Source: Candidatus Hydrogenedentota bacterium (GTDB lineage: Bacteria; Hydrogenedentota; Hydrogenedentia; Hydrogenedentales; JAEUWI01). Taken from it: 64,000 nucleotides of DNA. The position numbers were made by a program, and so were the translations under genes. Shown here in pieces: positions 1 through 64,000 of the stretch. The number at the start of each line of letters is the position of its first letter. The first letter of the stretch is position 1. The notes beneath the pieces are model-generated. The model had not been told where the DNA came from, made no database searches, and worked only from the letters and a program-made list of their open reading frames with translations. Location: positions 62,001-126,000 of the forward strand of contig JAEUWI010000008.1 of NCBI GenBank assembly GCA_016791475.1. The letters run 5' to 3'.

Positions 1-1125
1 GGCATGGCGTACACAGTCCCACGACTCCAGTTGGCTGCACAAGTGCTCGGCAAGCGCGATGCGCCGGGTCGGATCTGCTTCGTTCAACCGAATCGAGGGG
101 AAGTAGTTTAACTCTTCCGACCACGCTGTTGTGCGGCTCCAATCGATGCGCCCCAGGCGGGATTGGGCCTCGGCCTTCGCGGCAAGGCCGGCAAATCGAC
201 GAAAGAGATGACCACGCCACCGCTCCGGCACGAGACCCAGCGCGGCACGCTTCAGCAGGCTATCACGGCCCGCCGCGTTCCAACGCAGATAGCCCTTTTC
301 CGCCAGCCAGTTGTTCAAATGCACCACCCCGGTGCCCGCGCCGCCAAAGCCGTGATCGGAAACAATGCCCACGACCACATCCTCGCCCGCAGCCGCGATC
401 AGGCGCCCCACCGCCGCGTCGAGTCGTTGGTAGACCTGCAAAATCGCCGATTCAAATCCGGGGCGGTGGCGCGGCGATTCAGGGTCGTGAAAGAGCCAGA
501 AATGGTGCGACACCGTGTCCGATTCGCCGAAGACGGCCATGAAGAAATCCCAGGGTTCCTCGCGCAGCAGCGACTCGGCAATGGCGCACTTCCGCTCCAC
601 GCCCGCGAGCAACTTTTCCGGCGCCATGGCGTGCCAGCCGGGCCCGATGTGATGTTCCTGAAAATCGGCGAAAGGCCAATCCCGCACAGCGACATAACGT
701 TCCGGCGGATAGACAAAACTGCGATCCACCCCGGTGGTCACGGGCGAATCGAAACCCGAGACCATCAGCCCGTTGATTGGCTCCGGCGGATAGGTGCCCG
801 GTACACCGAGGACACACGAGCGCTTGCCCGCGGCGTCCAGCATATTCCACAGCGCGGGCGCGGCGCGGTCGCCGCTGTTGACGAAGCGCAGCCCGCGCTC
901 CGGTGTAATCTCGGTGAAATCGAAGATACCATGGCGACCGGGGTTGACCCCCGTGACGCACGTGGTCCATGCGGGAAAGGTCACCGGCGGTTGCGTGCTG
1001 GCCAGGGGGAGAAAGGCGCCCCGCGCCCGCAACGCCGCAAGATTCGGCAGAAGCCCCGCGTCCATCCACGGCCCCACCAGCGACGGTTCCGCGCCATCAA
1101 GCCCTATGAGTAAGAATCGTGCCAT
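1..1125 (-). CDS. alkaline phosphatase superfamily (type I phosphodiesterase-like) hydrolase, 3' end cut by window
   Basis: The minus strand reads open from an ATG at 1125 to the window edge (375 codons, no stop). The product starts MARFLLIGLDGAEPS, which carries the first metal-binding Asp. It continues with a TFPAWTTCVTGVNPGRHG segment that supplies the nucleophilic Thr, and later SDHGFGG, a metal-ligand motif of the alkaline phosphatase/nucleotide pyrophosphatase superfamily. There is no signal peptide, so a cytoplasmic hydrolase of a phosphodiester or similar substrate is likely; the substrate cannot be told. The terminal inverted repeat of the IS1380 element begins 2 nt upstream of the start codon, so the native promoter and ribosome-binding site are displaced. 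Confidence 0.85.
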   Translation of the reverse strand, partial: MARFLLIGLDGAEPSLVGPWMDAGLLPNLAALRARGAFLPLASTQPPVTFPAWTTCVTGVNPGRHGIFDFTEITPERGLRFVNSGDRAAPALWNMLDAAGKRSCVLGVPGTYPPEPINGLMVSGFDSPVTTGVDRSFVYPPERYVAVRDWPFADFQEHHIGPGWHAMAPEKLLAGVERKCAIAESLLREEPWDFFMAVFGESDTVSHHFWLFHDPESPRHRPGFESAILQVYQRLDAAVGRLIAAAGEDVVVGIVSDHGFGGAGTGVVHLNNWLAEKGYLRWNAAGRDSLLKRAALGLVPERWRGHLFRRFAGLAAKAEAQSRLGRIDWSRTTAWSEELNYFPSIRLNEADPTRRIALAEHLCSQLESWDCVRHA

Positions 1126-1127
1126 GC

Positions 1128-2847
1128 TTAGCCCGGAAATTTCACGGCCCCATGAAATAGTTGGGCCGCTCAGGGTGTTAAATAGTTAAGGAACAACAAC
1201 TTAACAACCCCTTGAGGAGCGGCCCAGTGAATACAGAGTGTACACCGATTCAGATGGAATTCCAAGGTCTTGGAAAGCGCAAGGTGGTGGCTTCCTTCGA
1301 TGGCGGTCACCTTTCTTCTGATGGCGGTGTGCTTCTGCTTCGGGAGCTGGATTCCCGCTTGAACATCATCGACCGCCTCGCGGCCTGTTTCACGGATCAT
1401 CGGGACGCCGAACTCGTTGAGCACACACTCCCGACACTGCTCAGGCAGCGGGTCTTCGGTCTCGCACTGGGCTATGAAGACTTGAATGATCACGACCGTC
1501 TTCGGCTTGACCCCTTGATTGCCCTGGCGTCGGGTCGGGAGGACCTTGAAGGTAAGGAACGCCTGCACGAAGCCGATCACGGCAAGCCGCTGGCCTCTCC
1601 CAGTACACTCAATCGTCTCGAGCTTACACCGGAAGACGCGAATGCGAGTTCGCGCTACAAGAAGCTTGTGTATCACCCGGAGCGTATCGAGGCGCTGATG
1701 GTGGAATTCTTCCTGGAATCCTTCAAGACACCGCCGGACGAGCTCATTCTGGACTTCGATGCGACGGACGACCCGCTTCACGGCAATCAGGAAGGCCGGT
1801 TCTTCCATGGTTACTATGGGCACTACTGCTACCTTCCGCTCTACGTGACCTGCGGCGACGAGCTGCTGGTGGCCAAGTTGCGCCGCTCCAACATCGACGC
1901 CTGCGACGGGACCGTGCCGGAACTGGAACGACTGGTGACGGCCATTCGCGCGAAGTTTCCCCGCACGCGCATCATCATGCGCGGCGATTCGGGCTTCTGC
2001 CGCGAGGAAATCATGGCATGGTGCGAGATGAACAACGTCTACTATCTGCTGGGACTGGCCAAAAACGCGCGGCTCATCAGATTCCTGGAGCCGGCCTTGT
2101 TCAAAGCCGCTTTGCGCCACCGCCTGACCGGCGTGGCCTGCCGTGAGTACGTCTGCTTCGACTATCAGACCCTGAATTCCTGGAATCGTGCCCGACGCGT
2201 TGTTGGCAAGGCCGAACAGTTGTCCGGCAAAACCAATCCCCGCTTCATCGTCACCAACCTGCCCGAAGACTATGCAACGCCCGACGCCCTCTACGAGAAG
2301 CACTACTGTGCCCGTGGCGATATGGAGAACCGGATTAAGGAACAACAGCTCGACCTGTTCGCCGACCGCACCAGCACCCACACCATGCGGGCCAATCAAC
2401 TGCGCCTGTGGTTCTCCAGCATGGCCTACATCCTCATGAACCGAATGCGCGCCACCACGCTGGCCGCGACGGAAATGGCCAGCGCGACTTGCGGAACCAT
2501 TCGTCTCAAGCTATTCAAAATAGCCGTAAGTCTCAAGGTGAGCGTGCGACGCATCGTCCTTCAGATGCCCGACGCCTGCCCCTTCCAGGAGATCTTCGTC
2601 AAGGCGTGGGAAGCCCTTCAGGCACGGCCTCGCGCGGCATAGCCACCCGCCAGCGCCACCCCCAGGGGCCAAGGTCGACAAAATCGACCGGCCGGCGCGA
2701 TAAGAACCTGTGGGGGTAGGGGGAGGTGTGTCAATACGCCGATACAAAGCGACCGAGAGGCCACCCGCCGCCCAAAAATCCGCATCAAAATCAAAAAAAC
2801 GACCTACAAGCGCGATGGCTCCCCGGGTGGTGAAATATCCGGGCTAA
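1128..2847 (+). mobile_element. IS1380-family insertion sequence
   Basis: Imperfect terminal inverted repeats bound a single transposase gene. The left end (from 1128) reads TTAGCCCGGAAATTTCA and the reverse complement of the right end (to 2847) reads TTAGCCCGGATATTTCA. No clear target duplication was seen, so the outer limits are good to a few bases. It lies between the phosphodiesterase gene (minus) and the histidine kinase gene (plus). Confidence 0.85.
1227..2642 (+). CDS. IS1380-family DDE transposase
   Basis: This cut-and-paste transposase of about 471 residues catalyses movement of the surrounding element. The DDE-type catalytic region includes LILDFDATDDPLHGNQEG and RIIMRGDSGFC, as in IS1380 transposases (DDE_Tnp_1 group 4). 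The reading frame is open from a TTG at 1212, but GAGG at 1214-1217 sits about 9 nt before a GTG at 1227, so GTG is preferred. Length and frame look intact and the gene is probably functional. Confidence 0.9.
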   Translation: MNTECTPIQMEFQGLGKRKVVASFDGGHLSSDGGVLLLRELDSRLNIIDRLAACFTDHRDAELVEHTLPTLLRQRVFGLALGYEDLNDHDRLRLDPLIALASGREDLEGKERLHEADHGKPLASPSTLNRLELTPEDANASSRYKKLVYHPERIEALMVEFFLESFKTPPDELILDFDATDDPLHGNQEGRFFHGYYGHYCYLPLYVTCGDELLVAKLRRSNIDACDGTVPELERLVTAIRAKFPRTRIIMRGDSGFCREEIMAWCEMNNVYYLLGLAKNARLIRFLEPALFKAALRHRLTGVACREYVCFDYQTLNSWNRARRVVGKAEQLSGKTNPRFIVTNLPEDYATPDALYEKHYCARGDMENRIKEQQLDLFADRTSTHTMRANQLRLWFSSMAYILMNRMRATTLAATEMASATCGTIRLKLFKIAVSLKVSVRRIVLQMPDACPFQEIFVKAWEALQARPRAA

Positions 2848-2939
2848 CCTTCGTGGTACCATGGTTGCGAACCTGGAAGGAGCCACCCCATGCCACACCA
2901 CGTAGAATTCTCCGTTCCCCTGGAGAGGTTCAATCCACC

Positions 2940-4889
2940 ATGAGCATCCGTTATCGGCTCCTCCTGCTCGTCTCCGCGCTCGTGCTCATCTCGGCCACCG
3001 TGCTCGTCTACCTCGCATCGGCCTACCTGGACACGCGCCAGCGACTTCGCGAGGCCGATGTTGTCCTCGACGAGCTTGTACGGGCGGCGGGCACTTCGGC
3101 GGCAATTGCCCGACTGCGGCTCCTGGTGCTCTATCGGCAGAGCACCGGCGCCGGCGCACCCGGCGAAGTAGAGGAGCTGGCCCTGGGCTGCGAGCGTGCA
3201 TTTGATGCCTGGAGTGCCGCGTCAGACCTCGCGATTCAAGCAGGCATTGGAGACGAAGCCGACGACCTGGCACAAATTAAAGTCCTGGCACAGGATTTTC
3301 AAACGGAGCTCGAGAGGCTCCGAACGGCACTCGACGCTAAGGCTGCGCCGGATCCCGCCGTCTTCGACCAACTCCTGGATTCGGGCGTACGGGTACTCTT
3401 TGTTGACGATCTTGGCGAGATGAGCACCGCCTTTGACGGAATATTGCTCAGCATGGGCACCACCCCCTGGATCGCTCGAATCGGTCCAGGTCAGCTTGCC
3501 ACGGCCCGCGCCACCCTCGCCGAAATCCGCGCCGCGCACCTGGTGCGGGATCGCCTCCAGCGCCAAGCCAGCCGCATCGCCTTGCTCCTGGCCGACGCCT
3601 CGCCTGAAATCGACCGTGAGATAATCAGCACCACCGTTTCCCTGAATGAAACGATGGGAGCCTGGCTCAGGGCCACGGAAGCCTATGTGGAGGTCTCCGG
3701 CGAACCCGCGCCACCTCACTACGAAAAATTCGTCGTCGCCAACAGAATGCTCCAGGAGCATGTCAATCTGCTCCTGGAGGATGAGCGCCACGGACGCATC
3801 GACGATGCGCGTACACGAGCCGCCGAGACCTGGATGCCTGCGCTCCAGAATGAACTGCTGCCAATCCTCGAGGAGAGTCTGAACTCGGAAGTCGCCGAAC
3901 TGCGGAATATGCTGTTGGAACTTTCCAGTTCCACCGCGTCGGCGGGCGCGGGCGGCATAGCCGTGATTTGCGCCGTCCTGCTCGCCACCGTCGCGGGCGC
4001 GTTCCACACCGTTCGCTCCATGCTTCGTTCCCTGGACCAGCTTCGCGCGGGGACGGAACGTGTCGGCGCGGGAGATTTCGCCCACCGGCTCAACCTCGGC
4101 GCCGCCGATGAGCTGGGCGCGCTGGGCGCCAAGTTTGACGCGATGGCCGAGAAACTCCAAGAGCAGGTGCGGCAGCGCCAAGCCCTGGAGGCGGAGTTGC
4201 TCCGCAATGAGCGCCTCGCCACCCTGGGCCAGGTCATCGCCACGGTCAGCCACGAGATTCGCAATCCCCTTGGCACCATCCAAACCTCGATCTACGCCCT
4301 GCGCAAGCGACTCGGCGATCAAAGCGATGCTGTTTCCAGCTCGCTCGACCGCGCCGACCGGAGTATAGTGCGGTGTAATCGAATCATCGGCGAGTTGCTG
4401 GACTACACCCGCACCCGCGCGCCCAACCGTGTGGAAACGCCCCTCGACTCCTGGCTGGCGCAAGTGCTGGACGATTTCAATTTTCCCACGGGTGTGGCGG
4501 TATCATGTTCGCTGAGTTCGGGCGCAACCCTGCCCATCGACCGAAATCACATTCAAGGCTGCATCGTGAATTTGCTTAGCAACGCCTGCCAGTCCATGAT
4601 GGAGCGACAGGACGGGCGGACGCCGTGCATACTCCGCATCGAGTCTGAAGACACAGGCTCCCGGGTGGAAGTCCGCGTGAACGATACCGGGCCGGGAATC
4701 GCCCCGGAAATTCTCGATAAGATATTTGAGCCCATGTTCAGCACGCGCACCTTCGGCGTGGGCCTGGGTCTGCCGATTGTAAAGAAAACCATGGAACAGC
4801 ACGGCGGCAACGTCGAGATTGTAAGCGAACTGAATCGCGGAACCACGGCAACGTTGTGGTTCCCCGCATCGGTACTGGAGAAAACATGA
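2940..4889 (+). CDS. membrane sensor histidine kinase
   Basis: A transmembrane sensor kinase of about 649 residues that autophosphorylates on His and passes phosphate to the next gene's product. TM1 is at about 5-27, a long helical extracytoplasmic sensor follows, TM2 is at about 333-355, then HAMP. The HisKA motif SHEIRNPLG has its phospho-His near 438. The ATPase domain shows NLLSNACQS (N box, ~542), DTGPGI (~581) and GVGLGLPIVKK (~606). The frame is open from 2853, but the ATG at 2940 follows a GAGAGG sequence and starts directly before TM1, so it is preferred. The response regulator gene starts 1 nt after the stop. The signal sensed is unknown. Confidence 0.9.
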   Translation: MSIRYRLLLLVSALVLISATVLVYLASAYLDTRQRLREADVVLDELVRAAGTSAAIARLRLLVLYRQSTGAGAPGEVEELALGCERAFDAWSAASDLAIQAGIGDEADDLAQIKVLAQDFQTELERLRTALDAKAAPDPAVFDQLLDSGVRVLFVDDLGEMSTAFDGILLSMGTTPWIARIGPGQLATARATLAEIRAAHLVRDRLQRQASRIALLLADASPEIDREIISTTVSLNETMGAWLRATEAYVEVSGEPAPPHYEKFVVANRMLQEHVNLLLEDERHGRIDDARTRAAETWMPALQNELLPILEESLNSEVAELRNMLLELSSSTASAGAGGIAVICAVLLATVAGAFHTVRSMLRSLDQLRAGTERVGAGDFAHRLNLGAADELGALGAKFDAMAEKLQEQVRQRQALEAELLRNERLATLGQVIATVSHEIRNPLGTIQTSIYALRKRLGDQSDAVSSSLDRADRSIVRCNRIIGELLDYTRTRAPNRVETPLDSWLAQVLDDFNFPTGVAVSCSLSSGATLPIDRNHIQGCIVNLLSNACQSMMERQDGRTPCILRIESEDTGSRVEVRVNDTGPGIAPEILDKIFEPMFSTRTFGVGLGLPIVKKTMEQHGGNVEIVSELNRGTTATLWFPASVLEKT

Positions 4890-4890
4890 C

Positions 4891-5619
4891 ATGAAGAATC
4901 TTCGCATATTGGTGGTGGATGACGACCGCGACTTCGCCGAGGGCGTGGCCGACGTGCTGCAACTCCATGGCCACGAAACCGCCGTGGCCCATTCCGGCGA
5001 AGAAGCGCTGGAACTGTTTACCGAAAGCGAATTCGACGTGACCTTCATGGATGTGAAGCTGCCCGGCTGGAACGGCGTCGAAAGCTTCCGGGAATTCCGT
5101 CGGCGCTTCCCGGGCGCAAAGGTCGTCATGATGACCGCCTACAGCCTCGACAACCTCATGGACGTGGCCACCGAGACCGGTGTGATCGGCTCCTTTCACA
5201 AGCCCCTCGCCTTTGGCGAAGTCGAGGCCCTGCTGAACCGCGTGCGACAGGACGCCCGCGTGCTCATCGTGGACGACGACGTGGATTTCGCGAGAGAAGT
5301 CCGCGACGTGCTCGAGGTGGCAGGCTTCTCTGTGCGCTCCTGCTTCGACGGGAAGACGGCGATTCGGCGCTGTCTGGAAGAACCCTTCGACGCCATGGTC
5401 CTCGACCTGCGCCTCCCCGGTGCCAGCGGCGCGGAGGTATTCAGCGCCGTGCGCGAAGCACGACCCGACCTGCGAATTGTTCCCATCTCTGGATTTGATG
5501 AGGAGGCCATAGCAACTGCGCATGAGAAAGGCAAGATTGACCTCAAGAGCGTGCTCCATAAGCCTTTCAGCCCAGACAGCCTCCTACGTATGCTGGAGCA
5601 GGTCCCGGGTGTGGGTTGA
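4891..5619 (+). CDS. response regulator with two receiver domains and no output domain
   Basis: Two CheY-like receivers in tandem make up the whole 242-residue protein. The first has acidic residues in VVDDDRDF, phospho-acceptor Asp54 (MDVKLPG), MMTAY and Lys104 (HKP). The second, from about 122, has VDDDVDF, Asp172 (LDLRLPG), PISGF and HKP. There is no DNA-binding or enzymatic domain, so it probably works as a phosphorelay intermediate or by protein contact. It is translationally linked to the kinase gene upstream (1 nt gap). The next gene converges on it after 4 nt. Confidence 0.9.
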   Translation: MKNLRILVVDDDRDFAEGVADVLQLHGHETAVAHSGEEALELFTESEFDVTFMDVKLPGWNGVESFREFRRRFPGAKVVMMTAYSLDNLMDVATETGVIGSFHKPLAFGEVEALLNRVRQDARVLIVDDDVDFAREVRDVLEVAGFSVRSCFDGKTAIRRCLEEPFDAMVLDLRLPGASGAEVFSAVREARPDLRIVPISGFDEEAIATAHEKGKIDLKSVLHKPFSPDSLLRMLEQVPGVG

Positions 5620-5623
5620 AACT

Positions 5624-6796
5624 TCAATCAGCCTCATTCCGCAAGGTTTCCGTCAGCTCCGCCTCGATCTCTTCGATACTCGGCAGGCTGGAGGCCAGGT
5701 TGGCCGGAAGCGCGCGGGTGAGTTCGTAGTCCGCAACGCCAATGGGCTTGTGAATATCGCGTAGGGCATACTCCGCGACCACGCGGTCTTTGTTCTGGCA
5801 GAGAATGAGACCCACGGTAGGCGCATCGTGTTCATGACGGAGTTGGTCATCCACCGCCGAGCAGTAGAAATTCATCTTGCCTGCGTACTCCGGCTTGAAG
5901 TCGCCCTTCTTCAAATCGATAGCGACGAAGCAGCGCACATGGAGGTGGTAGAAAAGGAGGTCAAGATAGAACTCCTTCTCGCCCACGTCCAGCCGGTACT
6001 GTCGCCCGACAAAGGCAAAGCCACGCCCCAACTCCAGCAGGAACTTCTGAATATGGGTCAACAGGCCCACCTCCAGCTCCCGCTCTTGGAAGGGCTCCGC
6101 CAAGGTCAGAAAATCGAACACATAGGGGTCTTTTAAGAGCTGGGTGGCAATTTCCGCATGCGCAGCGGGCAGGGTCCGGTCAAAATTGGTCACCGCGCCG
6201 CCTTGGCGTTCGTGGGCGCAGTTTTTGATTTGGGTTGTCAGCGTGGCCCGGCTCCAGCCTTGTTCCAGGGCCTGCTGGGCGTACCACAGGCGAGTCGGGA
6301 GATCTTTTATCTTCTGAATCAATACAACATGGTGAAACCACGGCAACCCGACTGCCAGCTTCGTAGAAATGAGGGGGCTCTCCGGGAGGTGTCGTATTTT
6401 TGCAGCAGGCTGCTGCAAAATTGGCAATGAAGACTTTTGCTCACTTTTATCACTTTCATCTTCTTGAAAAGTCAATTTTGCAGCAGCCTGCTGCAAAATT
6501 GACGGTGGTCCGTATTCACGCGCAAACTGAATCATGTAGCCGAGATTGCGCTCTGAAAACCCTTTCTCCTCCGGCAATTCGTTCTTCAAATCAACGGCCA
6601 AACGTGGAATAACATTTGTACCCCACCCCTCTCGCTCTTGGCGCTCTAAGATCATTCGTCCCACATCCCAATACAGCAGAATCATCTCTGCATTTGCGGA
6701 CAGAGCCGCACGACCCTGCGCGGCGCGGACGCGGCTCTTGATGTCACCCAACAGGTCGCGATAGATTCCCAAACCGGTATCGCCATGCTCAGTCAT
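5624..6796 (-). CDS. DUF1016/YhcG family PDDEXK nuclease-like protein
   Basis: 390 residues with the YhcG N-terminal helical domain (start to ~130) and a C-terminal PD-(D/E)XK-type domain (FYLDLLFYHLHVRCFVAIDL, then KKGDFKPEYAGKMNFY). The family is often found with restriction-modification and defence genes; its role is not settled. The start overlaps the plsC stop by 8 nt, so it is read from the phospholipid operon although it looks functionally unrelated. The stretch around residues 100-135 contains two QQxAAK repeats encoded by palindromic DNA (6398-6420 and 6473-6501), which looks like an in-frame insertion. A degraded relative lies at about 62510-62815. Confidence 0.85.
   Translation of the reverse strand: MTEHGDTGLGIYRDLLGDIKSRVRAAQGRAALSANAEMILLYWDVGRMILERQEREGWGTNVIPRLAVDLKNELPEEKGFSERNLGYMIQFAREYGPPSILQQAAAKLTFQEDESDKSEQKSSLPILQQPAAKIRHLPESPLISTKLAVGLPWFHHVVLIQKIKDLPTRLWYAQQALEQGWSRATLTTQIKNCAHERQGGAVTNFDRTLPAAHAEIATQLLKDPYVFDFLTLAEPFQERELEVGLLTHIQKFLLELGRGFAFVGRQYRLDVGEKEFYLDLLFYHLHVRCFVAIDLKKGDFKPEYAGKMNFYCSAVDDQLRHEHDAPTVGLILCQNKDRVVAEYALRDIHKPIGVADYELTRALPANLASSLPSIEEIEAELTETLRNEAD
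6398..6501. repeat. two palindromic repeats inside the DUF1016 gene
   Basis: A near-perfect palindrome occurs twice in the coding region. The copy at 6473-6501 has 14-nt arms (CAATTTTGCAGCAG and its complement) around one base. The copy at 6398-6420 has 11-nt arms (TTTTGCAGCAG) around one base. Both are read as QQxAAK on the coding strand, so they preserve the frame. Confidence 0.85.
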
Positions 6797-7514
6797 CTTC
6801 AGCCTCCAGCAGGTCCTGAACCGCCCCCTGCAGTTGTTGTGCTATCTCTTTGGCCCCGCCTTTGCCTGGTGCCACCTGATCGAAACTCATGGGCTTCCCA
6901 ACGACCACGCTCAACCGCGTGAGCCTTGGCAGCCGCCGTCCCTTGGGCCAGCTTTCAAAGGCCCCCTTGATCGCGCAGGGCAGCACAGGCACGGCACAAC
7001 CGCGCAGTAGGAGACCGATACCGGGCTTAAACTCGCCCAACGCCCCCGACCTGGATCGCGTGCCCTCGGGAAAGAGGATCAATACGTTGCCCGGCGTCTT
7101 GAGCAACTGCTGGCAGATCTTCAGGCTCTGCTGCGGGCCCGCCGTCCGGTGAAAAGGCAAAGCGTTTACAATGATCGAGGAAAACATGACGCGCGGGAGG
7201 GCGGTGAAGAAGTAGTCGGCCGCCGCCGCCGGAAAGATGCGGTGGCGCATGCGAAAGGGCAGCATGGAGATTAGACAAATCGCGTCCCAGTGACTCGAAT
7301 GGTTGGCCACGAGGACGAAGGCGGAGTCGTTTGGAATATTCTCCAGTCCGGTGACGCGAAAGCCATGGAAGAGCTTCAGGCAACCGCGAATAAACAGTCC
7401 CGCGGCGGATCGCGTGGCGAAGATCCACATGGACGGCTCGCGGGGAAAGTCGCGCAGTCCATCCGCCAGATTCTTGTCCAGATCGCGCGCGCTATCGTAG
7501 TGCCATTCATCCAT
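6789..7514 (-). CDS. plsC: 1-acyl-sn-glycerol-3-phosphate acyltransferase (PlsC family)
   Basis: Transfers an acyl chain to lysophosphatidate to make phosphatidate at the inner membrane. The 241-residue protein has the catalytic NHX4D motif as NHSSHWD (His72, Asp77) and the glycerol-phosphate-binding FPEGTRSRSG motif near 150. A hydrophobic segment (about 32-50) precedes the catalytic motif. It lies 9 nt downstream of cdsA, which uses its product, and its stop overlaps the DUF1016 start. Size and motifs are normal for the family. Confidence 0.92.
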   Translation of the reverse strand: MDEWHYDSARDLDKNLADGLRDFPREPSMWIFATRSAAGLFIRGCLKLFHGFRVTGLENIPNDSAFVLVANHSSHWDAICLISMLPFRMRHRIFPAAAADYFFTALPRVMFSSIIVNALPFHRTAGPQQSLKICQQLLKTPGNVLILFPEGTRSRSGALGEFKPGIGLLLRGCAVPVLPCAIKGAFESWPKGRRLPRLTRLSVVVGKPMSFDQVAPGKGGAKEIAQQLQGAVQDLLEAEDD

Positions 7515-7523
7515 AGCGGGCTC

Positions 7524-8480
7524 CTATCGCACGCCGTAGAGGCCGTAGAACCAGTTCACCATGTGCAGGAAGAGGGGCGCGGTGAAGATCAGGCTGTCAA
7601 TGCGATCCAGGATCCCCCCGTGACCGGGTATGAGCGCGCCCGTGTCCTTGATGTTGATGTCGCGCTTGATGACACTGATGGAAAGATCGCCCAATTGCCC
7701 GCCGATGCCTACGATGAGTCCCGTGATGATCAGTTGCAGTGACCCAAAGTGGGGCAGGCACGGTGCGGCGATCCACGGAAAAACCATGGATACGGCGAGC
7801 GCGCCGAGAGAGCCTTCCCACGTCTTGTTCGGACTGATTTGGTCGCGCAGTTTGTGGCGACCAAAGGCCTTGCCGAAGCAGAAGGCCGCAATGTCGTTGA
7901 TCTCCACCGCCACAATGAGAAAGAGCAGATAGGCGTAGGGCCGGTCGGCATTCGCGAGGAAGGTCAAGTGACCAAACATCCACGCGATATACACGAAGCC
8001 CACCATCGCGAGCGACACCATTTGCAACTGGCCTTTGCTGCGGTTGCGCAGAATCGGGATCGTCAGTATCAGCGCGATGGCATAGACCGGCAACGTGCGG
8101 AACATGCCGAACCAGCCGGGGCGACCATTGTAGGGATCGGTAAGGATTGCGATAAAAAAAATCGCGCCGATGGACACATAGACCGAGCCCGTCATCCACC
8201 AGTCGCGGTAGAGTCCCGTGGCCCGGGCGAACTCGCGAAAGCCGATGAAGGCCACAATGGAGAAAAGTGTGATGGTGGCCTCGCGCCCGAACAAAACGGC
8301 CGCCAGCACCGTCGGGATCATGATCAGCCAGCCCTGGTAGATGCGCCACACGGACGTGACGTTCTTCCCGAGGGCGTACTTCAGCAGCAGCAAAGCCAGA
8401 CCCGCGACAATGAGCGCGCCAAAGATGAAACCGCCGAGGAAGCGAACACTCGGGTCGTGCAGCGCGGCTTGGAAATTCAT
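7524..8480 (-). CDS. cdsA: phosphatidate cytidylyltransferase (CDP-diglyceride synthase)
   Basis: Integral membrane enzyme that converts phosphatidate and CTP to CDP-diacylglycerol. The 318-residue product has about eight membrane segments and the complete CDP-diglyceride synthase signature near the C-terminus (SVIKRDINIKDTGALIPGHG, then GILDRIDS). The frame runs upstream to 8789, but the ATG at 8480 overlaps the stop of the preceding gene in an ATGA arrangement and the residues before it are non-family, so this start is chosen. It is followed by plsC. Confidence 0.92.
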   Translation of the reverse strand: MNFQAALHDPSVRFLGGFIFGALIVAGLALLLLKYALGKNVTSVWRIYQGWLIMIPTVLAAVLFGREATITLFSIVAFIGFREFARATGLYRDWWMTGSVYVSIGAIFFIAILTDPYNGRPGWFGMFRTLPVYAIALILTIPILRNRSKGQLQMVSLAMVGFVYIAWMFGHLTFLANADRPYAYLLFLIVAVEINDIAAFCFGKAFGRHKLRDQISPNKTWEGSLGALAVSMVFPWIAAPCLPHFGSLQLIITGLIVGIGGQLGDLSISVIKRDINIKDTGALIPGHGGILDRIDSLIFTAPLFLHMVNWFYGLYGVR

Positions 8481-9148
8481 GACGCCGCCTTGCGGTTGAG
8501 CGCGTCGATGATACGCCGCAGGCGAACAACAACCGTCTGCAGGCAGCCCGCAATCACGACGATCAGCGTCCAGTCCATCACGGTCAGATTCCACACCGTG
8601 GGCAGATGCCACCCGCCCCAAAGCTGGAGCAGCAGGATCGTCGCGCCAATGTGGAGCGTCACCATGCGCCACGGCTTGGCCATGATGCCGCTGAACTCCC
8701 GCTGCACACCAACGGCCTGGCCAAAAATACCGATATACGCCGTGAACACCGCCAGGATCGCCGCCCAATAGCCCAAAGGCACCAGGCACAACCCACTATG
8801 CGCCACACCCGCGAAGATCATCACATCGGACACGCGGTCCGGTACTTCATTCACGATCTCGCCGTTCAGGCTCGCCTTGCCAGAGGCCAGCGCCACCATA
8901 CCATCGAGCATGTTGAACCACAGCCGCGCATAGCAAAAAAACGAGCCCGCCATCAGCAGCCAGGGATAACTCGCCGCCTGCCAGAAACAAAGCCCCGCCA
9001 GGGCCGCCGCCACGACGGATAGATAGTTTCTGTGGCGGAAAGCTGAATTGACAAAATGATAAACGAATGGCCTACTCCCTTTGGACAAAACATCTGTGAC
9101 GGCAATCACAGAAAGGAGCAGGCCATGCGAATGAAGACTGTGCGTCAA
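8477..9148 (-). CDS. CDP-alcohol phosphatidyltransferase family protein, 5' end replaced by an insertion sequence
   Basis: The product is multi-spanning and carries a CDP-alcohol phosphotransferase-like motif (NMLDGMVALASGKASLNG, then EIVNEVPDRVSD), a variant of DX2DGX2ARX8GX3DX3D. Only 8477-9023 appears native. The first ~42 codons of the open frame lie inside the IS whose terminal repeat begins near 9024. The usual N-terminal helix ahead of the LSVVAAALAGL segment is missing, and the sequence beyond the far IS end (after 10679) does not supply it. The gene is probably inactive unless an IS-borne start restores expression. It heads the cdsA-plsC operon. Confidence 0.75.
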   Translation of the reverse strand: MTHSLHSHGLLLSVIAVTDVLSKGSRPFVYHFVNSAFRHRNYLSVVAAALAGLCFWQAASYPWLLMAGSFFCYARLWFNMLDGMVALASGKASLNGEIVNEVPDRVSDVMIFAGVAHSGLCLVPLGYWAAILAVFTAYIGIFGQAVGVQREFSGIMAKPWRMVTLHIGATILLLQLWGGWHLPTVWNLTVMDWTLIVVIAGCLQTVVVRLRRIIDALNRKAAS

Positions 9149-10679
9149 ATTTACCTGGATTTTGAGCTTCCGTCAAGCCCGACGAAAGTGGTGGCGTCGT
9201 ACCGCAAGAAGTACGGGTCCATCAATGCGCTGTTGCTGGCGAACCCGGCGGTGCTTGATTTGGTGCATTCGGATTTCTGCCGATGGCTCTCGACTTCTGA
9301 AAAGGGCCGTTGCAGCGGTTATACTTCTGAAGAGATTCTACGATGCCTGGTGGTGATGTTTGTGGAGCAGGACAGTTACCGGGACGTGGTGGTTCGGATC
9401 GAGAATAGTGATTTCCTACGCAGCTTCGTGGGGCTGGGTTTCGCGAAGCCGATGATGGATTTTTCCTTTGTGGGCAAGGCTTTTGCCGCGTTGTCAGGGG
9501 AAACCTGGCATGCGGTGAACCAGTCGTTGGCGCGGCACGCGAAGAAGAAGGCGTGGATCAGTGGCGAGAAGTTGCGCACGGACTCGACGGCGTATGAGTC
9601 CAATATTCACTACCCCACCGATTCTTCGCTCTTGTGGGACAGTTTCCGGGTTCTGTGCCGTACGCTGCGCCGCCTTCAAAAGGCGTGCCCGAAATTGGGC
9701 CTTACGCACCGCTACCACGACAAAAAGGTCAAGAAACTCGCCTTCTACATCGCCCGCAACGCCAAGAGCCGCAGCAAGGCAACGCAGCGACAGGTGAAAC
9801 GCACTTATCGACTCCTCATAGAGCGGGTGGCGTGGATTGCCGGGATCAGCAACGAAGTTCAAAAGCTATTCGCGCACGCAATCCTTGAGGTGTCGGAACT
9901 TGTCCTGTACACCCCCGTCGCCGAGCGAATCGTCGACCAGGCCCAGCGCCGCATATTCGATGGCGAGATTGTTCCTTCGAACGAGAAGGTCTACAGCCTC
10001 TTTGAGGAGCACACCGAACTCTTGAAGCGGGGCAAGGCCGGGAAGCCGGTCGAGTTTGGTCATAAGGTGTTGATCGCTCAGACGGGCGAGAAGTTCATCA
10101 CCCACTACAAAGTGATGCCGGAGCGCGAGGAGGACAAAGACCTCTTGGAGGCGACGCTCGAGGCCCATCGCTCCTTGTTCGGCAAGCTACCCGACACGCT
10201 TGCTGCCGACAAAGGATTCTATGCGAGTGTCGAACAACTGAAAGGGCTTGAGAAGAAGATCACGACCGTATCCATCTGCAAGAAGGGCCGGCGGACCAAG
10301 AAAGAGGAAGAGCGAGAGCACGGTGAAGAGTTCAAGGCAGGCCAAGCCTTCCGCGCCGGTGTCGAAGGGACGATATCCGTGTTAAAACGCGCCTTCAAGC
10401 TGAATCGATGCCTTTTTAAGGGTTATAAGAATTTTGCGTCGAGCGTGGGCTGTGCGGTGTTCTGCCACAACCTCGTTCTGCTCGCAGAGACATAGAAAAT
10501 CGGCTTCGATTTTGAATGGTTAACGCGGGGCGACGGAGGGATGCGTCCCGAGGCGTCGGAAATCGACGTTCGATGACGAAATGCAGCATTATGGACGCCA
10601 TCCAGAAGAGCTACACTGAACTAGGAATGAGAAAAACTCCGAAGGATGCGCCAGAAACGGCTATTCGACACAGAAACTA
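9024..10679 (+). mobile_element. insertion sequence with ISNCY/IS5-like transposase
   Basis: Terminal inverted repeats were found by comparing the two flanks. The left end reads TAGTTTCTGTGGCGGAAAGC from 9024 and the reverse complement of the right end reads TAGTTTCTGTGTCGAATAGC, ending at 10679 (17 of 20 match). The element is about 1.66 kb with one transposase gene and some 180 bp of non-coding right end. No clear target duplication was seen. Insertion removed the 5' end of the CDP-alcohol phosphotransferase gene. Confidence 0.8.
9125..10495 (+). CDS. DDE transposase (ISNCY/IS5-like)
   Basis: A transposase of about 456 residues. The catalytic region includes LRTDSTAYESNIHYPTDSSL, a pattern I recognise from ISNCY/IS5-like transposases, then TLAADKGFY and a C-terminal GVEGTISVLKR segment carrying the Glu. 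The ATG at 9125 follows an AAAGGAG ribosome-binding site; the frame is open from 9056 but that part is non-family. The reading frame appears intact. The family name is less certain than the DDE assignment. Confidence 0.85.
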   Translation: MRMKTVRQIYLDFELPSSPTKVVASYRKKYGSINALLLANPAVLDLVHSDFCRWLSTSEKGRCSGYTSEEILRCLVVMFVEQDSYRDVVVRIENSDFLRSFVGLGFAKPMMDFSFVGKAFAALSGETWHAVNQSLARHAKKKAWISGEKLRTDSTAYESNIHYPTDSSLLWDSFRVLCRTLRRLQKACPKLGLTHRYHDKKVKKLAFYIARNAKSRSKATQRQVKRTYRLLIERVAWIAGISNEVQKLFAHAILEVSELVLYTPVAERIVDQAQRRIFDGEIVPSNEKVYSLFEEHTELLKRGKAGKPVEFGHKVLIAQTGEKFITHYKVMPEREEDKDLLEATLEAHRSLFGKLPDTLAADKGFYASVEQLKGLEKKITTVSICKKGRRTKKEEEREHGEEFKAGQAFRAGVEGTISVLKRAFKLNRCLFKGYKNFASSVGCAVFCHNLVLLAET

Positions 10680-10788
10680 ATTCATAATTCGTAATTCATA
10701 ATTCTCAATTCCCTTGCGCCCGCCCCCCATATCCTGTACCCTTCTGTAGCAGTAATAAACCGGCAATCACCAAAGGGGAGCCCCATCC
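10680..10788. repeat. heptamer tandem repeat and leader of the methyltransferase remnant
   Basis: Directly after the IS end, about five 7-nt units of the type TAATTCA/TAATTCG run from 10679 to 10713. The rest is a leader with an AAAGGGGAG ribosome-binding site at 10773-10781 before the GTG at 10789. The preceding 180 bp (10496-10679) are the non-coding right end of the IS. Confidence 0.6.
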
Positions 10789-11058
10789 GTGCCCAGTCTA
10801 TCCTGGAACGAAATCCGCCAACGCGTCAAAGTCTCAGAATGCACCAAGAGCGTCCTCGACGCCCGCCAGCCCCACCTCGACAACGGCGCAACCCTCGCCG
10901 ACCTCTACGCCCCCCTCTACATGCCCGCACCCCTGTTAAAGATCCACCAAAACCTCGACCGCACCGTGGACCGCTGCAACAGAAAAGAGAAATTCGAGAC
11001 CGAGCGCGAGCGCGTGGAGTTTTTGTTTGGGTTATATGAGGAGATGACAAATTGCTGA
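10789..11058 (+). pseudogene. internally deleted MmeI-like DNA methyltransferase: N-terminal 13 codons joined to C-terminal tail (copy A)
   Basis: The 89-residue frame has a good ribosome-binding site and GTG start. It begins SLSWNEIRQRVK, which resembles the N-terminus of MmeI-like class I SAM-dependent DNA methyltransferases. It then jumps to the C-terminal tail of such proteins: SVLDARQPHLDNGATLADLY, LYMPAPLLK, LDRTVDRCNR, ERERVEFLFGLYEEM. The roughly 800 residues that normally lie between, with all catalytic motifs, are absent. The tail (10832-11058) recurs at 12213 and 13352. It is probably a deletion remnant; a role as a small peptide is not excluded. Confidence 0.7.
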
Positions 11059-11107
11059 GAGAACCCACGGCAAAAACTTGACCGGACCAATAGAATCGAG
11101 AAAAGGC

Positions 11108-12205
11108 ATGCAAATTTGGTTTCCAGAGCCGAACGCTCTAGACGACTCTGCATTGCGCAGAGGTGAAGATCCAGTCCAATATCTCGCTCGCTCCACAAGA
11201 CATCGAGCCCGTGAGACACGTCGTTTTCTGAATGAAAACATCTCGATGCTACCAGCCGAAGCCCAGAAGGGCACCTACGATGCGCTTTGTTCCCGATATT
11301 TCAGTGCGTTCTTTGAGTTAATCGTCGGGCGCACGTTGCAGACCGTTGGGGCAACGATTGAGGTTGAAAAACAGCTTAGCAGTGGCAGACGACCCGATTT
11401 TCACGCCCACTTCCCGGATGGCACTATAATTGTAGAGGCTGTTAGCCCAAACTTTGACGCTCCATTCGGTGAAGAGTTTAAGCTTCGAAACCCGTTGACC
11501 GACATCGTTGAGAGCTTCGTACCCGATGGCTGGAGCGTCATGATAGCTCAGCTTCCGAACGTTGGTCCGAACGATTCGAAGCGTGAATTTAGGGCGAGGG
11601 TCAAAAGGATTATGGCAACCCTTCCACCTCCCGAACCCGGGGTTGATCTGTATCTTCAAGACAAACTTCCGACCGGACTCATTCGATTTCGTTTGATCCC
11701 GCGTCCACGTAATTCACCACCAGTCTTGGCAGAAGGTTCCGCTGCCTACCTCTCTAATTTCGAAGCAATTCTTGAGCAGAAATTTCGGGAAAAGCGGAAT
11801 CAGATAAAACAGAAAATAGGCGAGTCTCTACCGGCTTTGCTCGCGGTCCAATACATATGGGATGACGCACTAGATGATTTTGATTCAGCGCTGTATGGAC
11901 GTACGACCGAATCGTTCGATTCCTCGGGTAGAATTATTTCTCATTTCAGAAATGGCGGGTTGTTCGCGGGCAACAGTGAAGTTGAGCCTACATTCGCGGG
12001 CATCCTCGCCTACCGTGTTGGCTATACCTCCGTGTACGGTCCGGTACTCTACTGCCATCCACGTTTCAATGGTCAATTTCCGGAGGCGCTAAACAGACTA
12101 GAGCGACGGCAGTGTGTTGATGGCACGGATATAGTTTCCGACTCTGCCGATGAAGAATGGGCCACGGACCTTTCAAGGTCGTTGAAATTCGTAAGAAAGG
12201 AGTGA
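11108..12205 (+). CDS. unknown protein with nuclease-like (PD-(D/E)XK-like) segment
   Basis: 365 residues, not recognised as a named family. Around residues 80-125 the segment FELIVGRTLQTVGATIEV, SSGRRPDFHAHF and GTIIVEAVSP follows the E...PD...(D/E)XK layout, but the usual Lys after the Glu is Val, so catalysis is uncertain. A region rich in charged helices (EAILEQKFREKRNQIKQK) follows near 225. The frame is open from a TTG at 11078; the ATG at 11108 with GAGAAAAGG just upstream is preferred. It sits between methyltransferase tail copies A and B, has lower GC than its neighbours, and looks acquired. A defence or restriction role is a guess from position only. Confidence 0.75.
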   Translation: MQIWFPEPNALDDSALRRGEDPVQYLARSTRHRARETRRFLNENISMLPAEAQKGTYDALCSRYFSAFFELIVGRTLQTVGATIEVEKQLSSGRRPDFHAHFPDGTIIVEAVSPNFDAPFGEEFKLRNPLTDIVESFVPDGWSVMIAQLPNVGPNDSKREFRARVKRIMATLPPPEPGVDLYLQDKLPTGLIRFRLIPRPRNSPPVLAEGSAAYLSNFEAILEQKFREKRNQIKQKIGESLPALLAVQYIWDDALDDFDSALYGRTTESFDSSGRIISHFRNGGLFAGNSEVEPTFAGILAYRVGYTSVYGPVLYCHPRFNGQFPEALNRLERRQCVDGTDIVSDSADEEWATDLSRSLKFVRKE

Positions 12206-12212
12206 AGTTGCG

Positions 12213-12435
12213 TAGAAGAATTCGCCCAGAGCGTCCTCGACGCCCGCCAGCCCCACCTGGACAACGGCGCCACCCTCCCCGATCTCTACGCCCCCCTCTA
12301 CATGCCCGCACCCCTCCTCAAAGCCCACCAGAACCTCGACCGCGCCGTAGACCGCTGCTACCGCAAAGAAAATTCGATACGGAAAGGGAACGCGTGGAGT
12401 TTTTGTTTGGGTTGTATGAGGAAATGACGAATTGA
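12213..12435 (+). pseudogene. MmeI-like methyltransferase C-terminal tail, copy B, frameshifted
   Basis: Starts with GTAGAAGAAT and reads EEFAQSVLDARQPHLDNG, then YMPAPLLKAHQNLDRAVD. Compared with copy A it lacks one base in the run after the CRYCRKE codons (near 12366), so the closing FDTERERVEFLFGLYEEM is in another frame. There is no start codon or promoter of its own; it follows the nuclease-like gene by 7 nt. Confidence 0.75.
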
Positions 12436-12483
12436 ACCAGCAATGGTAGACAAAGGCATCCAATGGGAGAAAAGGTGAACATG

Positions 12484-13215
12484 GCGAACGATAGTCAAGA
12501 ATCGATCGAGAGAAAGTGGCTGCGAACCTTTTGCTGGATAGTAGCTTTCGTGCTGATAGTCCAAGTTGGAGGGTACATTGGAATCCAGGCCTGGCAGGGT
12601 GATCAGCAGCGTGGTTCGTTCGGCGACATGTTCGGGGCAATCAATACGCTGTTCTCAGGATTGGCATTTGCGGCCCTCATTGTCACCGTCCTCATGCAGC
12701 GCGAAGAATTGAAACTTCAATTCGAGGAGCTGGAAAAGAGTCGAAAAGAATTCGAGAAAACAGCCGCGGCGCAGCAGGCGATATTGGAACTAACCAAATC
12801 AGAGAAGTGCGCACGCGAGGCACGGGAACGGCGGGCCGCGACCCTTACCTTGTATCCTTGGAAACGACACGATGGAGACCACCACATCGAAGGCATCGAA
12901 GCCTGGAGATTCTCAGCAACGAATCTCGGATCAATGGTAACTGAAGTGAAAGTATTCCTGGAGTCGGGCATAACAGTGGGAGGGCTGATAACGGATCCAT
13001 GCCCCATCCTACCTACCGAAGCGAAACTCTCTATAGCCTTTACAAAGGACAACAGCACAACGAACTGGAACGGGCCGGAGAATTGGCCGACTGCGACTTT
13101 CCGAATAGAGTACGTCGACACGACCGGGGAGAGACGGACGCAGAAGTATGAGCTACAAAGAAACTGGGAGAATCTCATCACATGTATTGACCTTGGAACA
13201 GAGCAATCGGAGTAG
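12484..13215 (+). CDS. two-TM membrane protein with coiled coil, unknown function
   Basis: About 244 residues. TM1 covers about 17-38 and TM2 lies within GDMFGAINTLFSGLAFAALI (about 53-75). A coiled-coil segment follows (QREELKLQFEELEKSRKEFE), then a soluble C-terminal domain rich in beta-strand. The TM2-coiled-coil block resembles a widespread family of membrane proteins of unknown function often found in accessory islands. The frame starts at 12463, but that upstream ATG and the one at 12481 (MANDSQ) are both possible; about seven residues are at stake. It lies between methyltransferase tail copies B and C. Confidence 0.75.
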   Translation, partial: ANDSQESIERKWLRTFCWIVAFVLIVQVGGYIGIQAWQGDQQRGSFGDMFGAINTLFSGLAFAALIVTVLMQREELKLQFEELEKSRKEFEKTAAAQQAILELTKSEKCAREARERRAATLTLYPWKRHDGDHHIEGIEAWRFSATNLGSMVTEVKVFLESGITVGGLITDPCPILPTEAKLSIAFTKDNSTTNWNGPENWPTATFRIEYVDTTGERRTQKYELQRNWENLITCIDLGTEQSE

Positions 13216-13351
13216 GGTCCGGGTTGCAGTCGTCGACGCTCCGCTCCGCAACACGCTGTCCATCCGGACTCACCAAGACTATACTTCGGGTGATCGAAGC
13301 AGAGCTTCGGAACATGCATTCCCAAGCGGAGCTTGGGAACAAGTCAGAAGT
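13216..13351. repeat. REP-like hairpins upstream of tail copy C
   Basis: No gene is seen. The stretch holds a small hairpin (GAAGC AGA GCTTC, about 13295-13309) and a repeat, GCATTCCCAAGCGGAGCTTG then GGAAC at 13316-13340, that folds on CCCAAGC/GCTTGGG. A second copy of the latter, interrupted by CTTAACGACG, lies at 13625-13662 beyond tail copy C. Confidence 0.6.
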
Positions 13352-13688
13352 AGAAGAATACGCCCAGAGCGTCCTCGACGCCCGCCAGCCCCACCTCGAC
13401 AACGGCGCCACCCTCGCCGACCTCTACGCCCGGCTCTACATGCCCGCTCCCCTGTTAAAGGCCCACCAGTACCTCGACCGCGCCGTAGACCGCTGCTATC
13501 GGAGGGTGAAATTCCAGACTAAGCGCGAGCGCTTGGAGCTTTTGTTTGGACTGCATGAGGGCTTGACAGGAGGAAATGAGACGCGCCCTCAACCTGAAAT
13601 CTTCGGGGCGGAGCGCCGAGGACCGCATTCCCAAGCGGAGCTTAACGACGCTTGGGAACGGGAAATAATCGTATGGCACGGATATTGA
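13352..13688 (+). pseudogene. MmeI-like methyltransferase C-terminal tail, copy C
   Basis: Begins GTAGAAGAAT like copy B and reads EEYAQSVLDARQPHLDNG, LYMPAPLLKAHQYLDRAVDR and ERLELLFGLHEGLTG (to about 13567). It then reads through a REP-like repeat to a stop at 13686-13688. The frame is intact but has no convincing start of its own. Together with copies A and B it brackets two unrelated genes. Confidence 0.7.
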
Positions 13689-13707
13689 AGCACCAAGGGC
13701 GAAGTTA

Positions 13708-14145
13708 TTAAGCTTCGCCCTTGGTAGGTTTATGATCTTCTAACATAGAGTTCAGCTTTTGCTCGATCTCGGTAATGTGCTGCTTTGTACTTGCGGAGTG
13801 TTCTTCTTGGCTTCTCAAATGTTGGAGCTGATCAAAAAGATAGTCTCTTTCTTTGACGTTGAATCTGGGTCGAGGTATCGACGGCGGTTCTCGATCCACG
13901 AGCGCACCGGTGTAGAAAGTCGGTTCCAACGGGGCGTCAACTATATCTCTTTCCGCTTGACTGACCGAACCCTCCAACACGTTCTGCAGCTCCCGAGTGC
14001 GCTCCGAACCGAGTAGTGCATCAAACGACTCGGGAGTCGCTCGCATCATCGACAAGAGCGCGGCTGCGTTAGGCGCGCCCAGGCGATATATGACCTCCTT
14101 TTCTTGAGCAGACAGAGGCAGAGTGACCACAAAATCATCGTACAT
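13708..14145 (-). CDS. small helical protein of unknown function, downstream of papain-like protease
   Basis: 145 residues, mostly charged helix; the C-terminal third (DYLFDQLQHLRSQEEHSAST to the end) is predicted to be coiled coil. There is no signal peptide or membrane segment. The ATG at 14145 lies 22 nt after the protease stop, so the two are probably co-transcribed. I do not recognise the family; a substrate, regulator or structural partner of the protease is a positional inference. Confidence 0.75.
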   Translation of the reverse strand: MYDDFVVTLPLSAQEKEVIYRLGAPNAAALLSMMRATPESFDALLGSERTRELQNVLEGSVSQAERDIVDAPLEPTFYTGALVDREPPSIPRPRFNVKERDYLFDQLQHLRSQEEHSASTKQHITEIEQKLNSMLEDHKPTKGEA

Positions 14146-14167
14146 GGCGAGCTTACCCTACAAGAGA

Positions 14168-15193
14168 CTAGTTACTGATAGAGTACGCCTCCGAGCCCAT
14201 CCTGTCAATATAGGCATATGGAATCGTTCCATAGCCGGGCGTTGGAACGCCGCCATTGGACGCGTTAATGCCCCAGTTTGTTCCCCAGCTGTTGCGGATG
14301 ATAAATCGCCCTCCCCCAAGTCCTGGATTTGGCAAGTCTATATAACCGACCATACACATGGCGTGACCTCCCGAACGTACTTCGCCCGGAACTGGCATTG
14401 TAATATCTCCGCTGTAGGCCACCCACTGGCTTCTCAGCCACGAATTGAACACCGGGACGGAGAAAGCTACACAGCGCCCGTTGGCCAGTTCATTCTTAAT
14501 ATCAGAGACAGAAGTTGGCGCGATACGCTTGTAGGTCGGCGCACGATAGGTAAGGGCTTCAAGCTGGGCTCCTCCTGGTGGAGGACCTTGCCCTTCATTG
14601 CCTGGAATGGGCGTGGGATTATAGGGCCACGTAGATTCCAAGCAAGCTCCCTCTAGCTGAAGCAGTGGAAGAGCAACGGCCAGCCAAGTTCCCTCAGTGT
14701 TGGGAATTCCATCATTACGCTTACAATTCCAATACAGGAACTGTTCCGAAAGTTCATGAAAAGCGCCCTCAACCGTCAGAAAATGTTCATGAGCGGCAAG
14801 TGCCGCATGTGCGACACACGTGCCACGTGACTCTTGGTTGCGTACCGGAGGCAATTGCGGTATCAAGTTCACACTGCTCACTGGTGTAGCGAGCGGTAGT
14901 ATGACACTGGGAGCGGTACTGGGTAACGGCACGTGGTCGATGGCAACTCCCAACGAATATGTCGCGTGACTGATCGAGTTCAGTGCGGATTGGGGAATAG
15001 CATTCGCAGATCCCATGATCGTATTCGCCGTGTTGACCAATGTGCTTACCGATACTCCCAAGTATTTAGCCAACTCTGGCCCGGCAACTTGAGCTGCCCC
15101 GATAAACTGTTCCAAACTGGTTTCCCCACTGAAACCCAAAGCCTCCAAGGCTTCTTTGAAGTCACTGAGGTCTTTGACGTCACTTACTTTCAT
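14168..15193 (-). CDS. papain-like (C1 family) cysteine protease with N-terminal helical domain
   Basis: 341 residues without a signal peptide. The papain triad and oxyanion Gln are all visible: Gln120 and Cys126 (PPVRNQESRGTCVAHA), His in GGHAMCMVGY and Asn in IIRNSWGTNWG. Residues 1-90 form a separate helical domain (FKEALEALGFSGETSLEQFI, then LAKYLGVSVSTLV) resembling helix-hairpin-helix repeats. The frame is open to a GTG at 15262, but the ATG at 15193 has GGAG 8 nt upstream and the GTG has none. The small helical gene follows. The protease is probably active; its substrate is unknown. Confidence 0.85.
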   Translation of the reverse strand: MKVSDVKDLSDFKEALEALGFSGETSLEQFIGAAQVAGPELAKYLGVSVSTLVNTANTIMGSANAIPQSALNSISHATYSLGVAIDHVPLPSTAPSVILPLATPVSSVNLIPQLPPVRNQESRGTCVAHAALAAHEHFLTVEGAFHELSEQFLYWNCKRNDGIPNTEGTWLAVALPLLQLEGACLESTWPYNPTPIPGNEGQGPPPGGAQLEALTYRAPTYKRIAPTSVSDIKNELANGRCVAFSVPVFNSWLRSQWVAYSGDITMPVPGEVRSGGHAMCMVGYIDLPNPGLGGGRFIIRNSWGTNWGINASNGGVPTPGYGTIPYAYIDRMGSEAYSISN

Positions 15194-15379
15194 TACAAAG
15201 CTCCAATCGTTGAGAGTCGCTAAGGGGGTTTCAGGCAACTCGGTTCTATTCGAGAATTTCACTGCCGACTAGCTTATGTCATCCAGAACATGGTGTACCG
15301 GCACCTCCCTGCGTTGAGTCGTTCTTTGCTTTTCGCCACATTGCTCCGACTCTGCTAAGACTCCGAAAGTGAGAATTTC

Positions 15380-16900
15380 TCACGGCGCACCGACGCCTAC
15401 TGCCGTGATATCAACTGTTCGCTTCACGTTGAATGCAATGCGGGTGTAAGGGCGAAACGGAATCTCGATGTGTTCGGGGTTTTCCCAAGCCTGTTCACGA
15501 AAGTTCTCGTTAAGCTTTAGAATCGGATAGAGTCCAGGGGCTGCGGTCGCCACCCACGATACCTTTAGAGTCACGGTTCTCTCTGCAGTCACTTCAGATA
15601 CTTCAAAAGAGGGGGACAAACCGTTCGGCCTCTTAAGGTTCATGAGTTTGTCCTTTAGAGTCTGACCGATCAGCTCTTTTCCAAGTCCCCCGAAGAGTCC
15701 TGGCGCGCCTCCGGCACCCGCGCTCAGTACCTTCTGGGCTGTAGTTGTGAGGAACTCGGCAAGCTTGCTGTTATCGACTTGGTAGTTCGCCTTCTCGACC
15801 ATCCAGCCATTTTCGAAACCGAAGTTGACGCTTTGCTTTATTCCGCGCGTCTTCATCGCATACTGCTCCTCGAAGTCAGGCAGAAGAAGCACATCGAAGA
15901 AGTTGTTACCATCGAGTTTGATAAGCGGGCTCGTAGTAGGGTCACCTGAGGTTTCACCCGTAACGGTGGAGAGGGGCGGAGTGTCTTCCTTGTTTTCATC
16001 TCCCTTCTTGGCGGGTGCCGCAATCACTGTAAGGTCATATCCCGTCCGATGAAACAGCACCTCCGTGGCTTCGGTCTTGCCGCGTTCTGTGGCTTTCATA
16101 ATCACTCCCACTGCAAAGTATCTCGTCTTGTCGCTTTTTACCGTGTCCCTGTCGGCGGTCGCAGCGTATTCACCTGGCGATTTGTCAGCTTCATATACTT
16201 TGTTCTCTTTTGTGCTTGTTAGCCGAATCGCTTCGGCCGGAAGGGGTACGCCGCTTGCATCAAGTGGAACGAGCGCCAATTGTACATTCGCCAACTTCCC
16301 GACAAATGGGGCGCTTGCCACGATTGTCGCTGAGAGACTCACCGCTTTGGAGTCTGGCGCCATGGTTCCTGGACTGACTGTGGCTGCCAGGTGTTCGGCC
16401 TGTGCCGCTATCGCTTTTGCGGGTGTCCCTGTTGACGTCAGTTCTGCACTGTAATCGGCACTACTATTCATTTCTGACTCTCGCTGAAGCAGTCCCTGCT
16501 CGCCAGAGAATGAGGCAAATCCAATCGAGCTAGTGCTTAGTCTGATGCATCCATCCGCGTCTGTAGCCCCAACAGTTCCTAAAGCTGATTTTCCCTCTTC
16601 ACTCAGACTTTTCGTATTTATGCTTATCAACTCATCATCGGACGAAACCGTACCCGTCACAAAAAATTCGCCGCCAGAGACTGGAAACTCCTGTTTGACT
16701 GCTACATAGGGTCGCGGCAAGTAGTAGCGAAATCCATTTATCCGATCTGCCTGCTGCTGCTTCTTGTCGTTCCAGTACGCGTCCGAATATTGCGACTCAT
16801 TGGGTATCTTTCGGACGTTAAAGCTCGCGCACCCAGCAAGAATGACGAGTGGGACGATGGTGGTGGACGCGAGGCGAATTAGACGGCGTGAGAGTTTCAT
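15380..16900 (-). CDS. large lipoprotein of unknown function
   Basis: About 506 residues. The N-terminus has a lipoprotein signal (MKLSRRLIRLASTTIVPLVI, then LAGC lipobox), so the mature protein is probably lipid-anchored at Cys. The rest is beta-rich with a low-complexity linker (KKGDENKEDTPPLSTVTGE, about 330-350) and a Gly-rich segment (GAGGAPGLFGGLGKE). ATG at 16900 follows AGGAG; the open frame upstream of it is non-family. It is 186 nt upstream of the papain-like protease on the same strand, so it may belong to the same transcription unit. The family is not recognised. Confidence 0.8.
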   Translation of the reverse strand: MKLSRRLIRLASTTIVPLVILAGCASFNVRKIPNESQYSDAYWNDKKQQQADRINGFRYYLPRPYVAVKQEFPVSGGEFFVTGTVSSDDELISINTKSLSEEGKSALGTVGATDADGCIRLSTSSIGFASFSGEQGLLQRESEMNSSADYSAELTSTGTPAKAIAAQAEHLAATVSPGTMAPDSKAVSLSATIVASAPFVGKLANVQLALVPLDASGVPLPAEAIRLTSTKENKVYEADKSPGEYAATADRDTVKSDKTRYFAVGVIMKATERGKTEATEVLFHRTGYDLTVIAAPAKKGDENKEDTPPLSTVTGETSGDPTTSPLIKLDGNNFFDVLLLPDFEEQYAMKTRGIKQSVNFGFENGWMVEKANYQVDNSKLAEFLTTTAQKVLSAGAGGAPGLFGGLGKELIGQTLKDKLMNLKRPNGLSPSFEVSEVTAERTVTLKVSWVATAAPGLYPILKLNENFREQAWENPEHIEIPFRPYTRIAFNVKRTVDITAVGVGAP

Positions 16901-17380
16901 TTGTTGACTCCTCAAGTTAAAGCACAGTGACCGTCTTGTTGAGAAAGCGTCAAGCCAGTGCGCCTCTTTGTATAGCACTTCACCGCAGCAGGACAGCAGG
17001 AAGTGTGCCGAGCCAGAATGTACTTGTCTGGGACTAAGCTTGGGCGGATTAAGCAGTCCGAACATCAACTACCACAGCCGCACTCCACTACATTTTTGCG
17101 TCCGCATGCCATAGGTCGTGAATCGAGTCGCCCTTTTGAAACATTCAAGTGCCTCGAAAGCATGCAGAACCAGTGCACAATATTTGTGCGCCGCGCAGTC
17201 TTAAGTCCGGAGTAGGATTCGATCTCAAGGGGCTTTCTCGATGTATGGGGAACTACTCATGAATTCCCCCCCTCCCCGCCTACCCCTTCCCCACCCAAAA
17301 GTGCAACGTCTCATCCTATCTTATAGTGGGGGATCCATCACGCCCCGCACCCGGAATCCTACCAACCACGGAGATCCACC
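16901..17380. other. intergenic, no gene seen
   Basis: 480 bp between a minus-strand lipoprotein gene and a weak plus-strand gene. It should hold the promoter of the lipoprotein gene, but I could not pick out a convincing -35/-10 pair. No repeat or RNA structure stood out. Confidence 0.4.
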
Positions 17381-18049
17381 ATGCCCATCAACCAGCCCTA
17401 CGACCCGCGCTACAAAGCCAAGATCTTTGTCCCCAAGCTGACCGAGGAGGAGCGCCGAGCCCGCGCCACGCCGTTGGAGAATCTCCGGAGCCTGCGATTC
17501 CGGGCCGAGACGCCCGCCGCGCCGGTGGACGTTCCCGTCCCGGCGGAATCCGTGGCCCAGGCGCCCGCGACGCGGGAGAACGCCGCCCCTGAGGCGGTGC
17601 CCGTGCTGGCGCCGGCGTCCGCGTCGGATTGCCGCCCGACCGCCCTGGAGGTCCTCCTCGCCGAGTTCCCAGAAATCTTCGCGCCCCAGGGTAAGCAGCA
17701 CCTTTCGGAAGCACACGCGGACGACGAACGCCCCCTCAGCGCCGGGCACATGGGTCACGACGCCCCGTGGGGTCACCCTCGCCACAGCAGGGCCTATGTC
17801 AGGTCGCGATACACCGCCCTGCGCCCTTGCGAGACCGGTAGGCGTTCCGTTCCCGTGCCCGTACACATGGATGTGGGAAAGGAAGTTGAAGGTACCCCGT
17901 ACATCCTTCGCAACCAGGCCTATCTCACGCCTGGGCGCGGCTCAATAGTTGACCTGATGAGGCGTGCTTATTCGGCCCGAAGGGCCAGCGCAGCTTTCAG
18001 CCCTGGGCAACGCCCAGGGAAAAGTAGCCAGCTCTCGTTCTCGCCCTGA
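17381..18049 (+). CDS. hypothetical protein, doubtful, runs into a REP-like element
   Basis: A GGAG sequence precedes the ATG. The first 100 residues (basic N-terminus, then Ala/Pro-rich VDVPVPAESVAQAP linker, then ALEVLLAEFPEIFAP) have coding-like codon use. After about 17700 the composition changes, and the last 27 codons lie in the palindromic repeat at 17970-18065. The 3' part is probably not native: either a frameshifted gene or a fortuitous frame. No family is recognised. Confidence 0.35.
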   Translation: MPINQPYDPRYKAKIFVPKLTEEERRARATPLENLRSLRFRAETPAAPVDVPVPAESVAQAPATRENAAPEAVPVLAPASASDCRPTALEVLLAEFPEIFAPQGKQHLSEAHADDERPLSAGHMGHDAPWGHPRHSRAYVRSRYTALRPCETGRRSVPVPVHMDVGKEVEGTPYILRNQAYLTPGRGSIVDLMRRAYSARRASAAFSPGQRPGKSSQLSFSP

Positions 18050-18186
18050 AAGGGCAGTGCAGTTACTTGGCGCCGCAGACCTTCCATCGGGAACTGCCTT
18101 GCCCTTTCAGGGCGAATAAATGGGATGATCTCATATCCCCAGGCGTTGCCTGGGGCTGGAAACTGCGCTGGCCCTTCGGGCCGAAT
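17970..18186. repeat. inverted pair of REP-like elements, three hairpins each
   Basis: The left arm (17970-18065) carries GGCCCGAAGGGCC (17974), CCCTGGGCAACGCCCAGGG (18001) and GCCCTGAAAGGGC (18043). The right arm (18094-18186) carries the same three hairpins in reverse order on the other strand. The middle hairpin differs at two stem positions with both partners changed (CCCCAGGCAACGCCTGGGG on the opposite strand), so pairing is kept. It lies between a doubtful gene and the 3' end of the FHA-sigma54 activator gene. Confidence 0.85.
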
Positions 18187-18234
18187 GACGATACCAATCG
18201 ACTTCCTGCGCAACCGCCGAACGCTTCGAACCCC

Positions 18235-20109
18235 CTACCCCCCGATCCCATACTCCGCGATCTTGTTGTGTAGCGTGTTCCGGTGCACGCCGAGCACTCG
18301 GGCCGCCGCGCTGACGTTGAACCCGCAGGCTTCGAGGACTTTCACGATGTGCTTGCGCTCGACTTCGGCGAGGGGCAGCAGTGCGTTGCCGTGGGGGTGG
18401 TCGAGGTCGTCGTTGGGCTGGGCGGCGTGGTTGAGGAAGGCCAGGTCGTGGGGGGTGATGTGTTCGCCTTTGGCGAGGGCCGTGGCCCGCTCGATGGCGT
18501 TGCGGAGTTCCCGGACGTTGCCGGGCCAGGGCGCTTTTTCGAGGCGTTCCATGGCTTCGGGGCTGATGCCGAGGCGGGTCTGCTTGTTGCGCGTGGTGTA
18601 GTCGTGGAAGAAGTGCTGGGCGAGGAGGGGGATATCGCTGGGGCGCTGGCGGAGGGGCGGCAGCTCGATTTCGACGGCGCAGATGCGGTGGTAGAGGTCG
18701 CGGCGGAAGCGTCCGTCGTGGATGGCGCGTTTGAGGTCGCGGTTGGTGGCGGCGATGACGCGGACGTCGGCGTGGGACTCGCGCTCGGCACCGACGGGGT
18801 GAAAGACGCCCCGTTCGAGGACGCGGAGGAGGCGGGCCTGGTTTTCCAGGGAGAGTTCACCGATTTCATCGAGAAAGAGCGTGCCCTGGTGGGCCAGGGG
18901 GAATCGGCCGAGGCGTTTCTTGTCGGCGGAGGTGAAGGCGCCTTTTTCGTGGCCGAACATCTCGCTCTCGAAGAGGTGATCGGGGATGGCCGCGCAGTTG
19001 ACCGAGATAAGGGGTCCGGCGGCGCGGGGGGAGCCCTCGTGGAGCATTTGAGCGGCCAGCTCTTTGCCCGTGCCGGTCTCGCCGGTGATGAGGACATTCA
19101 GCGGCGTGCGGGCCATGTCGCGGATGAGGCCCCGGGCCTCTTTGATGGCGCGGCTTTTGCCCAGCAGCGGCCAGCCCCCGGCGGGGCTTTCATCCAGCGC
19201 GGCGACCTCGTCCTTCAGCGCGTCCACGTGGCCGAGGGTCTTGTAGTAGGGCGCGGCAATCTGTGCGACGGACAAGAAAAGGTGGAGGTCGCTTTCGTCG
19301 TAGGGGCGCTGTCGCGCGGCGCTGCGGACGATGAACGCGCCGATGGCTTCCCCGCCGATGCAGAGGGGCGCGGCCATGATGAGGTCCAGGCGCCGGGCCC
19401 CCTGCTCTTTGGTGCGGATGGGCGTGAGAAAAGCCTTCCTGTCACCCAGGACTTTATCCAGGGCGGAGAGGAAGCACCCGTCGCGGTCGATATGCTCCGG
19501 GTGCCAGTGGATGGGGCCCTGGGGGGCGGCATCCGGGTTGGCGGCCTTGGGCGGCGCATCGCGCAAGGCGATTCCCGTGCTGTCGGGACTCAGGGCCTGT
19601 GCGATGGCCGCCAGGCAGTGCTCGTGGAGTTCGGCGCGGCGGGTGCACTGGCTCAGGGCGCGACCAAGTTTGAAGAGTTCCACCAGACCCGCGAGGGACT
19701 GGGGCTTACCCTCCAGCAGGGTGGCGGAGAGGTCTTCGCGGTTAAACTCCACGGCGTGATCGAAAAGGCTCAGGGTGACATCGCCCAGCTCGCTGCCGGC
19801 GGGCGGCCGGGCCGGCGCCTTGCCCCGAGTAACCATGAAGACGGCGTTGCCCAGGGTGATGGTGTCTCCAGGACCGACGACACCCTTCTCCACGGCTTCG
19901 CCGTTGATGAGCGTCAGGTGGCTGCTGCCCAGATCCTCCACGTGGACGGCGTCGTCGCGCTGGTAGACCCGGCAGTGGCGTCGCGAGACGACGGGATCGC
20001 TGATGACGATATCGCAGCCCAGACCCCGCCCGATAACCAGGGGTTCGGGCGCGATCGCCCAGTGGACACCTCGATGCACCCCAGACTTCGCTGTCAGAAT
20101 CCAACCCAT
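18235..20109 (-). CDS. FHA-GAF sigma-54-dependent transcriptional activator
   Basis: About 624 residues. An FHA domain at about 10-95 ([20 protein letters not shown]) binds phosphothreonine, replacing the usual receiver. A GAF-like region follows (~150-330), then the AAA+ domain with Walker A GETGTGKE, the sigma-54-contacting GAFTSA loop and [13 protein letters not shown] Fis-type HTH ends the protein ([20 protein letters not shown]). The ATG at 20109 is preceded by GAGGAAGAG; the open frame above it is non-family. It should activate sigma-54 promoters in response to Ser/Thr phosphorylation; no kinase gene or target is evident nearby. Confidence 0.92.
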
Positions 20110-20437
20110 GGTCTCTTCCTCACCTTGAAACCCGCGCGCCGCGCGCCCCTGTCCATGAAACTCCCGAGGTCGTCCCCCGGACGGGTAGGACACCCTTGGA
20201 CACGGCGTGAAATTCCGCGTGTGCTGCCGAAAAGGCCCCACTGTTGCGCTGAAACAACTACCGGATTCTAAGTATTACCATTTTTAGCGTGTTATGCAAC
20301 TTTATACTACAGGACATCAACGCCATGCGTGCCGCCACCGCGTCCGACGGGTGAATATTCCACCATTCCCCGTTGTAGTGCCGCCAGCGCTATACTGGGG
20401 TTCGGTTTGAAGTTCCCCTTAACCTGAAGGTACGTGG
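20110..20437. other. divergent intergenic region, no gene seen
   Basis: 328 bp between the FHA activator (minus) and a small membrane-protein gene (plus). An AT-rich patch at about 20265-20320 is the likely promoter zone. No sigma-54 -24/-12 element was found. Confidence 0.4.
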
Positions 20438-20836
20438 ATGGATACGAAACAATCGCAGCAGGAATACGGCGGAGGCTCTTTTCTGCACCCGGCCACAGGC
20501 GGGCTGATCCTGGGGCTGGACTGGCTGCTTTTCTCCGGGGCCGTGGTGTCCGGTGCGGTGGCGTTGCCGATTGCGGTGGTGCTGGGCTTCACCGTGGGCG
20601 GCCTGGGCACCTGCCTGATTCAGCGCCACTGGGCGCGGGAGCGCTGGAGCCGCGCGCTTTTCAAGGGCCTGCTGGGCGGTATTGTGGTGGGCCTGCCCTT
20701 CCCCATCTGCGGCACCCTTGTGGGCGGCGCGGTGCTGGCCTCCTCCGGGCTGGATCAGATTCGCGATCGCGCGGCCCGCGCCCTCGCGGACAAGGCCGGG
20801 CAGCCTGGCCCCGCGCGAAACATCGAAGGGAAGTGA
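20438..20836 (+). CDS. small membrane protein of unknown function
   Basis: 132 residues with a polar N-terminus and hydrophobic Gly-rich segments at about 23-58 (GLILGLDWLLFSGAVVSGAV, then ALPIAVVLGF) and 76-100 (FKGLLGGIVVGLPFPICGTL), so probably three membrane helices. The charged C-terminus is likely cytoplasmic. The family is not recognised with confidence. It converges with the cupin gene, 8 nt between stops. Confidence 0.75.
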   Translation: MDTKQSQQEYGGGSFLHPATGGLILGLDWLLFSGAVVSGAVALPIAVVLGFTVGGLGTCLIQRHWARERWSRALFKGLLGGIVVGLPFPICGTLVGGAVLASSGLDQIRDRAARALADKAGQPGPARNIEGK

Positions 20837-20844
20837 AACGTCGG

Positions 20845-21213
20845 CTATTCGCCGTCGCGGTGAACGGTGTCGGGCGAGAAAGCGGGAATGCACACGGCGA
20901 TATACTCGGCGCCCTCCGCGCCGGGGGTGCTGTATTGTATCCACTCGCCCTTGTAGGTGATGATGGCCTCGCCCGCGGAGACCACGGCGGTCTCGCCGGA
21001 TTCGTCGGTGACGTGGAGCTGGCCATGGAGGACTACGGTATACTCCGCGAACTCCGGTCGCTGCCCCGGCTCCACCCAGCCGGAAGGGCTCTTCATGTGG
21101 GCGATGCTGAGGTGCTCGGTGCCGGTGTTGGCCAGCCCCACATACTCGCGGATGATCTTGGGCTTGTTGCCCGCCGCCTCGCTGATGGAAGGAAAGGGGA
21201 TATACTTGGGCAT
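20845..21213 (-). CDS. cupin-domain protein
   Basis: 122 residues forming one cupin barrel. Strands around EFAEYTVVLHGQLHVTDESG and AGEAIITYKGEWIQYSTPG match the two conserved cupin motifs, although the metal-binding His residues of motif 1 are mostly replaced. It may bind a small ligand or act as an isomerase- or dioxygenase-like protein; the substrate cannot be told. It stands alone, divergent from a GNAT gene. Confidence 0.8.
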   Translation of the reverse strand: MPKYIPFPSISEAAGNKPKIIREYVGLANTGTEHLSIAHMKSPSGWVEPGQRPEFAEYTVVLHGQLHVTDESGETAVVSAGEAIITYKGEWIQYSTPGAEGAEYIAVCIPAFSPDTVHRDGE

Positions 21214-21348
21214 GGCGCTCGCTCCAATTCACATAACGGGAATCCGCCCGCCTACGGCGGATGCATTCCACAACTATAGAACAAGACCCGCGACGATGCA
21301 ATCTGGTTGCCAAGTCTCGGGGGAAAGCTCCGTGCCGGTGAACGCGCC

Positions 21349-21972
21349 ATGACCGTGAGAATTCGCCCCGCCCGCCGCGAAGACGCGGCCCAGGCCGCAC
21401 CGCTTATCTTCAGCGCGGGACCAAGCGCCTTCAACTTTGTCTTTTCCCATCGCACACGCCTCGGAGCCGAGGGCTTCATCGCCCACGCTTTCAAGAGCGA
21501 GCGCGGCGAATTCAGTTGGCGCTACCATCGCGTGGCGGAGCTGGATGGCGAAGTCGTGGGCACGGCCGTCGGCTACACCGGGGCCATGGCGAAGGCTTTT
21601 CTCTGGCCCGCCGTGGGGCATATCTTTCACTGCTATGGCCTCATCGGGGCTGTCCGCGTCATCCGGCGCGGGCTGCAAATCGAGAAAATCATCGTGCCGC
21701 CGTCGCGCCAGGATATGTTCTATATCGGCAATGTCGCCGTGCTGCCCGCGCTGCGCGGCCGGGGCATTGGGCGGCGGATCATGGCGCACATGCACGCGGA
21801 AGGCCGTGACCTCGGCGCTACCCTGTGCGCGCTCGACGTTTCCGCGGAGAATCCCCGCGCTCAGGCGCTCTACACGCAACTGGGCTATCGCGTGGTGAAG
21901 GAGAATCCGAGCAGGCTGGTCAACGCGGCGGGCCGGGTGGCGGATCACCGGCGGATGGAGCTGGAATTGTGA
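21349..21972 (+). CDS. GNAT family N-acetyltransferase
   Basis: 207 residues from the ATG at 21349 (open from 21307). The acetyl-CoA-binding motif is visible as NVAVLPALRGRGIGRRIMAH (about 127-146), followed by the C-terminal ENPRAQALYTQLGYRVVKE motif. A short insert around GAMAKAFLWPAVGHIFHCYG is somewhat hydrophobic. The acceptor substrate is unknown. It is 29 nt from the end of the convergent monooxygenase gene. Confidence 0.88.
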   Translation: MTVRIRPARREDAAQAAPLIFSAGPSAFNFVFSHRTRLGAEGFIAHAFKSERGEFSWRYHRVAELDGEVVGTAVGYTGAMAKAFLWPAVGHIFHCYGLIGAVRVIRRGLQIEKIIVPPSRQDMFYIGNVAVLPALRGRGIGRRIMAHMHAEGRDLGATLCALDVSAENPRAQALYTQLGYRVVKENPSRLVNAAGRVADHRRMELEL

Positions 21973-22001
21973 ATAGAAATGTATGACTTGGCGCGCTTTG
22001 A

Positions 22002-22559
22002 CTATTTCATCGAAATGGGCGACGCGTCGCCCGCCCTCAGCCATGGGGCGAAGGCTCTCGTCAACACGGGCATCACGCCCCAGGCCAGCGTCAACACCAC
22101 GAAGCCGGTGATCACGGCGGTGGTGGCGACCACGGGCAAGGCGTGGAGCGGTGGGCGTAAAATCGCGGACCACACCACCACCGAGGGAAACACCCCCATC
22201 CATGTGAGCAGCGCCATTTTCCATCGCGGCGGTGCGCCAATGGCCCCCCGCTGAAAGAAGGCTTCGAGTCCGTGCAATTCTCGCTTGCTGCAGCCGCTCT
22301 CGACCAGGGGCGCGACTTCTTCTTCCCACGCCGCGAAGAGGTCGGAAGCGTAGAACGCGTCGCGCGCCTCGCGGCTTTCGAAGGAGCGCAGGATGCCGTA
22401 TTCGCGGCTGTCCGCGCCGGGCGCCGGCCGCAGCAGGTGTACCCCGGTGACACCGTGTACGCCGATGGAACGCTCGATGAAGGCATACATGGCCTTCTCA
22501 AACGCCGCTTCCTTTCCGGGTTGTACCAATCGGGTAATGGCTACGTGAACCGGCTCCAT
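22002..22559 (-). CDS. antibiotic biosynthesis monooxygenase (ABM) domain protein with C-terminal membrane helices
   Basis: 185 residues. An ABM ferredoxin-like fold covers about 1-95 (VHVAITRLVQPGKEAAFEKA, then YGILRSFESREARDAFYAS). Two membrane helices follow (LLTWMGVFPSVVVWSAIL and VVATTAVITGFVVLTLAWGV). This is a known arrangement for membrane-anchored ABM proteins whose substrate is unknown. The ATG at 22559 has AGGAG upstream. It follows the amide-hydrolase gene by 28 nt on the same strand, suggesting co-transcription. Confidence 0.85.
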   Translation of the reverse strand: MEPVHVAITRLVQPGKEAAFEKAMYAFIERSIGVHGVTGVHLLRPAPGADSREYGILRSFESREARDAFYASDLFAAWEEEVAPLVESGCSKRELHGLEAFFQRGAIGAPPRWKMALLTWMGVFPSVVVWSAILRPPLHALPVVATTAVITGFVVLTLAWGVMPVLTRAFAPWLRAGDASPISMK

Positions 22560-22587
22560 TGCGCACTCCTGGGGTCTGCGTTGCGTT

Positions 22588-23712
22588 TTACTCGGACAAG
22601 TCACCGGACAGCCGCACACCCTTGTGATCGCCGTTCCGATACATGACAAACCCGTCCACCGCGCCCGCTGCCGACCGCGTAAAGGTGATCTGGCCGCCCT
22701 CCACAATCCGGAAAGTCGTTTCACTTTCGGGGAAAAGGTGGGCTGACTTGCCCGTGCCGGGATTCAGCAGCAGCCCCGCTTCCCCGCGCTCGATGGTGAT
22801 GATGGTCTTGCCGTCCAGCACCGAATAGCGCCCCAGGAAGGGCGTCAGCGCTTCGTCGGACATTTGGATGCGGGTGTCATAGACTCGGGGCGTGGCGCTG
22901 GTGATGCTTTTCAGCTTCGGGCTGTGCTGGAAAAGATCTTTCAGCGCATTCCGATGCTCACCCTTTGCGAGTTCTTCGGCGAGATCGAGGGTAATCATCT
23001 CGTCGTAGTTCGCGAGATTGAATACGTGCACCTTGCGCGCTTTCAGATCGAAGATGTTGGAATAGCTCGTGAAGGCTTTGGGGCCGCGCTGGTGGATGGT
23101 GTCCAGGGCCTTCTTTGCCACGTCCACGGGCGCGCCCGGCTCACCGCGCAGCACGCGCTCCGCGAGCACGAATCGCTCGCAACGAAAACCCGAGGCCGCC
23201 AGGCGGGTGTTGGTGATGAGCTGATGGTCGCCCTCGCGCAGCACGATGTTCAGGCCCGACTCCGGGAGCCACGTGACCACGATGGACGCCCCCGATGCAT
23301 CGGCCAGCATGAAGTGTCCGCCGGCGAGGTGCCTGCAGTTGTACTCCTCGAAAAGGGTTGCGGCCTCATCCACCGTAGCGCAGGTGTCCATAATGAGTTC
23401 GAGGAGGTTCTTCGTATCTTTCTTTGCCGGGTCGGGCGCCCAGGGCACCTCGGCGGTCACGGCGGCATCGAAACAGAGGCCTTTTTCATTCATGCCGCCC
23501 TGGGCGAAACGATCCTTGAAACCGAAATTGACCCGCCCCAGCCGCCCCTCCGCCGCGGGGACAAACCAGACATAGCCCGGTTCGACGTAGTCCTCGTTAT
23601 TGCCCATGAGCACCATGCCGTCGCGGACGAGGGTGAACATGGAACAGGCGTGGGATTGGGTGCCCGAAACAACGGCAACCATCACGAGCAGTAAAACCAA
23701 GAGTATTCTCAC
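22588..23712 (-). CDS. secreted Ntn-type linear amide hydrolase (C45 / choloylglycine hydrolase-like)
   Basis: About 374 residues. An N-terminal signal peptide (VRILLVLLLVMVAVVSG) leads to SHACSMFTLVRDG, where the Cys would be the N-terminal nucleophile after processing. MGNNEDY, and NTRLAASGFRCERF further on, fit the linear amide C-N hydrolase fold. The C-terminal 90 residues form a separate beta domain (LTPFLGRYSVLDGKTIITIE). The GTG at 23712 with GAGG upstream is chosen because it starts at the signal peptide. It probably hydrolyses an amide or acyl-amino compound outside the cytoplasm. The ABM gene follows. Confidence 0.8.
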   Translation of the reverse strand: MRILLVLLLVMVAVVSGTQSHACSMFTLVRDGMVLMGNNEDYVEPGYVWFVPAAEGRLGRVNFGFKDRFAQGGMNEKGLCFDAAVTAEVPWAPDPAKKDTKNLLELIMDTCATVDEAATLFEEYNCRHLAGGHFMLADASGASIVVTWLPESGLNIVLREGDHQLITNTRLAASGFRCERFVLAERVLRGEPGAPVDVAKKALDTIHQRGPKAFTSYSNIFDLKARKVHVFNLANYDEMITLDLAEELAKGEHRNALKDLFQHSPKLKSITSATPRVYDTRIQMSDEALTPFLGRYSVLDGKTIITIERGEAGLLLNPGTGKSAHLFPESETTFRIVEGGQITFTRSAAGAVDGFVMYRNGDHKGVRLSGDLSE

Positions 23713-23806
23713 TGTGTAGTCCTCACAACTGGTCCAGCCCCTATGTATGCGAAAAGCAGAATGCCACGCAAAGGCGCGAAGACGCAAAGAATGCTATCGC
23801 ACACAT

Positions 23807-24205
23807 CTACCATACGCGCCCGCAATCCTGGCACTTGTGGCGCCGATAGAAAAGTGGGAGATACAGCCCGCAGGTCATAAACGTCAATAACAGAAGCCAG
23901 AAGAAGCGCATGGCGTTCTCCCCCACGTTTTTCGAGCCGCACATGGGGCACTGGGAGAGATTCTGTTGGTAGCGCGCTTGCTGCGTGGCGTCCAAGCCTT
24001 GAATGACGCTCGTCGCGGCGAGGGCATCGTCCTCGCGGACGGCCAGCTTCACGCCGCCAATCACCTGCGTGTAGAAGGGGTAGGTCGATGCGAAGTTTTC
24101 GTCGACAAGCCACGATTCAATACCCTCGGCGTCGAGTCGCACGCGGGCGAGGTGGGCCGCTGTGGCCTCCGGGTAGGTGCCGATGATGACTTGGCTGATA
24201 CTCAT
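23807..24205 (-). CDS. DUF2007-type protein with split zinc ribbon and membrane helix
   Basis: 132 residues. The N-terminal 70 residues match the DUF2007 putative signal-transducing fold (VIIGTYPEATAAHLARVRLD, then LVDEN). Two Cys pairs follow, CPMCGSK near 96 and CQDCGRVW at the C-terminus, separated by a hydrophobic segment (FFWLLLLTFMTCGLYLPLFY). The Cys pairs could bind zinc at the membrane face. The ATG at 24205 has GAGGG upstream; the longer open frame merely reads through the 9-nt array. Confidence 0.8.
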   Translation of the reverse strand: MSISQVIIGTYPEATAAHLARVRLDAEGIESWLVDENFASTYPFYTQVIGGVKLAVREDDALAATSVIQGLDATQQARYQQNLSQCPMCGSKNVGENAMRFFWLLLLTFMTCGLYLPLFYRRHKCQDCGRVW

Positions 24206-24313
24206 GTGGTTGCCCTCGTGGTGACCGATTTTCTGATGGAACTGCCGTGCTTCAGGGAGAGTGTAGCATTTTTTCCAGTTGATAGTTGATAGTTCAAAGT
24301 TGATGAGGGAGTG

Positions 24314-24419
24314 CTTATGGGTCTTATGGGTCTTATGGGTCTTATGGGTCTTATGGGTCTTATGGGTCTTATGGGTCTTATGGGTCTTATGGGTCGTATG
24401 GGTCGTATGGGTCTTATGG
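24314..24419. repeat. 9-nt tandem array, 11 full units of CTTATGGGT
   Basis: Units of CTTATGGGT repeat head to tail from 24314; two of the last units are CGTATGGGT. It lies in the upstream region of the DUF2007 gene, just past short AGTTGATAGTTGATAG repeats. On the opposite strand the unit is ATAAGACCC, which shares the pattern A(A/T)A(A/G)GAC with the other four arrays in the window. Confidence 0.95.
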
Positions 24420-24555
24420 AATCGTGGCACACCGGGCTCAAGATGTGTGGCACATCTTGATTACCATTCAGCGCGCCGATTCATTCGAGGTGGACTGTGA
24501 ACCTGCGTTCACTGCACAACCCTATCATCTGCATGCCAACGCGGAAGGTAATCGC

Positions 24556-24715
24556 GCGCCAACGTGGCTTAGGCTTCCAGCCTGAGACAGTGCCTGCATT
24601 GGTCAAGACACCGAGTCTTGTGTTTAGTGATCTCGGTACACCAACAGATTGAGGCGCACTTTGGTGGCTAGCGTAGACATTGTCTCAGGCTGGAAGCCTA
24701 AGCCACGTTGGCGCC
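24556..24715. repeat. MITE-like inverted-repeat element (family 1, copy 1)
   Basis: Arms of 37 nt (24556-24592 and 24679-24715) are inverse complements with a single mismatch; the core is GTGGCTTAGGCTTCCAGCCT. The 86-bp centre has no coding potential. A second copy with arms GTGGGTTAAGCTTCCAGCTT occurs at 30708-30865. The rest of the 714-bp gap (24206-24919) holds the 9-nt array and the leader of the next gene. Confidence 0.85.
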
Positions 24716-24919
24716 GCTCCTGGTGTCACGGTACCCGCGAGGGTCGCGGTAAGTCTCGCGATGTCGAGTGGCGCTGATTGTGGATACTATTGGCCCTGGG
24801 AGCTATTTCAATGCTCCGGGGCCCTTCCCCCCCAGAGTTGACCCGGCGCCCAGGCTTTCCCTATCGTTAGGCGTGTGTTGTACCCATTGCACCGTCCCCT
24901 CCCAATCAAGGAGTAATCC

Positions 24920-26482
24920 ATGCGCTATCTGTTGGCCGTCACTGTCGCCCTTGCCCTCGCTGGCTTGTGTCCCGCCGAGTTGCAGAATGTTGAGGTCGGA
25001 TCGGGCGTGACTGTCCGCAATGCGGGCAATTTCGACAACCCAAGCGTATCGATTTCACTCAACTTCCAACCCGGCCCCGATCGCGGCCAGGGCGTGGGTA
25101 CGCTCTTCGAGCTCAAGTTCGGAGAGAAAGGGATGATTCTCGGCGCGGGCTTCGACGATGCGCATTCGACGTACATGCGCGACAATAACCGTCAGTTGGT
25201 TTTTTTCTACAAATCCCCCGCGCCCGAAGCCACCGTCACGCCCCTGGGCAAACCTTTTGGATCGGATAACAACGCCGCGCGCCTCCAGGTGGATGGCGAC
25301 ACGCTGGTAGCGGTGGGGAATTACGGTCGACGCGCGCCCTACCTCACGCCGGACAGCAATGGCGGCTGGAAACCCATTGATGCCGAATGGGCCACGCAGG
25401 CGGAAACCTATGGCGGTGTGCAGTTTGTCAACAACGGTCGCCTGATCTTTGAGAACGAGCGCATCACGTACAACGGCGAGGCGATCTATACCTCCACCCT
25501 CGGCGCGGGGCGCTACTATTATGTGAACGGCCAGATGGTCGTCTGCCATGTGAAACCCGACATGCTCTACGTCGCGCCTTGGAAACCCGGTGAGACGATT
25601 GCCTTGGAAAACGCGAAGTCTTTCCCCATTGTCGGCAGCGTGTTCACCCTGGGCAACTACGACGGCGAGATACTCATCACCACGAACGTGGGCGAGTTCT
25701 ACAGCTATCGCGATGGCCAACTGACGACCCACCGCGTTACCGACGGCAAGAGCTGGCAGGGCTACAGCATGATCCGCTTCTACGACAAGGTGCTCATCGG
25801 CCAATACCCGACCGGTTCTCTCTTCCAATACGATAAAGAGGGCCTGAAACCTTTCGAACCGGCGATTCCCGTGCCCGAGGGCGTGTCGGCGAATGCGCGC
25901 GAGGCCCAGACGCTGGCCATTTATGGCGGCTATCTGTATGTCGGCGTGTGGCCCTGGGGCGAGTTGTGGCGCTTTGACCATGAGGCAGGAACCTGGACCT
26001 TCGTCACGCGGGTCTTCACCCAACCCGAATTGAGCATCGAAGATCAGGAGCCCTACGCTCGCGCGATGAAGGATAAGCCACCCGCGTACAACGCCTGGGG
26101 TCAGCGCATCGTCAGCCTGAGCAATTTTGACGATTCCATGTACATTGCCACGATGAACAAAGGCGGCACGCCCTGGATTCCGGAAGTCCAGGCGGTGATT
26201 CCGGAATCCGCCGTGGCGGAGTATGGCGTGGTGCACAAGCTCACCGCACCAGGGCAGGTGGCTGCGCCGTTCACGTGGAAGGAGAAGACTGAATTGACAT
26301 TCACCATGGCTGAAGGGAAGATGCTTATCTCCCAGGATGGCGTTGGCATCGGTAATGCGGAAATCAGTTCTACGCCCAATCTCAGCACGTTCAATCAGGA
26401 CAATCTAGCCCTCGCCAATGGCGTCTACGGGCCCTGCACAGGGACCGTGTCGCTGACTTCCTTTGCGGCGGTGGATCGATGA
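24920..26482 (+). CDS. secreted propeller-like protein of unknown function
   Basis: 520 residues with a cleavable signal peptide (RYLLAVTVALALAGLCPAEL). The mature part is made of repeated beta-strand blocks (such as SVFTLGNYDGEILITTNVGE and IYGGYLYVGVWPWGELWRFD), suggesting a beta-propeller. GGAG precedes the ATG. Its stop overlaps the start of the glycosidase gene (ATGA), so the two are translationally coupled. It may bind or sense a polysaccharide; the family is not recognised. Confidence 0.85.
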   Translation: MRYLLAVTVALALAGLCPAELQNVEVGSGVTVRNAGNFDNPSVSISLNFQPGPDRGQGVGTLFELKFGEKGMILGAGFDDAHSTYMRDNNRQLVFFYKSPAPEATVTPLGKPFGSDNNAARLQVDGDTLVAVGNYGRRAPYLTPDSNGGWKPIDAEWATQAETYGGVQFVNNGRLIFENERITYNGEAIYTSTLGAGRYYYVNGQMVVCHVKPDMLYVAPWKPGETIALENAKSFPIVGSVFTLGNYDGEILITTNVGEFYSYRDGQLTTHRVTDGKSWQGYSMIRFYDKVLIGQYPTGSLFQYDKEGLKPFEPAIPVPEGVSANAREAQTLAIYGGYLYVGVWPWGELWRFDHEAGTWTFVTRVFTQPELSIEDQEPYARAMKDKPPAYNAWGQRIVSLSNFDDSMYIATMNKGGTPWIPEVQAVIPESAVAEYGVVHKLTAPGQVAAPFTWKEKTELTFTMAEGKMLISQDGVGIGNAEISSTPNLSTFNQDNLALANGVYGPCTGTVSLTSFAAVDR

Positions 26483-27549
26483 TTCGCTTCATCCTTCTGG
26501 TGACGGCACTGTTATCAACCGTGTCCGCCTATGCCGAAGCACCGTTCCGCGCGGCCTATGTACATCTTCACCGCGTGGCTATTCCCGGCGACTCGTTGGA
26601 GAAGCGCCTCGCCGATATTGACAAGAGCATTGCAAATGCCAAGCGCGCGGGGCTCAATATTCTTATGCCCTATGCGGCGGATTCGTCGGGCCGCTCGTAT
26701 TACCCCGGCACGTATCATCCCGAATCGCTCTATGGCGACTGGGACGCGCTCGGGGCCTATATCAATGCGGCGCGGGCCGCAGGCCTGACCGTATACCCCG
26801 CAGTACCCGTGCTGATCTGTGGACACGATGCGCCCGCGGGCATTCTGTTAAGACATCCCGAGTGGGCGCTGCGCGAGAAGGACGGCGCACTCGGCGGCTA
26901 CATTTCCGCCGCGAATCCCGAGGCGCGTGCATGGATCACCGGGATGCTGAAGGAGGTCGTGGCACGCTATCAACTCGAGGGTGTGCTGCTGGATTATCTG
27001 CGCTACCCGAACAAGCCCGTGGACCTCGATCCCGTCGGTGCGGCGGCCTTCGCTGCGGCGAATCCGGACGGAAAACACGCCATCACGGATCGCGGCGACA
27101 CACCCTGGCAGCGTTTCAAAGAATCCCAGCTCACGATGCTGATGGCGGATATCAAGGCCGCCCTGCCAGACACGACGCTGGCGCTTTATTGCTGGGGGCC
27201 CCACGTGGCCAGCGGTCATTACGTGGGGCAGCGCTGGGCCGACTGGGCGAAGGCGGGCTATCTCGATATCGTGAATGTTTCCGGCTATTGCTACACGGAC
27301 AACTATGGCGAGAAATACTTGGAAGTATTTCGCCAGCGCCTCGCGGACGCCCGTGCGCTCGTGAAACCGGAAGAGAGCGATGCGCGATTCACCTTCTGCC
27401 TCGGCGTGGTGACGAGTCACGGTAAGATCAAGTCGGCCTCGGAGATTCCGGAGTACATCGCCGCCGCGAAGGAAGCGGGTATCGAGGGTGTGGCGTATTT
27501 TACGTTGAATACCCTGGGTGAGCTCTCAGGGACAGGGTCGCCCCCATGA
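26479..27549 (+). CDS. secreted glycosidase-like protein (GHL10/DUF187 type)
   Basis: 356 residues with a signal peptide (IRFILLVTALLSTVSAYAEA). The TIM-barrel resembles the GHL10/DUF187 glycosidase-like family: FRAAYVHLHRVAIPGDS, AKRAGLNILMPYAADSSGRS, LEGVLLDYLRYPNKP (probable acidic active-site residue) and VNVSGYCYTDNYGEKYL. The last residues (GELSGTGSPP) are encoded by the left end of a MITE-like element starting at 27527, so the native C-terminus was changed. It is coupled to the propeller-like gene upstream. Confidence 0.83.
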   Translation: MIRFILLVTALLSTVSAYAEAPFRAAYVHLHRVAIPGDSLEKRLADIDKSIANAKRAGLNILMPYAADSSGRSYYPGTYHPESLYGDWDALGAYINAARAAGLTVYPAVPVLICGHDAPAGILLRHPEWALREKDGALGGYISAANPEARAWITGMLKEVVARYQLEGVLLDYLRYPNKPVDLDPVGAAAFAAANPDGKHAITDRGDTPWQRFKESQLTMLMADIKAALPDTTLALYCWGPHVASGHYVGQRWADWAKAGYLDIVNVSGYCYTDNYGEKYLEVFRQRLADARALVKPEESDARFTFCLGVVTSHGKIKSASEIPEYIAAAKEAGIEGVAYFTLNTLGELSGTGSPP

Positions 27550-27756
27550 CTTCGCGTTGCGGATACGCCCAATCACCAACCCAATGCAACCGTACAGACG
27601 ACATGTTCGCAACGGGCGGGCCTGTCCTGTAGTTTAACGTCGCTACGTCATACAACAGGACAGGCCCGGACCTTGTACACGCGCCCCTGGATTTGGTGCC
27701 TTTGGCCAATCGACACTAACATCGCGTTCCAAGTCGTGGGTCCGACCCTGTCCCTG
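27527..27756. mobile_element. MITE-like element at the 3' end of the glycosidase gene
   Basis: 230 bp bounded by perfect 14-nt inverted repeats CAGGGACAGGGTCG (27527-27540) and CGACCCTGTCCCTG (27743-27756); weaker matching continues inward (CCCA-GACTT on both arms). An internal 13-bp stem GGGCCTGTCCTGT/ACAGGACAGGCCC lies at 27618-27667. It carries no transposase and was probably mobilised in trans. No clear target duplication was seen. Confidence 0.8.
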
Positions 27757-27850
27757 TGATGCGATCCCGTGCCTCGTTTTGGTTATACTCCATTGAGTTT
27801 CGCTTATTCGCCAGCCAAGTCGTGAACCGTATCAGTCTTTGGAGTGCCCC

Positions 27851-28945
27851 ATGTTACGTTTACTCGCCCTCGCGTTTCTCTGCCTTCCGGTATTCGCAGA
27901 CACCCTTGTCGTAGCCGCGCACAATGCCTCGGACAAGGTCAAAGCCGCCGCCGACTATGTAGCGGATGGGGAGGGAGATCAGGAAGAAATCAACGCGGCC
28001 ATCCGCGCGCTGCCTGAGTCCGGCGGCACGGTGCAATTGACCGAAGGCACTTTCGATATCCGCCGTGTGGAGGGCGCTCTCGGCGGCGTGCTTATCGAGC
28101 GCAGCAATGTGACGCTCGCAGGCCGGGGCGCCTCCACGAAGCTCATCCAGGCCCCGGAGCAGGAAACCAACGTCATCCGTATCATCGGCATGGGCGTGGG
28201 CCACGTCACCATCCGCGATCTCTACGTGGACGCCAATCGCGACGGCAACCCCCTCGGCGAGGGCGCTGAAAACGTTTCTCACGCGCGTTTTGAGTTTTGC
28301 GGTATCAAGGCCTATCGCACCTTCCCCGGCGGACCCAGCGGCGAGGACACCCACGACATCACCATCCGCAACTGCCATGTGGTGAATGCGCGCCGCCTGG
28401 GCATCATGCTTGAAGGCCCGAACATGAACGTGGTGGACAACTTCCTGGGGAATGCCACCTCCGACGTGGTGGAGATACTCACCGGGCCCGGCGAAATGCG
28501 CGGGAACTATGCGGAGATCACGGGCCGCACCCACGTGGCCTTTGGCTCGGATCGGGGCAACCACATCATCATGGCGGACAACATCATCAACGTAACCCCT
28601 ATCGGCGATATCGACATTGGTTTCCGCACCTGGTCAAACTCCAAGCACCACGCGATCAACGGCAACGTCATCCGCGTGGAAAAGGGAGGCAAAATGGGCC
28701 GCGCGATGGATATTCGCGGCACGGAGACGGCCATCACGGGCAATAGCGTTTTCAATGCGAACGAAGCGCCGCTGCCGCTCTACATCACGGCGGGTAATGC
28801 CGTGGTGACGGGGAATGTCTTTGAAAATGTGACCCTGATCGTCGCGGATGAAACGGAGGCGCAGAAGCCAATTATAATCAAGGACAACATCATGGAGAAT
28901 TCGACGGTGGAGCACCGGCGTGGCAATGTGAATCCAGCGGAATAG
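27851..28945 (+). CDS. secreted right-handed beta-helix protein (pectate lyase-like)
   Basis: 364 residues with signal peptide LRLLALAFLCLPVFADTL. A GDQEEINAAIRALPESGGTV segment is typical of the start of parallel beta-helix proteins. Repeated coils follow (VTLAGRGASTKLI, HVTIRDLYVDANRD, HDITIRNCHVVNARRLGIML). Such proteins are lyases, epimerases or hydrolases of polysaccharides; the catalytic type cannot be decided. The ATG at 27851 has GGAG at 27841-27844. It lies downstream of the GHL10-like gene beyond the MITE-like element. Confidence 0.87.
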   Translation: MLRLLALAFLCLPVFADTLVVAAHNASDKVKAAADYVADGEGDQEEINAAIRALPESGGTVQLTEGTFDIRRVEGALGGVLIERSNVTLAGRGASTKLIQAPEQETNVIRIIGMGVGHVTIRDLYVDANRDGNPLGEGAENVSHARFEFCGIKAYRTFPGGPSGEDTHDITIRNCHVVNARRLGIMLEGPNMNVVDNFLGNATSDVVEILTGPGEMRGNYAEITGRTHVAFGSDRGNHIIMADNIINVTPIGDIDIGFRTWSNSKHHAINGNVIRVEKGGKMGRAMDIRGTETAITGNSVFNANEAPLPLYITAGNAVVTGNVFENVTLIVADETEAQKPIIIKDNIMENSTVEHRRGNVNPAE

Positions 28946-28952
28946 GGAGCTA

Positions 28953-29095
28953 AACCACGAATGAACACTAATTCACACGAATGGGAAGAAGGAGCACATC
29001 GCGCGATGATTTTGCGCAGTTTGCCCGCTGAAACGTTCACTATGAGGACGAGGTGTAGGTTCGTTATTCGTGTCTATTCGTGTTCATTCGTGGTT
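28953..29095. repeat. inverted ATTCGTG 10-nt-period repeat
   Basis: Three 10-nt units ATTCGTGTCT, ATTCGTGTTC, ATTCGTGGTT occupy 29066-29095, and an inverted copy occupies 28953-28982 (27 of 30 positions match). The right copy lies inside the signal-peptide codons of the next gene. Confidence 0.8.
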
Positions 29096-30649
29096 CTCTT
29101 CCTCGTGCCCTTTGCTACATCGATAGCCCGTGCGGAAGCACCCGTTTCCCCCCGCATTGATCTCCCCGATCCCGAAACTGCAGCCGCCTACGAAGCCGCC
29201 GCCACGCAGAACGTCCTTGCCGCAGTGAACCCCGCTATCTTTCCCGGCTACTGGTCCGTCTGTGCCGATGGCATCGGCCACGGCCATGGCAACACCTTTC
29301 CCGCGCTGGACGGGCATCAGATGGCGGATGCGCTGCTCTATCTTGGCGAGGTAGAGACCGTGAAGCTGAATTGGAACTATGTGAAGTCCTTCCAGCGCCC
29401 CGATGGACAACTCCCCTTCGCCATCTTGCCCGCGTCCGCCGGAAAGCCGATTGGTCCGCCGGAAGGCGGCATTTCGGTCGATCCCAATGGGGGTCTCTAC
29501 ACGCACTGGGTGCCGGACAATCCCCTGCGCGCGCTGGGCTACACGACGTATATACAGAATGCCGATGTGCTCTATCGCATCACGGGCGACCTTGCCTGGC
29601 TCAAGGAAAACCTGCCGTCGGTCAATCTCGCGGCCGACTATCTCGCGGGCATGACCACGCCCGAAGGCGCGGTGGGCGGCGCGGGCTATTATGTGGAGCG
29701 GCCGACGCGCGTGGAGTACGATGGCGTGACCCAGGGCCATGCGGTGGATGCCTATCGCCGCCTCGCGGACCTCAACGAGATCGCGGACGACAGCGACGCC
29801 GCGAAACGCTGGCGCGTACTTGCGGAACGTGTCGAGGCTCACTTCCAGACGAAGTTCTGGGCGAGCGAGCATTTCGCGGAGTACATCCACCCGCAACATG
29901 GCGCCATATCGAATCACGGACTTACCGACACCGACTGGACCGCCATTGCCATGAAGGTGGCAACCGAGGAGCAGAAGGCGAAGCTGTGGCCCCAGCTTCA
30001 GCACGAAATGAAGTTTCGCTACGCCGGCGTGCCCACGGGCATCGCCACGCTACCGGAGACCTACGAGTCCTGGGAGTTCAGCCACGACGATCGCATGGAC
30101 CTCGCCGCCATGGGCCGCGTGTGGTACATCGAGTGCCATGCCCGCGCCAACATGGGCGATGCCGATGGCCTCGCGGACGCCATTCGCGCGGTGTGCAAGG
30201 TGGGCCGAGAAAATGGCTACTACTGGCGCGAGCGGTACAACGCCGACGGCGGATTCGGGGTGGAGAAGTATTGCGAGTATCCCGCCAACCTGATCCGCGT
30301 GGTGCAGCGCTTTGTGATGGGTGTGGTGTATCGCCTCGACGGTTCGGTTGCGCTGGCGCCGAATGTGCCGGCGGACTATTGGGAGAAGGGCTTCGGCCAA
30401 ACCCTCGCCTGGCGAGGGCGGAGACTTGACTATCGCTTCACGGACACGTCTTTTTCAGCGACCTACGATGGCAACTCGGGACTCAGCATAAGTATTCGCT
30501 TCCCGGAAGCGTGGTCCAAAAAGACGCTCGAACTCAAGACAGACGGGCTCGCCGCTGTAATGAATAGTGCAGGCAACTGGGCTGAGGTCCAAGTGGTGGT
30601 TCCAGAAGGTGCCGAGACAGGCAGTCTCGTCATTCGCCCCTCGGAATAG
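29042..30649 (+). CDS. secreted six-hairpin glycosidase-like protein (alpha-L-rhamnosidase-like)
   Basis: About 535 residues. It begins with a hydrophobic signal (IRVYSCSFVVLFLVPFATSI). The body looks like an (alpha/alpha)6 barrel: DGHQMADALLYLGEVETVKL, NWNYVKSFQRPDGQLPF, VTQGHAVDAYRRLADLNEIA, NHGLTDTDWTAIAM. A beta-sandwich ends the protein. This layout is seen in GH78-like and related clans; the exact family is uncertain. The ATG at 29042 places the signal peptide at the N-terminus; the frame is open from 28961. It closes the secreted carbohydrate cluster. Confidence 0.83.
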   Translation: MRTRCRFVIRVYSCSFVVLFLVPFATSIARAEAPVSPRIDLPDPETAAAYEAAATQNVLAAVNPAIFPGYWSVCADGIGHGHGNTFPALDGHQMADALLYLGEVETVKLNWNYVKSFQRPDGQLPFAILPASAGKPIGPPEGGISVDPNGGLYTHWVPDNPLRALGYTTYIQNADVLYRITGDLAWLKENLPSVNLAADYLAGMTTPEGAVGGAGYYVERPTRVEYDGVTQGHAVDAYRRLADLNEIADDSDAAKRWRVLAERVEAHFQTKFWASEHFAEYIHPQHGAISNHGLTDTDWTAIAMKVATEEQKAKLWPQLQHEMKFRYAGVPTGIATLPETYESWEFSHDDRMDLAAMGRVWYIECHARANMGDADGLADAIRAVCKVGRENGYYWRERYNADGGFGVEKYCEYPANLIRVVQRFVMGVVYRLDGSVALAPNVPADYWEKGFGQTLAWRGRRLDYRFTDTSFSATYDGNSGLSISIRFPEAWSKKTLELKTDGLAAVMNSAGNWAEVQVVVPEGAETGSLVIRPSE

Positions 30650-30707
30650 ATTCCAGTTTTCCATGAGCCACAGGTCGAAGGAGTATCCTTGGCGTAGCTT
30701 GTGGTTC

Positions 30708-30865
30708 CGAATGTGGGTTAAGCTTCCAGCTTGACACGAAGCGCATGTCGGTGGAAAGCGGCCCCAGGAATGTGTATATCGTCCACAATCTGTCCAACAA
30801 AACGCAGTGGTCCTTCCAACAGCATCGTCGCTTTTGTGTCAAGCTGGAAGCTTAACCCACCTTCG
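30708..30865. repeat. MITE-like inverted-repeat element (family 1, copy 2)
   Basis: Arms GTGGGTTAAGCTTCCAGCTT+GACAC at 30713-30737 and its inverse at 30836-30860 match perfectly over 25 nt. The sequence belongs to the same family as 24556-24715. No gene lies inside. Confidence 0.85.
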
Positions 30866-30932
30866 GCCCACCTCATTAAGTGTTGATGGTGTCCTGTTAC
30901 GATTGAACTCTTTCTCCTGTACGAGGTATTCC

Positions 30933-31754
30933 ATGTCCATCACCGCCTCTTTTCTCCAATACGAAGTCGCCTTTGGCGATCACGCCGCCAACGCCGCCAC
31001 CGTTCGTCGACTGCTGTCCGATGCGCCCGATTTCGACCTACTGGTGCTGCCCGAGCTCGCTTTCTCCGGCTACGACTTCCGCGACCGCGACGAGCTACAC
31101 GCTCTCGCCGAGCCCTTCCAAGACGGCCCCACCGCCTCGCTTCTCTGCGGACTCGCCCGCGAGCGCGATGCCGTGATCGTCGCGGGCTATGCCGAGCGCG
31201 CGCCCGAAGGTTGCTATAATTCCGCTATGCTGGTCTGCCCCGGTGGCGCGGCCCACAACTACCGCAAGATCCACCTCTTTAACCGCGAGCAGGATGTCTT
31301 CCTGCCCGGCGACGCGCCGCCCACCGTGGTGGACACGCCGGCGGGCCGTATCGGCATGATGATATGCTTCGACTGGTTTTTCCCGGAGACGGCACGCTGC
31401 CTGGCCCTGGCCGGCGCCCAGATCATCGCCCACCCGAGCAACTTGGTGCTGCCCTGGTGCCAGCGCGCCATGTTCGCCCGCAGCCTGGAAAATGCGGTGC
31501 ACACGATCACGTGCAACCGCATCGGGACCGAAGCGCGCACCGACCGCAGCCTCACCTTCACCGGCGGCAGCCAGATCCTGAACACGAAAGGCGAGACACT
31601 CGTCAGTGCGGCGACAGACGGTGAATCGCTGGGCGTTGCCACGCTCGATCCGGCCTGCGCCGACAGCAAGCTCATCGCGGGGCGCAATGACTTGTTCGGT
31701 GACCGGCGACCAGCGTTATACGGGGATCTATACCCTGGTCCTTCCGTCCTTTAA
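30933..31754 (+). CDS. nitrilase-superfamily carbon-nitrogen hydrolase
   Basis: 273 residues with the full Glu-Lys-Cys triad: Glu41 (VLPELAFSGY), Lys112 (NYRKIHLF) and Cys145 (MMICFDWFFPE). It hydrolyses a C-N bond in an amide or nitrile in the cytoplasm; the substrate is unknown. The ATG at 30933 follows GAGG; the open frame above it is non-family. The final codons (GPSVL) are read from the first units of the 9-nt array at 31738. Confidence 0.9.
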   Translation: MSITASFLQYEVAFGDHAANAATVRRLLSDAPDFDLLVLPELAFSGYDFRDRDELHALAEPFQDGPTASLLCGLARERDAVIVAGYAERAPEGCYNSAMLVCPGGAAHNYRKIHLFNREQDVFLPGDAPPTVVDTPAGRIGMMICFDWFFPETARCLALAGAQIIAHPSNLVLPWCQRAMFARSLENAVHTITCNRIGTEARTDRSLTFTGGSQILNTKGETLVSAATDGESLGVATLDPACADSKLIAGRNDLFGDRRPALYGDLYPGPSVL

Positions 31755-31782
31755 GTCCTTTCCGTCCCTTAGGTCCTTCGTT
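31738..31782. repeat. short degenerate 9-nt array (GTCCTTTCC type)
   Basis: Five 9-nt units (GGTCCTTCC, GTCCTTTAA, GTCCTTTCC, GTCCCTTAG, GTCCTTCG) start inside the last codons of the nitrilase gene and fill half the gap to the helicase gene. Confidence 0.8.
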
Positions 31783-31850
31783 CTACAAAAAGCCCTTGAC
31801 ACCTGAATGAATTTCCAGTATCCTTCCTTTAAACCTGAAAGGGAGGCGCT

Positions 31851-34460
31851 ATGAAAATCGAAGGGTTGATTCGTTACGACATTCCCGAGGCGGTGGTGGA
31901 TCTGTGGCGGCGGACGGAAAGCGGGGAGTTGCTGCCGCTCCAGGAGGCCGCGGTGAAGCGCAAGGACCTCTTTGGCGGGGGCAACCTGCTGATCCAGGCG
32001 CCCACGAGCTCGGGCAAGACCTTTGTGGGCGAGATGGCGGCGATCCATACGGCGCTGCGGCAGAAACAGGTGGTCTACCTGGTACCGCTTAAGGCGCTGG
32101 CGGAGGAGAAGTACCGCTCCTTCTCCGAAAAGTACTCCGCCTACGGCCTCAAGGTCATCATCTCCACCCGGGACCATCGGGACTTCGATGGCGATCTGGA
32201 ACGGGGTGATTTCTCCATCGCCGTCGTGGTCTATGAAAAACTCTCCCAGCTCCTGGTGCGGCGACCGGAGCGCGGTGTGGAGATCGATCTGGTCATTGCG
32301 GATGAGCTGGAAATCCTCTCCGATTCTGAGCGGGGCGCCGGGGTGGAGCTCCTGCTCACACGGTTGTTGCAGGGACGGTGCCGGTTAATTGGGCTGTCGG
32401 CGGTCATCGGCGGTGCGGAGAAGCTGGCGCAGTGGATGGGGGCGGACTTGCTTCAATCGGACCAGCGCCCCGTGGAGTTGCGCTACGGCGTGCTCCATGA
32501 GGGGCGCTTTCGCTACAGGACCTACAACAGGCCGGGTGAAGGCGTTGAGGAGCTGGTGGACGCGTGCAGCGAATCCGCGGAGGAGGCGCTGCTCCTGAAT
32601 GTGGAGACCTTTGCCAGGCGGGGCGAGAGCTCCATCGTCTTTGTGCGCGCGAAGCACGACTCCCGGCGGGGCGCGGATCGCATCGCGGCGCAGGTGGACC
32701 TGCCGCCGGCAGTGAAGGCCGTCGCGGCGCTCGAACTGCTGGAGCCCACGCGCTCGCGGGATGGCCTCATCGCGGTGCTGGAGCACGGCGTGGCTTTTCA
32801 CAACTCCGATCTGTCGCCGGACGAGCGACACGTAGTGGAGGAGGCCTTTAGGAATGGGGAGGCCCTCATCATGGTGTCCACCAGCACCCTCGCTGTCGGG
32901 TTGAACCTTCCCGCGCGCAATGTTTTCGTCACCACCGAAAAATGGTGCTACGACGAGCGGCTGGGCATGCCCTGGAAAACACCCGTGCTCCACATGGAAT
33001 ATGAAAACATGGGCGGGCGCGCGGGCCGTTTCGGCGCGGGACACGAGTTCGGCCGCTCGATTCTCGTGGCCTCCTCCCCCTTCGAGCAAGAGGCCTGCTG
33101 GCGCAAATATGTGGAGGGTGAGCGAGAGGTTATCGATCCACAGCTCGCACGATCTCCACTGGAGGATCATGTGCTGCGCCTCGTGGCTTCGCGCCATTGC
33201 CGCTCGGTTTGTGAACTCGTTGGCTTGCTGGAGCGCACCCTGTCGGGTCGCTGGGTGTGGGCCGAGACTTGTCCGCTGGAGGAAGTGGCGGGGCGGGTCC
33301 GCGCGGCGCTGCACCGCTGTGTGGAAGCGGGGATGGTCGCCGACCTCAGCGCGGATGACGACGCGCTCCTTCAAGCGACGCCCCTCGGCCTGGCCGTGGC
33401 GAGCAAGGGCATCTCCCTGGCCACGGCGCGGGAAATTCACGCGTGGATCGCCGCTTCGTCCTCGCGCTCCTGGTGCGAGGCGGATGTGCTGCTGGCGTTG
33501 GCGAGCACGCCCGATGGACGTCAGGCCCAGGTGATGCTTACGACCCGGGAGTATGACGAGGCGGACTACTCCGCCAAGCTCAAGGCGCTGACCTGGGACG
33601 AGCCGAGCGATGCGGATGTGCCCCTGAACCGCATCCGCGCTTCGCGGCTCCAGCCCTTTTTCGAAGAGGTGCGGGCTATCAAAGTGACCCTCTTTCTGAT
33701 GGACTGGTTGGCGGAGGCACCCGTGTGCACCATTGAAGAGCGCTACAACACGATGGCGGGGCAGATTCTTGCGGCTGCGGCGCAACTGAGCTGGCTTCTG
33801 GACGCAACCGACGCCATGACAATGGCATTGGGGCTGGAAATGGGTTCGACGTCGCGATTGGGAATCCTCGCACGGCGCGTGGCCCTCGGACTGAGCCCCG
33901 GGCGAGCGGATCTGGCCGTGGCGACTGGGCTGAGCCGGAGCGAATGCCTTAATCTTGCGGACGCGGGGCTGGATGAGGCCGATGCGGTCCTGGAGACCTC
34001 CGACGCGGTCTTGCAGCGCCTCGTGCCGCGGGAGCACGTGGCCGCGTTGCGCGCGTGGGCCGCCGCCAATCGGACCGCGGGCACCGCCCCCGTGTTCTCG
34101 GAACTCCTCGCCGGAGACGGGCCCATCCTTGTGGTGGATGAGCGTCGGCCCAACGAGGTCCGGCTCGAAGGGCGGGCCATCCCCCTTCAGAAGAAGCAAT
34201 TCCAGTTGCTTCGTCTGCTCGCGGAGAGCCCCGGGGATTGCGTGCCCTACGAGACAATCTACACCGAACTCTGGGGGGAGACGATCGTGGAGCAGAACCA
34301 GATTCACTACCAGAAGCGAACCTTGCTGCAACGGGTTCGGGAGCATTGTCCGGATTGGGAGGACCGCCTCATTGAGACAAGGAACAAGTGCGGCTTTGTG
34401 CTGGCGCTGGAGCCGGAAGCGGTGCGCCACGTGCGGCGGGAGGCGGCGGTGGGGGTGTAG
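31851..34460 (+). CDS. Ski2-like superfamily 2 helicase fused to an OmpR-type winged helix
   Basis: 869 residues. The helicase core shows motif I APTSSGKT (50-57), a motif II variant ADELEILSDSERG near 146 (DELE in place of DEVH), motif V STSTLAVGLNLPARNVF and motif VI MGGRAGRFG, as in Ski2/Hel308-type enzymes. A helical middle region follows, with a helix-hairpin-helix-like patch (LSRSECLNLADAGLDEADAV). The last ~100 residues are an OmpR/PhoB-type winged helix (LEGRAIPLQKKQFQLLRLLA, YETIYTELWG, NQIHYQKRTLLQRVRE). GGGAGG lies 5 nt before the ATG. The role is probably in DNA or RNA unwinding with the winged helix directing it; this fusion is unusual. Confidence 0.88.
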   Translation: MKIEGLIRYDIPEAVVDLWRRTESGELLPLQEAAVKRKDLFGGGNLLIQAPTSSGKTFVGEMAAIHTALRQKQVVYLVPLKALAEEKYRSFSEKYSAYGLKVIISTRDHRDFDGDLERGDFSIAVVVYEKLSQLLVRRPERGVEIDLVIADELEILSDSERGAGVELLLTRLLQGRCRLIGLSAVIGGAEKLAQWMGADLLQSDQRPVELRYGVLHEGRFRYRTYNRPGEGVEELVDACSESAEEALLLNVETFARRGESSIVFVRAKHDSRRGADRIAAQVDLPPAVKAVAALELLEPTRSRDGLIAVLEHGVAFHNSDLSPDERHVVEEAFRNGEALIMVSTSTLAVGLNLPARNVFVTTEKWCYDERLGMPWKTPVLHMEYENMGGRAGRFGAGHEFGRSILVASSPFEQEACWRKYVEGEREVIDPQLARSPLEDHVLRLVASRHCRSVCELVGLLERTLSGRWVWAETCPLEEVAGRVRAALHRCVEAGMVADLSADDDALLQATPLGLAVASKGISLATAREIHAWIAASSSRSWCEADVLLALASTPDGRQAQVMLTTREYDEADYSAKLKALTWDEPSDADVPLNRIRASRLQPFFEEVRAIKVTLFLMDWLAEAPVCTIEERYNTMAGQILAAAAQLSWLLDATDAMTMALGLEMGSTSRLGILARRVALGLSPGRADLAVATGLSRSECLNLADAGLDEADAVLETSDAVLQRLVPREHVAALRAWAAANRTAGTAPVFSELLAGDGPILVVDERRPNEVRLEGRAIPLQKKQFQLLRLLAESPGDCVPYETIYTELWGETIVEQNQIHYQKRTLLQRVREHCPDWEDRLIETRNKCGFVLALEPEAVRHVRREAAVGV

Positions 34461-34521
34461 GAAATTGGGAGTCAGGCTGAAGGGATTGGAATCTGTGGCA
34501 ACGAAGATCGGATAGAGGCTT

Positions 34522-34638
34522 CAGGGACATAAAGGACCTAAAGGACCTAAAGGGCCTAAAGGACGTAAAGGACGTAAAGGACGTAAAGGACGTAAAGGAC
34601 GTAAAGGACGTAAAGGACGTAAAGGACGTAAAGGACGG
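34522..34638. repeat. 9-nt tandem array, 13 units of AAAGGAC(G/C)T
   Basis: One CAGGGACAT unit, two AAAGGACCT, one AAAGGGCCT, eight AAAGGACGT and a closing AAAGGACGG, strictly 9 nt apart. It lies in the 351-bp gap between two converging genes (helicase and DUF456), together with the array at 34678. Confidence 0.95.
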
Positions 34639-34677
34639 CAACGACATCAGAATATATATGCTATTGTAAGGCCTTCC

Positions 34678-34755
34678 TGTCCCTTCTGTCCCTTCTGTCC
34701 CTTCTGTCCCTTCTGTCCCTTCTGTCCTTCCTGTCCCTTCTGTCCCTTCTGTCCC
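34678..34755. repeat. 9-nt tandem array, TGTCCCTTC units, inverted relative to its neighbour
   Basis: Eight full units (seven TGTCCCTTC, one TGTCCTTCC) plus TGTCCC. On the opposite strand the unit is GAAGGGACA, the same GGAC-core pattern as the array 40 bp upstream. The two arrays therefore face each other and could pair into a long imperfect hairpin. Confidence 0.95.
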
Positions 34756-34811
34756 TGGAATCTGCGAGAGCGCCCTAATCCACGCAACGACCCCACTCGG
34801 GGAAGCCCCCC

Positions 34812-35360
34812 TCAGCTATAGGTGAAATACGCAATAATCAGCATGGCCATGCCGCAGAAGAGCTTGGCGAAAACGCCGCCCACCTTGCCGATGGCGGCGC
34901 CCAGGCCGGTCCACAGGGCCTCGCCGGCTTTTTTTTCCAGTTTGATGTACTCATAGAGGGCCGCGCCCACAAACGCTCCGAGGCATGCGCCGATGAGGGT
35001 GCCGATGATGGGGAGCACGGCCGTGCCGGGTATGGTGCCGAGCAGACAGCCCACGAGCGCCGCCACCATGCTGCCCTTGCTCCCGCCAAACTTTCGGGCT
35101 CCGTAGCCCGCGAGGGCGGTTTCCAGTACCTCGCCGAGGACGGCAAAACCGGCCATGCAGCCCAGCCCCACGATGCCGAAGTTATCAAAGCCTGTGGCCA
35201 CCCAGGCGAGAGCCACCGCGGCCAGAATAATCCAGTTGCCGAAGAGCCCGACCAGATCAAGGCCCAACCCGGCGATGATGGCCAGGCCGAAGAGGCTCCA
35301 CCCCGTCGCCACCAGCGCGTTGTCCATCAACCCCACCACACCGTCAATAAAGCCACCCAT
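34812..35360 (-). CDS. DUF456 family membrane protein
   Basis: 182 residues, almost entirely hydrophobic, with about five membrane segments. The sequence WSLFGLAIIAGLGLDLVGLF followed by GNWIILAAVAL, and Gly-rich helices such as VAALVGCLLGTIPG, are typical of DUF456. The family has Gly-zipper-like helices and no established function. It converges with the helicase gene across the paired 9-nt arrays. Confidence 0.88.
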   Translation of the reverse strand: MGGFIDGVVGLMDNALVATGWSLFGLAIIAGLGLDLVGLFGNWIILAAVALAWVATGFDNFGIVGLGCMAGFAVLGEVLETALAGYGARKFGGSKGSMVAALVGCLLGTIPGTAVLPIIGTLIGACLGAFVGAALYEYIKLEKKAGEALWTGLGAAIGKVGGVFAKLFCGMAMLIIAYFTYS

Positions 35361-35500
35361 GAAAAACCACCTTGTGTTGCGTTTTATATCGTGAGCGCCG
35401 TGGGCACATGCCGAGCGCCAGCCTCGGCAGAAGGCTGCCAGGAAGAATACCGATTAGAGCAGAATTTATTCATTCATGTCCAACCCGAGACAAAAAGCGC

Positions 35501-35537
35501 CGGGGAGGCCCGCGACTTCGGCTGCGGCCCTCCCCGA
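35501..35537. other. GC-rich hairpin in the gap between DUF1559 and DUF456 genes
   Basis: CGGGGAGGCCC and GGCCCTCCCCG pair around CTTCGG-containing loop sequence. It lies about 90 bp past the DUF1559 stop and might end its transcript, but there is no T-run on that strand. Confidence 0.4.
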
Positions 35538-35627
35538 CGAGAAAGGGGATTCATTTCGTACCGTTCCCGGCGGTCACAGCGTTACGGCCTGAGGCCGCAT
35601 ACCCACGACGCATCCGGTCAGGTCAAC

Positions 35628-36698
35628 TCACGGCGATTCCCAGGTCTGATCCATCTGAGCTTCTTTGATCATCACATAAGCCTTGCTGCCGATAGGCTGT
35701 GGATACTTCGCGAACTCCACATGCCCGTCCATGTAAAGCACGTTCGCGCCGCCAGGAACGTGATTGAAATTGTCGACACCCCGTAGAGCACCGGCGGTAC
35801 CACCATAACCCGAAAACGAATTGTCCCACATGATAGCCGAACTCGACTGGGCCGAGGCGCTGGCCCCGGCGTTGTTGATATCGGTAATCAAAAATCGCTC
35901 CGCGCCCTCGCGCAGGCCTACGGCGGTCACTGACCGACCACCGGAAAGTACGAAGGTGGCGTCTTTGCCAAGGTTGGCATACCAACCACGGCTCTCGGGA
36001 TGACAGCCACCGCCCGCATCGGGAACGGGCTTGCAGTCGAGGGACTGGTTGCCCGCGCCGTAGTCGATTCGATCGCCGAACATGATGGCGAAATCATTTA
36101 CTTCCTTGAACCAACTACCATCAACAACATAGCCCCAATAGTTGTACGACCAATAGCCGCCGTGCATGTAGCAGTTGAGCTTGGGGTCGACTACGCTCGG
36201 GTCACAATTCTTGTTGCCCCCGATCGAAGGGGAAACCTTACTTACAACCTGCGGATTGCCGGAGGTAGCCCAGCCCGTCCCTACAGTCCGTTGCATTTTG
36301 GCTCCGTTCGTCGACCAAAGGTAATTCTGCACCTGTGACTTCGGGTAGTCGCCGTCCGATGGGCAGAACTGGATCTGAATATCGGTCAGGTACTCGGGAT
36401 ACACGTCCTCGGTGGAGTAGGCGCGTTCCAGTGTGACGCCGGTACCGACAGTGCCGCCGGGATAATCCTGCCAGTAGCGGACGCCGCGACTGGGAAATTT
36501 CTCGCCCTTGCTCTCGTTCGCGAACATTTTGAAGATGGTGCCGTGCTGCTTCAAGTTGTTCGCGCAACTGGCACGGCGTGCCGCCTCGCGCGCACGCGCC
36601 AGCGCGGGCAGAAGAATGGCCGCCAAAATTCCGATGATGGCAATCACCACCAGCAATTCAATAAGGGTGAAACCCTTTCTAGTGCGTATTACATTCAT
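35628..36698 (-). CDS. type IV pilin-like DUF1559 protein (H-X9-DG type)
   Basis: 356 residues. The N-terminus is a class III signal ([19 protein letters not shown]), cleaved and methylated after the Gly by a prepilin peptidase, followed by the long pilin helix and [19 protein letters not shown]. The C-terminus has the [17 protein letters not shown] motif of the H-X9-DG family. Such pseudopilin-like proteins are numerous in Planctomycetes and related phyla; they are exported and form surface or periplasmic structures of unknown role. It stands alone, with a long upstream region. Confidence 0.93.
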
Positions 36699-37628
36699 GA
36701 TATGGATACCTTTTCATGGTTAAGACTTTTCACAATTACTTTTTGCGCACAATTACTCTACGCAACCAAGCGCATAAAACGTGGCCTTACAAGGTCTATA
36801 ACCTGAATGAGGAGAACTGCCGGGACCCCGAGCCCACAAAAAACTGCCGTTCCATTGTCCATACAATGCCATTCACACCATAGGCAACCCTCCGACACGA
36901 CGCGACCACTATAGAACTGCCCGAGGGTAACCACTCAGGAATCCCATTGACCACGCCGCGCAACCTTACCGCATTCTTCCTTTCTCTCGTCACGCCACTC
37001 CAAGAGACTGCCTGCGTGACTCCTTCATCCTCGCACTTACGGGCAAAAATGTCAATGATTTTCTCACGATATACTCACAAATCGGGTTATACGGACCGGT
37101 AAGTACTAACTTGCATATTTAAAGGGATTTCGCGTCACTCGTCGCGCTTTCTTCACAGAAACGGTCCGACCTTTGTAGGAATCTCATCGCCTCACATGGA
37201 GCACCAATTGCCTCCGCGAAGGAAAACCGACGCACACTCAAATCCTATCGTCCGCAAACATCTTCCAACGATGCTCTATGGCCGCATAGTCATACAAGTC
37301 ATATCCCGCACCCAACAAACAGTGTCACCCTCTCTCATTATAGCTTTCAATTCACCAACCACTACTATCCTATTGACAGTATCCTCGAATGATGATAGGC
37401 TCCAGTTGTTGTGCATGCCTTTTCCAGGTGGCGCGCACGAATACCGAGACTAGAGAGCGGCACTCGTAGTTCTTAGTGATGCCTGTGGGGCTGGGTAGTT
37501 TACATATCCTCCTTCCATTCACTTTTTTGTGGCGTTCTCCATGATGAATGCACCAACCAAAGGCTCGACGCGATTGGCGCGTCATGCCTGAAACTTGAGG
37601 GCAAGAACTCTCGTGGAGGAATGAAGGT
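36699..37628. other. long divergent intergenic region, no gene seen
   Basis: 930 bp between DUF1559 (minus) and a secreted protein (plus). It is richer in AT than the window average. No open frame here has homology-like content, and no tRNA, riboswitch or repeat was recognised. It should carry two promoters. Confidence 0.5.
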
Positions 37629-39038
37629 ATGAACATATTTAGCGGCAACTCAACTGCGGGGAAATTGTCGGTGATGGCGGCGCTCCTATTGCAGGGACTG
37701 GTTCCTGCATCGGCCTGGGAGTGGAACGTACATCCCGACTGCGAATTGGAAGATCCCGACCCGGGCGAATGTGATACATCCGCAGTCTGGTGGTGGGCGC
37801 ATGACGGCGTAGCGGATCCGAGCTATGGCTCGATAAGTCACGTAGGCGTCGCCGAGAATCAATCATCCTCACTTGGTACACCAGCGATTATCTATGTAGC
37901 ACATCCGACAAATCCAACGGTACCGTACTATTTTGAAGTTAAGACAAATATCGGTTCGGTTATCAAACCCGTGGCCAAGTTCAAAAACACCGCCACATCT
38001 TCGTACTCCATCATTTCCACCCCCTCGCTCTCAATTACTCCCTCGGGCGATGCCTACGCTGCCTTTGCAGTGTTCTTTAGCGACTCGACTAACAAAAGAG
38101 TCAATATTTATGCGTATAAGTACGATGGCGTAAATAGTAAGTGGGGCAGTACTAATGTGATTTGGCCGGGACCCAATCTACACGGCTACGGCTATGAAGT
38201 TGGCCCATTTGACGTACAGATTTACGACTTGGAGCACTGGGTTTTTGGGGGATCTTTCTGGAGTCAAGCGACTAGCACGTCGGAATACTATTGGCGCTAT
38301 CGTTTGTATATGAAGGACGGGTCAGATCAGGCAGTAAAGGTACTGAACCAGGCAGTTTACTCCGATTTCGACGACGATGAGCCCGAGTTGTCGGGTCCAG
38401 TACCTTTCAGCTACAAGGTGGGCAATTCGAGTTCAAGCCCATCAACTTTGGTATACAATGCCGCGACTTCATACGGAAGCACAGGCGCTCCCATAGCTCA
38501 ACAACTGAAGGCCTTCCACTACAAAGAAGTTTCAGGACTTAATAATGACGAAGTGGAACTTGACTCAATTATCAAGAACACTTACGTCCCTTACTTCGCG
38601 CTTGTAACAACGAATGCAAACAAGCGTCATGTTGTCTACCAATACATCTCAACCCCACCCACTCCGAACTGGCTCTATTGCGCAACCAGCAGCGCAGTAA
38701 ACTCGTGGAGCACGCACCAACCCGTGGCTAGCGGACCTTGGGGCTATGAGGCGATCTATGGCGAACCCATCGCTGCGGCTGCGAATCCTAATGCAAGCTC
38801 CGATGCTTTCGACGTTTTCTGCTGGGCGCCCGCAAGCTACGATCCGAATATCGCCACGGTCCTCCGTCATAGCAGTGGAACGAGCTACACAATAGACAAT
38901 GTTATAACCGACACTTCCAGTGTGTTGTCGCGCCCAGGCTCTAAGAGTATCGGAGTCGATGGAGAAGGTGGAAATACCGTAAGCCTGTACACTTCACTAC
39001 ACGGAAGCGAGGTGGCAGTCAGTTACGAGGTCGAGTAG
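37629..39038 (+). CDS. secreted protein of unknown function, low-GC
   Basis: 469 residues with a signal peptide (KLSVMAALLLQGLVPASAWE). The mature protein is rich in Ser, Tyr, Trp, Asn and beta-strand (VKPVAKF, SSYSIISTPSLSITPSGDAY, EYYWRYRLYMKDG), which suggests a propeller or lectin-like fold. Its DNA is clearly less GC-rich than its neighbours, so it may be acquired. GGAGG lies about 10 nt upstream of the ATG. A strong terminator follows at 39063. The family is not recognised. Confidence 0.8.
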   Translation: MNIFSGNSTAGKLSVMAALLLQGLVPASAWEWNVHPDCELEDPDPGECDTSAVWWWAHDGVADPSYGSISHVGVAENQSSSLGTPAIIYVAHPTNPTVPYYFEVKTNIGSVIKPVAKFKNTATSSYSIISTPSLSITPSGDAYAAFAVFFSDSTNKRVNIYAYKYDGVNSKWGSTNVIWPGPNLHGYGYEVGPFDVQIYDLEHWVFGGSFWSQATSTSEYYWRYRLYMKDGSDQAVKVLNQAVYSDFDDDEPELSGPVPFSYKVGNSSSSPSTLVYNAATSYGSTGAPIAQQLKAFHYKEVSGLNNDEVELDSIIKNTYVPYFALVTTNANKRHVVYQYISTPPTPNWLYCATSSAVNSWSTHQPVASGPWGYEAIYGEPIAAAANPNASSDAFDVFCWAPASYDPNIATVLRHSSGTSYTIDNVITDTSSVLSRPGSKSIGVDGEGGNTVSLYTSLHGSEVAVSYEVE

Positions 39039-39062
39039 TCGTACTCTCTCTTCGCTCCGCAC

Positions 39063-39103
39063 AAGCTGTGCCGCCTCCCAATTGGATGCGGCACAGCTTT
39101 TTT
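39063..39103 (+). terminator. rho-independent terminator
   Basis: A perfect 12-bp stem AAGCTGTGCCGC / GCGGCACAGCTT with a 13-nt loop, followed by six Ts. It lies 25 bp after the stop of the secreted-protein gene. Confidence 0.92.
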
Positions 39104-39262
39104 CTCAACCAAATATGTAGTATCCGACGCGATCCTTCCTTAGTGGTGACGCAACTTCTCGATTCGACAACTGGCCCGCCCATCCCCGCGTCGCGTATAA
39201 TTCCGTCGCGGTTGCCCCATGCACCAGTAGTACCCAGTCTCGATCAGGAAGTACCCCCACCC

Positions 39263-40135
39263 ATGAAGTCCACCCTTGATTGCCTCGAATGTATCGTTAA
39301 ACAGTCTCTGCGCGCCGCCCGCATCGCCACCACCGACCCCGAAGTCCAACGACGAATTCTTGACGATACGGCGTCCCGCATTTTCGGGATGGATCTGGAC
39401 GATTCTCCGGCCTGGCTCTCCATGCAGGCTTATGATCTGGCGTCGCAACATTCGGGGAAGCACGACCCCTACCGCGCGCTGAAGCGGGAGCAGAACGAGG
39501 CCGCTCTCGCCCTGGAAGATTCCATGCGCGCGCGGATATGCCAGAGCGCCGATCCGCTGGAGACGGCCCTCCATATCTCCGCGGCCGGCAATGTGATTGA
39601 TCTGGGCATCCTCCACACCCATGAGATCGATATCGAGAAGGTGATTGAAGAAGTGCTGGATCAGAAGTTCGCCGTGGACCACACGGCGGCGCTGAAGGCC
39701 TCTCTTGCCGACTGCAAGGATCTGCTCTTTCTCCTCGACAACGCCGGCGAGGTCGTTTTCGACAAATTGCTGATCGAAGAGCTCCAGAAGCACACCACGG
39801 TGACGGCGGTGGTCAAGGGCGCGCCCATGATCAATGACGTGCTCATGGAGGATGCGGAGTTCGTGGGCCTGACGAAGATCTGCGACGTCATCGACAATGG
39901 CGGTGGGTTCATCGGCTCTCCCCTGCGCCACGTCCCGCGGCACTTCCTGGAGCGCATGGCCGCGGCCGATGTCATCATTGGCAAGGGCCAGGGCAACTAC
40001 GAGACTATCGACGACTTCGACGGCAATGTGTTTCTGATTCTCCGGGCCAAGTGCGAGGTCGTTGCGGAGCACATGGGCGTGAAGTTGAATCAGGTGGGGC
40101 TGATCTCCACGCGACAACGCGCGGCGGGGAGCTGA
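39263..40135 (+). CDS. DUF89 (ARMT1-like) family protein
   Basis: 290 residues. Conserved features include the N-terminal CLECIVKQSLRAAR Cys motif, the metal- and phosphate-binding LLFLLDNAGEVVFDKLLIEE, VVKGAPMINDV and the C-terminal IGKGQGNYETI motif. DUF89 proteins are metal-dependent phosphatases thought to remove damaged or toxic phosphometabolites. The ATG at 39263 is preceded by AGGAAGTA; the frame is open from 39068, over the terminator. It converges with the Gfo/Idh gene. Confidence 0.9.
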   Translation: MKSTLDCLECIVKQSLRAARIATTDPEVQRRILDDTASRIFGMDLDDSPAWLSMQAYDLASQHSGKHDPYRALKREQNEAALALEDSMRARICQSADPLETALHISAAGNVIDLGILHTHEIDIEKVIEEVLDQKFAVDHTAALKASLADCKDLLFLLDNAGEVVFDKLLIEELQKHTTVTAVVKGAPMINDVLMEDAEFVGLTKICDVIDNGGGFIGSPLRHVPRHFLERMAAADVIIGKGQGNYETIDDFDGNVFLILRAKCEVVAEHMGVKLNQVGLISTRQRAAGS

Positions 40136-40179
40136 GGGGCTACTGTCGGCGGTTGTGAACTCGAGCGCGGATTCGGGAG

Positions 40180-40246
40180 CGCGGGTTTTCTTACCCGCGT
40201 ATTGTGCGACTTCGTCGCACGAAAGACACGGACTGGAAAGTCCGTG
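40180..40246. repeat. three adjacent hairpins between converging genes (hairpin family 2)
   Basis: Hairpins CGCGGGT..ACCCGCG (40180-40199), GTGCGACTTCGTCGCAC (40204-40220) and CACGGACTGGAAAGTCCGTG (40227-40246) follow one another. The last two recur in altered form at 52336-52376. They may help terminate both converging genes. Confidence 0.8.
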
Positions 40247-40275
40247 CTCCCGCTGAACGACACTATCACATGCAA

Positions 40276-41622
40276 TCAGACATCCAGCGCCCACGGCGCA
40301 CGGTAGTTCACCGCCTTGAGCAATCGGTCCGCTTCCTCGTCGCCCACGATGATTTCCTTCTCGGGATCCCAGTTCAGCTTGCGCCCGAGTTCCTGCGACA
40401 CATAGGCGAGGTGGCCGGGCGTGATCGAGCGGTGGGCCACCTCCGCCGGGGCGATGCATTCCGTCCGCGTGCGGATGCCGTCGAGGAAATTGTCGTGGTG
40501 AGATTTCGAGGCGTAGGCCTTGATGGGACCGGGGTCGAAGTCTTCAGCGAGGAGGGCCGGGTTGGAGGCCTCCTGTTTTTCCGGGCTGGCCAGAATCCAG
40601 CCCTCGTCCCCGATCCACTTCGCGCCGTTCGCATACTTGTTGCCGATGCTGGTCGAGACGCCATTGGCATAGCGGAACTGGATGTCATAGTCCACGGGGG
40701 TGTTGTAGCCCTCGAAGGTCGCCCAGGTCCAATCGCCGGTGGCGTCTACTTCCACCGGGCCGATCCGCTCCGTGCCCATACCCCAGTGGGCGATGTCGTT
40801 GAAGTGGCCGATCCAGTCCATGATATTGCCGCCGCCATAGGCCCGGTGCCAGCGCCACCAGCGGTGATGGCGCGCGCGCATGTAGGGCAGCTTCTCCGAG
40901 GGGCCGCACCAGAGGTCGTAGTCCAGGCCCTCGGGTGGCTCGGTGATCGTCGGGTCGCCCTGGGCCGTGCTGGGACCCTGGGGCAGGCCCACTTCGACGC
41001 GGAGCAGCTTGCCGATGTGCCCGTTTTGCACCAGCTCGACACAGCGCCGAATGTTCGCATTGGAGCGGTGCTGCGAGCCGGTCTGGAAGATCGCCTTGCG
41101 CTTCGCCACTTCCTGATAGACCAATTGGCCCTCGCGGAAAAGGTGGGTCACCGGCTTTTCGCAATAGACATCCTTGCCATTGCTCAGGGCCTCCAGCGTG
41201 ATGAGGGCGTGCCAGTGATCCGGCGTGGCGATGACCACCGCGTCGATGTCCGCCCGCGCGCAAAGCTCGCGATAATCGATGTACGTGTCGCAGCCCTTGT
41301 AAGCGCCGCTGCGCACTTGCTCCGCATAGAAATCCTCCACCACCGCCTTCGCCGCATCGCGCCCGCAGGGGCTGCGCTTCCCCCACTCCGCATCGCGGTA
41401 GTGGAGCGCATGGACGTCGCACGCGGCCACTACCTGGGACTGGGGCGATTGGAGAAAGCGCCCGATGTGCCCCATGCCCAGCCCGCCCAGACCGATGACG
41501 CCGACGGTGATGCGTTCGCTCGGGGGCGGTGTGGTATCGTCGCCCCGTGCGCGCGATGGGAGGATGAATGGCGCGGCGGCGGCCAGGGCGGATTTTGCGA
41601 AGGTGCGGCGGGACAATTTCAT
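40276..41622 (-). CDS. Tat-exported Gfo/Idh/MocA family oxidoreductase
   Basis: 448 residues. A twin-arginine signal (SRRTFAKSALAAAAPFIL) directs the folded, NAD(P)-bound enzyme to the periplasm. The Rossmann motif is GVIGLGGLGMGHIG (~40-53), followed by TPDHWHALITLEAL and the catalytic-site CEKPVTH motif. The C-terminal half forms the substrate domain (GGGNIMDWIGHFNDIAHWGM). Family members oxidise or epimerise sugars and cyclitols; the substrate cannot be told. A second, divergent member lies at 50678-51997. Confidence 0.92.
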   Translation of the reverse strand: MKLSRRTFAKSALAAAAPFILPSRARGDDTTPPPSERITVGVIGLGGLGMGHIGRFLQSPQSQVVAACDVHALHYRDAEWGKRSPCGRDAAKAVVEDFYAEQVRSGAYKGCDTYIDYRELCARADIDAVVIATPDHWHALITLEALSNGKDVYCEKPVTHLFREGQLVYQEVAKRKAIFQTGSQHRSNANIRRCVELVQNGHIGKLLRVEVGLPQGPSTAQGDPTITEPPEGLDYDLWCGPSEKLPYMRARHHRWWRWHRAYGGGNIMDWIGHFNDIAHWGMGTERIGPVEVDATGDWTWATFEGYNTPVDYDIQFRYANGVSTSIGNKYANGAKWIGDEGWILASPEKQEASNPALLAEDFDPGPIKAYASKSHHDNFLDGIRTRTECIAPAEVAHRSITPGHLAYVSQELGRKLNWDPEKEIIVGDEEADRLLKAVNYRAPWALDV

Positions 41623-42021
41623 GGGGGAACTGCGGCTCCTCAGCGGCGGTATTGCCGCAGGGCGATACTATACGAATCAGTCGGACACTGAGGCAAGAAG
41701 GCAGACACGGGATTGCCGCACTATTCACGGCTGGTAGAGGAAGATTTTCCCACAGATCTACACAGATCCGCACAGAGAAGAGGTAGACGATCTCGAAGGG
41801 TCAGTTTGCATGGCAGGGCGAGGCTCTATTTGCATTTCGTTCGGTGAAATTCCGTGACCTTCCATGGTCAATATACTCTCTTCCCTCTTTTTTCTTCGTG
41901 CACTTCGTGGCCTTCGTGGTGAAAAATCTGGTTGCAACCGGAGACTGCTCCGGAATTCCACGTGGTTGAAGTCCATGTTGCGTACCGATAAAGTAGCACC
42001 GACAAAGGAGGTACCCATCGC
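41623..42021. repeat. intergenic with short-period repeats
   Basis: No gene seen in 399 bp. A 10-nt-period stretch (ACAGATCTAC, ACAGATCCGC, ACAGAG) lies at about 41751-41776, and three 9-nt units (CTTCGTGCA, CTTCGTGGC, CTTCGTGGT) at about 41896-41922. The leader of the GNAT gene, with AGGAGGT, closes the region. Confidence 0.6.
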
Positions 42022-42495
42022 ATGGGCGACGTATTCATGGCCGCGACGCGGCTCGCCGATATTCCCCGGCCCGAATTTCCATCGGGCATGTCTGTTCGGG
42101 CGTATCGTCCTGGCGATGCCGCAACGTGGACGCGAATCCACGAAGACACCAGATTCTACGGCGCGCTCCCACCTGGCCTGCACGAGCGGGAGTTCGGACG
42201 CGACGACACGGCCCTGGCGGAGCGTCAGCTCTTCGTGGTCGATACCGAGGGCCGCGACATCGCCACGGCCACCGCGTGGTTTAATGATCCCGCGCACAGC
42301 CTTCCCGGCGGGCGCCTGCACTGGGTCGCCGTGGTCCCCACCGCACAGCGGATGGGCGTCGCTTCTGCCCTCGTCGGGGCGGTGGCCGCCCGCTTCGAAG
42401 CCCTCGGCGAGACGGCGGCCTACCTCACCACGGATTCGCACAACACGCGCGCGATTGCGCTGTATGGGCGGCTGGGGTTTCGGTTGGTGCGGTAG
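42022..42495 (+). CDS. GNAT family N-acetyltransferase
   Basis: 157 residues. The acetyl-CoA site is VAVVPTAQRMGVASALVGAV (about 94-113) and the C-terminal HNTRAIALYGRLGFRLV is typical of the fold. The first 25 residues are extra to the domain. AGGAGGT lies about 10 nt upstream of the ATG at 42022; an ATG at 42037 is an alternative. The substrate is unknown, and there is no operon partner. Confidence 0.87.
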   Translation: MGDVFMAATRLADIPRPEFPSGMSVRAYRPGDAATWTRIHEDTRFYGALPPGLHEREFGRDDTALAERQLFVVDTEGRDIATATAWFNDPAHSLPGGRLHWVAVVPTAQRMGVASALVGAVAARFEALGETAAYLTTDSHNTRAIALYGRLGFRLVR

Positions 42496-43071
42496 TGACT
42501 ATAGACAACCTGGCGATAGTGGAGCAGAAGATTGGTTTATGCCCACGTCACATCACCCACAAGTCGTGACCGCTTTTTAGCGGGGGTTCGTGGAAGAAAC
42601 GAGCGGATTCAGAATCGGTGTTTCTCTGGCGGCATCTGGTGATGGGATATGGAAATAGCGTGGCCATCCCGGCACCTCATGGCTATCGTCTGTCGTGCCA
42701 CGCGATCCGCCCGAAAGGGCGGTTCGTGTGCCCTGGATCAAGTGGCCGTGGGCTTGATGATCGTCCTGATCGAGCGGCTTGTCTGGTGAGGGGAGGGTGC
42801 TGAAGGGTTGGGTCCACGTGCACAAGGCCCCGTTGGGTTATCGATGATGCGTGCGGTGAACTCCGCCCCAAGCACACGAACCGGCGTTGCCGGATCGCGT
42901 GGCACGACGCAGGGTGGGCGCGGGGATGCGGGAGAACGGCCTTCAGTATCGTCCCCTCACCCACAAGCTCCCGCCGCGGAGCCGCCCCGCTTGAGGGTGG
43001 CACCTGCGGTATCTGGTGAAATGTTGGGGACGAATGCACGCCCTCCGGACTCCAGACTCCAGACTTTTTCC
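42496..43071. repeat. repeat-rich intergenic region with a MITE-like inverted pair
   Basis: Arms GTCGTGCCACGCGATCCG...CGGTTCGTGTGC (42692-42731) and the inverse (42872-42908) enclose about 140 bp. Each arm holds its own hairpin, CCGCCCGAAAGGGCGG in one and CCGGCAACGCCGG in the other. Downstream, CACCCACAAGCTCCC ... CGCTTGAGGGTGGCACC (42957-43004) recurs at 46607-46642. GACTCCA heptamers end the region. No gene seen. Confidence 0.75.
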
Positions 43072-45786
43072 CTATTCCCTCCGCAACACAGGATAGGGCA
43101 CGTCGTAGCCCTTCACCGAATGCCACAGGACGCGGTTAAACAATCCTTCGTCGGCTTCGTCGATGTCGTCGAGGGGCATTTTCATGGACTGCTTCGCGTA
43201 GTGGCGCTGCAGGCCGCGGGTGGCGGAGACGGGCGGGTTCATTTCGTCCAGGGGGATGGTGTTGGGGCGCACGGTGTAGGGCGTGAGGTCGGGGGACTGG
43301 TTGAAGCAATCGGTCATGGGGTTGGCCGCGAGGGTGAGCTGGTTGACCGGGTCGAGGCCGAGGATCAGCTCCATCGTGCGGAGCATGCTGCTCTGGTTGT
43401 AGTGCTTGCTGACGACCTGGCCGCGCCTGGTGTAGGGGCTGATGCACAGCGCCACGGTGCGGTGGCCGTCCACATGGTCCAGCCCCGCCTGGGGATCGTC
43501 TTCCACCACGAAGATGACCGACTCGGGCCAGTAGGAACTGTGGGTGATGGCGTCCACGATCTGGCCCAGGGCCAGGTCGTTGTCCGCCACACAGGCACGG
43601 GGCGTGGGCATGTCTTCGCGTGTGCCGGAGGTGTGGTCGTTGGGCAGAAGCATGGTGATGAAATTGGGCAGGTTGCCCGCCTTCTCGAACTCCGCGAATT
43701 CCTTCAGGAAGATCTTTGCGCGGTACACGTCCTGCACCTTGCCGGGGAAACCGATGAAATCGGGACAAAGGTACTGCTGCACGCGCGGGATGTGGGCCGA
43801 GGCTTCGATCTTGATCGCGTCGCCGCCGTTCTTGTATTGCTCATAGATCTGCGCCCAGGTGGCGTCGCTGGGTGTGATCGTCGCCTTCACCATCTCACCG
43901 TAGTTGCGGAAGGTGAGTCCCTTCGCCAGGACCTGATCCCAGATGAAGCCGGAGGAGGCGTAGGCCAGGGCGTCATCGCCGTCGTAGGGATAGCTGCGCG
44001 TGAAACCGCCGAACTGCTTCTCGATATAGTCGGTGACATAGCCCTCGGCGACCCACTGGTGGCCGTCGGCGCTCAGCACGCCGTTGCAATAGAAATTGTC
44101 CAGCAGCACAAACTCTTCCGCGAGCGCATGGTGGTTCGGCGTGACTTCGCGCGGAAAATGGCACAGGTTCGGGTCGCCTTTGCCCTGGGGCAGATCGCCG
44201 AAGACCTGATCGTAGGTGCGGTTTTCCTTGATGATGTAGAACACATGCTTGAAGGGCGATACCTCGCCGGGCCGCGTGGGCACGGGCGTCTCGCGCGTGC
44301 CGGGGCGCTTGTCGCCGAGCTCGGCTTCAATGAGGGGGAGGCGCATGTTCTCCGCGACGCGCAGGGTATAGTCCGCGAGTTCTTCGCGACCCGGTACGGG
44401 GATGAAGGATACACTCCCCAGGTGCGAGTGGGAATTCAGGTAGGTGCCGGGAGGAACCTCGCCACCCTGATAGTCTTTCAGGCGCTTAGCGACTACTTCC
44501 GATTCTTCAAAGCGCGAGCCGACGCCTTTGGTGTTGGCCACATAGAGCTGGTTCGAGGCGGCGTCGAAGGCGAGCGCGCCGGGGTACCAGCCCGTGGGGA
44601 TGAGACCCTGCACCGCGCCGTCCTTCGTGCTCATGACCGCGATGCAGTTGTTTCCACCGAGGGCCGCGTAGAGCGTCTTGCCATCGGCCGACACGGCGAG
44701 GGCGTTTGGCGCGCTGCCGAAGGGCAGGGTCGCCTTGGGCTTCGCGATCCATGTGTCCGCCACGGCAAGAGATTCCGGCGTAACGGCCGCCGCGTTCAGC
44801 ACTGAAATCGTGTCGCTGTTCGCATTGGCCACATAGAGCTTGCCGCCGTCGGGCGATAAGGCCATGCCGCTGGGGTGGAGGCCCACGGGCACGTCGAAAC
44901 TCGTCCAGCCCCGCGCTTCATTCATCGGCGTCACGTGGGTATCCATCTCCGCCACCACCTCGGCGCTGGTGCCGTCCTTCACTTTTACCGCGGCCACCTG
45001 CTGAAGCTGGATGACGGTGATGCTGCCCGTGTTGGCAATGCCGCGCTCGTCGATGGCGACCGGGGTGCCGGAGGAGTCGGAAGTGGGCACGCCTTCACCG
45101 GGACGGCTCCCGCCCCAGTTGGTGACGAAGGCAAAATCACGCTGAATCTTGATGTCGAAGGGCGCGACGCCCACGGAAATTTCTTCCACGACTTTTGCCG
45201 TGGCAATATCAATCACGCCGATGGTGTTGTTGCGACTGAGACAGACGAAGGCCAGTCCACGCTTTTCATCGAGGGCGATGCCGCCCGGCGCGCAGTCGCC
45301 CTTACCCCCCGGTCCCGGCAGCTCAACTTCCAGATCCCAGGCATAGGCGCCGCCTTCCTGCCGCGACGCGCGGTGTAGGTAGCGCTTCGACGAGGTCACC
45401 CAGAAAGAGCTTCCATCGCCATTCCACACGAGGCCGTTGAAACTGCTGCCGTCGCGCGGCAGGGGCATGGTCTGGAGGATCGCCCGCGTCCCCGCGTCGA
45501 TGAGGATCACGTCGGCCTTACCCTTGACCGCCAGCACGGGCGCGGCGGGGTGGCGCACGATGTTCACCGGACGACCGGGAAAGAGAATCGTCTCGCCGGC
45601 GGGATCGATGAGCTGGGTCGTGGGGACCACATAGGTCCCGTCGCCATTCGGCCCGACCACGGCCTGCTCGAGGAAGTCCGTGGGACTTTCGGAGACGAAG
45701 TCCTCGCCTTCATCTTCGTGTTCGGGGGTGGTCACGCAACCCGCGACCGACAATGCCAGGAACGGCAACAAATAAATCCAGCGCAT
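43072..45786 (-). CDS. lipoprotein with beta-propeller and phosphoesterase domains
   Basis: 904 residues. A lipoprotein signal (RWIYLLPFLALSVAGC) is followed by a YVTN-type propeller over roughly 60-450 (GLAFVCLSRNNTIGVIDIAT; GGKLYVANANSDTISVLNAA). The C-terminal domain is a phosphoesterase of the phospholipase C/acid phosphatase group (FYIIKENRTYDQVFGDLPQG, DGHQWVAEGYVTDYIEKQFG, VVEDDPQAGLDHVDGHRTVA). The mature protein should be anchored facing the periplasm or outside. The ATG at 45786 follows GGAGGAG. The likely role is release of phosphate or head groups; the substrate is unknown. Confidence 0.9.
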   Translation of the reverse strand: MRWIYLLPFLALSVAGCVTTPEHEDEGEDFVSESPTDFLEQAVVGPNGDGTYVVPTTQLIDPAGETILFPGRPVNIVRHPAAPVLAVKGKADVILIDAGTRAILQTMPLPRDGSSFNGLVWNGDGSSFWVTSSKRYLHRASRQEGGAYAWDLEVELPGPGGKGDCAPGGIALDEKRGLAFVCLSRNNTIGVIDIATAKVVEEISVGVAPFDIKIQRDFAFVTNWGGSRPGEGVPTSDSSGTPVAIDERGIANTGSITVIQLQQVAAVKVKDGTSAEVVAEMDTHVTPMNEARGWTSFDVPVGLHPSGMALSPDGGKLYVANANSDTISVLNAAAVTPESLAVADTWIAKPKATLPFGSAPNALAVSADGKTLYAALGGNNCIAVMSTKDGAVQGLIPTGWYPGALAFDAASNQLYVANTKGVGSRFEESEVVAKRLKDYQGGEVPPGTYLNSHSHLGSVSFIPVPGREELADYTLRVAENMRLPLIEAELGDKRPGTRETPVPTRPGEVSPFKHVFYIIKENRTYDQVFGDLPQGKGDPNLCHFPREVTPNHHALAEEFVLLDNFYCNGVLSADGHQWVAEGYVTDYIEKQFGGFTRSYPYDGDDALAYASSGFIWDQVLAKGLTFRNYGEMVKATITPSDATWAQIYEQYKNGGDAIKIEASAHIPRVQQYLCPDFIGFPGKVQDVYRAKIFLKEFAEFEKAGNLPNFITMLLPNDHTSGTREDMPTPRACVADNDLALGQIVDAITHSSYWPESVIFVVEDDPQAGLDHVDGHRTVALCISPYTRRGQVVSKHYNQSSMLRTMELILGLDPVNQLTLAANPMTDCFNQSPDLTPYTVRPNTIPLDEMNPPVSATRGLQRHYAKQSMKMPLDDIDEADEGLFNRVLWHSVKGYDVPYPVLRRE

Positions 45787-45953
45787 GGAACTCTCCTCCA
45801 GGATTGGTTTGGGAGAAACTATAGCACAGATCAGCGGGACCGTCCCGTGTAGTTGGGGCATCTTCACAATCTCAACTGTAATCCCAGTACTTGTGCTACT
45901 ATGAAAATAGTTGAGGCGCAAGGACTATTTGATTCGCGCCTGGAGGAAGTATC

Positions 45954-46529
45954 GTGAAATCAAGTCTGGATTTCTATGAGGGGCAAACTTTTTCTTCATC
46001 TTATCGGGGGCTTCATTTCGTACAACTCAACCGATACATGGCGTTGTTGTCAGTCCTGATCATCGTACTGCTTACCAATATTATCGAGCAGCATGAAGTT
46101 GACCGAGCCGACTCGCTCTTCTTTGCGGTTGGGTTATTTCTTGTCTTTTTCCTCTTCCGGGGCCGTACGACGCGCGAAGTGTTCCGTTCGACCGTTACGG
46201 TTGTCGCGGGCGGCCTTGACGTTGAAGATGGGGACGACGTGGCGCAGGTACCCTGGCCGGAACTACTGTACATCCGTATCGACCGTTCCGCATCGGGGCA
46301 CCGGCGTAAATTCTACATCCGTGCGCGCGGAGGCAGGCTGTTCACCTTGCTGGACCCGGAGCAGGGCGAGCATTTTGAGGCCTGGGCGGTGGAGGTGGCG
46401 CAGTCTGCCGGCGTCAAAGTCAGGATTCTAAGTCGCTTCTATTTGAATGGTGAGCCACTGTGGACCTTTCTGTCTTGCTGTCTCCTGCTGGTGGTCTTGC
46501 ACGCAACGAGCTTTTTCGGATTTTTTTGA
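45954..46529 (+). CDS. membrane protein of a locally repeated PH-like family (paralogue 1)
   Basis: 191 residues. Membrane helices lie at about 29-45 and 53-68, a soluble beta-rich PH-like part at 75-165 (STVTVVAGGLDVEDGDDVAQ, then VPWPELLYIRIDR) and a terminal helix (TFLSCCLLLVVLHATSFFGF). The GTG at 45954 has GGAGG upstream. The layout and motifs match the genes at 48682 (197 residues) and 62275 (truncated). The function is unknown. A hairpin at 46534-46552 follows. Confidence 0.8.
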   Translation: MKSSLDFYEGQTFSSSYRGLHFVQLNRYMALLSVLIIVLLTNIIEQHEVDRADSLFFAVGLFLVFFLFRGRTTREVFRSTVTVVAGGLDVEDGDDVAQVPWPELLYIRIDRSASGHRRKFYIRARGGRLFTLLDPEQGEHFEAWAVEVAQSAGVKVRILSRFYLNGEPLWTFLSCCLLLVVLHATSFFGFF

Positions 46530-46533
46530 GGGC

Positions 46534-46552
46534 GGGCAAACAAGATTTGCCC
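46534..46552 (+). terminator. possible terminator hairpin
   Basis: GGGCAAA and TTTGCCC pair around CAAGA, 5 nt after the stop of the PH-like gene. No T-run follows, so the assignment is weak. The next 220 bp before the GH127-like gene end hold the CACCCACAAGC hairpin repeat (46607-46642) and no gene. Confidence 0.4.
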
Positions 46553-46606
46553 TTGGCACAACGGACCGGGCACGAAGGGACTCAAACTCGTCTCATGCCT
46601 TGGTCT

Positions 46607-46642
46607 CATCACCCACAAGCTCCCCCGCTTGAGGGTGGCACC
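46607..46642. repeat. second copy of the CACCCACAAGC/GCTTGAGGGTG hairpin repeat
   Basis: TCACCCACAAGCTCCC is followed by CCGCTTGAGGGTGGCACC; the two halves pair as CACCC..AAGC with GCTT..GGGTG. The copy at 42957-43004 has a 15-nt GC-rich insert in the loop. Confidence 0.7.
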
Positions 46643-46773
46643 CGTGGTTCACTTTGCTGGCTCAAAAGCGTGGGACAGTCCCATTCGACGACTACCGTCA
46701 GGTGATCAATCGCAGGTGTACGTCGTGGGGCCGTTCGAATTCGCCGTGTGCCCTGCTGGACAGTCCCATAGGG

Positions 46774-48609
46774 TCACCATTTTACCAACAGCGGCGCGAT
46801 ATAGCGCTCGACTTCCTTCATCGGTGCGGCGGTCGCGCTCAGGTTTGCACGCTGGTAGAGCGGAAAGCCGAGTCCTTCGTCGCGCGGGGAAATATCTACC
46901 AGGGTATTGCCGCGAAACTTCATCGTGAGTTGCTTCGGCTGCTCGTCCGCCACCCAGTTGGGACCGGGGTCGGTGGATTCTTTCCAGAACTCCGTCTGGC
47001 GCCATTTGAGCGTGTACTGCTCCGTTGTTTCCACGACGGGGAAGGTGATCACGATCTCGTCGCCCGCCTTCAGTCCACCAAAGACCAGGCGCCCGCCGAT
47101 CGCACCGGGCTTCACCGCTGCGCCATTTACGGTGCAGGTCACCGCGCCATCGTTCACCCAGCCGGGCATGCGCAGGGCGACGGTCGACGCCTGCTTGTTG
47201 CGGATGACCACGCGCCCTTCGTAGGGCAGGTAGCTGTCGATATCGAGCCAGGGCGAGGCGCGGTTGAGCAGCAGGTTCACGTGGGCCGTGCCGTCCTTGA
47301 AGCGCACGATGGAATCCCACGCGGCGTACATCGCGGGGGTGCAGTTGCCCGTGCAGCAGATCGTGTAGAGAAAAGATAGTTCGGGGATCAGCGTCGGGTG
47401 GGTGCTGTCGGAAAGGAAGACGCCCACATTGCGCTCGGCAATATTGACGTTGCTTTCTCCGGTTGGATCATAGGGACCGGTGGTCGTGTCGTTCTTGCCG
47501 CGGCCTGCCGGCATGGTATCGATGGCCTGCTGCAGCTTCGCACCATCGGTAATCTGCAATTCCGCGAGGTGATTGCGAATGTAGCCGTCCGCGTCGTCCC
47601 AGTAATCTCCGACACCCAGCTCGCTTAGCTTCAAGGCCAGGTACGTCATGTCGCCCGTGGTGCAACCCTCGCCGAAAAGGCCAATGCGGGCGATGCCGAA
47701 GGTGCGCATGTATTCATAGCCCTCGCGCACGAAGGTTTTCAGTTTCGCGTCGTTCGTGGCTTCGGCCTGCCACAGCAAGCCCATGAGCGCCTGGGTATAG
47801 GAATGATGGTGGCCGGTGAATTGCGCGTGCTCCGCATCCACCACCACCTTCGGCGCGGCCTCGGCCCGCCAGAGCTTTGGCTCCAGCAGGAAGCTGCCGA
47901 TCTTGCCCGCGAACGCGGTGTAGGCCGGATCCCCGCCATGATCGCTCCAGCGCACGAGGGGGCGAATCGCGCAGCCGTGGATAAAGGCCTGGAGCCAGGT
48001 GCCGAAAACGCCCAGGGCCGTCTCGCGCTCATCGGGTACATCGTCGTAATACCAGGCCCTGCCCTCGGCCTGCTGTGCAATCGTGATGTGCTCCTGCGCC
48101 ATTTTGTCGATGATCGCCTTCAACTCGGGATTTGGATCAAGTTGGTAGAGGGCCATGAGGGCCAGCATCGCGCGGGACACGGGCGTGGGCGCGGCGGGGT
48201 TGATGATCATCCAGTGCGACGCCAGCATGCCCTCGAAAGTCTTCGCGTCCACCTCCGCGTTTTCCACACTGCCGCACATCAGCCGCGCCATCACCAGGCT
48301 CTCGGCGATCTTGCCCCAGTTCGGCGGACCGCCCGGCATGTCGGAGAGGTAGGCCGGGTTGCCGTTGAAGTAGGTGTGGCCATAGGGCGCGTAGCCCGCC
48401 TCCACATTGAGGAAGGAGGTCAGCCCATGCACCGCCAGCCGTCCGCGCTCGGCGAGGTCCAACGTGTCGGGCACGGTGGCGGTATAGCGCTCGCCGGTGG
48501 GGAGAAGCTTTTCCGCGCGAATGGGGCCGGGACTCGTCTCACCGAACGCGACAGGCGCGAAGCAGATCAAGGCGCTCAGTTGGATAATGCATAGGGGCAA
48601 TTTAATCAA
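46774..48609 (-). CDS. secreted GH127-like (DUF1680) glycosidase
   Basis: About 611 residues with a signal peptide (KLPLCIIQLSALICFAPVAF). The (alpha/alpha)6 barrel shows HHHSYTQALMGLLWQAEATN and, near 415, CCTGNC, matching the Cys-rich metal and active-site region of GH127 beta-L-arabinofuranosidases. A beta-sandwich C-terminus follows (VVIRNKQASTVALRMPGWVN). The TTG at 48609 with GAGGTGG upstream starts at the signal peptide; the frame is open to a GTG at 48642. Hydrolysis of an arabinose-containing or similar glycan outside the cytoplasm is likely. Confidence 0.83.
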   Translation of the reverse strand: MIKLPLCIIQLSALICFAPVAFGETSPGPIRAEKLLPTGERYTATVPDTLDLAERGRLAVHGLTSFLNVEAGYAPYGHTYFNGNPAYLSDMPGGPPNWGKIAESLVMARLMCGSVENAEVDAKTFEGMLASHWMIINPAAPTPVSRAMLALMALYQLDPNPELKAIIDKMAQEHITIAQQAEGRAWYYDDVPDERETALGVFGTWLQAFIHGCAIRPLVRWSDHGGDPAYTAFAGKIGSFLLEPKLWRAEAAPKVVVDAEHAQFTGHHHSYTQALMGLLWQAEATNDAKLKTFVREGYEYMRTFGIARIGLFGEGCTTGDMTYLALKLSELGVGDYWDDADGYIRNHLAELQITDGAKLQQAIDTMPAGRGKNDTTTGPYDPTGESNVNIAERNVGVFLSDSTHPTLIPELSFLYTICCTGNCTPAMYAAWDSIVRFKDGTAHVNLLLNRASPWLDIDSYLPYEGRVVIRNKQASTVALRMPGWVNDGAVTCTVNGAAVKPGAIGGRLVFGGLKAGDEIVITFPVVETTEQYTLKWRQTEFWKESTDPGPNWVADEQPKQLTMKFRGNTLVDISPRDEGLGFPLYQRANLSATAAPMKEVERYIAPLLVKW

Positions 48610-48681
48610 GGGCCACCTCACTTCTCCTGCGAACTTTGCCACTCAAAGGGCACTTTAAATTGCACTGATGTAGAAGTACAC

Positions 48682-49275
48682 CTAAAAACCATTGGTGATA
48701 AACAGCCCGCTAATAAGACCACCGACAAGAAGTGTTAGCAGGAAAGTCGAAATTGGCTCAAGTGTCAGGTACCACGACACGCGGCACTCCACCGGCACGC
48801 CTTCAAGGGCCGCGAATTCCGTGGCCCACCATTCCAACACTTGGCCATTCTTGGGACTTACAAGGGTATAAATAGTCCCGTGCGCATCCCATATCCGAAT
48901 AATCCGATGCCGCCCCATCCAACTGCGCGCGATATCTATTCGGCGCAGCGAGGCAACAGGCACCGTTATGTTTTTAGCAAATCCGACTAAGTTCACCTGA
49001 TCGCCATTGACCGTCATCCGCGTACGCAGCCTGGTCGGCGGAAAAAAGTGATAGATCATCAGCACGATGAACAAGTAACCGACGATGATCGACATGCAAA
49101 AATTGAGTTCTTCTGTCGTTCTCGATCCCCCATTGGTAGCCTGCCTGATGAGGCACACCAACAGGAAGGAGCCATATACCTGCGCCCGCATACAGTAGAG
49201 TCGGGTACCGTTGGCGGTTGTTGTGAACGTGTGTCCCTCGATTTCACCGCTTACAGTTTCCAAATTGCCTCCCAC
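48682..49275 (-). CDS. membrane protein of a locally repeated PH-like family (paralogue 2)
   Basis: 197 residues. It starts NLETVSGEIEGHTFTTTANG, then has two membrane helices (~30-75), a PH-like soluble domain (RMTVNGDQVNLVGFAKNITV, then PVASLRRIDIARSW) and a terminal hydrophobic helix (ISTFLLTLLVGGLISGLFIT). The same order is found in the gene at 45954. The GTG at 49275 has CGGAG about 9 nt upstream and is taken as the start. The function is unknown. It follows no obvious operon partner. Confidence 0.8.
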   Translation of the reverse strand: MGGNLETVSGEIEGHTFTTTANGTRLYCMRAQVYGSFLLVCLIRQATNGGSRTTEELNFCMSIIVGYLFIVLMIYHFFPPTRLRTRMTVNGDQVNLVGFAKNITVPVASLRRIDIARSWMGRHRIIRIWDAHGTIYTLVSPKNGQVLEWWATEFAALEGVPVECRVSWYLTLEPISTFLLTLLVGGLISGLFITNGF

Positions 49276-49463
49276 ATATTGAGACTCCGCCTCATGCGAC
49301 TTCGCACCCGCATAGTGTGCGTGGAATCGCTTTAAGAAAACAACGGCGGGCCAAAAATTTGGCAGAGGTTTATAATACTTGCTTTTTTTAAGTAAAACTG
49401 AATAAAATATCAGGTATGTATCGATTGCGATGCAGTGGCCCTCGACCGGAGGAGGCAGGCCCC

Positions 49464-50495
49464 ATGAGCGGCAGCATACAGCCCAACGAACAAGCGAACT
49501 TCTTGCTTTACAATGATGAAAGCGGAAACGTCAGCGTTGAGGTGTTCCTGAATGGCGAGACTGTCTGGCTGACACAGCGGGCAATTGGCGAACTGTTTGG
49601 AGCCGAGCGCAGCGTCATCACGAAGCACTTGCGCAACATATTCAAGGACAGCGAATTGGTTGAGGATTCAGTATGTGCAATTTTTGCACATACTGCCGCC
49701 GACGGCAAAACATACAATACCAAGTACTACAACCTGGACGCCATTATCTCCGTTGGCTACCGCGTTAACTCCAGGCAGGCCACACAGTTCCGCATCTGGG
49801 CCACGCGCACGTTGAAGGAATTTCTGATTAAGGGCTTCGCGCTGGACGATGAGCGGCTGAAGCAGGGGAAGCGGCTTTTCGGCAAGGACTATTTCGACGA
49901 GCTCCTGGAACGGATACGGGAAATCCGCGCCAGCGAGCGACGCTTCTACCAGAAAATCACCGACATCTACGCCCTCTCCTCGGACTACAATAAGGACCTG
50001 CCCGAGACAAAGGAGTTCTTTGCCTCCGTTCAGAACAAGCTTCACTGGGCCATCACGAGCAAGACTGCAGCCGAACTCATCTATGATTCCGCCGACGCCG
50101 ACACGATTCATATGGGCTTGACCACCTGGAAGCACGCACCGAAGGGGAAGATCCTGAAATCGGACGTGGCCACCGCCAAGAATTACTTGAGTGAGGCCCA
50201 CGTACGAGAATTGAATCAAATCGTATCGGCCTATCTCGACCTGGCGGAAAACCGCGCGCGGCGGCAGATCTTAATGCGAATGGAGGACTGGGCGAGTTTC
50301 TTGAACGGCTTTCTCGAATTGTCCAACTACCCCATTCTTCAGGACCGAGGCCGAATCAGCGCCGAGGAGGCCAAATTGAAGGCCGAACAGGAATACGAGA
50401 CCTACCGCGTCAAACAAGATCGCGATTATATTTCAGATTTCGACCGGGAAGTCCGGCGTATCCAAGGAAAGCCCACTGATTCTGCTCGCGATTAA
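49464..50495 (+). CDS. rhuM: RhuM family protein
   Basis: 343 residues. The N-terminal half has the RhuM/antirepressor-like domain (VSVEVFLNGETVWLTQRAIG, LFGAERSVITKHLRNIF, TYNTKYYNLDAIISVGYRVN). The rest is helical (LHWAITSKTAAELIYDSADA). RhuM proteins are linked to Salmonella pathogenicity islands and accessory regions; the biochemical function is not settled. The ATG at 49464 follows GGAGGAGG. A perfect 27-nt palindrome lies in codons 69-77 (49669-49695). Confidence 0.88.
   Translation: MSGSIQPNEQANFLLYNDESGNVSVEVFLNGETVWLTQRAIGELFGAERSVITKHLRNIFKDSELVEDSVCAIFAHTAADGKTYNTKYYNLDAIISVGYRVNSRQATQFRIWATRTLKEFLIKGFALDDERLKQGKRLFGKDYFDELLERIREIRASERRFYQKITDIYALSSDYNKDLPETKEFFASVQNKLHWAITSKTAAELIYDSADADTIHMGLTTWKHAPKGKILKSDVATAKNYLSEAHVRELNQIVSAYLDLAENRARRQILMRMEDWASFLNGFLELSNYPILQDRGRISAEEAKLKAEQEYETYRVKQDRDYISDFDREVRRIQGKPTDSARD
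49669..49695. repeat. palindrome inside the rhuM coding region
   Basis: 12-nt arms CAGTATGTGCAA and TTGCACATACTG around TTT, perfectly complementary, read in frame as SVCAIFAHTA. Confidence 0.9.
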
Positions 50496-50677
50496 TAATG
50501 AAGTCAACAAGCAACCTGCGAGGATTGCTCGGTAGTTCAAGCAAACCCCCCTTCAGAATCCAGACCCACCTCTCCTCCTCCTCCCCCATTGCCTCCACCC
50601 CCCAAATCTCCTATACTCTTCCGATTGCCGACCCCAACTCGGCCGGCCAACATCCCAAGTGGAGAGGAGACCCGATC

Positions 50678-51997
50678 ATGACGTTATCCCGCAGAAGATT
50701 TCTGGGCAGTGTGGGCGTGGCCGCCGCTGCGTCGTACATCATTCCGTCCACGGCCATGGGGGCCGATGGCGCCACGGCCCCGAGCAACCGCATCAACATC
50801 GGCGTGGTCGGCACGGGCAGCCAGGCCGGCGGCCTCATGGAAAATGCCATCAAACACGCCAACGTGCGTATTGTCGCATTGTGCGACGTGGATCAGATGC
50901 GTCTGGCCGAGGCAAAGACGAAGATAGACGGCTTTTACGGCGACACCGCCTGCGCCACGCACCACGATTTCCGGGAACTCCTCGCGCGGCCCGATATCGA
51001 CGCCGTCATCGTGGCCACGCCGGATCACTGGCACGCCCTGGTATGCATTGAAGCGGCCAGGCGCGGAAAAGATATTTACTGCGAGAAGCCCCTCACCTGG
51101 TCCCTCGGCGAAGGCCGGGCCGTGGTGAAGGCGGTGCAGGACAACAAGCGCATCTTCCAGGTGGGCAGCATGCAGCGCTCCAATCCGACCTTCAAGCAGG
51201 GCTGCGCCCTCGTTCGCAATGGCTATATTGGCGATATCAAACAGATCTACGTCTCCCTGCCCGACTTCGACAAGGCCCTGTGGGTCGACCAGTGGCCCGC
51301 CCCGCCCGCCACGCTGGACTACGAGATGTGGGTCGGCCCGGCGGAGTGGGCGCCCTACCACGAAAAACGCAATCACTGGGACTGGCGCTGGTGGATGGGT
51401 TTTGGTGGCGGTCAGATGATGGACTGGATCGGCCACCACGGCGACATCGCCTACATGGCGATGGACTGGGATCACACCGGTCCGAAGCATGTGGAAGGCA
51501 TCCGCTGGGAGGCCCCGGCCGCGCGCAACAACCTCTATGACGCCCCCGCGCGCTACTGGTTCAATTGCGAATACAAGGGCGGCACGACCCTCACCGTGGC
51601 CAATGCGAAGGACATGCCGTCCCAGTGGCCCAGCCCCGGGAGCCTGGGGACACTTTTCGAAGGCACCCGCGGCCGCTGGCTCTGGGTCGACCGCAGCGGC
51701 ATCAAGGCCAGCGACCCCAAGCTGCTCGAAATGACGCCCGCCAAAGGCGATTTCCAGTTCCGCGAAGAAAAGAACCACATGACCGACTGGCTCAACTGCA
51801 TTGTCAGCCGCGAAGAAACCATCGCCCCCGTCAACGCCGGCCACCGATCCGCCTCCATCGGCCACCTGGGCAAGATCGCCTGCATGCTCGGCGGCTCCTT
51901 CAAGTGGGATCCAAAGACGGAGACCATCACCGACAACCCGGCCCTCAACGGCATGTTGACCCGGAAGTATCGTGGCGACTGGAAGCTGGAAGCGTAG
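50678..51997 (+). CDS. Tat-exported Gfo/Idh/MocA family oxidoreductase
   Basis: 439 residues. A twin-arginine signal (TLSRRRFLGSVGVAAAASYI) precedes the Rossmann fold (GVVGTGSQAGG, ~40-50), IVATPDHWHALVCIEAARRG and CEKPLTW. The substrate domain includes GGGQMMDWIGHHGDIAYMAM. It is probably a periplasmic NAD(P)-dependent dehydrogenase or epimerase of a sugar-like compound. The ATG at 50678 follows GGAGAGGAG; the open frame above it is non-family. It is about 30-35% similar by eye to the gene at 40276. A GC hairpin follows at 52014. Confidence 0.92.
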   Translation: MTLSRRRFLGSVGVAAAASYIIPSTAMGADGATAPSNRINIGVVGTGSQAGGLMENAIKHANVRIVALCDVDQMRLAEAKTKIDGFYGDTACATHHDFRELLARPDIDAVIVATPDHWHALVCIEAARRGKDIYCEKPLTWSLGEGRAVVKAVQDNKRIFQVGSMQRSNPTFKQGCALVRNGYIGDIKQIYVSLPDFDKALWVDQWPAPPATLDYEMWVGPAEWAPYHEKRNHWDWRWWMGFGGGQMMDWIGHHGDIAYMAMDWDHTGPKHVEGIRWEAPAARNNLYDAPARYWFNCEYKGGTTLTVANAKDMPSQWPSPGSLGTLFEGTRGRWLWVDRSGIKASDPKLLEMTPAKGDFQFREEKNHMTDWLNCIVSREETIAPVNAGHRSASIGHLGKIACMLGGSFKWDPKTETITDNPALNGMLTRKYRGDWKLEA

Positions 51998-52484
51998 GAT
52001 TGTGAACAGAAGCGCCGCCTCCGGAGATCGGAGGCGGCTCGGTATTCACGACGTGATCCAGTTGGGCAACGACCTGTCGCTCAATTGCGCAGCAGACTGC
52101 TTCGCAATCGATAGAGAACTGCGCAAGAGAAACCGTAGCGGCACCATGGCAGCCACACCCCAGAAGCCCGCAAATTCCTATGAAGCAATACCTTACGCCC
52201 GAAATCCCCTCCAAGAGATGTCGTCGCGCCCCGTCTATCAACTGTTCAGGGCAATCGCACTGGAACGCCTCTTAATTGCTTATAAGGCTGGTGAAAATCT
52301 GGAGAGGGGGCAATCCCGCCCACTTTCTTCATTTTGTGCAACCGCGTTGCACTACACGGGCGCTGGAAAGCCCTCGCTCCATACGCCCGAACTCCCTGAT
52401 TCTTGATTCCATTCCCCTGATCAACTGTCAACGGTCAAGTGAATTAAGTTATGCTATGCGCCGGAAAACTTCTGGAGACTTTGC
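51998..52484. other. intergenic region with hairpins, no gene seen
   Basis: 487 bp. A strong stem GCCGCCTCC/GGAGGCGGC at 52014-52038 is a possible terminator for the oxidoreductase but has no T-run. Hairpins GTGCAACCGCGTTGCAC (52336-52352) and CGGGCGCT-GGAA-AGCCCTCG (52357-52376) are divergent copies of those at 40204-40246. The remaining 300 bp show no coding signal. Confidence 0.55.
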
Positions 52485-53855
52485 ATGCCCCCGATTGACA
52501 ATGCCCTGGCCCATGCCCGTACCCATAAAGACCGCCACCTGGCGGAGTACCGCGAACTGATTTCCATACCCAGCATCTCCACGCTGAAAGAGAACAAGGC
52601 CGACGTGCTCCGGGCCGCCCATTGGCTCGCAGAGCAACTCAAGCAACTGAAAATGGAGCGGGTGGAGATCATGCTCACGCCCGGCAACCCTATCGTCTAT
52701 GGCGAATGGCTCAAGGCCCCCGGCAAGCCGACAATCCTGGTCTATGGTCACTACGACGTGCAGCCCGTGGACCCGCTCAACGAGTGGGAGTCGGACCCCT
52801 TCGGCGCCGAGATTCGGGGCGACTTCATATATGCGCGTGGCGCTTCGGATATGAAAGGACAGATCTTCGCCCAGCTCAAGGCCATGGAAAGCATCATTGC
52901 GAATGGCGACTATCCCGTTAACATCAAGTACCTGCTGGAGGGCGAGGAAGAGATTGGCTCACCCAGCCTGCCCGCCTTCATCGACGAGCACAAAGACCTC
53001 TTGCGCTGCGACGCGGTGCTGAACTGCGACGCAGGCATCCACGACAAGGACACGCCCGCGATCATGTACTCCCTGCGTGGACTGGCCTATTTCGAGCTGG
53101 AAATTCGCACGGCGAAAAAAGATCTCCACAGCGGGATGTTCGGCGGCTCGGTCCGTAATCCCCTCCATGTGCTGGCCGATGTGATCTCGGCGATGCACGA
53201 CGACAAGGGTCACGTCACGCTGCCCGGATTCTACGAAAAAGTTCGCCCGCTGGACGACGAAGAGCGGGAACTGCTCAAGCAGGTGCCCTACTCCGACGCC
53301 GCATGGACGGAGATGGCGGGCACGCAGCTTTGCTTCGGCGAAGAAGGTTACACGACCGTTGAACGCATAGGCGCACGGCCCACGCTCGAAGTCAATGGCG
53401 TCTGGGGCGGCTTCACCGGCGAGGGCGCGAAAACCGTCCTGCCCGCGCGGGCCAACGCGAAGATCAGCACGCGCCTGGTGGCCGATCAGGATCCCGAAGC
53501 GGTCGAAGGCCAATTGCGCGCCTTCCTGGCGGAACACCTCCCCGCCGACGTATCCTGGTCGCTTCACAAGCACTCCGCAGGCCCCGGCTCCACCATGGAT
53601 CGCAAGTCGCTCTATATGGCGGCGGCGGGCGACGCCCTGAAGACCGTGTTTGGCCGTCCGCCCGTGTTCAAGCGCGAAGGCGGCAGCGTGCCCATCGTCG
53701 GCCTGCTTCAGAAGAAGCTCGGTGTCGATTCCGTCATGCTCGGCTTCGCCTTGCCAGACGATGGCATCCACGGCCCGAATGAAAAGCAATACCTGCCCAA
53801 TTTCTTTCGCGGAATCGAAACGTATATTCACTACCTATATTTGTTGGGGAAATAG
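52485..53855 (+). CDS. M20 family dipeptidase
   Basis: 456 residues, a normal length. Metal-ligand motifs are present: GHYDVQP (~88), the bridging Asp in YARGASDMKGQ (~122), catalytic EGEEEIGSP (~155) and a C-terminal GIHGPNEK. This is the pattern of M20 dipeptidases (CNDP/PepV-like subgroup), cytoplasmic dizinc enzymes that cleave dipeptides. There is no signal peptide. The ATG at 52485 has a weak ribosome-binding site. A 9-nt-period hairpin array and the copper ATPase gene follow. Confidence 0.92.
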   Translation: MPPIDNALAHARTHKDRHLAEYRELISIPSISTLKENKADVLRAAHWLAEQLKQLKMERVEIMLTPGNPIVYGEWLKAPGKPTILVYGHYDVQPVDPLNEWESDPFGAEIRGDFIYARGASDMKGQIFAQLKAMESIIANGDYPVNIKYLLEGEEEIGSPSLPAFIDEHKDLLRCDAVLNCDAGIHDKDTPAIMYSLRGLAYFELEIRTAKKDLHSGMFGGSVRNPLHVLADVISAMHDDKGHVTLPGFYEKVRPLDDEERELLKQVPYSDAAWTEMAGTQLCFGEEGYTTVERIGARPTLEVNGVWGGFTGEGAKTVLPARANAKISTRLVADQDPEAVEGQLRAFLAEHLPADVSWSLHKHSAGPGSTMDRKSLYMAAAGDALKTVFGRPPVFKREGGSVPIVGLLQKKLGVDSVMLGFALPDDGIHGPNEKQYLPNFFRGIETYIHYLYLLGK

Positions 53856-53902
53856 TCGCTGGATGACCTAGTTTCAGCCACGAGTAGCGATGCCCCTGAG
53901 AG

Positions 53903-53964
53903 ATAAGACGGATAGGACGGATACGTCCGATATATCGGTCCTATCGGTCTTATCCGTCCTATCG
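53903..53964. repeat. 9-nt-period hairpin array upstream of the copper ATPase gene
   Basis: Units ATAAGACGG, ATAGGACGG, ATACGTCCG, ATATATCGG, TCCTATCGG, TCTTATCCG, TCCTATCG. The second half is the inverse of the first, so the array folds back on itself. It ends about 10 nt before the ATPase start codon. Confidence 0.9.
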
Positions 53965-53974
53965 AGAATTGAGC

Positions 53975-56266
53975 ATGCCTCAACCAGTCACAGATCCCAA
54001 ACTCGCCCAGGACACCTTCCGCGTCACCGGCATGACCTGCGCCGGCTGCGTGCGCCGCGTGGAAACCGGGCTAGCGACGCTCGACGGCGTCAATTCCGCC
54101 ACGGTCAACCTGATGACCGAAGAAGCCGTGGTCAGCTACGACCCCGCACAACTCACGCCCGAGGCTATCGAGCAGGCCGTCGGCGCCATTGGCTATGAAG
54201 CCAAGCGCAAGGACCCCGGCAACGACGATTTCGTCATCGATGTGGCCCTCGACAATATGCACGCGGCCTGGAAGCGCTTCCTGATCGCGTGGGCGCTGAC
54301 GGGCCCGGTGGCGATGCTGATGCTCCTCCATATGACCGGGCTCTGGCACCTCCACAATGGCGCCTGGCTGGAGCTGCTACTCGCCGCGCCCGTCCTCGCC
54401 ATCGCGGGTGCGGAGACCATGAAGAAAGGCTTCCGCACGCTCCGGGCTAAAGCCCCCAACATGGATGCCCTCATCGCTATCGGCACGGTGGCTGCCTGGA
54501 GCACGGGCGTGATGCAATTGCTTGGGATGAAGGTGGAAAGTTTTGCGGCGGTTTCAGCCATGATCATGGCCTTTCACCTGACCGGGCGCTATCTCGAAGC
54601 GCGCGCGCGGGGCAAGGCCTCCGAAGCGATTCGCAAGCTCCTCGAACTCGGCGCGAGAACGGCCCGAGTGCGCCGGGCAGGAGAAGTCGTAGAACTCCCC
54701 ATCGAAGAAGTTCGGGTCGGCGACATTCTCATTATCAAGCCCGGCGAGAAGATTCCCACAGATGGCATCGTCACCGAAGGGCGAAGCGCCGTGGACGAAT
54801 CCATGGCCACGGGCGAGCCGATCCCCTCGGACAAGGCCCCCGGCGACACGGTCATCGGCGCGACGGTCAACACCACCGGCGCGCTGGAAGTTCGCGCGAC
54901 GCGTATAGGCGGCGACACCTTTCTCGCGCAGGTGGCGAAGCTGGTGCAAGAGGCCCAGGCGTCCAAACCGGCCATCCAGGGCTTCGCCGATCAGATGACA
55001 ACCATCTTTGTGCCGCTCGTGCTGGGTGTCGCCCTCATTACGGCAGTATTCTGGCTCATGGTGCCGGAGATGATGCAGAGCCTCAGTGGCTGGGCCGCGC
55101 CGTGGCTGCCCTGGTCCCCCGCCGAAGGCGCGTCGAACTTGAGCATGGCCATATTCTCCGCTGTAGCGGTCCTGATGATCTCGTGCCCTTGCGCCATGGG
55201 CCTGGCCACGCCCACCGCCATCATGGTCGGCACGGGCATCGCCGCGCAGCGCGGACTCCTCATCCGCGAGGGCGCGGCCATCCAGCGCCTGAAAGAGATC
55301 ACCATCCTCGCACTCGACAAGACTGGCACGATTACGCACGGTCGTCCAAAGGTCACGGAGATCGAAGCTGTGGATGGAACCGATCGCAAAGCCCTCCTCA
55401 CCTGGGCTGCGGCGGTGTCGCTCTTTTCGGAGCATCCCCTGTCTCACGCCATCCTGGAAAAGGCCAAGCAGGAACGCTGCGATCTGGTGCCGGCGGGCGA
55501 TTTCGATGCGGTGCCCGGCAAAGGCGCGCGGGCCATGGTGGATGGTGCCGTGGTGCTCGTGGGCAAGCCGGACTTCCTGCGCGAAGAGGGCGTGGATATC
55601 AAGCCGATTGAGCATACGCTCTATCGCATGCAACACGAGGCCAAGACCGTGGCGGCGGTTGCCCGGGGCGGCAAGGCCATTGGCGTCATCGGCATCGCCG
55701 ACACCCTCAAGCCGGAATCCGTGCGCGCCATCAAGATTCTCAAGCGCATGGGCATCAAGTGCATTATGATCACCGGCGATAACCAGGCGACCGCCGAGGT
55801 GGTCGCGGCGCAGGTGGGCATTGATCGGGTTGTGGCCAACGTGTTGCCCCAGGACAAAGCGAAGGCGATTGGAAACCTGAAGCGGGAGACCATCGGCGCG
55901 GTGGGTATGGTGGGCGATGGCATCAATGACGCCGCCGCGCTGGCCGCCGCCGACGTGGGCATCGCCCTGGGCACGGGGACGGACATCGCCATTGAGGCGG
56001 GCGACGTGACGCTCATTCAGGGCGATCTCATAGCGCTGGTGACGGTGATTCAGCTTGGCAAGGCGACCTACAACAAGATCGTGCAGAACCTCTTCTGGGC
56101 TTTCGGTTACAACCTTCTGTTTGTACCGTTGGCGATGATAGGGCTGCTCCACCCCATGATCGCCGAGGCCTGCATGGCCCTAAGCTCGCTGAACGTCATC
56201 GGAAATTCGCTGCGCCTCCGAAACTTCGATCCCGAGGCGGTGACGAAGGAAATCATGCGGATGTAG
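53975..56266 (+). CDS. copA: copper-translocating P1B-type ATPase
   Basis: 763 residues. One heavy-metal-associated domain ([12 protein letters not shown], ~18-29) is followed by the P1B membrane core. [12 protein letters not shown] supplies the transmembrane CPC metal site typical of Cu+ exporters, DKTGTITHG the phosphorylated Asp (~447), HPL the nucleotide-domain His and [12 protein letters not shown] the hinge. It exports monovalent copper (or silver) with ATP. The frame opens at a TTG at 53969; the ATG at 53975 is used. The leader is almost entirely the 9-nt hairpin array. No copper regulator is adjacent. Confidence 0.93.
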
Positions 56267-56270
56267 GGGC

Positions 56271-56624
56271 TTAGCTCTCCGCGCGATCCTGTTCACTGTA
56301 CCAAGCCTCCACGATAGTGCTCAGAATAGCGTCAACTGATTTTCCTGTTTTCTGCGCTGACAACGCCACACGTTGCTGGAGCTTCGGATCGAGCTCTATC
56401 CAAAGCTTGTTGGGTGCGGGGACGTTGGGCTCATCGCCACACTGTTCGCAGAACTCAAAGTAAGCCTCCACCGATTCACGAAAAGCATCTTCCAGTTCGT
56501 GGGCGCTTGTGCCCTCGAAATGAATTGTGTCGCGCGTGTCTTGCACGATCCCGTAGAAAAGCTTATTGTCGCCGTCGTACTCTATACGGGCAATGTAGCC
56601 TTTATATTCCATGGTATCCGTCAT
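56271..56624 (-). CDS. hicB: HicB family antitoxin
   Basis: 117 residues. The partially degraded RNase-H-like HicB fold shows YIARIEYDGDNKLFYGIVQD, then IHFEGTSAHELEDAFRESVE. A C-terminal ribbon-helix-helix segment (LDPKLQQRVALSAQKTGKSV) would bind the operon's operator. Its start overlaps the hicA stop (ATGA), as in other hicAB pairs with the toxin gene first. The toxin frame is broken (next entry), so this is probably an orphan antitoxin. Confidence 0.9.
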   Translation of the reverse strand: MTDTMEYKGYIARIEYDGDNKLFYGIVQDTRDTIHFEGTSAHELEDAFRESVEAYFEFCEQCGDEPNVPAPNKLWIELDPKLQQRVALSAQKTGKSVDAILSTIVEAWYSEQDRAES

Positions 56625-56874
56625 GGCCTGATCCCTGCTCGTTCCAGGAAAACGCGTATCGCTTGCACGACACCTTTGTTGATCGTCGGTGCCGGATGGG
56701 GGCGGTGAAAGACGATTCTCTCGTCATTGAGTTTAACCCCAAAGCGTGAGCCTCGCCCTTCTGAGATTTCTGCACCCAGCGCTCGGAGCACCGATTCTAC
56801 ATCGTCCCAACGAATATTGTTGCCCGGGTTGGAGCTGAATATGGAGACAAGTGCCGTGTGTGCTTGCTGTTCAT
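56621..56874 (-). pseudogene. hicA: HicA-type mRNA interferase toxin gene, frameshifted near its 5' end
   Basis: From codon 6 onward one frame reads ALVSIFSSNPGNNIRWDDVE, then SVLRALGAEISEGRGSR, VFHRPHP and NKGVVQAIRVFLERAGI, a typical HicA with the catalytic His in FHRPHP. That frame has no start codon: the only ATG (56874, MNSKH) is in another frame. The two frames would join if one CA dinucleotide were absent from the CACACAC run at about 56855-56861. As read, translation from the ATG stops after 25 codons. Confidence 0.85.
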
Positions 56875-57003
56875 TATGCCATATTCAGCACGAATTCTGA
56901 GGTGAAATCAACATCATCAAGCTCGACCTGCCGCGAATTGAACGTAAAGAGCGCACAGAAGTCTCCCTCTTTGCGCTCTATGCGTTCTTTCGCGGCTAAT
57001 CGA
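56875..57003 (-). pseudogene. unidentified C-terminal gene remnant
   Basis: The minus strand is open with coding-like composition (RLAAKERIERKEGDFCALFT, then FNSRQVELDDVDFTSEFVLN) ending at a TAA at about 56876, just before hicA. No start or upstream part is found because the thioredoxin gene occupies the preceding bases. It may be the tail of a lost gene. Confidence 0.3.
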
Positions 57004-57351
57004 CTAGCTTGCCACCGCCTCCGCCTTCGCCAGGAAGGGAGCCAGTTCGTCCAGCAGGGCGCGTTTGGGCAACAGGCCCTTCAGCGTCTTCTTTGCTTCC
57101 CCGCCGTCGAACACGATCAGCGTGGGGATGCTCTGGATGTCGAAGCGCGTAGCCAGTTCGGAGTTGTCGTCGATATCGACTTTGACCACCGCGAGGTTGC
57201 CGGCCTGCTCCTCGGCCACGGCCTCCAGCGTCGGGGCCAGGGCCTTACACGGGCCGCACCAATCCGCGTAGAAGTCCACCAGTACTGGCGTACCCGAGTT
57301 CTTGATCGTCAGGTCGAAGTTGCTGTTGTCGAGATGTTTCAAGGTTGCCAT
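57004..57351 (-). CDS. trxA: thioredoxin
   Basis: 115 residues with the classical active site DFYADWCGPCKALAP (~24-38) and the cis-Pro segment SIPTLIVFDGG. It is a cytoplasmic dithiol reductant. GGAG lies 8 nt before the ATG at 57351; an earlier in-frame ATG at 57357 is too close to that site. It is 51 nt downstream of the AhpD-like gene, probably the last gene of a sigma-54-controlled operon, and could recycle its oxidised cysteines. Confidence 0.95.
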   Translation of the reverse strand: MATLKHLDNSNFDLTIKNSGTPVLVDFYADWCGPCKALAPTLEAVAEEQAGNLAVVKVDIDDNSELATRFDIQSIPTLIVFDGGEAKKTLKGLLPKRALLDELAPFLAKAEAVAS

Positions 57352-57402
57352 AAACATTACTCCTTTTCTCGGTGGTCGGTGTCCGACCGCCAGTTTCCGT
57401 GC

Positions 57403-57954
57403 TCAATTTGTCGCGGCGGCGAAGAGCTCGACTCGGGGGAAGTCCACTTCCGTTCCGGCCACATTGTTCATGTAGTTCGTCAAAATGTTGAGTGCCGTGT
57501 TGGCGACCACCTCCACGATCTCGCCATCACTCAGGCCCGCGCTCCGGGCGGCGTCCATTTCGCTTCGCGAAACACGGCCCTGCTTCTTCACCACAGCGGT
57601 CACCAGGGCCAGCACGGCGTTGGCCTTGGGCTCGGACGAGGTGCCTTCGCGATTCGCAAGTACTTCCTCCTCCGAGAGTCCCGCATGGGTGCCCAGGTAG
57701 GAGTGGGCCGCGAGACAGTACTCGCATCGATTCAATTCAGCGACGCGGAGAGCGATCCGCTCTCGGGTCTGCGGGCCCAGCAGACCGGCGGCGAGCGCGC
57801 CGTTCGTATCGAGATAACTCTTCAGTACGCCGGGCGCATTGGCCAGCACCTTCATCAGGTTGGGTGTTACGCCCAGCGCCTTCTGTACGCCTTCGAGCAG
57901 TTCCTTCGCCGGGCCGGTGGCCGCTTCGCGTTCAATCAGGTTCAATCGTGCCAT
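57403..57954 (-). CDS. carboxymuconolactone decarboxylase family (AhpD-like) protein
   Basis: 183 residues, all helical. The active-site region is ELNRCEYCLAAHSYLGTHAG (~75-94), with the CXXC-X2-H arrangement of AhpD-type peroxidase/reductase partners. LSDGEIVEVVANTALNILTN near the end fits the CMD domain. It is probably a thiol peroxidase-like enzyme in the cytoplasm, re-reduced by the thioredoxin encoded next. It follows the alpha/beta hydrolase gene by 71 nt. Confidence 0.9.
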   Translation of the reverse strand: MARLNLIEREAATGPAKELLEGVQKALGVTPNLMKVLANAPGVLKSYLDTNGALAAGLLGPQTRERIALRVAELNRCEYCLAAHSYLGTHAGLSEEEVLANREGTSSEPKANAVLALVTAVVKKQGRVSRSEMDAARSAGLSDGEIVEVVANTALNILTNYMNNVAGTEVDFPRVELFAAATN

Positions 57955-58025
57955 GGTTCAATCCTCCATTTTTTCGTTTCGGTTTGTTCGGCCGCCGCCC
58001 ATGCGTCGTGCCGTCGTACTCGGTT

Positions 58026-58964
58026 TTAGTGCACCTTACGAGCGAGAAAGTCCCGCATCAGTCCGGCTATCGTTTCTCCCTCCTCTTCCAGGGCGAAGTG
58101 CCCCGTGTCGAGCAAGTGAAATTCCACGTTCTTCAAATCTCGCTTGTACGGGTGAGCGCCCGACTCGGGGAAGATGGTGTCGTTCTTGCCCCAGACAATC
58201 AGCGTGGGGGGCTGGTGCTCGCGCAGGTAGGCCTGCCACGCGGGGTAGAGCGGCGGGTTGCTGCCGTACGAGAGGAACATCGCCAATTGGATTTCCTGGT
58301 TTCCCGGACGGTCCAGCAGGGGCTGATCCACGTTCCAGTTGTCCGGGCTGATTGCGTCCGGATTCCGGGTGCCGTGGGTGTACTGCCACTGGGTCGCCTC
58401 CAGCTTCAGGAAGCCGCGCAGTGCATCCGCATTCGCAGGGCTCTGTTCCTTCCAATAGGCCTTGATGGGGATCCAGAAATCCTGCAGGCCCTCTTCATAG
58501 GCATTGCCGTTCTGGATGATGAGCGTCTGAACACGTTCGGGATGGGCCGTCGCCAGCCGGTAACCCACCGGTGCGCCATAGTCCATCAGGTAGAGGCTGT
58601 AGGACTTCAGCCCGATTGAGTCGACGAACCGGCCCATGACCCGCGCCACGTTGTCGAAGGTGTACTCAAATTCGGTCGTCGATGGAGCCGAGCTGTTGCC
58701 AAAGCCGGGATAGTCCGGCGCCACCACGTGGTAGCGATCCGACAAGGCCGGAATCAGGTTACGGAACATGTGGGACGACGTGGGGAAACCATGGAGCAGC
58801 AGCACCGTGGGCTTCGCCGGGTCACCCGCTTCGCGGTAGAAGATCTTCAGGCCTTCCACATCCTGAGTGCGGTAACGGATAGCCGCGGTCTGTGCCTCCG
58901 CCCAAACCGCTCCCGAAAATATCAAAGTGGTCGCCACCACGCGCTTCAACAGGGTTCTATACAT
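58026..58964 (-). CDS. exported alpha/beta hydrolase (haloalkane dehalogenase-like)
   Basis: 312 residues. An N-terminal signal ([20 protein letters not shown]) suggests export. The fold shows the oxyanion motif [13 protein letters not shown], nucleophile Asp in [13 protein letters not shown], acid Asp in [13 protein letters not shown] and His in [13 protein letters not shown]. An Asp nucleophile is typical of haloalkane dehalogenases and epoxide hydrolases rather than esterases. It is the first gene of an operon with the AhpD-like and thioredoxin genes and has a near-consensus sigma-54 promoter about 70 bp upstream. Confidence 0.9.
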
Positions 58965-59035
58965 CGTTCAGGTTCTCCTTTGGTTCAATCCAGTCAGCCT
59001 TCCGGCCCGCCGTTGCGGTACCTGTTCATCCATAA

Positions 59036-59051
59036 GGCCAGACTCGTGCCA
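59036..59051 (-). promoter_or_regulatory. sigma-54 (-24/-12) promoter for the hydrolase-AhpD-thioredoxin operon
   Basis: On the minus strand TGGCACG, four bases, TGGCC: the consensus TGGCACG-N4-TTGCW with one mismatch in the -12 element and the exact 12-bp GG-to-GC spacing. Transcription would start near 59025, leaving a leader of about 60 nt. Confidence 0.75.
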
Positions 59052-59120
59052 AAAGTAACTGTGTTTTTAAGATGTTCTAATTAAACAAGTTATGAAATAA
59101 TCCCTATTGAAGGACACCTC

Positions 59121-59169
59121 CGAAATTTCGTAGCAAGCGAAATTTCGTTTGCATAATTACGAAATTTCG
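59121..59169. promoter_or_regulatory. three CGAAATTTCG palindromes, probable activator sites
   Basis: Perfect 10-bp palindromes at 59121-59130, 59138-59147 and 59160-59169. They lie 70-120 bp upstream of the sigma-54 promoter, the usual enhancer distance, and directly before the start of the activator gene (59184), where they could also allow autoregulation. Confidence 0.75.
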
Positions 59170-59183
59170 TTTATTATTCCGAT

Positions 59184-60761
59184 ATGAAACTTCAGGCGCT
59201 CCAAAATATCGTGCTCTCTGTGTCCGGCGAGTATTCTGTCGATCGCGTGCTCGATGCCCTCGTTCGTGGATTGGTGCAGGAAGCCGAGGCGGCCCTCGCG
59301 CGCATCTGGCTGATACGATCGGGCGACATCTGCGCCACCTGCCGCATGCGTCCGGAATGTCCCGATCAGGTGCGCTGTCTGCACCTCGCGGCGAGCGATG
59401 GGGCGAGCCGAATCGAAACCGAACAGCGATGGGACCGGATCGAAGGCGACTACCAGCGGTTTCCCATCGGCATTCGCAAAGTGGGCTGGATCGCGGCCCA
59501 GGGCGAGGCCCTGATGCTGAATGATCTCGCGACGAACCGCGAATGGGCCTTCAATCAGGACTGGATTCAGGAAGAGGAAATTCGCTGTTTCGCGGGGCAA
59601 CCCCTGCTCTTTCGCGGGGAAGTGCTCGGGGTGCTCGCGGTATTCTCACGCGAGGAAATGGGGGATCACTGTCTCGCCATATTGCGCACCTTCGCCGATC
59701 AGGCCGCGGCCGCCATTGCCAACGCCCGCGCTTTTGAAGAGATTGATCGCCTCCGCGCGAAGCTGGAGCAGGAGAATGAATACCTTCGCGAAGAGGCGCG
59801 CGGAGGAGACTACGGCGACATCGTGGGCTCGAGCGCCGCACTACGCCGGTTGATGGAGCAAATCGAGCTCGTCGCCCGCACCGATGCCACCGTGCTCATC
59901 CAGGGCGAATCGGGCACCGGCAAGGAACTCATCGCCCGTGCGATTCATGAAAAGAGTTCGCGCGCGGGCCGTCCCCTCGTGCGCGTGAACTGCGCCGCCG
60001 TACCGCGCGAACTCTTCGAGAGCGAATTCTTCGGCCACGTGCGCGGGGCCTTCACCGGGGCCGCGCGGGATCGCGCCGGACGCTTCGCCCTGGCCGATGG
60101 CGGCACCCTCTTCCTCGACGAAGTGGGCGAGATCCCCATCGAACTCCAGAGCAAGCTGCTCCGTGTCCTGCAGGAGGGTCAGTTTGAGCCCGTGGGCGAC
60201 GACCGCACCCAAAGCGCGGACGTGCGCGTCATCGCCGCGACCAACCGCAGCCTGGTCAACGACAGTACGGCCACGCGCTTTCGTCCCGACCTCTACTACC
60301 GCCTCAGCGTCTTCCCCATCCAGGTGCCGCCCCTGCGCGAACGGCGCGACGACATCCCCGAGCTCGCGCTCCACTTTCTCGCGTCGGCCAGCAAGCGCTT
60401 CGGCCTCCCGCCCGCGACGCTCAAGCAACGTCACGTCCAGGAACTGCAAGCCTACGACTGGCCCGGCAACATCCGCGAACTTCAAAACGTCGTCGAGCGC
60501 GCGGTCATCACCACCCAGGGCCGCGATCTCGAGTTCGAACTCCACGCCACGCCCACTATTCCCGCAACCACCGCGCCCGCCGACACCGAACGAATCTACA
60601 CCGAAGCCGAGATGAAAACCTTCGAGTGCGACAACATCCTCCGCGCACTCGAAGCCACCGACTGGAAAGTCGGCGGCGATGGTGGCGCGGCGAAACTGCT
60701 GGGGATGAAACCAACCACGCTCGCCTCAAGGATGAAGGTGATGGGGATCGCGCGGGGGTAG
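59184..60761 (+). CDS. GAF-domain sigma-54-dependent activator of the divergent operon
   Basis: 525 residues. The N-terminal GAF-like sensor (1-190) contains a Cys cluster (ICATCRMRPECPDQVRC, ~50-66) that might bind a metal or sense redox state. A linker coiled coil follows (LRAKLEQENEYLREEA). The AAA+ domain has GESGTGKE, the sigma-54-binding GAFTGA loop and GTLFLDEVGEIP, and the C-terminus is a Fis-like HTH (AAKLLGMKPTTLASRMKVMG). It is divergent from the thioredoxin operon. The 3' end is partly duplicated at 62086-62167. Confidence 0.92.
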   Translation: MKLQALQNIVLSVSGEYSVDRVLDALVRGLVQEAEAALARIWLIRSGDICATCRMRPECPDQVRCLHLAASDGASRIETEQRWDRIEGDYQRFPIGIRKVGWIAAQGEALMLNDLATNREWAFNQDWIQEEEIRCFAGQPLLFRGEVLGVLAVFSREEMGDHCLAILRTFADQAAAAIANARAFEEIDRLRAKLEQENEYLREEARGGDYGDIVGSSAALRRLMEQIELVARTDATVLIQGESGTGKELIARAIHEKSSRAGRPLVRVNCAAVPRELFESEFFGHVRGAFTGAARDRAGRFALADGGTLFLDEVGEIPIELQSKLLRVLQEGQFEPVGDDRTQSADVRVIAATNRSLVNDSTATRFRPDLYYRLSVFPIQVPPLRERRDDIPELALHFLASASKRFGLPPATLKQRHVQELQAYDWPGNIRELQNVVERAVITTQGRDLEFELHATPTIPATTAPADTERIYTEAEMKTFECDNILRALEATDWKVGGDGGAAKLLGMKPTTLASRMKVMGIARG

Positions 60762-60840
60762 GGGTCAGGTCCCGGCCATTTCCGCCGCGATAGGCTCCGC
60801 CTGCTTCAGCACTCGGTTGCCAGTTTCGGCCGGCAGGCCT

Positions 60841-61971
60841 TCAAAACAACTTGATGTATTCGTGAAATACGAAAAGTCTATTCCGCTGCTGGCCAGTGAT
60901 TTCGGCGAGGATACCTTTTTCAACAAAAGCCTGGACGAGGTCGTTGGCGGCTTTGGCCGACAGGCCGGTCATGCTTTGTACATCCTTCACGGCGACCACG
61001 GGTCGCTTGAACAGTTGAGACAGGAGTTCCATCCCGACTGTGGCGCGTCTTCCTAAGGTCATGATGCGGCCTTTTTCGGTGGACTCTTTCAGCTTAATGA
61101 TCCGTTGCAGGGTCACGACGGCCGCATCGGCGGTCTCGGCAACGCCGGTCAGGAAGAACCTGATCCACTGCGCAAGATCATCTTTGGTGCGGACCCCGGT
61201 GAGGTTGTCGTAGTAGAGCGATTTGTTGTGCTCGAAGAAATCGGAAAGATAGAGCATCGGCTTGTCGAGTACCCCGCTGGAAACGAGATAGAGGGTGATG
61301 AGCAGTCGCCCGATGCGCCCATTACCATCCAGGAAGGGGTGGATCGTTTCAAACTGGTAGTGGACGATGGCAATCCGCACGAGGTGCGGCACCTTGATAT
61401 CCGTATTGTGAAGAAAGCGCTCCAAGTCCGTCATAAGATCGGGAACCTCGGTGTGTAGCGGAGGTATGAAGGCGGCATCGGACGGACTGGTGCCGCCGAT
61501 CCAGTTTTGTGAGGTGCGGAATTCCCCCGGACTCTTGTGCTCGCCCCGCGCGCTGGCGAGGATGACCTGGTGCGCGTTGCGGATGAGTCGGTTCGACAGG
61601 GGAAGTGTTTTCAGCTCATCCAGGGCGGAGTTCATGGCGGCCACATAGTTGTTGACCTCGCGCCAATCATCGCGCCGTTCCGGGTTGATGTCCTCTTCGT
61701 TGATGAGTGCCTCTTCCATCGTGGTCTGGGTGCCCTCGATGCTGCTGGACTCGACTGCTTCCTTGATTGTGTGCATGCGAATGAACCTGTCGGTGTCCGG
61801 CACGAGACGGGAGAAGGAGTTCAATTCGCCCAACTTCAGCGAGGCCCGCTCAAGCAGTTCGTTGATGGCGTCATCGGTCCAGACAAAGCCATGGTTGATT
61901 TTCTCAGGCACGAAGTAGCGATAAGCGTAGCCCTTCCGGTAGGCGCCCGCCTTAAAGTTCTTGATGTCCAT
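60841..61971 (-). CDS. Fic family protein (AMPylase-type)
   Basis: 376 residues. The Fic active site HPFLDGNGRIGR (~200-211) is complete, with catalytic His and the nucleotide-binding loop. The inhibitory helix motif SSSIEGT lies near 75, as in class II (N-terminally inhibited) Fic proteins. A C-terminal winged helix (VKDVQSMTGLSAKAANDLVQ) suggests DNA binding. GGGGAA precedes the ATG at 61971. It is not preceded by an antitoxin gene. The gene is enclosed by direct repeats of the activator's 3' end. Confidence 0.92.
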   Translation of the reverse strand: MDIKNFKAGAYRKGYAYRYFVPEKINHGFVWTDDAINELLERASLKLGELNSFSRLVPDTDRFIRMHTIKEAVESSSIEGTQTTMEEALINEEDINPERRDDWREVNNYVAAMNSALDELKTLPLSNRLIRNAHQVILASARGEHKSPGEFRTSQNWIGGTSPSDAAFIPPLHTEVPDLMTDLERFLHNTDIKVPHLVRIAIVHYQFETIHPFLDGNGRIGRLLITLYLVSSGVLDKPMLYLSDFFEHNKSLYYDNLTGVRTKDDLAQWIRFFLTGVAETADAAVVTLQRIIKLKESTEKGRIMTLGRRATVGMELLSQLFKRPVVAVKDVQSMTGLSAKAANDLVQAFVEKGILAEITGQQRNRLFVFHEYIKLF

Positions 61972-61999
61972 GTGCTTCCCCAAAGTAAAATAGGATTTG

Positions 62000-62035
62000 C
62001 TTTATTTTACTTTATTGTAATTAAGTAAAATAAAG
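62000..62035 (-). promoter_or_regulatory. inverted repeat in the fic promoter, probable operator
   Basis: Perfect 13-nt arms CTTTATTTTACTT (62000-62012) and AAGTAAAATAAAG (62023-62035) with a 10-nt AT-rich spacer. A third AAGTAAAATA half-site lies at 61983-61992 next to the start codon. The C-terminal winged helix of the Fic protein would be a candidate binder. Confidence 0.65.
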
Positions 62036-62085
62036 AAAATCCAAATTTACTCTCCTTAATCCTGAGTTGATTCGTGAAATCTCCT

Positions 62086-62167
62086 GGCGGCGCCGCGAAG
62101 CTGCTGGGGATGAAAACCTACAACGCTCGCCTCAAGGATGAAGGCAATGGGGATCGCGCGGGAGTAA
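62086..62167 (+). pseudogene. duplicated 3' end of the sigma-54 activator gene
   Basis: About 85% identical by eye to 60681-60761. It reads GGAAKLLGMK and then shifts frame through one extra base. With the intact 3' end it forms direct repeats on both sides of the fic gene. Confidence 0.8.
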
Positions 62168-62274
62168 GCAGCGATGACCTGTCTGCGTCTTGTCCCTGCC
62201 TTATACTTATGATAGCATTCGAGTGGTCAATCTGCGGTGTTCCGACGGCGGTTGTGACCAATTTGGAGGCAACT

Positions 62275-62538
62275 ATGAATGCGGCACATCCTTCTATCGA
62301 GGGCATCACGTTCGTCACGTCACCCGAGGGGCACCGATTTGAGCGGACCCAGTTGCGGGCCTTCGTCGTGGCCATAACTCTCGGCGGGATATGCTGGTAT
62401 GGGTATCCCGCAACGAACGAAGCGTGGGCCGAAATAGTTTTTCAGACGATTATTTTTCTGGTCCCCTTTCTTGGGCTGAGCTATGCGTACAACACGTGGG
62501 AGCGGGATGCGACGTTTCGAGGCGACGTAGAAGTCTAG
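62275..62538 (+). CDS. truncated membrane protein of the PH-like family (paralogue 3)
   Basis: 87 residues. HPSIEGITFVTSPEGHRFER matches the start of the proteins at 45954 and 48682, followed by two membrane helices (LRAFVVAITLGGICWYGYPA; IVFQTIIFLVPFLGLSYAYN). The PH-like domain and last helix are missing. The C-terminal DATFRGDVEV codons overlap the antisense DUF1016 remnant. GGAGG precedes the ATG. It is probably non-functional. Confidence 0.65.
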   Translation: MNAAHPSIEGITFVTSPEGHRFERTQLRAFVVAITLGGICWYGYPATNEAWAEIVFQTIIFLVPFLGLSYAYNTWERDATFRGDVEV

Positions 62539-62815
62539 CTTTCCCGCGAACTCCGGGATGAACTTGACGGGTTTCGGCTCCACCACCACGTGGCGGTGGA
62601 GGCGAAGCCCGTGCCCAATTCCAGGAGGAATCGCGTCAGGTGGTCCAGCAGGGCATTTTCCAGTTCCCGTTCGTCGTAGCGCTCGGTCAACGTGAGGAAA
62701 TCGAAGGTACAGGGGTCTTTCAGCGTTTCGCGGGCCAGGTCGGGCAGGGGCGCGGGCAGGGTGGCCTCAGAATTGGCGACGGTTCCGTCCTTCGCGGAGG
62801 TGGGGGCCGCTCTCG
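62510..62815 (-). pseudogene. DUF1016/YhcG gene remnant
   Basis: The minus strand reads NSEATLPAPLPDLARETLKD, then PCTFDFLTLTERYDERELEN and FLLELGTGFA, which align with residues ~205-275 of the DUF1016 protein at 5624-6796. After about 25 missing codons it continues in another frame as PVKFIPEFAGKLDFYVAS. Both termini are lost. It overlaps the truncated end of paralogue 3. Confidence 0.8.
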
Positions 62816-62937
62816 CTCTGGTAAGTCAGGACGGTTGTCAACTATCAACTATCGACGATTTCGGGTTACAATAGGGAAGTCCGAACCCACTCCCTGATTT
62901 GGTGTCTAAGTCTGTAGCTGGTGGAGCGAAAGCGCTC

Positions 62938-63540
62938 GTGGAACTACTCGAAGAAACCCGCAAATCGTCCGACGCGGAACTTGTGGAAGCCTGCCTGAGA
63001 GGCGAAGAAAAGGCTTTTGATGAGTTGCTGCGCCGCTACAAGGATCGGGTGTATAACGTGGTCTACCGCTATCTCGGCCATCGCGAGGACAGTCTGGACG
63101 CGTCGCTGGAGGTGTTTGTCCGAGCTTACCGGAATCTGGACACGTATCAGGGCCATGCTCAGGTCTATACCTGGCTCTACAGTATCGCCGCGAATGTGTG
63201 CCGAAACCGGCTGCGCGACCGGAGCCGGAAGGGACGAAACATGGGCGTGTCGTATGAGGCGCTGGCGGAGGAGTCGCCCGGCGTGGCCCAGCAGGCGACC
63301 GCAAGCAACGTGTCGCCAAGCCACCTGGCCCAGAAGCGCGAGCTGGACGAGGGCCTGCGCCTCTGCCTGGATGGATTGCCGGAGACGTACCGTATGGCCT
63401 TTATACTCCGGACTTTTGACAATTTGAGTTATACCGATATCGCCGCGTCCTCCGATTGCCCCGAGGGCACCGTGAAATCGCGGCTGAATCAGGCCCGAAA
63501 GCTGCTCAAAGAATGCCTTTCCCGCCGCGGATTGTTGTAA
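62938..63540 (+). CDS. ECF-type RNA polymerase sigma factor
   Basis: About 200 residues with sigma region 2 (DELLRRYKDRVYNVVYRYLG, then SLEVFVRAYRNLDTYQG and TWLYSIAANVCRNRLRD) and region 4 (LPETYRMAFILRTFDNLSYT, then CPEGTVKSRLNQARKLLKE). The frame is open from a TTG at 62899; the GTG at 62938 has GGAG upstream and is preferred, but the start is uncertain. A gene for an HC2-type anti-sigma factor starts 41 nt downstream, the usual arrangement for an envelope or stress-response ECF system. The target promoters are unknown. Confidence 0.9.
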   Translation: MELLEETRKSSDAELVEACLRGEEKAFDELLRRYKDRVYNVVYRYLGHREDSLDASLEVFVRAYRNLDTYQGHAQVYTWLYSIAANVCRNRLRDRSRKGRNMGVSYEALAEESPGVAQQATASNVSPSHLAQKRELDEGLRLCLDGLPETYRMAFILRTFDNLSYTDIAASSDCPEGTVKSRLNQARKLLKECLSRRGLL

Positions 63541-63581
63541 CGGAAATCAAAACGGGATTGCCCCAAAAATAAGCACCGACC

Positions 63582-64000
63582 ATGCCCCTGGAATGCGACC
63601 AAATACGGAATGAATTCTCCGCCCTGCTCGACAATGAGCTGAACCCGGAAGACCGGGAACTGGTGGAGGAGCATCTTTCCGACTGTTCGGAGTGCCTCCG
63701 GGAGCTTCACGGCTACAAGGTCGTATCCGACGCCTACCGCTATCATCACCCGGTGAAGGCCCCCGAGGATTTCGAGGCGCGGTTTCATGCGGCCATTGCG
63801 CCCATCGGGCGCAAGCGCAACCACAACTGGCAGCGTTGGACGCTGGCCGCCGCCGCAGGCTTCACGCTGATTGCGGGCCTCGCGTTCTGGCAGTCTCAGT
63901 TCACCCTGAAGCAATCCGCCATTTCGGAGCTCGCCCTGAACTCCCCCGCGCCGGAATCGCCGCCGCCCGCGGACGCGCCCCGGGCGATGAGGTTCCAGGC
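63582..64000 (+). CDS. anti-sigma factor with zinc-finger HC2 domain, 3' end cut by window
   Basis: The frame is open from the ATG at 63582 to the window end (139 codons). The zinc-binding anti-sigma motif HX3CX2C appears as EEHLSDCSECLREL (~31-44). A membrane helix WTLAAAAGFTLIAGLAFW lies at about 86-103, so the sensor domain after it would be periplasmic. It should hold the sigma factor encoded upstream at the membrane. Confidence 0.9.
   Translation, partial: MPLECDQIRNEFSALLDNELNPEDRELVEEHLSDCSECLRELHGYKVVSDAYRYHHPVKAPEDFEARFHAAIAPIGRKRNHNWQRWTLAAAAGFTLIAGLAFWQSQFTLKQSAISELALNSPAPESPPPADAPRAMRFQ

Follow-up and report, generated by a model that had tools for sequence, protein, structure and literature searches.

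Tails of MmeI-type methyltransferase genes as candidate scars of gene displacement in a Hydrogenedentota genome and in three other phyla

Defence genes turn over fast in bacteria, yet the replacement of one defence system by another at a locus is rarely visible. The draft genome of a Candidatus Hydrogenedentota bacterium (7.7 Mb, 529 contigs, ~96% complete) raises the question of what such a replacement might leave behind. In one 64,000-nucleotide stretch, referred to here as the window, the 3′ end of a DNA methyltransferase (MTase) gene occurs three times in direct orientation, with two unrelated genes set between the copies. The initial annotation of the window, made from the letters alone, had suggested repeated insertion into, or recombination at, the 3′ end of the MTase gene, each event leaving a new tail, and had pictured the tail as a conserved loading site for accessory genes. 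Here, we describe the array and its relatives, and weigh the histories that could have produced it.

A repeat search of the window places the tails in one direct family at 10829, 12210 and 13348, spaced by 1381 and 1138 bp (Table 1). Their blastn identities over 211-219 bp are 86.8% (A/B), 85.0% (A/C) and 85.3% (B/C), and three copies of ~222 bp at 85-87% identity exclude chance; the ~215-bp tail first noticed is thus real and slightly longer. The unit encodes MmeI_C (PF20467, curated cut-off 27 bits), the C-terminal domain of the type IIL MmeI-family restriction-modification (RM) enzymes, in line with the MmeI-like tail originally recognized: Pfam matches it in copy A (E 4.5e-22, 78.5 bits) and copy C (E 9.8e-24, 83.8 bits), and a genome search finds it in copy B at 65.9 bits with the stop read through. 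Tails B and C start at the identical base relative to the gene (12212 and 13350), at codon 848 of 923, adjoining the boundary between the Pfam domains TRD (ending at 838) and MmeI_C (starting at 841), and homology within the array stops at the stop codon of the tail. The two intervening units are therefore flanked by long direct repeats (222 bp, at 10829, 12212 and 13350), and the window holds only stubs of a type IIL MmeI enzyme, whose functional form is recognized by MmeI_N, hel, Mtase and TRD.

Table 1. Features of the array in the window, and loci in other phyla where MmeI remnants adjoin other genes
Feature	Position	Strand	Description
IS element	9024..10679	+	ISNCY-type transposase 9056-10495 (NCBIfam transpos_ISNCY_1, E 3.5e-110)
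5′ stub of MmeI-type gene	10758..10828	+	start (GTG, 10789) with upstream sequence including the ribosome-binding site, and the first ~12-13 codons
Copy A	10789..11058	+	89-aa in-frame mini-gene, 5′ stub plus tail (tail 10829-11055); from ORF, MmeI_C match and alignment
ORF1	11078..12205	+	375 aa, alternative ATG 11108; nuclease-like, PDF-x(n)-IIVE motif
Copy B	12212..12437	+	isolated MmeI_C tail, 1-nt frameshift; starts 6 bp past ORF1 stop
ORF2	12463..13215	+	250 aa; ATG 12481, preceded by GAGAAAAGG, is the likely start; coiled coil and two TM helices
Palindrome TTCCCAAGCGGAGCTTGGGAA	13319..13339	+	perfect, 21 bp, REP-like; just before copy C
Copy C	13350..13575	+	isolated MmeI_C tail, open, residues relaxed
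L117			5′ stub (102 codons), PrrC-like ATPase (PADLOC PDC-S06, E 6e-254), tail
L222			5′ stub (82 codons), MTase (527 aa) and REase-like gene on other strand, tail
L223			5′ stub (28 codons), XhoI REase (E 1.8e-84) and N6/N4 MTase, tail soon past MTase stop
L219			5′ stub (35 codons), 227-aa PD-ExK-like gene, tail
L232			SacI REase (E 1.3e-59) and cytosine MTase (E 8.8e-65), tail; no 5′ stub detected
L218			HNH, tail; no 5′ stub detected
L225			type IIG enzyme and Schlafen AlbA_2, tail; no 5′ stub detected
L243			full MmeI gene, then GmrSD gene, then second tail fragment

What the complete gene looked like can be read from a congener (G001), which carries a 923-codon MmeI-type gene (L027:8656-11427, minus strand). 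Its product contains the complete set of five MmeI Pfam domains (MmeI_N, hel, Mtase, TRD and C), and PADLOC scores it as type IIG at 1185 bits. The 5′ end of this gene aligns with window positions 10758-10828, comprising 31 bp before the start of copy A and ~13 codons, at 84.5% nucleotide identity over 71 bp, which substantiates the view that copy A keeps the ribosome-binding site, start and first codons of the MTase. Homology picks up again at the tail; the joint is in frame and falls on a short shared stretch (CAACGCG in the tail of the congener's isolated copy). A search of all 529 contigs of the source genome found no further MmeI_C copy and no MmeI_hel domain, so the enzyme body, already suspected to be missing, has been lost rather than relocated, barring a place in the ~4% absent from the assembly. 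The full MTase sought among relatives at this locus does exist in the congener, only at another place: the left flank of the array is found there (C27), with the array absent.

The search for MmeI_C covered 100 relatives, 67 of them of the same order or closer. Isolated tails in two congeners (G001 and G002) and in a member of another family (G039) start within ~15 bp of the common start point of B and C, and two further tail fragments in G002 start later. The same congener carries an imperfect ~255-bp element of MITE/REP type with ends GGGACTGACRCGG...CGCGTCAGTCCC (L029:1922-2174 and 2900-3153; L030:1291-1535), which accompanies its isolated tails, sits after the MTase tail and provides its stop codon, and also flanks a REP-associated tyrosine transposase gene (L029:2167-2907).

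The genes between the tails were initially described as nuclease-like (A to B) and as a two-TM/coiled-coil gene (B to C). The second description fits ORF2 as it stands; for ORF1, the gene and its motif are present and the nuclease role is a putative one. ORF1 has no match in Pfam, NCBIfam or PADLOC and no relative on viral contigs, and an AlphaFold model built without an alignment is uninformative (pLDDT 36). Its one plasmid homologue, from Pseudanabaena (37% identity), keeps the PDF...(I)IE motif and lacks the usual lysine; judged from this motif, ORF1 may be a PD-(D/E)XK-like nuclease. Part of the N-terminal half of ORF2 resembles an annotated 'putative phage abortive infection protein' by tblastn and partially matches PHROG 8999 (E 1.6e-7), a likeness confined to that stretch, with no described Abi family matching over the whole length. 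Neither gene matches an RM family in Pfam, NCBIfam or PADLOC, and 147 genomes yielded no full-length relative of either, the only hits being weak partial matches to the N-terminal half of ORF2. Both are probably anti-phage genes.

Around the array, the ORFs include no recombinase or integrase, and neither a structured RNA site (Rfam) nor an attC-like structure was found. The IS element upstream is bounded by 20-nt terminal inverted repeats (9024-9043/10660-10679) and starts within the 5′ end of a phosphatidyltransferase-like ORF (8477-9148), to which the congener's counterpart aligns from residue 41 only. A degenerate copy of the palindrome lies past copy C, near 13624-13658. A YhcG/DUF1016 PD-(D/E)XK nuclease gene (5624-6796) is located 4 kb upstream of the array, and a papain-family cysteine protease gene (14168-15262) directly past it.

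Whether the tail is maintained for a function can be judged from the way it changes. Private changes (nonsynonymous/synonymous) number 8/3 in copy A, 10/5 in copy C and 10/9 in the isolated tail of the congener G001, against 0/2 in the intact gene of that congener. Disabling changes occur as well, as the frameshift of copy B and a frameshift or stop in the G001 isolated tail. By these patterns the tails now look like neutral relics and not a conserved functional unit, and a conserved functional peptide was rejected on the same grounds. A single tail unit travelling across the genus was likewise rejected, since in a tree the tails group with the MTases of their own lineage, and simple tandem duplication of a window segment is disfavoured by the 13-15% divergence and the different gene in each interval. 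The functional loading site of the original proposal is thus not supported, nor is a dedicated, site-specific one at the tail, also given that the 5′ breakpoints of tails elsewhere vary over ~60 codons and that no recombinase or structured site adjoins the array. The other half of the proposal, repeated gain of unrelated, probably defence genes with a tail left each time, is supported, and the association recurs in three phyla.

These phyla were covered by searching 392 Planctomycetota, 388 Verrucomicrobiota and 395 Bacteroidota genomes for MmeI_C; only short remnants away from contig edges were read, in draft or metagenome assemblies, and the stubs were classed by hand. In many cases an isolated MmeI tail follows a foreign restriction or defence gene at a distance of 0-65 bp, these upstream genes including XhoI-like and SacI-like RM systems, HNH and a PrrC-like ATPase, and at four loci an MmeI 5′ stub remains on the far side of the foreign gene (Table 1). 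At one of these loci (L222), the two stubs match an intact MmeI gene found elsewhere in that genome at 88% and 95% DNA identity. Other genes do therefore lie beside the same tail elsewhere, undoubted RM and defence genes among them, and they differ from locus to locus instead of being always the same two. One locus (L243) has exactly the arrangement first pictured, a full MmeI gene and a second tail with a GmrSD gene between them.

Emptied genes like copy A recur too. At L228:5568-5780, 12-13 N-terminal codons are joined in frame to a tail at STLADLY; at L231 (oriented 3442-3711), 35 N-terminal codons, 17 internal codons and a tail follow one another in frame; and in L227 the joint is out of frame. 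Where a gene is emptied in frame, translation may continue into the gene downstream, as these few cases suggest. Isolated 5′ stubs with no visible foreign gene also occur, so part of the picture is plain decay. An excess of tails over 5′ stubs was considered and is not clear, isolated 5′ ends occurring in Verrucomicrobiota as well. In a Saprospiraceae genome, one ORF (L102:5404-6267) begins with a stretch like a signal peptide, continues with a staphylococcal nuclease domain and runs on, in the same frame, into an MmeI_C tail. Matches on plasmids included no MmeI stub, E. coli genomes gave no match, and viral contigs held a single MmeI relative; close strain pairs with and without a displacement were not found among the plasmid matches and E. 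coli genomes.

The neighbours of intact genes provide the control. The gene next upstream belongs to an RM or defence family for 6-7 of the 14 stubs, and has an RM match for none of the 33 intact MmeI genes, where it is a housekeeping gene in nearly all named cases. These sets are small, and Fisher's test on them gives p = 3e-4 to 5e-5, or p = 0.013 when marginal control cross-hits are counted as three. General clustering of defence genes as the sole reason for the persistence of the tail was rejected, because none of those 33 upstream neighbours has an RM match.

We therefore favour, with moderate confidence, the reading that the tails are scars left where unrelated defence genes, restriction genes among them, took the place of MmeI-type genes. 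MmeI-type genes would be recurrently displaced in place, losing nearly the whole reading frame, and each displacement would leave a short 3′ stub and often a short 5′ stub too. The window would record at least two successive displacements, in which tails C and B are the ends of displaced MmeI-type alleles and ORF2 and ORF1 occupy the places gained. Copy A would be what is left of the last MmeI-type gene after a later internal deletion had joined codon ~12 in frame to codon ~845. Because one MmeI enzyme combines cutting and methylating activity, its loss in one step should not kill the cell, and such genes may on this account be safe to displace. What we infer in this reading is the order of events, the molecular mechanism and the defence role of ORF1 and ORF2. 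It is a counter-point that ORF1 and ORF2 match no established defence family, and the window itself is hence no proof of defence cargo; moreover, random displacement does not account for the exact breakpoint shared by B and C.

Insertion with long target duplication would fit that shared breakpoint. An accessory gene would have entered an intact MTase at codon ~848 and duplicated a ~222-bp target, so that the gene stayed whole on the upstream side and an additional tail arose downstream, twice at the same site, and the enzyme body would have been deleted later. RM systems have been reported to insert with long, variable duplications of the order of 100 bp (PMC3874152; PMC3031569), and the order A, ORF1, B, ORF2, C, the identical left ends of B and C and the arrangement at L243 all fit. 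Two successive duplications should, however, leave a younger pair of copies, and A, B and C all differ by 13-15%; the two tails at L243 are just 82% identical, most other loci have no intact upstream copy, and L223 has lost the 3′ end of the gene. We consider this course of events unlikely.

ORF1 and ORF2 could also be partners of the lost MTases and not invaders, given their operon-like spacing (each begins 20-50 bp after a tail, ORF1 after A and ORF2 after B) and the same-strand gene within 100 bp downstream of 16 of 41 intact MmeI genes. Three tandem MmeI-type genes, two with a downstream partner, would then have decayed by independent deletions that spared the 3′ ends. MmeI genes do often head operons, and on Aeromonas, Providencia and Vibrio plasmids (L273, L274 and L275) a conserved operon opens with an MmeI-type MTase gene and also contains genes for a helicase and a GIY-YIG nuclease. 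Tandem MmeI genes exist as well, one full and one N-truncated (L246:2341-7411) or two very similar full copies (L252, 1915-7673). Such decay is nevertheless slightly more doubtful again: the 6 bp between the end of ORF1 and tail B could not accommodate a promoter or 5′ stub of a second MTase, B and C have a common breakpoint, and in the other phyla an independent RM system lies upstream of the stub, with an MmeI 5′ stub beyond it in four cases.

A further alternative gives the gene ends an active part, as cis attachment sites or homology arms between which flanked cassettes are exchanged in the manner of integron cassettes. The stubs are recurrently short (12-102 codons at the 5′ end, about 35-100 at the 3′ end), and breakpoints lie far nearer the gene ends than expected of random breaks in a ~925-codon gene: by approximate hand counts, about 19 remnants are no longer than ~100 codons and 12-20 are longer (p < 1e-11). 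The six Hydrogenedentota tails beginning no more than about 15 bp apart would suit it too. Against it, breakpoints outside this order spread over ~60 codons, the array has no integrase or structured site, and the tails cluster by lineage, which makes it very improbable here. The general form of the idea, that across phyla recombination at the MmeI 5′ and 3′ ends lets defence cassettes which carry or acquire such ends take over from resident MmeI genes, is improbable to us; if true, it would be a homology-based cassette exchange for restriction systems, with neither integrons nor prophages. An assembly artefact, in which contigs of this 529-contig draft were mis-joined at a shared repeat, has a negligible chance, the 13-15% divergence being too high for a mis-join and the pattern recurring in independent genomes, large contigs included.

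If the tails are scars of displaced genes, MmeI stubs around unrelated restriction systems form a readable record of swaps that can be searched for by profile in any genome collection. They would allow displacement events to be counted and single-protein RM genes to be tested as preferred, non-lethal targets, and they can point to undescribed defence genes such as ORF1.

Several known systems resemble the array in part. The tail is the MmeI_C domain of the MmeI-family type IIL enzymes, of which the congener has a complete five-domain member; the window differs in keeping this domain three times with about 12 N-terminal codons and no catalytic part. Prophage e14 integrates at the 3′ end of icd, and there too the displaced end of a coding gene remains beyond the insertion, on its downstream side, but the window has no integrase or prophage genes and its inserted units are ~1 kb with one gene each. 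Integron gene cassettes are arrays of single genes in one orientation with repeated elements between them, a layout shared by the window, where the repeats are instead a coding domain, with no integrase seen at the array and no attC-like structure. RM systems that insert with long target duplication (Nobusato et al. 2000; Furuta et al. 2010; see the review PMC3874152) are a further parallel, since there too long direct repeats of part of a host gene enclose RM or defence genes; here, the repeats are 13-18% diverged, one target has been used twice and is itself an RM gene, and elsewhere the body of the target has been lost.
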